This document shows, in pieces, positions 1-33,104 of a stretch of DNA of 33,104 nt. The notes under the pieces are model-generated. The model did not search any database. It saw only the letters and a program-made list of their open reading frames with translations, and was not told the DNA's origin. Both the position numbers and the translations under genes were made by a program. Location: contig JAUXWT010000008.1 of NCBI GenBank assembly GCA_030681475.1, positions 1-33,104 of the forward strand. The letters are read 5' to 3'. Every line of letters starts with the position of its first letter. Position 1 is the stretch's first letter. This DNA comes from Bacteroidales bacterium (lineage in GTDB: Bacteria > Bacteroidota > Bacteroidia > Bacteroidales > FEN-979).

Positions 1-3000
1 TATTGCCCGGTACTGCCCCGATGAAGTGGATGACCAAAAGATGGTGGCAAAATCCAAAAAACTCCAGCTTGAATTCTGGTAGAAAATGCCGCCGGGGAGC
101 GCCATGAATCCGCTGATCATGTTATACTGCAATGGTTTGCCAGCAAGCGCGTATCCCTGGTAAAAATTGAACAGGGTATTCCACTCATTTTCGGTCGGCA
201 CATGCCACCCCGGCGGACAAAGGCCCTGGGAACCTGGGGTCGCGTTGTAGCGCATGAGTTCGTCCCACTGGTAGAATATTGAATATTGATTAACGAATGT
301 TGAATTATGAACGTATTTTTCGACTAAACAGTTGTCGGTTTGGGGATTAAACTCCGGAATCTCAACTCCAAATTCAAGATTCGCCTGCATCCAGCATTGG
401 GCGCCGATCTGAACGGTGGGATATGTCCGGTTGTCACGGATATCGGCCAGGGTATTGCCACAGGTAAACATGGGAGTGGGTGTGACGATGATGGTCTGCG
501 ATTTACTGTCGCTGCACAGCGATGCATTGGTATAGGAATAGGTGATCGATTTGGTCCCGGTGCCCGCTAACAGCGGACTGAACATACTGGTTGTTGAGTT
601 TACCCCGGGACCGGAATAGGTACCGCCCAACGGAAGCCCCCCCTTCAACTTAAAGGGTTGGGCATTGATGGTCGTGACCGCATCAAAACAGTTCAAAAAA
701 GTGACGGTTGGCGCCGGCAAACCGGTCATGATGATCATTCCTGAAACCGCAGGGTTCCCGGTAACGCAAGTCAGGTCGGAGGTCAGGATGCATTGCACCT
801 GATCATTATCCACAGGATTATATGTAAAAACTGCATTGTTTCCATTGCTTGCATTGCTTGCATTGACCTTCCATTGATATAAAGGAGTTGACCCGCCATT
901 GACCGCGGTGGCCGTGAAGGTAACGGCTGATCCGGAACAGAAGGGATTTGCTGATGCAGCAATAATGATCCCTGCCGGAAGATTCGCATGCACAACCATC
1001 GTAACCGGGTTGGAAAGGGCCGGGTTGCCTGAAATGCAAAGTTCCGATGAACTGACCTCACAGGTAATGACATCCCCATTCACCGGAGTATAAGTAAACC
1101 ATGTATTGTTTCCGTTGCTTGCATTGTTTGCATTCACTTTCCATTGATATGCCGGGGATGATCCCACGTTTACGGGATTTGCCGTAAATATTACATTGGT
1201 TCCGGCACAAACCGGGTTGGCGCCGGGTGAAATTGTAACGCTTACGGGTAAAACCTGATTTACAACCATTGTAACCGCATTGGAAGTTGCGGGATTATTT
1301 AGTGTGCAAGTGAGATTGGAGAACAGTGAACATTGTACAATATCATTGTCGGCAGGGAGGTAATTATATGTTGATTGGTTTGTGCCCGCGTTTATTCCAT
1401 TAACCTGCCATTGATATATGGGGTTTGATCCTGCATTCACCGGAATTGCGGTAAAAGTTACAGATGCACCTGCACAAATATTATTTTCCGATGCTGAGAC
1501 TGTCACACTGACCGGATTCTGTGACGCAACATTGACATTGAAAATTGCGGGGTCAATGGCAACACAACCGTTTGTATCAGTATATTGGATGGTTATCCAT
1601 TGCGGTCCGGGCACTGACCAGGAAACGCCGGCAAAGTCATCGGTTAAAGTTCCGCCGGTCAATATTGAACCTCCCACAGATACATCCCATAAATACAGCA
1701 TATTGCCAGGGTCGGTCTGATATATAACCATGTTGTCCTGACAGATCTCATTATCACCTGAAATAACCGGTATGGGAGATGGGTTAACATTTAGCCATTT
1801 TGAATTCGGTGAACCCGGCCCACAAGTATTTTCTCCTCTTACGACAATAAAACCGGGAATCGTCCCCGTGCCGAAGATAACCGTTACTGAATTGGTATTT
1901 TGTCCGATTACGATTGTTGCGCCAGCGGGAAATTCCCACAGGTAATTTTGAGCAAAGGGTATCGCTGGAACCGAAAACACGACGGGCACTCCGGAGCACA
2001 CCGTGTCGGGACCGGAAATCATCCCGGCACTGTCAGGATTATAGCAGTCTGCGAATTTAACGATCATGCCATCAGAACTTCCGCCAAGCGTTGTCTGAAA
2101 TGCTCCTGCCGAAGCGATTCTGTTCAGATCACTCGTTCCCCCACAAGCATATATGGTATCGCCATCATATGTTAATCCCCGAATCAATGTCGTAATCGTA
2201 TCTCCATAATAGGTACCCCATTGACGCTCTCCCTGTGGATTGAATTTGACCAGAAATGCAATTACGCTGTAAATTCCATTGGCAGGAAGTGCAGGCTGAT
2301 AGCTATTGGGTGTCGAAATATTATCAGAAGAATGTGTATCTGACGCAATAAATACATTCAGGCTGTCATCAACCATGACATCACTGTCATTCCCCTCTCC
2401 ATAAGTACCACCATAATAGGTGGCCCAGCTCCTTTGACCTGCATAATTAAACTTAACAAGGAACAGGTTTGCATGGTCCGGTAATCCGACCCATCCCGGT
2501 TGAAAACTTCCCGGGGTCGAAATGTTATCCTGGGAAGTTGTACTTCCGCATATATAAACATTCTCATCTGCCGAAATCGCAATTGATTGCATATGGTCCA
2601 ATGAAGCCCCTCCATAGTAGGTTCCCCATTGTCGAACACCGTCACTGCTGAACCTGACGAGGTAACCGTCTGATATTGTATAGATACAAGGCGGATTTCC
2701 CAGCAATGGCTGATGCGAACCCGGTGTCGAAATATTATCGGGTGATGTTGTTTCGCCCGTTAAAAATACAACTCCTGATTGATCTCCAATGACCGATAAG
2801 GCCTTGTCCCTGCAACTTCCCCCATAATAGGTTCCCCAGATGCGATTCCCATCGGTTGAGAATTTTACAAGAAAGCTGTCTTCTCCTCCTCCTGACGTTG
2901 GTTGATGAGCGCCGGGAGTGGCAATATTGTCGGGAGAATAAGCAATGCCACATAAATAAATATATCCGTTTTGATCGGCAAAAATGCCGGTTCCAAGTTC

Positions 3001-4245
3001 AGCAACAGATCCTCCATAATAGGATGACCAGATGCGCTGGCCGGTACTGTTAAATTTTCCGAAACAAGCATTATAAAATCCGGACAGATTAGTCTGATAG
3101 GCGCCAGGACTTGCGATATTGGTTGGAGAGTCTGTATTTCCCGCAAAAAATAAATTATTGTTTTCATCCAGCGAGATTGATGACAAATAATCATCTCCGG
3201 CTCCGCCAAAATAGGTCGCCCAGTTCCGTTCACCGGCGGTTGTAAAACTGGCGATCAAACCATCCTGGCCGCCTTTGAGGGTGGTTTGAAATGCTCCTGT
3301 AGTTGCAATGTTATCAGCAGATGAAGTTTCTCCGCATAAATAGATATTGCGATCCATTCCAAACTTTATATCCATAAATCCATCGAAGTCAGATCCTCCG
3401 TAATAGGTTCCCCACATGCGGGTCGGATAGGGGTCGATCACCAAAGTTGAATGTTCCGGTAAAGCCTGATCAACCGCAAACCCATAGATATCCTCCCCGG
3501 TTTTTACGAATCTGACATTAACATCTACCTTCGATTGGCCTGACTGACAGAAGCTTTGAGGGATCTCTTCTTCTATTGTGCCTATTGTGTTTATTATTTT
3601 CAACGACCCCGAAGAAGTGATCACAATTTCAGGATCTGTAATTTTCATCCGGATCGAAGACAGTTTTCCCTCCGGATGAACCACGAAATTGTACTTTACC
3701 CCCGATTCCGGAGCGGTGAAAAATTCCAGGTCAATACCGGGATAGATATTTTTGTAAGTGACCGTTTGATATGAATGAACAAACGTAACTCCTTCAACAG
3801 GCGTTCCGGTGGTGTAATAATTCCGGAAGTCTTCCGATGGCCCGGATGTGATAATTTCGCACTGAGGGTTGGAACCGATTAGGTCGAAGTCGATGCGGTG
3901 GAACTTGTAATTGGTCAGGGTTGAATCTGGTTCTGTTTTCGTGACACGTGACGCGTGACGCGTGACACATGCCGCGGAACGCGAAACTTCAATATTCGAT
4001 ATTCGTTGTTCAATATTCGATATTCCATAGAGATCGTAACTAAATCCTCCCCTCCGCAACTGCACATTCATCCCGGGGGTATTCAACAGATACAAAACCG
4101 CGGGATTGGGTTTGTTATTCTGATCAATGACCTGGCCTTTGTTTTCGATAAAACCCCGCTTCGAATTGCCGGTAAATGGCTTGACGGAAGCCTGGCAGGT
4201 ACAGCAAATAATCAGCAGGAACAGGATGATCCGGAATCTGTACAT
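1..4245 (-). CDS. Secreted SBBP-repeat, Ig-like and FISUMP-domain protein (C-terminus beyond window)
   Basis: The frame is open from ATG at 4245 through base 1, giving 1,415 residues with no stop, so the gene is cut by the left edge. Residues 4-19 are hydrophobic and look like a signal peptide. Next comes the FIENKGQ opening usual for Bacteroidota SBBP proteins. About seven repeats of 60-70 residues, with motifs such as WGTYYGG and DNISTPG, fill roughly 275-690. Two PKD/Ig-like segments follow (about 735-900), then three closely related Ig-like units of about 90 residues (about 903-1172). From about 1262 there is a FISUMP (Fibrobacter succinogenes major paralogous) domain, with DIRDNRTYPTVQIG and GLCPPGWHVPTENEW, ending here at FWSSTSSGQY. 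Such proteins are exported, but their exact role is unknown. Two heptamer arrays lie inside the frame (274-315 and 3941-4024). The domain calls are firm; the function is inference. Confidence 0.88.
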   Translation of the reverse strand, partial: MYRFRIILFLLIICCTCQASVKPFTGNSKRGFIENKGQVIDQNNKPNPAVLYLLNTPGMNVQLRRGGFSYDLYGISNIEQRISNIEVSRSAACVTRHASRVTKTEPDSTLTNYKFHRIDFDLIGSNPQCEIITSGPSEDFRNYYTTGTPVEGVTFVHSYQTVTYKNIYPGIDLEFFTAPESGVKYNFVVHPEGKLSSIRMKITDPEIVITSSGSLKIINTIGTIEEEIPQSFCQSGQSKVDVNVRFVKTGEDIYGFAVDQALPEHSTLVIDPYPTRMWGTYYGGSDFDGFMDIKFGMDRNIYLCGETSSADNIATTGAFQTTLKGGQDGLIASFTTAGERNWATYFGGAGDDYLSSISLDENNNLFFAGNTDSPTNIASPGAYQTNLSGFYNACFGKFNSTGQRIWSSYYGGSVAELGTGIFADQNGYIYLCGIAYSPDNIATPGAHQPTSGGGEDSFLVKFSTDGNRIWGTYYGGSCRDKALSVIGDQSGVVFLTGETTSPDNISTPGSHQPLLGNPPCIYTISDGYLVRFSSDGVRQWGTYYGGASLDHMQSIAISADENVYICGSTTSQDNISTPGSFQPGWVGLPDHANLFLVKFNYAGQRSWATYYGGTYGEGNDSDVMVDDSLNVFIASDTHSSDNISTPNSYQPALPANGIYSVIAFLVKFNPQGERQWGTYYGDTITTLIRGLTYDGDTIYACGGTSDLNRIASAGAFQTTLGGSSDGMIVKFADCYNPDSAGMISGPDTVCSGVPVVFSVPAIPFAQNYLWEFPAGATIVIGQNTNSVTVIFGTGTIPGFIVVRGENTCGPGSPNSKWLNVNPSPIPVISGDNEICQDNMVIYQTDPGNMLYLWDVSVGGSILTGGTLTDDFAGVSWSVPGPQWITIQYTDTNGCVAIDPAIFNVNVASQNPVSVTVSASENNICAGASVTFTAIPVNAGSNPIYQWQVNGINAGTNQSTYNYLPADNDIVQCSLFSNLTCTLNNPATSNAVTMVVNQVLPVSVTISPGANPVCAGTNVIFTANPVNVGSSPAYQWKVNANNASNGNNTWFTYTPVNGDVITCEVSSSELCISGNPALSNPVTMVVHANLPAGIIIAASANPFCSGSAVTFTATAVNGGSTPLYQWKVNASNASNGNNAVFTYNPVDNDQVQCILTSDLTCVTGNPAVSGMIIMTGLPAPTVTFLNCFDAVTTINAQPFKLKGGLPLGGTYSGPGVNSTTSMFSPLLAGTGTKSITYSYTNASLCSDSKSQTIIVTPTPMFTCGNTLADIRDNRTYPTVQIGAQCWMQANLEFGVEIPEFNPQTDNCLVEKYVHNSTFVNQYSIFYQWDELMRYNATPGSQGLCPPGWHVPTENEWNTLFNFYQGYALAGKPLQYNMISGFMALPGGIFYQNSSWSFLDFATIFWSSTSSGQYRAI
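274..315. repeat. Heptamer array, GAATATT family, inside the FISUMP coding region
   Basis: Six consecutive 7-bp units follow the pattern GAATATT, with variants such as GATTAAC, GAATGTT and GAATTAT; the last unit (309-315) is weak. The 42 bp equal 14 codons, so the host frame survives. It encodes HNSTFVNQYSIF on the minus strand. Confidence 0.75.
730..1535 (-). repeat. Three tandem Ig-like coding repeats of about 270 bp
   Basis: The marker CCATTGATAT (plus strand) recurs at 871, 1141 and 1408, spaced 270 and 267 bp apart. The encoded units share the motifs CAGTNVIFTA, YQWKVNA and NPVTMVV with small changes. They look like recent in-frame duplications of one Ig-like domain in the surface protein. 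Confidence 0.8.
3941..4024. repeat. Twelve-unit phase-locked heptamer array inside the SBBP gene
   Basis: The 84 bp divide into twelve 7-bp units with no slip. Units 1-4 are of the GTGACRC type (3941-3968), units 5-7 are transitional (3969-3989), and units 8-12 are of the CAATATT/CGATATT type (3990-4024). The length equals 28 codons, and the host minus-strand frame stays open as ISNIEQRISNIEV followed by SRSAACVTRHASRVT. Confidence 0.85.
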
Positions 4246-4315
4246 GCTTGTGGGATATTGACATTGTAAAGATACCAAATAATAAGGAAAAGTTGTCTGC
4301 ATGCCAGTAATTGGG

Positions 4316-4345
4316 TTGATTTTAATCTGCAGATGGCTATCTTTG
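4316..4345 (+). promoter_or_regulatory. Bacteroidota-type promoter for the 4371 gene
   Basis: TTG at 4316-4318 and TATCTTTG at 4338-4345 are 19 bp apart, fitting the Bacteroidota -33/-7 pattern (TTTG or TTG, then TAnnTTTG). The -7 box ends 25 bp before the ATG at 4371. Confidence 0.6.
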
Positions 4346-4370
4346 TGCTGAAATAATAAATCCTTGCCAT

Positions 4371-4829
4371 ATGATACGGTTAATGCTGCTTATTCTTATC
4401 CCGCTTATCAGTTTCTCTGCCAATGCACAAATGCAAGCCGGAGTTGAACAAGAAATTGCCCTGATCAAAAACACCATCCAGACCGCTTATGTCGAAGGCC
4501 TCCAGAATGAAGGTGACACGATCAAGATCAACAGCGGTTTTCATCCCGGATTTGAACTCCTCATCCCCTCGAATGATGGTAAACTGGAAAAATACAGTCT
4601 GACGGCATGGAAAGCTAAAGTTAAGGCCAGCCTTGCCTCAGGGAAATTGCCCAGAAAAGATGAGGAAAAAATTTCGGTCAAATTTCTGTTCGTTGATGTC
4701 ACAGGTGATGCCGCCGTGGCCAAATTCGAATTTTATGTGGGACAAAAACTTGCCTATATGGATTATCAGTTTCTGTACAAGTTCTGGGATGGCTGGAAAA
4801 TTGTCAGCAAGATTTTTCATAAATACTGA
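4371..4829 (+). CDS. Secreted NTF2-like / putative lumazine-binding family protein
   Basis: This 152-residue protein has a signal peptide (MIRLMLLILIPLISFSANA, cleavage near residue 19). Its mature part resembles the NTF2-like fold of the putative lumazine-binding family: an N-terminal helix with AYVEGLQNEGD, a central FHPGFELLIPS segment, and C-terminal strands with VTGDAAVAKFEF and WKIVSKIFHKY. Proteins of this type in Bacteroidota are small exported proteins without an assigned reaction, and none is claimed here. A promoter directly upstream supports the start. The next gene (TerC-like) begins 59 bp later, so co-transcription is possible. The family call comes from the overall pattern and not from a catalytic motif. 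Confidence 0.72.
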   Translation: MIRLMLLILIPLISFSANAQMQAGVEQEIALIKNTIQTAYVEGLQNEGDTIKINSGFHPGFELLIPSNDGKLEKYSLTAWKAKVKASLASGKLPRKDEEKISVKFLFVDVTGDAAVAKFEFYVGQKLAYMDYQFLYKFWDGWKIVSKIFHKY

Positions 4830-4888
4830 CTTTCATCAATACCGCACCAAATGATAAATCAAACGATCAATCACAGGAAAACAAACAA

Positions 4889-5626
4889 ATGACATACGAA
4901 ATAATCATCTCACTCATAACCCTAGTCGGCCTGGAAATTGTATTAGGCATTGACAACATAATATTCATATCGATCCTGGCAAGCAAACTGCCAGAGCGCC
5001 AGCAGAAAAAGGCGCGCAGGTATGGCCTTTTATTAGCGATGTTGCTGAGGCTGGTATTGTTGTCGGTCGTAACCCTCATCATGCAGTTAAAAGATGATCT
5101 CTTCTCCGTTTTCGGACAAGGCATTTCCGGGAAAGACATTGTACTCATCCTTGGAGGACTTTTTTTAATGTATAAAAGCACGGTGGAGATCTATCATAAA
5201 ATGGAAGGGGTGGACGGAGATCAGACCAGCAAACTCAAGGGAACCGGGTTTCTGCAGGTGATGGTCCAGATCCTGATCATGGATATGGTATTTTCAATCG
5301 ATTCCATCATCACCGCTGTCGGGATGGTGAAGGTTCTCTGGGTCATGTATGCAGCCATAATTATATCCGTCGGGGTCATGTTGCTGGCGGCGGAACCGAT
5401 CAGCAGATTTGTGAACAACCATCCTGCATTTAAAATGCTCGCCCTCTCTTTCCTGCTGCTCATCGGATTTGCCCTTGTTACCGAGGGGTTTGGACTTGAC
5501 ATTCCAAAAGGGTACATCTACTTTGCAATGACTTTTTCATTCCTTGTCGACATCCTTCAGATGCGTATGAATAAGGGCCGCACAACCCCGGTTCCCACAA
5601 GAGAACATTATAAAATTAAAAAATAG
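4889..5626 (+). CDS. TerC family integral membrane protein
   Basis: The protein has 245 residues and about seven hydrophobic segments. The TerC hallmark GLEIVLGIDNIIFISIL lies at residues 14-30, and the second conserved motif ILIMDMVFSIDSIITAVGM lies around 128-146; the acidic residues within these membrane segments are the conserved feature of the family. TerC/YkoY proteins are linked to metal (Mn2+ or Ca2+) export and tellurium-resistance phenotypes, but the substrate here cannot be told. The C-terminal tail after residue 225 is basic and hydrophilic. The phzF-like gene begins 16 bp downstream, so the two are probably co-transcribed. No ter operon partners are present. Confidence 0.92.
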   Translation: MTYEIIISLITLVGLEIVLGIDNIIFISILASKLPERQQKKARRYGLLLAMLLRLVLLSVVTLIMQLKDDLFSVFGQGISGKDIVLILGGLFLMYKSTVEIYHKMEGVDGDQTSKLKGTGFLQVMVQILIMDMVFSIDSIITAVGMVKVLWVMYAAIIISVGVMLLAAEPISRFVNNHPAFKMLALSFLLLIGFALVTEGFGLDIPKGYIYFAMTFSFLVDILQMRMNKGRTTPVPTREHYKIKK

Positions 5627-5642
5627 AATAAAATATAGAGGT

Positions 5643-6434
5643 GTGAAAAAAATTAAATTTTTTCAGGTTGATGCCTTTACCGACCATTTATTTGGCGGGA
5701 ATCCTGCCGCCGTTTGCCTTCTGGACCAATGGTTAGATGACAGGCTCATGCAGGCGATCGCCATGGAGAACAACCTCTCCGAAACAGCCTTTGTGGTTAA
5801 ACAGGGGGATAGATTTGCGATCAGGTGGTTTACACCAACCGTCGAAGTGGATCTGTGCGGACATGCCACGCTGGCATCGGCCTTTGTGATTTTCAACCAC
5901 AGTGATTTTCAGGGCGGTGAAATCATTTTTCACTCGCTGAGGAGTGGGGAACTGAAGGTTCGGCAAGACCTGGGGAAATTATTTCTGGATTTCCCGGCGG
6001 ATGAAATACACGGTTGCGATATGATTCCTGAAATCATAAAAGGTACGGGTTCAACACCGCTGGAAGTGTACAGGGGTAAATCTGACTACATGGCTGTTTT
6101 TGGTTCAGAGGAGGAGGTGCTTGGCATCCTGCCTGATTTTGATACCATTGAAAAAATTGATGCCAGGGGGTTGATCGTGACTGCACACGGCAATACCGTT
6201 GATTTCGTCTCCAGGTTCTTCGGGCCTCAATCAGGCGTTGACGAGGACCCGGTAACGGGATCGGCGCATACAACCCTGATCCCTTATTGGTCGGGGAGGC
6301 TTGGGAAGACCATCCTGCATGCAAAACAACTTTCAAAGCGAGTTGGAAATCTTGATTGTCAGTTCCTTCCTCCCAGGGTGATCATAGGTGGCGAAGCACA
6401 ATTATTTGCATCAGGAGAGATTATTTTAACATAA
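5643..6434 (+). CDS. PhzF family isomerase/epimerase
   Basis: This 263-residue protein uses a GTG start (GTG-AAA-AAA). It opens with the family signature KIKFFQVDAFTDHLFGGNPAAV. The catalytic glutamate of PhzF-fold isomerases is E47 in NNLSETAFV. The motifs WFTPTVEVDLCGHATLASA and GVDEDPVTGSAHTTLIPYW mark the two halves of the diaminopimelate-epimerase-like fold. PhzF itself acts in phenazine synthesis, but most family members sit outside phenazine clusters, as here, and their substrates are unknown. It lies 16 bp after the TerC gene, probably in one transcript. Length and motifs are complete. Confidence 0.93.
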   Translation: MKKIKFFQVDAFTDHLFGGNPAAVCLLDQWLDDRLMQAIAMENNLSETAFVVKQGDRFAIRWFTPTVEVDLCGHATLASAFVIFNHSDFQGGEIIFHSLRSGELKVRQDLGKLFLDFPADEIHGCDMIPEIIKGTGSTPLEVYRGKSDYMAVFGSEEEVLGILPDFDTIEKIDARGLIVTAHGNTVDFVSRFFGPQSGVDEDPVTGSAHTTLIPYWSGRLGKTILHAKQLSKRVGNLDCQFLPPRVIIGGEAQLFASGEIILT

Positions 6435-6565
6435 ATCTTAATTTTTTATATTTTTACAGTAGCCAGGCACCGGCATAAACCTGGGGTAAATGTTACGCTA
6501 AACTTTACGGAATTAGTTACAATATATTTACTATGAGTTAGTTATAAACTTAACCATGGAAACTT

Positions 6566-7720
6566 ATGTGCCGTACAAAATTATTATTCATTATCTGCCT
6601 GGCATTAATATGCTCCCTCGGCTGCAAAAAAAACGATAAGGAAAAGCCCGACTACTCGTGCAATTGTGGTCAATATGGCGAAAATCTTGCTACTTTCCTG
6701 CTTGACCGCCCATTGTCGTTGATGCCATTTTATGATGCAAACAAGAAATGGGGATTTATGGATGGTTCAGGGGAGGTAATCATTGCACCACAATACCACA
6801 TGGCCTACCGGTTCTCAAACAACCGGGCACTGATCGTGGACAATTCAACGGGCAAGGAGTTTGTGGGATTCCTGAACGAAGAAGGAGGGATGGCCATACA
6901 GCCCAAGTACAGGTTTATCGCCTCATTTTTCCCGAAGGAGGGCCTTTTACCGGTTGGTAATCTGCAAACCTGGAAGATCGGGTTTCTTGACCGTGACGGA
7001 AATCTGCCAATTCCATATCAGTACAATTTGGTTCGTGAATTTCATGAAGGGATGGCTACAGTTTCAAACGGTATGTTGCAAGGCGCCATTGATACCCAGG
7101 GAAATCTGAAGATACCGATGGAATATATTAGCATCGGATTTTTTACCGAAGGTCTGGCATTTGTGATTACACCCCTAGGCAAGCACGGTTACATCAATAA
7201 AGATAATCAGTTTGTCATTGAGGGAGACTATACAGAAGGTGGTTGGTTTGTTGCCGGACTCGCCTGGGTCAATGATCCGATCAGCCACAAGTATGGTTTT
7301 ATCAGGAAGGACGGGAGTTTCCTGGTTAATCCTGTATATCAGGCAGTTGGTACTTTTTGGGAAGGCTTTGCCGCTGTGAAGAGTAACAGCGCCTGGGGAT
7401 TTATCAACAACTCCGGCGCAATGGCAATTGCCTGCCAGTTTGAGGATGTTGCAGGCGGATTCTCTGAAGGACTTGCCCCAGTGAAGAAAAATGGTAAATG
7501 GGGATATATAAACTTTTCCGGGTCTTATATCATCAATCCTGAATTTGATGATGCTGATGTTTTTGTATGCGGGATTGCAATGGTCGATTATATTGATGGA
7601 ACTTACGGCTTTATAAACCGTGAAGGCAAGTCGGTGTGGAGATCTGCATACAATGCCTGGAAATCAGAAAACTTTGAGGCAGATAAATTGTCATGCCATG
7701 AAGACCGTGGGGGCCACTGA
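6566..7720 (+). CDS. WG-repeat lipoprotein
   Basis: The 384-residue protein starts with a lipoprotein signal (hydrophobic core, then CSLGC, lipidated Cys at about residue 20), so it is probably membrane-anchored and exported. The rest is at least eight WG repeats of about 35-45 residues, recognisable by KWGFMDGSGEVIIAPQY, KYGFIRKDGSFLVNPVY, AWGFINNSGAMAIACQF and KWGYINFSGSYIINPEF. WG repeats form beta-rich modules of unknown function, often in surface proteins. An ATG at 6556 is out of frame with this gene, so 6566 is the start. The 131-bp gap to phzF suggests its own promoter, but no clear -7 box was found. Confidence 0.9.
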   Translation: MCRTKLLFIICLALICSLGCKKNDKEKPDYSCNCGQYGENLATFLLDRPLSLMPFYDANKKWGFMDGSGEVIIAPQYHMAYRFSNNRALIVDNSTGKEFVGFLNEEGGMAIQPKYRFIASFFPKEGLLPVGNLQTWKIGFLDRDGNLPIPYQYNLVREFHEGMATVSNGMLQGAIDTQGNLKIPMEYISIGFFTEGLAFVITPLGKHGYINKDNQFVIEGDYTEGGWFVAGLAWVNDPISHKYGFIRKDGSFLVNPVYQAVGTFWEGFAAVKSNSAWGFINNSGAMAIACQFEDVAGGFSEGLAPVKKNGKWGYINFSGSYIINPEFDDADVFVCGIAMVDYIDGTYGFINREGKSVWRSAYNAWKSENFEADKLSCHEDRGGH

Positions 7721-8121
7721 AGCAGCGCCTGATATGCATCAGTAACGTTCCGGCTTGTTCAAGATCGACCGCCAGAAGACATATCTTTTCAATCCGTTTT
7801 TCAAATTCCATAACCTCTTAATTTTCTTCGTGCAACTTCGTGCGACCTTCTTTTAACTTCGTGTAACAAAACACAACGCTATTGTGCAACAATCACACCC
7901 GCCACAACCAAGATCGGTACCAGACGAAGGACTTCAGGCAGTCATTCCCTTCTCATCCCCGTCTTTTCCCGGTTTTATCTCCACTATTCAGTCATTCACC
8001 GAATTTTGTTTTCCCAGGTCACTACCCCGTTATATTTTTGCTTCGTCTTGTTAAAACAATAACAGCATAGGTGCAAAATTGCATTTTCAATCAAATTCAT
8101 CACTAATTTAAAACTCAAGCC
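7721..8121. other. Gene-free stretch with a degenerate CTTCGTG repeat
   Basis: These 401 bp hold no convincing gene. At about 7825-7868 the motif CTTCGTG recurs at roughly 10-bp steps (CTTCGTGCAA, then CTTCGTGCGA, a degenerate unit, then ACTTCGTGTAAC). A minus-strand open frame starting at 7811 runs back through the end of the WG-repeat gene and matches no family I know. A possible -7 box for the 8122 gene lies at 8033-8040. Confidence 0.6.
8033..8040 (+). promoter_or_regulatory. Possible -7 box for the 8122 gene
   Basis: TATTTTTG fits TAnnTTTG and lies 81 bp before the ATG. The nearest TTTG (8005-8008) is 24 bp upstream, longer than the usual spacer, so the call is weak. Confidence 0.35.
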
Positions 8122-8784
8122 ATGAAAAAAATCACATTCGCGATCATGTTCGCACTATTATCAACCACCCTTTTTGCCCAGGCTCAAAATAGCGGCACAT
8201 CGCAAGTTGAAGAAATGAAGACCCTTTTTGGTAAAGGAAACAAAGTAAAGATAGGCTGGTTTATCGGCACAAACGGCGGATATACCCGTTTTAATTCCCG
8301 CGACATTGCCCTAATGGGGTTGAGCGCAGGCTTGATCATCAACCACAATTTCACCATCGGCCTTACCGGGTACGGCATTACCAATTCTGATTATCTTACG
8401 TACAGACAATTTATCGACACGACTGATGTAAGGCTTGAAGGCGGTTATTGCGGATTGCTGGTTGAGTACACCCTGTTTCCAAAATCAGTCGTCCACGTCA
8501 CCTTCCCGGTGTTGATCGGAGGCGGAAATCTCTCCTACAACAGTATCTACGACAAAAGGAATAAGGACGGGGATGATTGGAATTGGGATAATAAAGCGAT
8601 AGACAAGGATTATTTTTTCGTGATCGAACCTGGCGTAAAAGCCGAAGTTAACATTTTTAAATTCATGAGACTCGGCGCTGGCGTGAGCTACCGCTATACA
8701 CCGGATTTGAATTTGATCCACACCAGTGCATCATTTATTAATAATTTCACAGCCAGCGCCTCTCTCAAATTCGGGAAGTTCTAA
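8122..8784 (+). CDS. Probable outer-membrane beta-barrel protein
   Basis: The 220-residue protein has a clear signal peptide (MKKITFAIMFALLSTTLFAQA, cleavage near residue 20). The mature chain alternates polar and hydrophobic residues in strand-like blocks (IGWFIGTNGGYTRF, GLSAGLIINHNFTIGLTGYGI, FVIEPGVKAEVNIFKFMRLGAGVSYRY) and ends in an aromatic residue (SASLKFGKF), as expected for an outer-membrane barrel of the small porin-like type found in Bacteroidota. A glycine- and aspartate-rich loop (KRNKDGDDWNWDNKAID) would face outward. No enzyme motif is seen. A heptamer array begins directly after the stop codon. Confidence 0.68.
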   Translation: MKKITFAIMFALLSTTLFAQAQNSGTSQVEEMKTLFGKGNKVKIGWFIGTNGGYTRFNSRDIALMGLSAGLIINHNFTIGLTGYGITNSDYLTYRQFIDTTDVRLEGGYCGLLVEYTLFPKSVVHVTFPVLIGGGNLSYNSIYDKRNKDGDDWNWDNKAIDKDYFFVIEPGVKAEVNIFKFMRLGAGVSYRYTPDLNLIHTSASFINNFTASASLKFGKF

Positions 8785-8818
8785 GAATCAGAAATCCGAA
8801 ATCTGAAATCTGAAATCC
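8785..8818. repeat. Heptamer array, GAAATCY family, abutting a stop codon
   Basis: Four exact-length units GAAATC(C/T) run from 8791 to 8818, preceded by a partial unit GAATCA (8785-8790). The first base follows the TAA (8782-8784) of the barrel protein. Confidence 0.85.
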
Positions 8819-8824
8819 AATTTT

Positions 8825-9134
8825 ATGAAACCCAATCATTTGTTAATAGGTTTGTTGTTTTCATTTTCAGCATGGGGACCCGGGGCAACATGGCAGGTTG
8901 CGCCCGATCCTGATGACCACCTTCTCGATGATCTTCGGCATGATGCCCATTGCCCTGGCTTCGGGCGCCGGGTCGGAGTGGAAGAACGGTATGGCGTGGG
9001 CGCTCATCGGAGGTTTGACCAGTTCTCTCTTCCTCACGCTGATCGTGGTGCCGGTAGTGTATTACATCGTGGATAAGTTGAAGGAGAAGGTCACCAAAAA
9101 GAAAAATATTTACCCATTATCCGTGACGAATTGA
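8825..9134 (+). pseudogene. Chimeric remnant of an efflux operon: signal peptide fused out of frame to an RND pump C-terminus
   Basis: From 8825 the sequence encodes a secretion signal (MKPNHLLIGLLFSFSAWG) of the kind that begins an outer-membrane efflux protein. A different frame then carries the last transmembrane part of an RND (AcrB/HAE1-type) transporter, from about 8889 to the TGA ending at 9134: GRLRPILMTTFSMIFGMMPIALA, GSEWKNGMAWALIGGLTSS and FLTLIVVPVVYYIVDKLK (split here only for reading). The join falls near 8876-8890. Usual gene order is TolC-like protein, adaptor, RND pump, so the remnant fits a deletion of several kilobases with only the operon ends kept. An assembly join is the alternative. 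The RND identity is firm; the identity of the first fragment is inference. Confidence 0.75.
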
Positions 9135-9155
9135 TAATTACGTCTTGAGTCTGTT

Positions 9156-9578
9156 TCAGGCTCCCTTCATTTTGAACACCGTCGCATAAAGTTTCATCTG
9201 TTTGATCATCGAAGACAACCCGTTGCTGCGGGTCGGCGACAGGTGCTCCTGCAGCCCGATACGGTCGATGAACTCCATTCTGGCCTGCATGATCTCTTCG
9301 GGTGTTTGGTCGGAAAGCACCCTGATCAGCAGGTTCACGATGCCTTTGGTGATGATGGCATCGCTGTCGGCAGTAAAAACCACTTTTCCGTCGTTTAATG
9401 CGGCATGAAGCCAAACCTTCGATTGGCATCCGGTGATAAGGTATTGGTCGGTTTTATACTGTTCATCAATGACCGGAAGTGTTCTTCCAAGTTCTATCAG
9501 GTAATTGTACTTGTCCATCCAGTCGTCGAACATGGCGAACTCACTGATGATTTGGGTTTCGGTTTCGGGGAGGGTCAT
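9156..9578 (-). CDS. sufE: SufE-like cysteine desulfurase sulfur acceptor
   Basis: From the ATG at 9578 the protein has 140 residues, normal for SufE. It takes persulfide sulfur from SufS for Fe-S cluster assembly. The acceptor cysteine is C51 in YLITGCQSKVWL, and the family motifs YLIELGRTLPVI and LSPTRSNGLSSMI are present. A longer frame runs upstream to 9632, but that part is encoded by spacer and repeat DNA and lies upstream of the promoter box, so 9578 is chosen. A SufS-type gene on the same strand lies 2.8 kb away, separated by the PadR-PspC pair. The octamer array begins 12 bp upstream of this gene's -7 box. Confidence 0.93.
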   Translation of the reverse strand: MTLPETETQIISEFAMFDDWMDKYNYLIELGRTLPVIDEQYKTDQYLITGCQSKVWLHAALNDGKVVFTADSDAIITKGIVNLLIRVLSDQTPEEIMQARMEFIDRIGLQEHLSPTRSNGLSSMIKQMKLYATVFKMKGA

Positions 9579-9598
9579 ATGTGGTGGTTTTGGGATGG

Positions 9599-9606
9599 CA
9601 AAGGTA
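9599..9606 (-). promoter_or_regulatory. -7 box of the sufE promoter
   Basis: On the minus strand this is TACCTTTG (TAnnTTTG), 20 bp before the ATG at 9578. The expected -33 position (about 9626-9629) falls inside the G-rich octamer array and has no TTTG. Confidence 0.65.
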
Positions 9607-9618
9607 GGGAAAAAGGGT

Positions 9619-9697
9619 GGACAAGGGGACAAGGGGACAAGGGGACGGGGGGACGGGGGGACGGGGGGACGAGGGGACGAGGGGACGAGGGGACGGG
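9619..9697. repeat. Octamer array 1 (GGACRRGG), 9.9 units, 3' of the S23-like gene
   Basis: Ten 8-bp units, the last one base short, run without slip. There are three GGACAAGG, three GGACGGGG, three GGACGAGG and a final GGACGGG. The variants come in blocks of three. The array ends one base before the stop codon (9699-9701) of the four-helix-bundle gene. Its plus strand carries G4 runs every 8 bp, which suits quadruplex formation. Confidence 0.95.
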
Positions 9698-9698
9698 T

Positions 9699-10079
9699 TT
9701 AACTTTTTTGCAAATCAATCCTTTTTTGAATAGCTTTGATCAGATTACTGATTTGTAGCGTAATAATTTTAATTTGTTCAAGTATTTTTTTCGTATTATC
9801 CTGTGAAAGATATCCAATTTGAGCAGCAATGATTACAAGTGTTTCCAATTCTGATAAACTGCCAAAGGAAATTCGCAGGAATCGTATATAATCCCTTGAA
9901 GATCCCCTTGCTACTCCTTCTGAAATATTAGCCGCTATTGACACGCCTGCCCGCCGTATTTGAGAAGTCAGACCAAAAATCTCACTTTTCGGAAAGTCCG
10001 AAGTTTTCTGGTAAATTTCAATTACAAGTGCAACAGTGCCTTTGTAAACATCAAGGTCTCTATGCGTTTTCATGGACAA
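9699..10079 (-). CDS. Four-helix-bundle protein of the 23S rRNA intervening-sequence (S23/IVP) family
   Basis: The 126-residue protein opens MSMKTHRDLDVYKGTVALV (an in-frame ATG two codons later is equally possible). It contains the family core FGLTSQIRRAGVSIAANISEGVARG at about residues 40-64, then RFLRISFGSLSELETL. The family folds as a four-helix bundle. Members were first found as ORFs inside intervening sequences of 23S rRNA genes, where inverted repeats form a processed stem, and they are related to the Avd accessory protein of diversity-generating retroelements. No rRNA gene is near. Octamer array 1 abuts its stop, and array 2, in inverted orientation, lies 143 bp upstream of its start, so the gene looks like a discrete cassette. 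The family is firm; the function is unknown. Confidence 0.9.
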   Translation of the reverse strand: MSMKTHRDLDVYKGTVALVIEIYQKTSDFPKSEIFGLTSQIRRAGVSIAANISEGVARGSSRDYIRFLRISFGSLSELETLVIIAAQIGYLSQDNTKKILEQIKIITLQISNLIKAIQKRIDLQKS

Positions 10080-10203
10080 TTGAGTTAATTGGAATATAGT
10101 GCAGTTTGTAAAAACATTCGTTCACCTGCTTTATGTTTAATAGGAGAATCGGTGAAAAGTGAGCAGGAAAATGAAAAAAGTTATAAACAAATTACATGAT
10201 AAT

Positions 10204-10293
10204 CCCCCCGGCCCCCCGGCCCCTTGTCCCCTTGTCCCCTTGTCCCCTTGTCCCCTTGTCCCCTTGTCCCCTTGTCCCCTTGTCCCCTTGTCC
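10204..10293. repeat. Octamer array 2 (CCTTGTCC), inverted relative to array 1
   Basis: Nine perfect CCTTGTCC units fill 10222-10293, preceded by a C/G run with two CCCCGG-like units (10204-10221). Read on the minus strand this is GGACAAGG nine times, the complement of array 1 across the S23-like gene. The 10080-10376 gap holds nothing else recognisable apart from the PadR promoter region. Confidence 0.95.
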
Positions 10294-10329
10294 CCTTTTT
10301 TAAACCAAATGTTAATAATTCATAAATTA

Positions 10330-10354
10330 TAGTACCATGCATTACCAAGTACTA
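10330..10354. promoter_or_regulatory. Candidate PadR operator
   Basis: TAGTAC at 10330-10335 and GTACTA at 10349-10354 form a perfect inverted repeat with a 13-bp centre that contains the palindrome ATGCAT. It sits just upstream of the -7 box of the padR-like gene, which fits autoregulation. This is an inference from position and symmetry. Confidence 0.45.
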
Positions 10355-10364
10355 AATTTTCCAT

Positions 10365-10372
10365 TATATTTG
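10365..10372 (+). promoter_or_regulatory. -7 box of the padR-pspC promoter, 4 bp from the start codon
   Basis: TATATTTG fits TAnnTTTG and ends at 10372, while the ATG is at 10377. A start point at the usual distance would fall on or next to the A of the ATG. Confidence 0.6.
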
Positions 10373-10376
10373 CCGC

Positions 10377-10709
10377 ATGAACCCGGAAAATCAAAATGCC
10401 CAGATGCGAAAAGGAGTCCTTGAACTCTGTATCCTGGCGATCATTGCAGCGCAGGACGCTTATGCCTCCGACATCATCACGAAGTTAAAGGAGGCCAGAC
10501 TCATTGTTGTTGAAGGAACATTGTACCCTTTACTGACAAGGTTGAAAAACGATGGCCTCACCGTGTACCGCTGGGAGGAGTCGAAATCGGGGCCTCCGAG
10601 AAAGTACCACCAGATCACTGAACCGGGAAAGAGGGCTTTGGCAGAACTTAAGTCCGACTGGCAGAACCTGATCACATCGGTCGAAAAAATAATCGGAGAA
10701 AAACAATAA
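10377..10709 (+). CDS. PadR family transcriptional regulator
   Basis: The 110-residue protein is a compact winged-helix PadR regulator. It shows QMRKGVLELCILAIIAAQDAYASDI (helix 1-2), then IVVEGTLYPLLTRLKNDG with the recognition helix, then the wing WEESKSGPPRKYHQITEPGK. Helix 4 at the C-terminus would mediate dimerisation. It is followed after 36 bp by a PspC-domain gene, a frequent pairing in Bacteroidota, so it probably controls that operon in response to envelope stress or an unknown ligand. The start at 10377 matches the usual N-terminus of the group, even though the promoter box lies only 4 bp away. Confidence 0.93.
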   Translation: MNPENQNAQMRKGVLELCILAIIAAQDAYASDIITKLKEARLIVVEGTLYPLLTRLKNDGLTVYRWEESKSGPPRKYHQITEPGKRALAELKSDWQNLITSVEKIIGEKQ

Positions 10710-10745
10710 CCAAAGGCATCAACTGCATCAAAACAATATACGGTC

Positions 10746-12326
10746 ATGAAAAAAACACTGACGATTAACCTGGGAGGCATTGTATTTCACATTGACGAAG
10801 ACGCCTACCTTTCTCTGAACCAGTATCTTGAAAATCTGAAGAAATATTTCAGCAACCAGGAAGGAGCCCAGGATATACTGAATGATATTGAATCGCGGAT
10901 CGCCGAAATACTGACGGATAAACAGTCGGAAACCAGGCAGGTGATCACCCTGGAGGATGTAACAGCAGTTATCAGCATCATGGGACAGCCCATCGACATA
11001 GACCAGGAGGAAAATCCCGGGACGCATCAGGATTCGTTCGGTGAAAGGGGCGAGAAGCGGTTTTTCAGGAATCCCGATGAGAAGGTCATTGCAGGCGTAT
11101 GTTCAGGCATCGCCGCCTATTTTCACCTTGACCCGGTGTGGGTGAGGCTTATATTTCTAGTCTTTGTCGCTGCCGGCGGGTCCGGCATCCTGATGTACAT
11201 CGTATTATGGGTTGTCATTCCTGAAGCGAAAAGAACCACCGACAGGCTGGAAATGCGCGGTAAAAAGATCAACATTTCCAACATCGAGAGATCGGTACGG
11301 GAAGAAGTTTCCGAACTCGGCAGCAGGATAGGTAATCTAACCAGCGCTTCCGCCGCATCGATCAAACGTGCCGGGAAAGGGTCGGGTTCCATTTTCGAAG
11401 CGATTGGTAAAGGGATTGTCGAGATTCTGACTTTTATCGGAAAAGGCCTGGTCATCCTGTCCGGCATCATCCTCATCCTTGTCGGCTTGTCACTGCTTCT
11501 CCTCCTGCTCGTGTATAACCTCGGATGGTCCGGCGGCATTTATGCCGACAATGATATGACCATACTCCCGTTTCCGGATCTCGCCAACATCCTGGTGGGG
11601 TGCAATATTCCCGTGGTATATCTGCAGGTCATTTTGCTGATGGTCCTCGGGATCCCTGTCTTTATGCTCTTCTACAACGGGCTGAGGATGGTTTTTCGCT
11701 TCGACCGGATCAGGCACCTCGGGCTCACCATGTTTAACATCTGGGTGGTAGGTCTGTTCTTTCTGGCCTGGTCGGGATTAAGAATATACAACCTTTATAA
11801 ATTCGATGAAGAGAAACAATTTGAGATCGCGATGGAAAGCACTGCGGCCGACACCCTGTTCGTGTCAATGTTCCCGGATGATCCAGGCATGAAGTACCTG
11901 CGCGGCGAACAATACAGCCTTATGGGCGAATGGAAGACGGTGATTACCGAAGAGAAAGAATTATATGTCGTGCCCAGGATCCGGATCGAACAGGCGCATG
12001 ACAGCCTTTTTTCTATTTCCCAGGTCACAGGGGCCAGGGGAAAATCAATAGTTGAGGCACATCAGCGCCTCAGCGGAATCCGTTTCCAGTCAGCAACTTC
12101 AGGGTCGGCGCTGAGGATCAGTCCTTTCGTCAGACTTCCCGGGGAGGTATGCTGGCGCGGACAGAACGTCAACCTTATCATCCGTGTGCCAAAAGGGAAA
12201 TTCGTCCATTTCGATCATGATTTTCAATACCTGAGACCATTCCGGTATTATTCGATAAATTCCCCAACCGGAGTAACATTTCAGATGACCGAACATGGCG
12301 TGGACATCAATCCAGATCACCCCTGA
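10746..12326 (+). CDS. PspC-domain membrane protein
   Basis: The 526-residue protein begins with a conserved cytoplasmic module (MKKTLTINLGGIVFHIDEDA to about residue 82), then a PspC domain at about 104-162 (FFRNPDEKVIAGVCSGIAAY, then VRLIFLVFVAAGGSGILMYIV) with one membrane helix. Further membrane segments follow near 230-258, 288-312 and 328-350. The last 170 residues are predicted soluble and of beta type, probably exposed outside the membrane. PspC proteins take part in phage-shock-like envelope stress responses. The gene is probably co-transcribed with the padR-like gene 36 bp upstream. The C-terminal domain I do not recognise. Confidence 0.9.
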   Translation: MKKTLTINLGGIVFHIDEDAYLSLNQYLENLKKYFSNQEGAQDILNDIESRIAEILTDKQSETRQVITLEDVTAVISIMGQPIDIDQEENPGTHQDSFGERGEKRFFRNPDEKVIAGVCSGIAAYFHLDPVWVRLIFLVFVAAGGSGILMYIVLWVVIPEAKRTTDRLEMRGKKINISNIERSVREEVSELGSRIGNLTSASAASIKRAGKGSGSIFEAIGKGIVEILTFIGKGLVILSGIILILVGLSLLLLLLVYNLGWSGGIYADNDMTILPFPDLANILVGCNIPVVYLQVILLMVLGIPVFMLFYNGLRMVFRFDRIRHLGLTMFNIWVVGLFFLAWSGLRIYNLYKFDEEKQFEIAMESTAADTLFVSMFPDDPGMKYLRGEQYSLMGEWKTVITEEKELYVVPRIRIEQAHDSLFSISQVTGARGKSIVEAHQRLSGIRFQSATSGSALRISPFVRLPGEVCWRGQNVNLIIRVPKGKFVHFDHDFQYLRPFRYYSINSPTGVTFQMTEHGVDINPDHP

Positions 12327-12338
12327 CCTTAAAAAATC

Positions 12339-13559
12339 TCACAACAACATTTCCTTCACTTTGTTTATGGCGGAAACCAGTTGGTCTATCTCCTCCGTGG
12401 TATTGTAAAATGCAAACGATGCGCGCACGGTACCAGGGATCTTCAGGAAATCCATCAACGGCATGGCGCAATGATGGCCGGTACGAACGGCAATCCCCAA
12501 TTTATCGATGATCATCCCGGCATCATAAGGATGGGTGCCTCCGATAAGGAAAGAGATCACGCTGGCTTTGTGATGCGAGGTTCCATAAAATTTTATTCCG
12601 CCGATCGCCGACATTTTTTCAGTGGCATATTTCAACAGATCATCCTCATATGAAGAAATGTTGTCCATCCCGAGATCCTGCAGGTAGGCTACCGCAGCCC
12701 TGAGGCCTGCAACCCCTTCGACATTCGGCGTGCCCGCCTCAAATTTGAAAGGCAGTTCGTTAAAGGTTGAACGGCCGGTAAATACTTCCTTGATCATTTC
12801 ACCGCCAAGCTGATATGGAGGCAATTCTTCAAGGTACCTCTCCTTGCCATACATCACGCCGGTACCCATCGGGGCGTACATTTTATGACCTGAGAAACAA
12901 TAGAAATCGCAATCAAGGTCCTGCACATCAACAGGTAAATGCGAGACCCCCTGCGCCCCGTCCAGCAATACGGGAACGTCATGCTGATGCGCAATGGCAA
13001 CGATCTCCTTTACCGGGTTGATGGTTCCGAGCACATTCGAAATGTGGGTCAGGGCGATCAGCCGTGTCTTTTTATTCAGCAACTTTTTCAGCTCGTCCAG
13101 GTCAATTTCTCCTTTTTCATTGATCCCAAGGATGCGCAGGGAGGCTCCGCGTTCGAGGCACATTTGCTGCCATGGAACGAAATTGGAGTGGTGTTCCATG
13201 ATGCTGGTGATCACCTCATCGCCAGGTTTTATGTACCTTTTTCCAAAGGATGAAGCTACCAGGTTCAGAGATTCTGTTGCACCTTTTGTGAAGATGATCT
13301 CGCAGGATTTTTTCGCATTGATGAAAGCCCTGATCTTCTCGCGGGTCTCTTCATAGGCTTCGGTAGCCTTAACGCTCAGGTAATGAACCCCCCGGTGAAT
13401 GTTACAGTTGTCATGTTCATAATACCAGGTGATGGCCTCGATGACCTGGCGAGGTTTCTGGGTCGAAGCCGCATTGTCGAAATAGATCAGCGGGTGTTTA
13501 TATATTTGTTGCTGCAGGATTGGAAAATCGGCTCTTACTTTTTCAATATTAAAACTCAT
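12339..13559 (-). CDS. sufS: SufS-type cysteine desulfurase
   Basis: The 406-residue PLP enzyme removes sulfur from cysteine for Fe-S assembly, passing it to SufE. The N-terminus IEKVRADFPILQQQIY and YFDNAASTQKP are typical of SufS. The PLP lysine is K226 in FSGHKMYAP, the cofactor histidine lies in MEHHSN, and the persulfide cysteine is C364 in RTGHHCAMPLMD, the short-loop arrangement of group II desulfurases. Its partner sufE is in this window on the same strand, but not adjacent. The gene converges with the PspC gene (12-bp gap) and has its own -7 box upstream. No other suf genes are seen. Confidence 0.95.
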   Translation of the reverse strand: MSFNIEKVRADFPILQQQIYKHPLIYFDNAASTQKPRQVIEAITWYYEHDNCNIHRGVHYLSVKATEAYEETREKIRAFINAKKSCEIIFTKGATESLNLVASSFGKRYIKPGDEVITSIMEHHSNFVPWQQMCLERGASLRILGINEKGEIDLDELKKLLNKKTRLIALTHISNVLGTINPVKEIVAIAHQHDVPVLLDGAQGVSHLPVDVQDLDCDFYCFSGHKMYAPMGTGVMYGKERYLEELPPYQLGGEMIKEVFTGRSTFNELPFKFEAGTPNVEGVAGLRAAVAYLQDLGMDNISSYEDDLLKYATEKMSAIGGIKFYGTSHHKASVISFLIGGTHPYDAGMIIDKLGIAVRTGHHCAMPLMDFLKIPGTVRASFAFYNTTEEIDQLVSAINKVKEMLL

Positions 13560-13576
13560 ATGTCCGGATTAAATCA

Positions 13577-13584
13577 CAAAAGTA
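13577..13584 (-). promoter_or_regulatory. -7 box of the sufS promoter
   Basis: The minus strand reads TACTTTTG (TAnnTTTG), 17 bp before the ATG at 13559. No clear -33 element was found. Confidence 0.55.
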
Positions 13585-13625
13585 CTAAAGTTAAGGATGA
13601 TTGAAATTTATTGCGGGATTTTGAC

Positions 13626-13697
13626 TAACCTGGATTATTCAGGTTAAGACTTTCCGTAATTTATGCCCTATTGTAATATCAACTCCTAGTTAACCTG
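13626..13697. promoter_or_regulatory. Inverted repeat TAACCTG/CAGGTTA plus a third copy, upstream of the R-M operon
   Basis: TAACCTG (13626-13632) and CAGGTTA (13640-13646) are perfect inverted arms around 7 bp, and TAACCTG recurs at 13691-13697. They lie between sufS and the methyltransferase gene, which point away from each other. They may be operator sites for the R-M genes; no controller gene is present. Confidence 0.35.
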
Positions 13698-13743
13698 TTG
13701 AAAAGTTTCTTACGGTCTCAAAGAAAAATATATGGGAATTTTG

Positions 13744-13751
13744 TAACTTTG
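13744..13751 (+). promoter_or_regulatory. -7 box of the restriction-modification operon
   Basis: TAACTTTG fits TAnnTTTG and ends 19 bp before the methyltransferase ATG at 13771. Confidence 0.6.
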
Positions 13752-13770
13752 TCTACAAACAAGAACAGTA

Positions 13771-14745
13771 ATGGAAACACTGAAATTTATTGATCTCTTC
13801 TGTGGAATAGGGGGATTTAGAGTGGCGATGGAACAGGCTTGCATTGAGAACGAGATCATCCCTCAGTGTGTTTTCTCGTCCGACATTGATGATAGTTGTC
13901 AAGATTCATATGAAGCAAATTTCCGAGATCGGCCTTATGGCGATATTACCAAGGTAAACGAAAACGATATCCCAGATCACGACATTTTATTTGCCGGGTT
14001 TCCTTGCCAGCCGTTCAGTATAATTGGGAATAAACGTGGATTCAATGATATCAGAGGAACTTTGTTTTTTGATATTGCAAGAATATTAAAGACAAAAATG
14101 CCAAAAGCATTTGTTTTGGAGAATGTCAAGCAATTAGTGGGCCATGATAAGGGTCAAACTTTAAAGGTAATTATTCACACTTTAGAGGATTTAGGTTATT
14201 CAGTTCGTTACTCAGTTCTCAATGCTCTTGACTATGGCTTACCACAAAAAAGAGAGCGTGTTATTATTGTTGGTCATTGCGACCCGATCCTTTTTTCATT
14301 CCCATCTCCAATTAAACCATATAAATCGTTGGATGAAATATTGGAAAAAGACATAGATCAGAAGCATTTTGCATCTGAAATGATCAAGGAAAAACGAAAG
14401 AACAAACACAAATCAGCTTATAGAACATCCGTTTGGCACGAAAACAAGTCTGGAAATATCTGTTCGTATCCCTATTCTTGTGCTTTACGTGCAGGAGCAT
14501 CATATAACTATTTGCTCGTTAATGGCGAAAGGCGCCTCACCCCAAGAGAGATGTTTCGGCTTCAAGGCTTTCCAGATGCTTATAAAATTGTCGTTAATGA
14601 TTACCAAGCCAGAAAGCAAGCAGGGAATGCTGTTCCAGTTAATTTAGTTAAAGCAGTAATTCTGAAACTCCTGCCATATATTGCAACCTCGATGGATATT
14701 ACATCGATTTTAAGAGATTATGAAGTCGGTTATAATAGGTCATAA
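13771..14745 (+). CDS. DNA (cytosine-5) methyltransferase
   Basis: The 324-residue enzyme shows the C5 methylase motifs in order: I FIDLFCGIGGFR (residues 6-17), IV GFPCQPFS with catalytic C79, VI LENVK with E117, VIII QKRER (159-163), then a variable target-recognition region, IX RRLTPREMFRLQGFPD (254-269) and X QAGNAVPVNLV. It methylates a short DNA site and protects it from the downstream endonuclease; the sequence recognised cannot be read from the protein. The stop codon overlaps the next start by one base. Base composition is visibly more AT-rich than that of the flanking genes, a sign of transfer. Confidence 0.95.
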   Translation: METLKFIDLFCGIGGFRVAMEQACIENEIIPQCVFSSDIDDSCQDSYEANFRDRPYGDITKVNENDIPDHDILFAGFPCQPFSIIGNKRGFNDIRGTLFFDIARILKTKMPKAFVLENVKQLVGHDKGQTLKVIIHTLEDLGYSVRYSVLNALDYGLPQKRERVIIVGHCDPILFSFPSPIKPYKSLDEILEKDIDQKHFASEMIKEKRKNKHKSAYRTSVWHENKSGNICSYPYSCALRAGASYNYLLVNGERRLTPREMFRLQGFPDAYKIVVNDYQARKQAGNAVPVNLVKAVILKLLPYIATSMDITSILRDYEVGYNRS

Positions 14746-15494
14746 TGGATAAACGAACCCCTAAACTCAGAACCGTTTACAAGTCTATCCCTTCATTTCC
14801 ATTGAATAAATTCCCAAAGGATTTTCCATTCACTGTTGGAGAACAACTAATATACATTTTAGCCACTAGGGGCGAAACCGACATAGAGGGCAAAGAATGG
14901 GAACAAATATTTGCAAATTCTATTGGAGCAGAATGGAAACCATCTAATGTTGGGCTAGACGATATCGTTTTAGGAAATACGGCTTGGGGCGCTAAATCGG
15001 TTAAACATAAAAACCCTGCAAAGCAAAAAACTGTAAGGTTAATTTCCGGGCGTAATGATTTGCAATATTCTTTTCAATACACGGCAAAGCCAGGAATCAA
15101 TGCAGATGAAACAGGCGAGTTGGTTTTGAACATATACAATGAGCGTGTTTCAAAGATCCGAGAAACATTTAAGCATCTTCGAACTGTTGTACTTATCCGT
15201 TCATTTGATTTGACCGAGTCCATGATCTTTGAATTTGACACTATAAGATATGATCCTGAACTATATTACTGGAAATGGAACTCACGAAAGAATTTAATGG
15301 GGTTTGATAAAAAAGACAACAAGCACAAATTCACTTGGCAATCCGGGGGAACTCAATTTACAATTATTGAACAAGTTCCTGGTGAACAACTAATAATAAC
15401 AGTTAGGAAACCCAGGTTAATTGAAAAACAGTATATCCTAAGCAAAATTGGTTTTGATAGTTCCTGGATATCTGTAATCAAAAAAAATGGCTGA
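14745..15494 (+). CDS. Probable type II restriction endonuclease
   Basis: This 249-residue protein shares one base with the methyltransferase gene (TAATG overlap) and overlaps the vsr-like gene by 8 bp, so it is the middle gene of an R-M operon. I do not recognise its family by name. A plausible PD-(D/E)xK active site is VGLDDIVLGNTAWGAKSVKHK, residues about 75-95, with D79 or D80 and the lysine in AKSVK; an upstream glutamate lies in EGKEWEQIF. The rest has no known motif. The position between a C5 methylase and Vsr makes the nuclease role likely, but it is inferred from context. Base composition is AT-rich. Confidence 0.68.
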   Translation: MDKRTPKLRTVYKSIPSFPLNKFPKDFPFTVGEQLIYILATRGETDIEGKEWEQIFANSIGAEWKPSNVGLDDIVLGNTAWGAKSVKHKNPAKQKTVRLISGRNDLQYSFQYTAKPGINADETGELVLNIYNERVSKIRETFKHLRTVVLIRSFDLTESMIFEFDTIRYDPELYYWKWNSRKNLMGFDKKDNKHKFTWQSGGTQFTIIEQVPGEQLIITVRKPRLIEKQYILSKIGFDSSWISVIKKNG

Positions 15495-15978
15495 TACCTT
15501 TAACACCGAGCAGCGGAGTCAGATTATGCGTTCGGTTAAAAGTATTCGAAATAAATCTACTGAGCAAAAATTAATCTCATTTTTCAAAGAAAATAATATT
15601 AATGGCTGGCGAAGAAGTTTTAAACTCTTTGGCAAACCTGATATTGTATTTCCATCATTTCGAATTGCAATATTTACAGATGGTTGTTTTTGGCATGGCC
15701 ATGATTGCCGAAACACAAAACCAAAGACAAATGAATCATATTGGAAAGCAAAAATTGAAAAAAATAAAACCCGAGATCAATCTGTCTCCAAGGTACTACA
15801 GGAAAAAGGATGGGAAGTTATTCGAATATGGGAATGTTCCTTAAAAGACACATCCAAACTCGTCTCAATTCAAAATAAACTACAACAGTGCATAACAAGT
15901 CGACAGTCGGGTAATTCGGGGATTACCCGCTACCTTACTTTCACCGAACCTGTTAACATAGATCAAATTGAAAAGTAA
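15487..15978 (+). CDS. vsr: Very short patch repair endonuclease (Vsr family)
   Basis: The 163-residue protein has the full Vsr pattern: TEQRSQIMRSVKS near the N-terminus, the nicking-site aspartate D52 in GKPDIVF, IAIFTDGCFWHGHDC (residues 61-74) with zinc-site Cys/His, NKTRDQSVSKVLQEKGWEVIRIWEC at about 112-136. Vsr nicks next to the T of T:G mismatches produced by deamination of 5-methylcytosine, so it fits the C5 methylase in the same operon. The last 25 residues, after a 15908-15929 hairpin, extend beyond the usual end and look less AT-rich than the rest. Confidence 0.93.
   Translation: MADTFNTEQRSQIMRSVKSIRNKSTEQKLISFFKENNINGWRRSFKLFGKPDIVFPSFRIAIFTDGCFWHGHDCRNTKPKTNESYWKAKIEKNKTRDQSVSKVLQEKGWEVIRIWECSLKDTSKLVSIQNKLQQCITSRQSGNSGITRYLTFTEPVNIDQIEK
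15908..15929. repeat. 8-bp perfect hairpin in the vsr 3' end
   Basis: CGGGTAAT (15908-15915) pairs exactly with ATTACCCG (15922-15929) around a 6-base loop. It lies inside the coding frame, 50 bp before the stop, and is GC-rich against an AT-rich gene. There is no T run, so it is not a standard terminator. Confidence 0.6.
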
Positions 15979-16223
15979 TACCAGGTAAACCCACAATGTG
16001 GATGCCGGAAAAGCGTTGACCAATTGTTAAAAAATGTTAAATTTTGAGACATTTCAATTCAGTCTGGATATTTTACTAAATTTACACATTCATGCTAAGC
16101 AGCATATTTACTATCATCTGGACTCACGAAGTTAATTTCTTAAGAGTTGTAAATATGATAATTGATCTTTATAAGGGTTTTGCCCTCCGGAATTCGTCAT
16201 CCCCAAAATATTTACCGAGTAAA

Positions 16224-16231
16224 TTACTTTG
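16224..16231 (+). promoter_or_regulatory. Near-match -7 box for the IPTL-CTERM gene
   Basis: TTACTTTG differs from TAnnTTTG at one position and lies 27 bp before the ATG at 16259. The rest of the 280-bp gap after vsr shows no gene. If real, this promoter rules out the ATG at 16162 as the translation start. Confidence 0.45.
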
Positions 16232-16258
16232 TACTAACCAATTCCAAAACAAATTATT

Positions 16259-17877
16259 ATGAGAAAAATGTTATCCTTTTTATATGTGCATTTCTGCTTA
16301 TCAGCGTTCTTAGCATGGCGCAGACAGCGAAAAAGAGTCCCGGGTTAAATGAGGGAGGCCCTGCTGTTGAAATGAAGTCTTCGTCCGGGCAGTCAACCAA
16401 TCCGGAGACTGATGTGATGGCCGCCTGGGCATTGCCGGGCATTGGTTCAACGTCGACCTTTACCCGCTGTCCTGGAAATACTTATAAGTACCAGAGAACG
16501 CAATACCTCATCAGGCCTGCTGAATTGGCCGCCAGCGGATTCCCATCCGGGTACACCATTGATGCGATCGGCTTTCTGGTTGCAAGTGCCGGTGGAACTA
16601 CTCAGACAGGCAATTTTAAAGTTTACCTGAGGAATACCAATGATGTTACCTACTCACTTGGCTCCACCTGGACAACGGCCGGATTTACATTGGTCAGCGA
16701 CATTGCCTCCTGGACTGTTCCTATTGCTGAGGGACCTTATGTGGTGGATTTTTCCGGAGGATCTCCATTTACCTATACCGGCGGCGGTGTATATGTGGCC
16801 TGGGAATTCTCAAATCCGGGTACTGCCGGAACAGGAGCCCTGGTTGCCAACTGTAATACAAACCTGACAAACGGATTGTATGGCCAAAGAAGTGCGGTTT
16901 CCCTGCCAACAACGTTGGCCGCTTCATCCTGGCGTCCGGCCACTCTCTTTGCCAACAATTCCCTGACGGATATTTTCAGTGTCACCAATATCTATGCTCA
17001 GGAAAAGTGCCCTGTTCCCGCCGGCGTCCCCACCAATCTTAGTGCAAGAGTGGTGAATGTATCCACTTCTGCGGAAACGTTCAACGTTACGATGACAATC
17101 ACTGACCAGGGGACATCTTCGGTAAAATACACCAATACACAGACGGTTACTGCCCTTGCAGGCGGAGCGGCCGCGATAGTGAACTTTACGCCATGGTCGG
17201 CAAACATTCCGGAAAATTACGATATCACCGTCACCATTCCTGCCGGTCCGGGGGAAAATTTCATGACCAACAATACGATGGCAATACCGATGAATATTAA
17301 CTTCTCCCTGTTTGGTTACTGTTATACACTTAATCCTTCAACCGGTTATGGATTTGGAACCGGAGCCGGTATTTTTGCCGGTAAATTTCATATGAACGGC
17401 AATGGAACAGTTACAGGGGCCAATCTCTTTGTTTACAACTATCCGACAAATTCCGGGAATTCCATCTATGCCGTTGTCCTGAACAGTGCCGGAACCATTG
17501 TTGCACAATCAGACCCCCTGGTGATTGCAGAGGATGACCTGGGTACCAACAAGAATTTCACGTTTCCAACGCCACCGGCTTTTACTGATGAGGGTTTTTT
17601 TATTGGGCTGGCCCAAGTAGCGGGTGGAGCGAGTTCATGGTATCCCATGGGTTGTATGAGTGAATCTCCCTACCGTGCAAATACCTTTTACACTGTTCCC
17701 ATTACCGGTGGAACACCCTCCCTCCTTGGTACTGACTATAAGTTTATGATCGAAGCAGTTGTTGCCCCGACCATTCCAACCCTGACTGAATGGGCGCTGA
17801 TTTTCTTAGGGGTGTTCCTGCTTGGTACTGGTGCGTTTTATATCATGCGGAAAAGGCAGACTTCCCTCGGGGTATAA
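16259..17877 (+). CDS. IPTL-CTERM surface protein, apparent frameshift in signal peptide
   Basis: The main frame encodes an exported protein with signal core NVILFICAFLLISVLSMAQ, a long beta-rich Ser/Thr/Gly-rich body (about 540 residues) and a C-terminal sorting signal: IPTLTEWALIFLG, membrane segment, then RKRQ. IPTL-CTERM tails mark proteins processed at the cell envelope. The expected start ATG-AGA (16259) is one base out of frame with this body: the A run after ATGAG has five A where six would give M-R-K-N-V-I-L. In the present frame the only upstream ATG is at 16162, ahead of the likely promoter. The gene is therefore either frameshifted, phase-variable, or miscalled at a homopolymer. 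The protein's role is unknown. Confidence 0.82.
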
Positions 17878-17932
17878 ACAAGAGATTTTCTTCACAAAAT
17901 TCCCTTTCTCCTGATCCGATTGAGGAGGGAGC

Positions 17933-17967
17933 AAAAAAGCCCGGTACTGTTTTATACCGGGCTTTTT
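17933..17967 (+). terminator. Rho-independent terminator
   Basis: GCCCGGTA (17939-17946) pairs with TACCGGGC (17955-17962) around an 8-base loop. Six A precede the stem and five T follow it, so it could work in both directions. It lies 56 bp after the IPTL-CTERM stop. Confidence 0.9.
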
Positions 17968-18034
17968 CATTCAGCAGGTAATTCGATCTTTACATTTACT
18001 GGTAGCAAAATACCTTTTATTAGCAATAATGATG

Positions 18035-18042
18035 TACCTTTG
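18035..18042 (+). promoter_or_regulatory. -7 box of the first ABC-F gene
   Basis: TACCTTTG fits TAnnTTTG, 50 bp before the ATG at 18093. The implied 5' leader is about 45 bases long and holds a hairpin. Confidence 0.6.
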
Positions 18043-18051
18043 CAGACTTTT

Positions 18052-18069
18052 TCAGGAAGTCTTTCCTGA
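18052..18069 (+). promoter_or_regulatory. Leader hairpin before the first ABC-F gene
   Basis: TCAGGAA (18052-18058) and TTCCTGA (18063-18069) pair perfectly around a 4-base loop, between the -7 box and the start codon. Leader structures control several antibiotic-resistance ABC-F genes; whether this one does is unknown. Confidence 0.45.
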
Positions 18070-18092
18070 TAATGTAACATATATATAATTAA

Positions 18093-19701
<1,609 letters not shown>

Positions 19702-19703
<2 letters not shown>

Positions 19704-19722
19704 ATGACGAGTGACAAGTGAC
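19702..19722. repeat. Short heptamer array, RAGTGAC family, overlapping a stop codon
   Basis: Three 7-bp units, GAATGAC, GAGTGAC and AAGTGAC, start on the second base of the TGA (19701-19703) of the first ABC-F gene. Rotated, they read GACGAGT and GACAAGT, the same heptamers as at 25690-25745. Confidence 0.65.
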
Positions 19723-19748
19723 ACCCCGATAACCACAAACAAACCACC

Positions 19749-21392
19749 ATGATTGCAGCCGATGGCCTTACCGTTGAATTCGGAGGAACCACACTTTTTA
19801 AGAATATCTCGTTTGTCATTAACGAAAAGGACCGCATCGCCCTCATGGGTAAAAACGGAGCGGGAAAATCGACCCTGCTCAAGATCCTGGCCGGTGAAAA
19901 ACTGCCCACAGGCGGGCGGGTCTCCTCTCCCAAAGGCACCGTAATCGCATACCTTCCCCAGCATCTGCTTACGGTTGACAGCCGCTCCGTTTTTGAGGAG
20001 GCTTCCCAGGCCTTCGCCTCCGTTTTCAACATGAAAAACCGGATCGAAGAGCTTAACAATCAACTCTCTTCCCGCACCGATTATGAATCGGAAGAATACT
20101 ATCAGATCATCGAAGAGGTATCGCTGCTTAGCGAGAAATTTTATTCGATTGCTGACATCAACTACGATGCAGAGATTGAAAAGATATTGTTGGGATTGGG
20201 TTTTGCGCGCACCGATTTTACCCGGCCCTCCGGCGAGTTCAGCGGAGGATGGCGCATGCGGCTCGAACTGGCCAAGATCCTTTTGCAAAAGCCCGACCTC
20301 ATCCTGCTTGATGAGCCAACCAACCACCTCGACATTGAGTCGGTGCAGTGGCTGGAAGAGTTTCTCATCAACAGCGCCAAAGCCGTTATTGTGATCTCCC
20401 ACGACAGGGCTTTTGTGGATAACATTACTACCCGTACCATCGAGGTGACCATGGGACGAATTTACGACTACAAGGTGAATTATTCGACGTACCAGCAACT
20501 CCGGCTTGAGCGGCGTCAGCAACAGCAGAAAAAGTTTGACGAGCAGCAAAAGATGATCGGCGAAACCCAGGAGTTCATCGAACGGTTCAAGGGTACCTAC
20601 AGTAAAACCCTACAGGTGCAGTCGCGGGTGAAAATGCTGGAGAAACTCGATCTGGTCGAAATTGACGAGGAGGATACCTCAGCGCTCCGCCTGAGATTTC
20701 CCCCATCGCCGCGTTCAGGAAGTTATCCGCTGATCCTGAGCGGGTTGTCTAAGAGTTACAACGGTCACAATGTCTTTTCAGATGTTTCACTCAGCATCGA
20801 ACGGGGTGAACGGGTGGCATTTGTCGGAAAAAACGGTGAAGGTAAGTCAACACTTGTACGAGCCATTATGGGCGAAAAGGGTTATGAAGGCTCTTTGACT
20901 GTTGGTCATAACATCATGATCGGATATTTTGCCCAAAACCAGGCCTCGATGCTGGACGAAGAAATTACGGTATTCCAAACCGTGGACGATTCGGCGAAGG
21001 GCGACATCCGCTCCAAGATCAGGGACATCCTTGGCGCGTTCATGTTTGGGGGCGATATCTCCTCCAGCAAGGTGAAGGTGTTATCCGGCGGTGAAAGAAC
21101 CCGCCTGGCCATGATCAAACTGCTCCTCGAACCCGTGAACCTGCTGATTCTCGACGAACCCACCAATCACCTGGACCTGAAAACCAAGGATATCCTGAAA
21201 AGCGCCCTGCAGGATTACGACGGCACCATGATCCTGGTGTCGCACGACCGCGATTTCCTGGATGGATTGGTCAATAAGGTATTTGAATTCGGCAATAAGC
21301 GCGTTAAGGAACATCTTGGCGACATCCACAGTTTCCTTCAGAAGAAAAAACTGGAAACCTTGCGCGAACTGGAACGAACCGCAAAGATATAA
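19749..21392 (+). CDS. ABC-F family ATPase
   Basis: The 547-residue protein has two intact nucleotide-binding domains: Walker A GKNGAGKST (34-42) and GKNGEGKST (about 360), signatures FSGGWRMRLELAK and LSGGERTRLAM, and two copies of LDEPTNHLD. The linker is rich in Gln, Lys and Arg (RRQQQQKKFDEQQ). No membrane segment is present, so it is an ABC-F protein acting on translation or ribosome assembly rather than a transporter. It differs from the upstream paralogue by having both catalytic glutamates. The two genes are 45 bp apart, separated by a short heptamer array, and may share a transcript. Confidence 0.93.
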   Translation: MIAADGLTVEFGGTTLFKNISFVINEKDRIALMGKNGAGKSTLLKILAGEKLPTGGRVSSPKGTVIAYLPQHLLTVDSRSVFEEASQAFASVFNMKNRIEELNNQLSSRTDYESEEYYQIIEEVSLLSEKFYSIADINYDAEIEKILLGLGFARTDFTRPSGEFSGGWRMRLELAKILLQKPDLILLDEPTNHLDIESVQWLEEFLINSAKAVIVISHDRAFVDNITTRTIEVTMGRIYDYKVNYSTYQQLRLERRQQQQKKFDEQQKMIGETQEFIERFKGTYSKTLQVQSRVKMLEKLDLVEIDEEDTSALRLRFPPSPRSGSYPLILSGLSKSYNGHNVFSDVSLSIERGERVAFVGKNGEGKSTLVRAIMGEKGYEGSLTVGHNIMIGYFAQNQASMLDEEITVFQTVDDSAKGDIRSKIRDILGAFMFGGDISSSKVKVLSGGERTRLAMIKLLLEPVNLLILDEPTNHLDLKTKDILKSALQDYDGTMILVSHDRDFLDGLVNKVFEFGNKRVKEHLGDIHSFLQKKKLETLRELERTAKI

Positions 21393-21400
21393 CCCGGCTC

Positions 21401-21442
21401 ATGCTTATTGCATTTTACCCTTTGCATTTTGAACTCCACATT
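21401..21442. repeat. Degenerate heptamer array between convergent genes
   Basis: Six consecutive 7-bp units can be read, two of them the exact repeat TTGCATT (21408-21414 and 21422-21428), the others ATGCTTA, TTACCCT, TTGAACT and CCACATT. The last base belongs to the stop codon of the minus-strand dioxygenase gene; the first lies 9 bp after the ABC-F stop. Confidence 0.55.
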
Positions 21443-22212
21443 TACCCAATCCTCACCGAAGTCATCGAAACAGACCCCATCACCGTTTTATCATTGAAAA
21501 AGGTCACAGCTTCGTCCTCTTTTTTCAAAGCAAGAACATAAAGCAATGGCAGATAATGTTCAGGTGTTGGTATCGCCATATCTGCGGCAGCCCCCAATTT
21601 TCGATAGTTGATGAGTTGCCTGTGTTCATTCTTGACAATCAGCTTTTTAAACAGATCGTTTGCTTCAAGAGCCCAGTCAAATCCATTACCCTGCATGCTC
21701 CAATTGATGGTGCGCAGGTTATGGATTATGTTTCCGCTACCGACAATCAATACGCCCTTGTTGCGCAGCGGGGCAAGATCCTTAGCCAGGTCATACTGTG
21801 ACTGCGCGGATTGGTTATAGTCCAGGCTCATCTGCACCACCGGTACTGTTGCATCCGGATACATCTGCCTGATCACGCTCCAGGCACCGTGATCCAGTCC
21901 CCATCGGTCATCAAGGCCCACCTCTGTGCCGGAAACCATGTTTTGAATCTCTTTAGCCAGTTCAGGACTACCCGGCGCCGGGTACTGAACATTAAAAAGC
22001 CTTTGCGGAAAGCCGCCGAAATCATGAATAGTCTTTGGTTGTGCCATGGAGGTTACCAAAGATCCGTCGGTTTCCCAGTGTGCAGAAATGCAGATGATCG
22101 CATCCGGCTTCTCAATATTTTCCGCCAAAGTCCTCCAATAGCTGGTAAATTCATTGGTATCGAGTGCATTCATTGGGCTGCCATGGCCGATGAATAGCAA
22201 TGGCATTCTCAT
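21442..22212 (-). CDS. ygiD: 4,5-DOPA dioxygenase extradiol-like protein (YgiD type)
   Basis: The 256-residue protein belongs to the LigB-fold extradiol dioxygenases represented by YgiD. The metal ligands are probably H10 in FIGHGSPMN and H45 in ISAHWETDG, with a further histidine in TPEHYLPLLY near the C-terminus; WGLDHGAWSV is the conserved substrate-side motif. YgiD opens the ring of DOPA between carbons 4 and 5; the natural substrate in bacteria is uncertain. ATG at 22212 is one base from the stop codon of the yceI-like gene, so both are co-transcribed. Initiation at the third codon (also ATG) is possible. Confidence 0.9.
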   Translation of the reverse strand: MRMPLLFIGHGSPMNALDTNEFTSYWRTLAENIEKPDAIICISAHWETDGSLVTSMAQPKTIHDFGGFPQRLFNVQYPAPGSPELAKEIQNMVSGTEVGLDDRWGLDHGAWSVIRQMYPDATVPVVQMSLDYNQSAQSQYDLAKDLAPLRNKGVLIVGSGNIIHNLRTINWSMQGNGFDWALEANDLFKKLIVKNEHRQLINYRKLGAAADMAIPTPEHYLPLLYVLALKKEDEAVTFFNDKTVMGSVSMTSVRIG

Positions 22213-22213
22213 G

Positions 22214-22801
22214 TTATTGAACTACAACCAGTTTCAACTTCAAGACGAATTCGTCATAGATCACTTTGTCGCCAAGGTCACTGAAAAAACTCCCGGAACC
22301 ATATTTGATGTTATAAAGTGAGCGGTCCACAACGATGTTGTTCGCATTAAAGACAAACGAATTGCCATCTTTAATGATAACCGCCTTGAATGTCAGTGGT
22401 TTGGTGATATTTTTAATGGTCAGGTTGCCACTGACCTCTGCCACGGATTTGGTGACATCAACCAGCTTTGTGAGGGTAAATACTGCTTCACCGAAATTAG
22501 CTACATCAAAAAAGTCGGGCGATTTGAGATGTCCAACCAGTTTCCCGTTGTATTCGGCATCGGTCAGATCGGTGCAGACAATGGTCATCATGTCAATCGT
22601 AAATGAACCTGATGTGATATTATTCCGGTCAATTGATAATGAACCCGATTTAATACCGATAGTTCCTTCATGGAATCCGGTGATCTTTTCGGCTTTCCAG
22701 TTCAATATTGAATTTGAGGCATCAACCTTGTAGGTTTGTGCCATGGCAGCGGCAAAGGCAAACTGCGCCAATATAAATAATGTGATGATTTTTGTTTTCA
22801 T
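22214..22801 (-). CDS. YceI family periplasmic protein
   Basis: This 195-residue protein has a signal peptide (cleavage near residue 21 after AMA) followed by the YceI lipocalin-like barrel: YKVDASNSILNWKAEKITGFHEG at the start, GSFTIDMMTIVCTDL, GHLKSPDFFDVANF, and the closing KVIYDEFVLKLKL. YceI proteins bind long lipids such as isoprenoids in the periplasm. It is the first gene of a two-gene operon with the dioxygenase-like gene one base downstream, and it has a promoter box 31 bp upstream. Confidence 0.93.
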   Translation of the reverse strand: MKTKIITLFILAQFAFAAAMAQTYKVDASNSILNWKAEKITGFHEGTIGIKSGSLSIDRNNITSGSFTIDMMTIVCTDLTDAEYNGKLVGHLKSPDFFDVANFGEAVFTLTKLVDVTKSVAEVSGNLTIKNITKPLTFKAVIIKDGNSFVFNANNIVVDRSLYNIKYGSGSFFSDLGDKVIYDEFVLKLKLVVVQ

Positions 22802-22832
22802 AAAAAGTGTTTATAATGTTTGATTCAAGCCA

Positions 22833-22840
22833 CAAAGGTA
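22833..22840 (-). promoter_or_regulatory. -7 box of the yceI-ygiD operon
   Basis: The minus strand reads TACCTTTG (TAnnTTTG), 31 bp before the ATG at 22801. A second near match, TTACTTTG, lies at 22846-22853. Confidence 0.6.
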
Positions 22841-22891
22841 TGCTGACAAAGTAATTCTGGCGTTATACTTTCAGGAAGAATGGTGGTACTA

Positions 22892-23713
22892 TCAGGAAAT
22901 AATCCCATGAATTTGTGTTCGGAAGGAGGTTGGCGTGGTTCCGGTTTTTTTCCGGAACACCCTTGAAAAATAAGAATTTTCATTGTATCCCAACTCGAAA
23001 CCGATCTCGGAGACAGTCTTGCCTGAGTTTAGCAGCAATTGCCTCGCTTCGATCAGTTTCCGGGTTTCGATTATTTCGGTGATGGTTTTACCGAAAACAG
23101 TTTGACTGACAAGATTCAGGTTACGGGCCGACATATTCAGCTTGTCAGCATAAAACTCAACGCCAACGGGACGCTTATAGTTATACTCGAGAATCTTCAG
23201 GAACGAGTTAAAGGTAGTCACCTGTGAATTACCTGCGCTTTTATTGCTGAGAAAATCTTTTTTAGTAGCGGATTCCAATTTGGTAAGGACTGCGCTTAAC
23301 AAGTGTTTGATGATATTATAATCGATGGGCGGTTGCTCATATTCACGAAGCATTATTTCGCACAGGTCATACATCGTGGTGCTGCAAAAATCGACATCAA
23401 GTTTGCAGTTGATAACATCCATGAATCCGGAATAGAAATTAAAACTGCTCTCCGGTATGAAATCACTGGTGTAACGGATTACCCAACCCTGTGTATGTTC
23501 ATCCGGGATGAAACTGTGTACCTTACCCTGTGCCACATACAATATAACGGGTGGGTCAAGGGTTTCAGCGGCGAAGTCAACCAGATGTGTCGGATTTCCA
23601 TGGGTGATGATGATCAGTTCTTCATGGTCATGCCTGTGCGGCTCCGCCGGATTTATCCAGATCGATTCAACCACATGAGGTGTAACTTTCTTTATAACAA
23701 ACGGAACATTCAT
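22892..23713 (-). CDS. AraC family transcriptional regulator
   Basis: The 273-residue protein has an N-terminal cupin-like sensing domain (AEPHRHDHEELIIITHGNPTHLVDF) and a C-terminal double helix-turn-helix. The first HTH is VGVEFYADKLNMSARNLNLVSQTVFG; the second follows as KTVSEIGFELGYNENSYFSRVFRKKTG with the end motif TPTSFR, typical of AraC/XylS regulators. Its ligand is unknown. It overlaps the arfB-like gene upstream by four bases (ATGA) and lies just upstream of the yceI-ygiD operon on the same strand, which makes that operon a possible target. Confidence 0.92.
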   Translation of the reverse strand: MNVPFVIKKVTPHVVESIWINPAEPHRHDHEELIIITHGNPTHLVDFAAETLDPPVILYVAQGKVHSFIPDEHTQGWVIRYTSDFIPESSFNFYSGFMDVINCKLDVDFCSTTMYDLCEIMLREYEQPPIDYNIIKHLLSAVLTKLESATKKDFLSNKSAGNSQVTTFNSFLKILEYNYKRPVGVEFYADKLNMSARNLNLVSQTVFGKTITEIIETRKLIEARQLLLNSGKTVSEIGFELGYNENSYFSRVFRKKTGTTPTSFRTQIHGIIS

Positions 23714-24114
23714 ATTTTTCGCCGTTCCTTTTTCTCCGATTGCTGGCGCTTTTCCTCAAGCCGCTCTTCCTTTGAGGCTCTGGATGGCTTCGTCGGCTTG
23801 CGTTTCTTGCGGAATGTCAGTGCACGGGTGAGCAAGATATAGAATTTTTCGGTAACTTTCTCTTTATTTTGCAGTTGTGACCTTTCCGACTGTGAAACAA
23901 GCACAAGTTCACCTGCCCCGTTGATGCGAGAGGAAAGTTTTTCAGCAACCATCTCTTTTTCAGCTTCGGTAAGCAATGCTGATGACGCAACATGAAACCT
24001 TAGTTCCATCTTGGTGCTCACCTTGTTCACATGCTGCCCGCCCGGGCCGCTGCTCCGCGACGCGCTGAAACGCATTTCTGCTGTGAAGTTCCTTTCTCGC
24101 AGGTTGGTCATCAT
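23710..24114 (-). CDS. arfB: Alternative ribosome-rescue factor ArfB
   Basis: The 134-residue protein is a class-I release-factor-like peptidyl-tRNA hydrolase. The catalytic GGQ is at residues 25-27 within RSSGPGGQHVNKVSTKMELRF, and the C-terminal tail is strongly basic (FRKKRKPTKPSRASKEERL, then KRQQSEKKERRK), the part that enters the empty mRNA channel of stalled ribosomes. It lacks the codon-recognition domain of full release factors, as expected. ATG at 24114 is followed by a second ATG, and the promoter box ends only 4 bp upstream. The araC-like gene overlaps its stop by four bases. Confidence 0.95.
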   Translation of the reverse strand: MMTNLRERNFTAEMRFSASRSSGPGGQHVNKVSTKMELRFHVASSALLTEAEKEMVAEKLSSRINGAGELVLVSQSERSQLQNKEKVTEKFYILLTRALTFRKKRKPTKPSRASKEERLEEKRQQSEKKERRKI

Positions 24115-24118
24115 CAGA

Positions 24119-24126
24119 CAAAAATA
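24119..24126 (-). promoter_or_regulatory. -7 box of the arfB-araC operon, 4 bp from the start codon
   Basis: The minus strand reads TATTTTTG (TAnnTTTG) and ends 4 bp before the ATG at 24114, so the transcript would have almost no leader. Confidence 0.5.
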
Positions 24127-24203
24127 ATAATTCCCGCAGATTTGCGCAGAGTTTTGCTTAGAGTTACCCGGAATTCTGTGCAGGTTTAATCACCATTGTT
24201 TTG

Positions 24204-24211
24204 TACTTTTG
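24204..24211 (+). promoter_or_regulatory. -7 box of the metallophosphatase gene
   Basis: TACTTTTG fits TAnnTTTG and ends 14 bp before ATG 24226. It lies downstream of an in-frame TTG at 24196, which supports 24226 as the start. Confidence 0.6.
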
Positions 24212-24225
24212 TAGAAACGACATCC

Positions 24226-25662
24226 ATGAAAAACCGATATTTCTCTCTCCTTGCGGGAATGTTATTTTTGCTGTCAGGCCCAATCTTTTCGCAGGAAAAA
24301 CAGACCGAGATCATCATCCTCCACACCAACGACATGCATTCCAAGATCGACAACATGGCGAAGCTTGCTTACCTTGCCGACAGTCTCAGGAAATTTCATC
24401 CGTTTGTATTCCTGGTTTCGGCAGGGGACAACTTTACCGGCAATCCGGTGGTCGATATGGTCCCGGATAAAGGCTACCCGATGATCGACCTGATGAACCA
24501 ATGCGGCTTCGTTGTGAGCGCCCTCGGAAATCATGAGTTTGACATGGGACAAACGCGTCTGAAAAAGCGCCTCCAACAGGCAAATTTTCCATTCATTTGT
24601 TGCAATATGGATGGTGCAAAGGCTGAAGTCGGACAACTTCAACCCTATATGATCCTTCATGCCGGAGATGATATCACCATTGCCATGCTGGGGATCATCC
24701 AGTTGGACGACAACGGATTGCCAAGCGCACATCCCTCGAATATGAAGGAGGTGAAATTTGTCAACGGCCTCTCAAAAGCCCGGGAATTCGCCTGGCTTAA
24801 AAAACAGTACGGAATATTGATCGCCCTTACCCATCTTGGCATTGACGACGACATTCGCCTGGCCGATTCTGTGCCGGAGTTGGACATGATCATTGGCGGC
24901 CATTCGCACACCTTGCTGAACCCGCCCACGATGGCCAACAATGTGATGATCGTTCAGGCGGGATCACATTTGAAACATGTCGGAAAAACCACGCTGATGG
25001 TGGAGGATGGTAAGGTCGAAAACCGAAAAGATGAAGTGATATCGTTCTTATCGCTGAAATCAGAAGACGATTCGGTTAAATCCCTGATCAATAAATACAA
25101 CAACAACCAGGAGTTCAATAAAATAGTCGGAACCCTTGAAACTGCATTGGAAGGGGAGGATGAACTTGGCAGCCTGATGACCGATGCCATTACAAACCAG
25201 TTGCAGGTCAATTTCGCGTTTCAGAACAAAGGCGGTATCCGGCTGCTGTCATTATCCAAAGGACCGGTCACCCTGAAGGATATCTACAAACTTGACCCGT
25301 TTAACAACCAGATCGTCCTGTTTTCAATGACAACCAAAGAAATTGAATCTCTGATATGCTACGGATACAAGCACGAAAAGGGGATCGACCTGCAGGTTTC
25401 CGGCATGACGTACCGGATATCCGATGATGGCATGGGCAAATGCGTGAAAGTGGAAATGTTCGATCGGTCAGGCAAACCACTTGACCCTTCTGTTGAGTAC
25501 TCGGTAGCTATGAACGACTACATGGCCAACACTTATATATTTGACCACAAAGACCCGGGAACACCAACAACCCTCACTACCTCCGAAACCCTGGTCAGAT
25601 ACCTCAACACCCAGGAAACAGTGAACTACAGCGGCATAAAAAGAGTCAGCGTCGTCAAATAA
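24226..25662 (+). CDS. 5'-nucleotidase/UshA-like metallophosphoesterase
   Basis: From ATG 24226 the protein has 478 residues with a signal peptide (MKNRYFSLLAGMLFLLSG, cleavage near SQE). The metallophosphatase domain has all five motif blocks: ILHTNDMHSKID, GDNFTGNP, LGNHEFDMG, ALTHLG and GGHSHT. A C-terminal 5'-nucleotidase domain begins near residue 300 (LMTDAITNQL, NKGGIR, LDPFNNQIV, YSVAMNDYMA) and provides substrate specificity. It probably removes phosphate from nucleotides in the periplasm. It converges on an alkaline phosphatase gene, so both may serve phosphate or nucleotide scavenging. An upstream TTG (24196) is rejected because it precedes the promoter. Confidence 0.92.
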   Translation: MKNRYFSLLAGMLFLLSGPIFSQEKQTEIIILHTNDMHSKIDNMAKLAYLADSLRKFHPFVFLVSAGDNFTGNPVVDMVPDKGYPMIDLMNQCGFVVSALGNHEFDMGQTRLKKRLQQANFPFICCNMDGAKAEVGQLQPYMILHAGDDITIAMLGIIQLDDNGLPSAHPSNMKEVKFVNGLSKAREFAWLKKQYGILIALTHLGIDDDIRLADSVPELDMIIGGHSHTLLNPPTMANNVMIVQAGSHLKHVGKTTLMVEDGKVENRKDEVISFLSLKSEDDSVKSLINKYNNNQEFNKIVGTLETALEGEDELGSLMTDAITNQLQVNFAFQNKGGIRLLSLSKGPVTLKDIYKLDPFNNQIVLFSMTTKEIESLICYGYKHEKGIDLQVSGMTYRISDDGMGKCVKVEMFDRSGKPLDPSVEYSVAMNDYMANTYIFDHKDPGTPTTLTTSETLVRYLNTQETVNYSGIKRVSVVK

Positions 25663-25689
25663 CCCCCATCCCGCCTGATATATCCAGCC

Positions 25690-25745
25690 AGCAGTCAGAA
25701 GTCCGCAGTCAGTAGTCACTTGTCACCTGTCACTTGTCACTTGTC
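25690..25745. repeat. Eight-unit heptamer array, NNNNGTC family, carrying a stop codon
   Basis: The 56 bp divide exactly into eight 7-bp units all ending in GTC: four of the AGCAGTC/AGTAGTC type (25690-25717), then four of the ACTTGTC type (25718-25745). Read on the minus strand, the latter are GACAAGT. The TGA of the alkaline phosphatase (25730-25732) and its last residues TSDK are written by this array. Confidence 0.9.
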
Positions 25746-27172
25746 TGTTTCCACCACATCAAATGGATCGCCTGCGCAACCTCCGAATTCTGGATAAACG
25801 GGCCACGCACGCTGTCGCGCTCCTCGGCAAAATTTCGGTACAGTTCGCTCCCAACCCCCTTCGCGTAAAATGGGATCAGGGAATTCGTATGATCGCCCGA
25901 GTTGAAATTCATGACAGGCAGGTTTCCTTTTCCCCGGTCTGCCAGCGGAATAAAAGGCCGTTCGCCCCACAGCAAGCCGGTTTCATGATCACCGGTCACG
26001 ATCAGGAGGGTCTCCTCCCAACTGCTGTTTTTCTCCACCCACGCAACAACCTCGTTAACAGCATCAAAGAACCCTGCCATCTCTTCAATTAACCTGCCTT
26101 TCTGATTTAAATGTGCGGCCCAGTCGGGCGCCCCGCCCTCGATCATCATGAAAAATCCTTTCGGGTTGTTGTCAAGTACATTCAAAGCCCCGCTGACCAT
26201 CTCCGGCAACGAAGGAACTGTTGTCACGAAAGGAGTAGTATAAGGTGGGGAATTCTTTGTCTCGCCATTTTTGGCAGTCCTTGATTGCTGAAGCGTTTCA
26301 TAAATTTTCGGGCATCCCATCACCCTTTTCGGAGTCTTTCCTTTCCGCAATGCCCTGAAATCATCCAGGTCACGGATCACAGTCCATGGATCGGGCATCC
26401 CATCACCGTCAATATCCATCAGCGTCATCATCTTTCCTTTGACAGTGAAGCTGACCTGCTTTCCACTCCCTGTGACGAACCGGCGCCAAAAAGCGCTGTC
26501 CATCACATATTTAGCATCATTCCATTTTCCTTTTACGGGTTTACCATCGTTGTCATACATCGGGTCGCCGCAACCCATGATCACATCGCACTGACTGTTT
26601 AACAGCATTTCAGCGGCGATCTGCGAATAATTAGCGCGATTGGAGTTATGGGCAACGAACCCGGCAGGTGTGGCATGGCTAAATTCGACGGAAGTGACCA
26701 CACCTGCCGATTTTCCAATCGATTTGGCCCGTTGCACCAGGTTTTCAAGCGTATCATGATCTACTGAAATGCCAAGTGAATTACAGTAGGTTTTCATCCC
26801 GGTGGCGATGGCTGTGGCAGCCGCAGCCGATTCGGTGTAATTTCGTTTCAGGTACGCCGTATCCTTCCAGGCCAGGGCTGGGTTGTAACCTGTTGCATAA
26901 TGAGTCGAACCGGAATTACCGGCATCATATACCCCGGCCAGTGCAGGATAATGCGCCATGGCCAGTTTCACGGGAAATTGTTCTTGTACCTGTGCGGCAA
27001 TCCCGAGATAATAGTTGGTTGCTTCAACATGATTAAACCCAACGCCATCACCGATCATGATGATAATGTTTTTGGGTTCAGGGAGTCTCCTGGTTTGCTG
27101 TGCAAAAATATTCAGGGAGCAAAAACTGAGAATTATCGTTAATAAAAGCGTAAGACCCGGTTTGGTGTGCAT
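25730..27172 (-). CDS. Alkaline phosphatase
   Basis: From ATG 27172 the protein has 480 residues with a signal peptide (LTLLLTIILSFCSLNIFAQ). The alkaline phosphatase metal site opens with NIIIMIGDGVGFNH; the phospho-acceptor serine is in YTESAAAATAIATGMKT, and a late metal motif is TGDHETGLLWG. It releases phosphate from monoesters in the periplasm. A longer open frame reaches 27391, but a perfect promoter at 27202-27232 lies inside that extension, so 27172 is preferred. The final four residues and the stop codon are encoded by the heptamer array. It converges with the 5'-nucleotidase-like gene. Confidence 0.93.
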   Translation of the reverse strand: MHTKPGLTLLLTIILSFCSLNIFAQQTRRLPEPKNIIIMIGDGVGFNHVEATNYYLGIAAQVQEQFPVKLAMAHYPALAGVYDAGNSGSTHYATGYNPALAWKDTAYLKRNYTESAAAATAIATGMKTYCNSLGISVDHDTLENLVQRAKSIGKSAGVVTSVEFSHATPAGFVAHNSNRANYSQIAAEMLLNSQCDVIMGCGDPMYDNDGKPVKGKWNDAKYVMDSAFWRRFVTGSGKQVSFTVKGKMMTLMDIDGDGMPDPWTVIRDLDDFRALRKGKTPKRVMGCPKIYETLQQSRTAKNGETKNSPPYTTPFVTTVPSLPEMVSGALNVLDNNPKGFFMMIEGGAPDWAAHLNQKGRLIEEMAGFFDAVNEVVAWVEKNSSWEETLLIVTGDHETGLLWGERPFIPLADRGKGNLPVMNFNSGDHTNSLIPFYAKGVGSELYRNFAEERDSVRGPFIQNSEVAQAIHLMWWKQTSDK

Positions 27173-27201
27173 TTTGGCAGGATGATTAATACGATTGACT
27201 G

Positions 27202-27232
27202 CAAAGATATTAGAATTTTTCACGACCCCAAA
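27202..27232 (-). promoter_or_regulatory. Complete Bacteroidota promoter of the alkaline phosphatase gene
   Basis: On the minus strand TTTG (27229-27232) and TATCTTTG (27202-27209) are separated by 19 bp, the standard -33/-7 spacing, and the ATG at 27172 lies 29 bp further on. This is the clearest promoter in the window. Confidence 0.8.
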
Positions 27233-27340
27233 TGTGCCTTGATGAGTTCCCGATTGGCATCCATCATGCTGCAAACGGGATTCACCCCCCCATTTTCGGG
27301 AGTTCATCGAAAAAGATTTTCCGGGATGGCCTTCCTGTAT

Positions 27341-27348
27341 TATTTTTG
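27341..27348 (+). promoter_or_regulatory. -7 box of the 27364 operon
   Basis: TATTTTTG fits TAnnTTTG, 15 bp before the ATG at 27364. An imperfect -33 (TTTT at 27317-27320) lies 20 bp upstream. Confidence 0.55.
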
Positions 27349-27363
27349 ATAAAAATCTTAACC

Positions 27364-27633
27364 ATGGAAACCCTTTCAAACATCCTTGCATCCTTCGACA
27401 TCTTTCAGGTCATTATCAATGCTTTTCCCCGGATTTTCCAACCACTTATGGATTCACTCCAGGGTATGTTCGCCATGTTGTATGATTTTGCAGCGGAACA
27501 ATTCTCATCCCATCCGGGACTCATATCCGGCACGGTTATTTTTTTCACGGTTTACGCGATTTGGTCTGGATTGTCGAAATTAAGAAGAGCAATCGTTCCC
27601 GCCCGTTCAGTACCTGGTCATCCTTCCCGCTGA
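27364..27633 (+). CDS. Small membrane protein of unknown function
   Basis: From ATG 27364 (METLSNILASFDIFQ) the protein has 89 residues. Residues about 53-72 (GLISGTVIFFTVYAIWSGL) form one likely membrane helix; the first 45 are amphipathic and the tail is basic (KLRRAIVPARS). I do not recognise a family. A promoter box lies 15 bp upstream and the UPF0316 gene starts 7 bp after its stop, so the two are probably made and perhaps act together. A longer frame from 27232 is rejected because it starts upstream of the promoter. Confidence 0.6.
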   Translation: METLSNILASFDIFQVIINAFPRIFQPLMDSLQGMFAMLYDFAAEQFSSHPGLISGTVIFFTVYAIWSGLSKLRRAIVPARSVPGHPSR

Positions 27634-27640
27634 TCTCTTT

Positions 27641-28246
27641 ATGAGCCTCGACTATTTCTCCCGGTTTTTCGACAATGACACTTTTATGTACATTGTCCTT
27701 CCATTGTTAATATTCTTTTTCCGTATTATCGATCAATCGATCGGCACGTTACGGTTGATCTTTGCCGCGAAAGGGCTAAAGCATCTCGCCCCCATTTTTG
27801 CATTTTTCGAATCATTGATCTGGCTGGTTGCTATCGGGCAGATCATGAAACATCTCGATAATTTTTACTGTTATCTTGCCTTTGCCGGTGGGTATGCCGC
27901 TGGTAACTATTTCGGTATATTGCTTGAAGAGCGGCTATCGATAGGAACAGTAGTGATCAGGGTTATTCCAAAACTTGACACCACCGAACTGATCGAACAC
28001 CTCCGGGCAGAAAACTATGGTGTCACCGTGGTTCCTGTCGATGGGATGATGGGTCCCACCAAGATGCTGTTCACCACCATCCGCAGAAAGGAAGCCCCAT
28101 ATGTGATCGGCATCATCAACAAATACAACCCTGCCGCTTTTTATACCATCGATGAGGTAAAAAAGGTAAGCGGGGGCTATTTTGACAGTAAAAGCAAGTC
28201 GATCTTCTCCATGCTGAATCCATTCCAGAAAACGGTAAAATCATGA
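27641..28246 (+). CDS. UPF0316 / DUF2179-domain membrane protein
   Basis: This 201-residue protein has three membrane helices in the first 95 residues (YIVLPLLIFFFRIIDQSIG, HLAPIFAFFESLIWLVAIG, CYLAFAGGYAAGNYFGI), the second and third preceded by the family motif IGTLRLIFAAKG. A soluble DUF2179 domain follows (RVIPKLDTTELIEHLRAENYG to INKYNPAAFYTIDEV), a ligand-binding-like alpha/beta module seen also in YitT-type proteins. The function is not known. It follows the small membrane gene by 7 bp. Confidence 0.88.
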   Translation: MSLDYFSRFFDNDTFMYIVLPLLIFFFRIIDQSIGTLRLIFAAKGLKHLAPIFAFFESLIWLVAIGQIMKHLDNFYCYLAFAGGYAAGNYFGILLEERLSIGTVVIRVIPKLDTTELIEHLRAENYGVTVVPVDGMMGPTKMLFTTIRRKEAPYVIGIINKYNPAAFYTIDEVKKVSGGYFDSKSKSIFSMLNPFQKTVKS

Positions 28247-28290
28247 CATTTCAAAAAAAGTATCGTATCTTAGTGGAAAAATAACCAGCT

Positions 28291-28512
28291 ATGGAACGCT
28301 ATGTAAAAATCCTTGTTTTAAACAATGAGTATGAAGCAAGACTGCTTGAAGAGGTGCTAAAGGATCGCCAAATACCTCACGGTATTATCACTTCCGATGA
28401 TACAGCCCTGGGCGGGATCATGGAAATGGAATTTGGATGGGGGTATGTAAAAGCTCCTGAAAATTACAGGGAGGAGATCATGGGGGTTTTTCAGGAGATC
28501 ACAAAAACGTGA
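28291..28512 (+). CDS. Small DUF2007-like protein
   Basis: The 73-residue protein reads MERYVKILVLNNEYEARLLEEVLKDRQIPHGIIT at the start, then a short segment with GGIMEMEFGWGYVKAPENYREEI. This pattern (an early EA-x-LLEE-x-L, IP, then a beta strand and a late helix) resembles DUF2007, a small ferredoxin-like fold sometimes called a putative signal-transducing protein. No function can be given. It lies 44 bp after the UPF0316 gene and 10 bp before the DedA gene, so it is within a likely operon. Confidence 0.6.
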   Translation: MERYVKILVLNNEYEARLLEEVLKDRQIPHGIITSDDTALGGIMEMEFGWGYVKAPENYREEIMGVFQEITKT

Positions 28513-28522
28513 CCTCAAATTA

Positions 28523-29149
28523 ATGGAAAACCTTAAGGACTTTTTTGAAATCCTGCTTAATTCGGAAAAACTGATCCATTACGGGGGACTAACCCTCCTG
28601 TTAATAGTGATTTTTGCTGAAACGGGACTGATCATCGGGTTTATATTCCCGGGCGATGCGTTGTTGTTCACGGCCGGGTTGCTGTGTGGCAGCGAGTTGA
28701 CGGTAAATCTTCATGTTTTGGTGTTGTCAGTGATTATTGCTGCCATTGCCGGAAATGTTTTCGGCTATTATACCGGCAAGTTTTTCGGCGTAAAATTATT
28801 AAAGAAAAAAGACACTTTTTTCTTTAAACAGCGGCATTTTGATAAATCAAGGGATTATTATGCAAAATATGGAGGGTTCGCCATCATAGCAGGCCGCTTT
28901 TTGCCGGTTGTCCGCACTTTCGTCCCCATTCTTGCAGGCACCATCGGGGTAAATTTCTGGAAGTTTAACATTTACAATATCACAGGAGCCATATTGTGGG
29001 CTGGGACATTGATACCATTGGGTTATTATATCGGAAAAAAAGTCCCGGCATCTCTCGATAACATTGAATATTTTGTGCTCGGCATAACCACGATCACTAT
29101 GACCATCATGATCCGAGGGGTTATAAAATACAGGAAACGTCCTAAGTAA
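28523..29149 (+). CDS. DedA family membrane protein
   Basis: The 208-residue protein shows the DedA pattern: VIFAETGLIIGFIFPGDALLFTAG at about 29-52 with an acidic residue in a re-entrant helix, then GYYTGKFFG, and the signature AGRFLPVVRTFVPILAGTIG at about 121-140, where the two arginines are essential in E. coli relatives. DedA proteins move lipids such as undecaprenyl phosphate or phosphatidylethanolamine across the membrane. Its start is 10 bp after the small DUF2007-like gene. Its last 8 bp overlap the end of the convergent hydroxylase gene. Confidence 0.92.
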   Translation: MENLKDFFEILLNSEKLIHYGGLTLLLIVIFAETGLIIGFIFPGDALLFTAGLLCGSELTVNLHVLVLSVIIAAIAGNVFGYYTGKFFGVKLLKKKDTFFFKQRHFDKSRDYYAKYGGFAIIAGRFLPVVRTFVPILAGTIGVNFWKFNIYNITGAILWAGTLIPLGYYIGKKVPASLDNIEYFVLGITTITMTIMIRGVIKYRKRPK

Positions 29150-30872
29150 ACATGGCGAAGCCATCATCAATCAGCTTCGACATGGTATCACTTTCCGATC
29201 TCTTTTTTAAAAGGAAATCCGTAACTTCTCCTGTGAAGTGGTCCTCTATTTTCTTATCCTTCAGCAGTTCAAGGATCTCCAGGGCACAGAGCCAATCGAC
29301 GGGATGATCGTGTTGCAAATCCTTCCAGATCATCGGCAAAAGGGCAAAGGAACAATTTTGTTCACGAATGTCACGCACGTGCTGATAAAGCGCATGCAGC
29401 TTTTTTGCTTTCTCGCTGTGATGGATCTTATGGGTCTTTTCTTCAGGTGCAGGGTAGGTCAATCCAAACGTATCCGGATCGGCCGGCCCTGAAAATACCG
29501 ACACAATGCTTATTCCAACAGCCATGTCGAAGGTGCCCCAGCCAGGTTCAAAAAGAGTCAGTCCATCATAGGTTACGTGGCATCCCGTGAGACTGAGAAT
29601 TACAAGATGCCCGTCACAGATTGTTTTGCTGAGCACCTTTCCGTTAACGTTAACTCCTGACTCGAATTCGAGGTTAATTGATTCGCCTTCCGTCAAACCG
29701 ATCTGATCCAATTCCTCGGGTGAGAAACTTTCCAATGGCACTGACAGATTCCTGATTTTACCTACCGGCGACCCAAATCCGTGTGCGTGATATTTCTTAT
29801 CGTGACCAGGCAACTCTTTTCCGGTAAAATTAAGGTTGGTCGGGCCGGTCGTCTTCAGGTAAAAAGGATCCCCGTTTTTCTCGAGAACTTCAGTAATGGT
29901 ACCCGAAACCTGCAATCCGGAATTAAATACTGCCGTTGCGGTATTGCCGGAACGGATCGCCTGGTTGAGTCCATATAAGCCACCGCGCTGCACAGCCATG
30001 GTTTTGGCAAATTCGTCGAGTACATGGTTCAGCGATTCAAAGTCGGGGGTAATAAACAGCTGTGGCTGTGGTTCAGTGATGTCATAGTTGTAATTGGCAG
30101 CATCAATGGTCAGCGGGATCTTTTTGACAGCGGGTTCCAGGCACTGGTAGCTTTCAGCTATTGATGAAAGGAGCCCGGCGCCATAAATCTTCGGATCTTC
30201 CGGATCTCCGATCAGTCCATATTCTACCGTCCACCAATGAAGGTTCCGGATGAGGGCCAACTCAGATGGTTCGCCCATGTTGTTTGAAATGTCGGTCAGC
30301 CTCTGTTCGGCTTCACGGATATCGTGTTCTTGTGAATAAGGATCAGCCTTAACGATCGAGAGGTGTCTGATGGCTTCATACAGTTCATAATCCTGGGGAG
30401 ATAAAAAGGCCTGTGCTCCAATTTCACCAAATCTGCGCAAAAAGTCGGCGTATTGTGGGTCGGCAATGATTGGAGCATGACCGGCCGCTTCGTGAATGAT
30501 GTCGGGGGCGGGGGTGTAGCCGATCTGGTCGATGGGACGGATATCAGCCGCGATGACAAGAACGTTGTAAGCCTGGAATGCCATGAATGCAGTGGGAGGG
30601 ACAAATCCATCGACGGCTACGGCGGCCCATCCGATATCTTTCAGGATGCGGTTCATGCCGTACATACTGGGAATACGTTCAATGCTGATCCCTGTTTTAC
30701 GCAACCCTTCCAGGTAAGATCCATGTGCTACCTTTCCGAGGTACCGGACATTCTGGCGCATCACATACCGCCACAGGGCATGGTCTTGCGGCGTATATTC
30801 GTTATAGGGTTGATCTATCGCCAGGCTCATCAGGTGCCTGGGTAGTTTATCGAGGATTGGGTTGGTTTCCAT
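29142..30872 (-). CDS. Biopterin-dependent aromatic amino acid hydroxylase (phenylalanine 4-monooxygenase-like), long form
   Basis: The 576-residue protein carries the catalytic domain in its first 270 residues. Iron ligands are H127 and H132 in PDIIHEAAGHAP and E217 in LHWWTVEYGLIG. It would convert phenylalanine to tyrosine with a tetrahydropterin cofactor. Typical bacterial enzymes have about 260-300 residues; here about 300 extra residues follow, including a beta-rich part (GKVLSKTICDGHLVILSLTG) and a helical C-terminus, which I cannot assign. Downstream on the same strand are no related genes, but upstream lie a flavin reductase-like gene and fumarylacetoacetase, fitting Phe/Tyr catabolism. 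Its end overlaps the DedA gene by 8 bp. Confidence 0.92.
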   Translation of the reverse strand: METNPILDKLPRHLMSLAIDQPYNEYTPQDHALWRYVMRQNVRYLGKVAHGSYLEGLRKTGISIERIPSMYGMNRILKDIGWAAVAVDGFVPPTAFMAFQAYNVLVIAADIRPIDQIGYTPAPDIIHEAAGHAPIIADPQYADFLRRFGEIGAQAFLSPQDYELYEAIRHLSIVKADPYSQEHDIREAEQRLTDISNNMGEPSELALIRNLHWWTVEYGLIGDPEDPKIYGAGLLSSIAESYQCLEPAVKKIPLTIDAANYNYDITEPQPQLFITPDFESLNHVLDEFAKTMAVQRGGLYGLNQAIRSGNTATAVFNSGLQVSGTITEVLEKNGDPFYLKTTGPTNLNFTGKELPGHDKKYHAHGFGSPVGKIRNLSVPLESFSPEELDQIGLTEGESINLEFESGVNVNGKVLSKTICDGHLVILSLTGCHVTYDGLTLFEPGWGTFDMAVGISIVSVFSGPADPDTFGLTYPAPEEKTHKIHHSEKAKKLHALYQHVRDIREQNCSFALLPMIWKDLQHDHPVDWLCALEILELLKDKKIEDHFTGEVTDFLLKKRSESDTMSKLIDDGFAMFT

Positions 30873-30887
30873 TATATATCATCTTAG

Positions 30888-30978
30888 AGCCGCACTGCAG
30901 TGCGGCTTTACGGCTTGTTGAGACGCACAGCGACTGTGGAGACGCACAGCGACTGTGGAGCCGCACTGCAGTGCGGCT
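30888..30978. repeat. Paired REP-like palindromes flanking two direct repeats
   Basis: The 20-bp perfect palindrome AGCCGCACTGCAGTGCGGCT occurs at 30888-30907 and again at 30959-30978, each followed by TTTAC. Between them the 19-bp unit GAGACGCACAGCGACTGTG is repeated in tandem (30920-30938 and 30939-30957), and it contains its own CACAG/CTGTG arms. The block fills the gap between the hydroxylase start and the flavin reductase stop. Confidence 0.95.
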
Positions 30979-30992
30979 TTACAGACTATCTA

Positions 30993-31634
30993 TCATCCCG
31001 GCTTGGCGATCTCAAAGAGCGCTGAGCCGGAGGCGCGTACATAGTATTCTCCCCCCAGTCGCCCTACCAGGTCGATCTTGTGGGGGTCTATCCTTCCATT
31101 ATCGTCCATTACCGCCGGGTTCACATGGATACGCAATATCTCGCATATCACCAGGTTTCCTGCTGCCGGACCATCTCCGGTTTCGATCACCTGGAGTACC
31201 TTGCATTCAAACTGTACCGGAGATTCTTTCACCCTGAAGGGTTTAATAAGGTCAGATGGCTGCATGGTGAACCCAACCATGTTGAATTCGTTGACACCTT
31301 TCGGAAAATCAGCGCTGGAATCGCTTACCTTTTGAACCATGTCAAATGTTACTGCATTGATCACCACCTCGGGAACCTCTTTGATATTTTCGTAGGTATG
31401 CTTTGTGGTATTGTCAAGTCCACGCCGTGAAGGTGAAAATACAACGATGGGCGGATTGGCGCCAAATGCATTGAAAAAGCTGAACGGGGAAAGATTCGGA
31501 TTCCCTTGCAAATCAATGGTACTTGCAAAAGCAATCGGACGAGGGGCGATGGCGCCAAGCATCAGGTGATGAAATTTTGGTACTGAAATTTCATTTGGAT
31601 CGATGTGCAGGTATTCCTGGGGAAGAGAAACCAT
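30993..31634 (-). CDS. Flavin reductase-like (FMN-binding split barrel) protein
   Basis: The 213-residue protein has the split-barrel flavin reductase fold: LMLGAIAPRPIAFASTID at about 25-42, then NLSPFSFFNAFGANPPIVVFSPS at about 47-69, and EVVINAVTFDMVQKV. These proteins bind FMN and reduce it or use it directly. Here the gene lies 21 bp downstream of fumarylacetoacetase and upstream of the aromatic hydroxylase, so it probably belongs to the aromatic amino acid operon; a distinct step in that pathway is not established for it. The gap to the hydroxylase gene holds the palindrome block. Confidence 0.88.
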   Translation of the reverse strand: MVSLPQEYLHIDPNEISVPKFHHLMLGAIAPRPIAFASTIDLQGNPNLSPFSFFNAFGANPPIVVFSPSRRGLDNTTKHTYENIKEVPEVVINAVTFDMVQKVSDSSADFPKGVNEFNMVGFTMQPSDLIKPFRVKESPVQFECKVLQVIETGDGPAAGNLVICEILRIHVNPAVMDDNGRIDPHKIDLVGRLGGEYYVRASGSALFEIAKPG

Positions 31635-31635
31635 G

Positions 31636-31678
31636 GAGATTTACGATTATGGGATTTACGATTTTTGATTTTTGATTT
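31636..31678. repeat. Heptamer array, NNGATTT family, spanning the fumarylacetoacetase stop
   Basis: Units GAGATTT, ACGATTA, then after one extra T GGGATTT, ACGATTT and two TTGATTT can be read. The stop codon TAA of the fumarylacetoacetase (31656-31658) and its last residues QIKNQKS are encoded by the array, which ends 2 bp from the start codon of the flavin reductase gene. Confidence 0.8.
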
Positions 31679-32951
31679 GGGGTGTTTGGATCGCGGGGAG
31701 GATCTTTGTAGCCACCTCTCCAAAACCTATTCTCAGTCCATCTTTTTCACAATAACCTCTCATGATGATCGTATCGTTGTCGTGGATGAATTTTCGTTCG
31801 GTACCATCACTCATCTTGACCGGTTTAGTCCCTTTCCAGGCAATCTCCAGCATAGAGCCAAAGGAGTTGGGTGTGGGGCCACTGATCGTCCCTGAGCCAT
31901 ACATATCACCAACATTGATATTACATCCATTTACGGTTTGATGGGCAAGTTGCTGAACCATATTCCAATACATGTATTTGAAGTTGGAATGACATACCAG
32001 GGTTTCATCCTGGTTTTCCGGCTGAATGGCAACCTCTAACTGAATATCAAAATTATGGTTCCCGTCAAACTGAAGGTAGGAAAGGACTGCAGGATCTTGT
32101 AGCGGGCCTTTAACACGAAAAGGTTCCAGTGCGTCGAGGGTCACGATCCAGGGTGAGATCACTGATCCAAAGCTTTTGGCAAGGAAGGGACCCAGTGGAA
32201 CATACTCCCATTTCTGAATATCCCGGGCTGAAAGGTCGTTGAATATGACCATTCCGAAAATATGATCTCCTGCATCGGATGTTGAAACAGATTGTCCCAG
32301 TCCGGTTTTTTGACCCGTAATAAATGCCATCTCGAGTTCAAAATCAACCTGTTTTGAAGGACCAAACTCAGGAAAATCGTCGGTGTCGGATTTTTGTTGC
32401 CCATTCGGACGGTGAACATTGGTTCTGGAAATAACAATGGAAGAACTCCGGCCATGATAACCTACCGGCATATGTCTCCAGTTTGGCAGCAATGCATGCT
32501 CCGGATCGCGGAACATAGTCCCTACATTGGTTGCATGCTCAATACTGGAATAAAAATCAGTGTAATCGCCAACCTGAACCGGCATGAGCATCTGTACATC
32601 ATTAATAGGGACTAGGATTTCAGCATGTTTTTCAGGCCGGTCGCGAAGCGCTGGATTACTTGCCTCAAAAAGCCATCCAAGGTTCTCGCGAAGCGTGCGC
32701 CAGGCAGGTTTGCCCAATGCGATGAATGGGTTGAGTGTTTCGCAATTGAACAGATCGGGTTCAATGCCTGATCCATCGAGAAAACCATTACTTGCCAGGG
32801 CATAGAGGTCAATGACTGTATCGCCGATGCGGGTGGCCGCATGGGGGATTCCACCAGTCGTTTTAAAGATCCCAAAAGGAATGTTCTGAATGGGAAAATC
32901 ACTATTCTTCTCTACTTCTATCCAGGACTGCAACAGTATATTAAAATTCAT
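31656..32951 (-). CDS. fahA: Fumarylacetoacetase
   Basis: The 431-residue enzyme splits fumarylacetoacetate into fumarate and acetoacetate, the last step of tyrosine breakdown. The full-length form has an N-terminal SH3-like domain (to about 120) and the catalytic domain. Metal and active-site residues can be read: D132 in VGDYTDFYSS, H139 in IEHATNVG, E205 and E207 in DFELEMAF, D239 in FNDLSARDIQKWEYVPLGPF and K259 in FLAKSFG. The neighbours fit phenylalanine/tyrosine catabolism; hydroxyphenylpyruvate and homogentisate dioxygenases are not in the window and may lie beyond the right edge. Both its start and stop codons fall within heptamer arrays. Confidence 0.96.
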   Translation of the reverse strand: MNFNILLQSWIEVEKNSDFPIQNIPFGIFKTTGGIPHAATRIGDTVIDLYALASNGFLDGSGIEPDLFNCETLNPFIALGKPAWRTLRENLGWLFEASNPALRDRPEKHAEILVPINDVQMLMPVQVGDYTDFYSSIEHATNVGTMFRDPEHALLPNWRHMPVGYHGRSSSIVISRTNVHRPNGQQKSDTDDFPEFGPSKQVDFELEMAFITGQKTGLGQSVSTSDAGDHIFGMVIFNDLSARDIQKWEYVPLGPFLAKSFGSVISPWIVTLDALEPFRVKGPLQDPAVLSYLQFDGNHNFDIQLEVAIQPENQDETLVCHSNFKYMYWNMVQQLAHQTVNGCNINVGDMYGSGTISGPTPNSFGSMLEIAWKGTKPVKMSDGTERKFIHDNDTIIMRGYCEKDGLRIGFGEVATKILPAIQTPQIKNQKS

Positions 32952-32970
32952 AATTCGATATTCAATATTG
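32943..32970. repeat. Heptamer array spanning the fumarylacetoacetase start codon
   Basis: On the minus strand four 7-bp units follow each other: CAATATT, GAATATC, GAATTAT and GAATTTT, and a fifth degenerate unit follows in the coding region. The ATG (32949-32951) spans the junction of units 3 and 4. The family is the same as at 274-315. Confidence 0.7.
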
Positions 32971-33104
32971 AGTCCCCTCCGAAAAGGGGGTTTATAATAA
33001 ATCGAAAAAATTAATGCTGATCAATAAAAATAGTGCAATGGAAAAATTACTGCTCCAAATTCGCTGTACCCTGCGCTGTAGGGTAAGATAACCTGAGGAA
33101 AAGG

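Follow-up and report, generated by a model that had tools for sequence, protein, structure and literature searches.

The S23 Gene and Its Flanking Arrays

The window, the whole stretch of 33,104 nt analysed here, corresponds to contig C106 of a Bacteroidota-like draft genome of 4.24 Mb that is 98.67% complete. An SRP RNA of the Bacteroidales type was detected in another genome from this order. Positions 9699–10079 code on the minus strand for a 126 aa four-helix-bundle protein of the S23 (23S_rRNA_IVP) type that starts with TTG (an ATG is found at 10073). The profile search gave 113.2 bits to PF05635 (cut-off 33.8; 8.3e-33; residues 7–110) and 111.7 bits to TIGR02436 (cut-off 24; 1.9e-32). Both curated cut-offs are exceeded and the gene is thus a member of the S23/IVP family. 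The nearest solved chain is 2gsc (E 1.4e-26). The gene sits between the divergent neighbours sufE (9156–9578, minus strand; PF02657, 1.6e-48 on 9156–9587) and padR (10377–10709, plus strand; PF03551, 1.2e-17), both outside the element, and belongs to no operon. No Rfam match was found in the window and the element lies outside a 23S rRNA gene.

The S23 gene is bracketed by two tandem arrays of octamers, which have the two highest TRF scores of the window. The array at 9619–9695 is built on the plus strand from the G-rich units GGGGACAA, GGGGACGG and GGGGACGA (TRF period 8, 9.6 copies, 95%, score 112). It begins 3 nt beyond the S23 stop codon and, read in the S23 sense, is the C-rich 3′ arm. 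The array at 10204–10297 (minus strand) is composed of CCCCTTGT, which reads GGGGACAA on the S23 sense strand, and provides the G-rich 5′ arm. TRF assigned period 8, 9.8 copies, 100% match and score 156 to its segment 10220–10297, while inner variant units CCCCCCGG occupy 10204–10223. A leader of ~125 nt (10080–10203, minus strand, read off the sequence) separates the 5′ array from the S23 start; the gap between the arm and the HMM start has a median of 81 nt in relatives. The arms are inverted over 87 nt with 85% complementarity and a spacing of 517 nt, the 9619–9695 array pairing with 10215–10301. Three copies of GGACAAGG complement CCTTGTCC perfectly, three of GGACGAGG do so with one mismatch and three of GGACGGGG with two.

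A first-pass annotation, made from the sequence alone, had placed an S23-like gene between inverted octamer arrays, with three perfectly complementary units and one or two mismatches in the others. Its coordinates agree with the profile search, TRF and the inverted-arm analysis, and its unit count is correct when checked against the sequence. The long stem that it imagined around the gene is also found in the predicted fold: the RNA of 9600–10315 (minus strand) closes as a single long stem with −271.9 kcal/mol, compared to −188.4 (sd 4.2) for 20 shuffles (z −19.8).

Other features of the window were recorded in passing. Heptamer arrays that enclose no S23 gene are present at 274–305 (GAATATT), 3940–4029 (CGTGACA/TTCGATA), 8786–8818 (AATCCGA), 25685–25745 (CAGTCAG/GTCACTT) and 31633–31678 (GATTTAC/GATTTTT); they are possibly solo arrays of other S23 lineages. 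What is left at 8913–9131 of a transporter of the AcrB/RND type is a C-terminal piece of 73 aa (PF00873 positions 968–1020). The segment 13771–15978 carries in tandem a C5 cytosine methyltransferase, a 249-aa ORF matching neither Pfam nor PADLOC and a Vsr endonuclease, likely a type II restriction-modification set.

Framing of S23 Genes by Inverted Arrays

S23 genes are known from many phyla. To score their framing, 450 nt of left flank were aligned locally with the reverse complement of the right flank, a score of at least 30 being taken as framed. The first-pass annotation pictured the window element as a unit standing alone, which is contradicted by its own genome: there are ten PF05635 matches, seven of which are framed, each by its own unit, and three unframed. 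The units are GGGGACAA (the window), GGTAACA/GGTGACA, TTAAGTT, GACAAGT, TGATTTGA and two irregular ones (L004 and L009; periodicity 0.57).

Relatives were searched for S23 genes between inverted short repeats, as the first-pass annotation had advised, and the arrangement proved widespread. The order-level set comprised 136 distinct matches, of which 11 were dropped for short flanks, leaving 125 scored rows from 41 genomes. Among these best-scoring of the matches listed, 105 of 125 rows score at least 30 and 89 at least 40; one broken gene (L311) accounts for two rows, so that 104 of 124 genes are framed. The set takes the best-scoring matches first and under-samples weak S23 genes, for which the framed proportions are 38/50 at 60–90 HMM bits and 3/5 below 60 bits. 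In a second set of titled public loci from many phyla, mostly metagenome drafts, 48 of 73 loci are framed (80 loci, seven dropped). The two sets overlap at two loci (L116/L311 and L161/L335). Plasmid loci, picked from 38 records with a match and scored without a control set, are framed in 11 of 12 cases; eleven are cyanobacterial and the twelfth is the Azospirillum locus L364, in rRNA. Because the frame is present in complete plasmid records, it is not an assembly artefact of draft genomes.

Controls reached the threshold rarely. Swapped flanks did so in 26/994 cases of the order-level set and 15/724 of the titled set, windows from the same loci in 2/773 (315-nt gap, relatives' loci) and 24/2632 (titled set), and other small ORFs of the same loci in 6/87. 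Framing is not universal: 20 of the 125 order-level rows and 25 of the 73 titled loci score below 30. Most S23 copies at a conserved flavobacterial site belong to this class, and some of them lack clear arrays. This is a result that counts against the first-pass annotation, which had named S23 genes without arrays at the same locus as evidence against its proposal.

Units are mostly 7–8 nt long, and the arms match each other within a locus and not between loci. Among the framed order-level loci the better arm has period 7 in 65/105 and period 8 in 31/105, and its periodicity reaches at least 0.7 in 90/105. The 5′ arm is richer in G than in C in 94 order-level loci, poorer in nine and equal in two; the corresponding ratios are 42:3 among the 48 titled loci and 11:0 in the plasmids. 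As the arms are inverted, the frame shows this G-rich 5′ polarity whichever strand is read. Conversely, 930 kb of loci were inspected for periodic inverted pairs, and an S23 gene was found inside 63 of the 69 pairs with a loop of 300–600 nt and inside 66 of the 85 pairs of any loop length; these loci were chosen for S23, though S23 regions make up a small fraction of their sequence. Some of the S23-less pairs enclose other genes adjoining S23. In an Acidobacteria draft (L090, 4461–4985) an rpsG-like gene (assigned by eye) next to S23 is bounded by inverted arrays of the same GTAAATC-type word.

The selection acting on S23 was estimated from 11 related pairs. Their dN/dS ratio is 0.07–0.18 in seven (four with dS above 1 and hence rough); two others have no amino-acid change, one has a single change and no silent one, and one is saturated. 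S23 is under purifying selection as judged by these pairs, the window copy being outside the test.

The Repeat Unit Follows the S23 Lineage

The relation between unit and protein was examined in non-syntenic pairs drawn from 96 framed loci (score of at least 33, HMM match of at least 85 aa). Between different genomes, the fraction of pairs sharing a unit rises with S23 identity from 41/3716 (<45%) to 29/490 (45–55%), 41/113 (55–65%) and 26/35 (≥65%). Within one genome, the shared pairs in these classes number 0/110, 1/11, 1/2 and 3/3. A Mantel test of unit against S23 between genomes gave r = 0.366, compared to a maximum of 0.082 in 500 permutations. Pairs and same-site loci are mutually dependent and most relatives are draft genomes, which should be kept in mind when reading these figures. 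Since none of the 110 dissimilar pairs within a genome share a unit, the word is a trait of the element rather than of its host genome. L266 and L276 illustrate this association: they occupy unlike sites, are 77% identical and have one unit.

The sufE–padR and sdhA–sdhB Sites

Nineteen congeners, including the genome of the window, were searched for the sufE–padR site. The padR gene was found in 13 and sufE was within reach in 11 of these. S23 occupies seven of the 11 readable sites and is absent from four; the arrays of the occupied sites are clear except in G017, where they have decayed. Empty sites had been recommended for search by the first-pass annotation, and three of the S23-less sites keep remnants of arrays: L267 and L269 have a short palindrome of the GGTGAAC word and L262 a fragment. 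Comparison by eye of occupied and S23-less sites for a target-site duplication showed arrays that extend to the edges and S23-less sites with remnants. The remnants read as a scar or a seed. Given the related-unit palindrome at L267 and L269, it may be that the arrays came first and S23 later.

The occupants of this site are diverse. The S23s of G012, G014 and G018 cluster together (support 1.0) and their arrays use GGTRAACR words, while those of G008, G013 and G017 form a second group (support 0.68), with GGACRRGY words in two of them; the sister of the latter group is L276, from another site of G018 (0.87). The window S23 is 46–54% identical to the six other occupants and its position in the tree is weakly supported (0.23). 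A tree of host genes places G017 beside G012 and G014 (0.82), though its S23 belongs to the other group. In G008 the S23 gene is flipped with the polarity of the frame unchanged. The common ancestor of the seven S23s spans 17 of the 77 proteins in the tree, including S23s from other sites. Part of the diversity at the same site could be old vertical divergence.

A second recurrent place is the junction between sdhA and sdhB (names by Pfam), where S23 is found in several members of the order as well as in two Cerasicoccus. The common ancestor of six S23s from this junction spans 58 of the 77 proteins. Where S23 is missing, an array of 7–8-mers is found at 16 of 24 junctions (3/1200 in shuffles), the word often changing from one species to another.

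Dispersed Arrays of the Units

The units are also found away from S23 genes. Word counts are given as overlapping triple matches, not as places. The triple GGGGACNN has 112 matches in the genome of the window, including 14 at the S23 element, compared to 9, 1 and 1 in three congeners and none in 15 others. The triple GGTRAACN reaches 218, 135 and 116 in the three genomes having that S23 group at sufE–padR, compared to 10, 10, 4 and 1 in four congeners and none in twelve. Two further words, counted in 41 family genomes, have more matches outside the elements when a cognate element was seen (Mann-Whitney p 7.4e-4 and 6e-5). All four unit families thus show the dispersed repeat accompanying the master lineage (p 0.015, 0.013, 7.4e-4 and 6e-5), with exceptions. 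At least 20 matches were counted in genomes with no cognate element seen: G000, G012, G026, G031 and G063 for one of the two further words, G000, G018 and G008 for the other. Cognate status rests on part of the S23 loci of these genomes, and the strict pattern for “cognate” missed G014 (GGTRAACN) and G000 (GTRACANN), both of which were counted as non-cognate. In G018, GTRACA arrays at C39:2442–2551 and C39:3403–3456 flank an S23 match at C39:2599–2865, at a distance too large for the count.

The window unit occurs in its own genome at no fewer than 28 places devoid of S23, with a single orientation at all of those listed except on C14. There (L011, 1501–1554) a GGGGACAA array runs in frame within a family-9 glycosyltransferase ORF (343 aa, PF01075), and an inverted partner array (L011, 2057–2078) is positioned just beyond the stop codon of this ORF, with no S23 match between the two. 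Arrays without the gene, named beforehand as an observation against the link, are common and to that extent weaken it. They are nevertheless largely accounted for because their unit tends to be the one that goes with the genome's own S23 lineage.

Interpretation and Rival Explanations

The segment 9619–10297 is probably one small mobile element made of S23 and, on either side of it, inverted arrays of the 8-nt unit cognate to it, a reading that we favour with some reserve. Array-framed S23 looks like a small mobile element previously unrecognised as such. The suggestion of a mobile element had been made from the window, and is supported by the different S23 lineages found at one site, by similar elements at unlike sites and by the unit tracking the S23 lineage. 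The earlier interpretation was thus largely right in kind, and the scope of the observation is far wider than visible from the window alone.

The S23 protein would bind its own unit, in the transcript stem or as DNA, and so act as a specificity factor. When the element is within a transcript, RNase III could cut the stem and make the insertion tolerable, while the dispersed solo arrays would be copies or relics of the same process. Neither a recombinase nor a nuclease or reverse transcriptase is encoded within the frame of the window element. An RNA route that relies on a reverse transcriptase from elsewhere is proposed in view of the kinship of S23 with Avd; movement via RNA with the enzyme acting in trans is the most speculative step of the model. 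An alternative would be a DNA route via cruciforms, with which the S23 inversion in G008 fits. A test for RNA pairing was null, with 55 arm differences keeping pairing through G·U and 54 not keeping it (35 loci). This warns against relying on RNA pairing, and the case for an RNA stem is consequently drawn from predicted folding and from the parallel with rRNA intervening sequences (IVSs).

The principal competing idea, which we consider unlikely, takes the arrays for pre-existing chromosomal repeats or palindromes that offer a landing site to a homing S23 and are not the ends of an element. It accommodates the palindrome of a related unit at L267 and L269, the arrays at 16 of 24 S23-less sdhA–sdhB junctions (3/1200 in shuffles) and the observation that in S23-filled loci (L170, L171, L191, L196, L066, L076, L080, L041) the array begins at the sdhA TAG stop codon. 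Against it, units are alike in 26 of the 35 pairs at unrelated sites with at least 65% identity and never in the 110 dissimilar pairs within a genome. To explain this, each S23 would have to pick its own unit only, which makes S23 unit-specific again.

A somewhat smaller chance is given to an immobile host regulatory module, in which the stems are hairpins for mRNA processing or termination and S23 is a resident RNA-binding regulator. The patchy presence among sister species and the different lineages at one site argue against it, as do the S23 genes within 23S rRNA and cas operons, the lack of an excess of pairing-keeping changes (55 versus 54) and the location of the window copy between divergent genes. 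On its side are the highly stable predicted stem, the recurrent sdhA–sdhB position, the purifying selection in related pairs and gene orientation: S23 is co-directional with both neighbours in 66/92 cases and opposite to both in 7/92, compared to 43/87 and 14/87 for the control small ORFs (crude ORF-based gene calls); the window copy has a mixed orientation. That no special link exists, and that S23 fell by chance between two arrays of an array-rich genome, is very improbable; the 28 or more S23-less places of the window unit could suggest it, but 105 of the 125 scored rows are framed, compared to 2 of the 773 same-locus windows, and arms match within and not across loci.

The small mobile element thus being preferred, a more general proposal can be formulated, which we advance tentatively and would not be surprised to see fail. 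S23 proteins may provide the specificity for a novel class of recombinase-less mobile elements, in which each lineage would recognise a private 7–8-nt word, enclose itself between inverted arrays of this word and seed or spread further arrays of it in the genome. The rRNA IVSs that bear S23 would then be the best-known, atypical members of the class, and many heptamer arrays of Bacteroidota, Cyanobacteria and Xanthomonas would be its satellites. This offers a common origin for two puzzles, the S23-bearing rRNA insertions and the dispersed heptamer arrays. S23 proteins are described as having no known function (PMC4990558; the papers designated here by PMC number are cited from extracts of their text), and the lineage-specific array word leads directly to a biochemical hypothesis, that is the behaviour of an S23 protein on its own versus a foreign array.

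Other candidates were discarded. A GIY-YIG nuclease was considered as a second cargo or helper, and none of the six scorable ones among eight small genes is array-framed; one of these loci (L205) scores 30 from a non-periodic hairpin. The only GIY-YIG match of the window's own genome is in a 612-aa open frame, which we take to be UvrC. In Winogradskyella psychrotolerans (L129, 3720–4140) a small GIY-YIG-like ORF (by eye) lies between 26-nt inverted repeats, and a similar inverted pair is present at L149 (3654–4041). A phage origin was dismissed as a search of the phage collection with the window S23 found nothing, and a general role of G-quadruplexes because many units, such as TTAAGTT and ATTGACA, have no G runs.

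Comparison with Known Systems

No description of array-framed S23 genes or of the tie between S23 lineage and repeat unit was found in the literature covered, a scope outside which most subscription papers and bioRxiv lie. Extracts of several papers bear on S23 genes: 18 of them are reported within cas loci (PMC3936711), the family is named in the legend of a CRISPR-screen figure (PMC10910872), S23 ORFs occur in 16S and 23S insertions of CPR bacteria (PMC11270868), and four-helix genes are listed for Flavobacterium columnare (PMC5524665) and Arthrospira (PMC8700078). Among our loci, three cyanobacterial plasmids carry S23 in cas operons (L354, L360, L363; cas6–S23–cas4 twice and cmr2–S23–cmr3 once), with arm scores of 56, 29 and 61, respectively.

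The first-pass annotation had invoked a kinship with rRNA IVS cassettes, and this is sustained by two cases on which the rRNA link rests. On a replicon of Azospirillum lipoferum 4B (L364) an S23 insertion is located within the LSU rRNA (2529 bits), and its arms, which score 47, are made up of the heptamers GGACGGA, TGACAGA and GGACAGA, with a periodicity of 0.66 at 7 nt. According to PMC4990558, the IVS of Coxiella forms a 28-bp stem, two to three GACAGAT heptamers stand ahead of its S23 ORF, and RNase III removes it. L364 is the only one in rRNA among the loci tested: two 23S motifs had no match in 259 loci, and Rfam had none in ten. IVSs with an S23 ORF, as in Coxiella and Leptospira (PMC4990558), likewise hold this ORF in a loop between terminal inverted repeats, and such repeats around the S23 ORF are found in the window element. 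Unlike an IVS, the latter has protein-coding genes on both sides, and its unit recurs in arrays scattered over the genome.

The likeness between PF05635 and Avd, the cofactor of diversity-generating retroelements, has been noted (PMC10053308, extract). It is weak for the window S23 (PF22296, bAvd, 18.0 bits, cut-off 40, E 0.0041; NF033474, 17.8 bits, cut-off 80) and clearer for L098 (33.4 bits). The window S23 differs from the Avd of such retroelements by being under both cut-offs and by a frame without reverse transcriptase; neither a reverse transcriptase nor template/variable repeats were found among the subset of window genes scanned with Pfam. GxxExxY genes (PF13366), which code for a predicted nuclease unrelated to S23, are present in 35 of 61 genomes, in multiple copies and with many short fragments. 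Inverted arms scoring at least 30 flank 20 of the 30 scored (L230–L259; same order, no control set). Compared with those of S23, their units are longer (~9–12 nt) and less regular, some arms are non-periodic and the G-rich 5′ rule is not followed (9:7). These frames may represent a sister system or a helper.

Dispersed, mostly intergenic heptamer arrays have been described in Xanthomonas and Nostoc, some of them as convergent inverted pairs in Xanthomonas (PMC4692102), and TAACTGA repeats in Beggiatoaceae, Cyanobacteria and Bacteroidetes (PMC4679880). Both are dispersed 7-mers, like the solo arrays of S23 units. PMC4679880 was searched for the terms S23, four helix and intervening sequence, and PMC4692102 for S23, four helix, IVS and XCC0516; no mention of any was found.

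The genomic pattern of the window system invites a further comparison. In REP/RAYT systems a master gene is flanked by inverted short repeats and the cognate repeat is dispersed in the genome. REPs are also treated in PMC3733652 (extract). The window system resembles them in its flanking inverted repeats and its dispersed cognate unit, and differs in two respects: S23 is a four-helix bundle and not a Y1 (HUH) transposase, its gene matching PF05635 and, weakly, bAvd only, and the repeats are tandem 7–8-mers instead of 20–40-bp palindromes. This suggests a master-and-satellite system of the REP/RAYT kind built on an unrelated protein. S23 with its cognate arrays is best read as IVS-like in build and REP/RAYT-like in genomic pattern.
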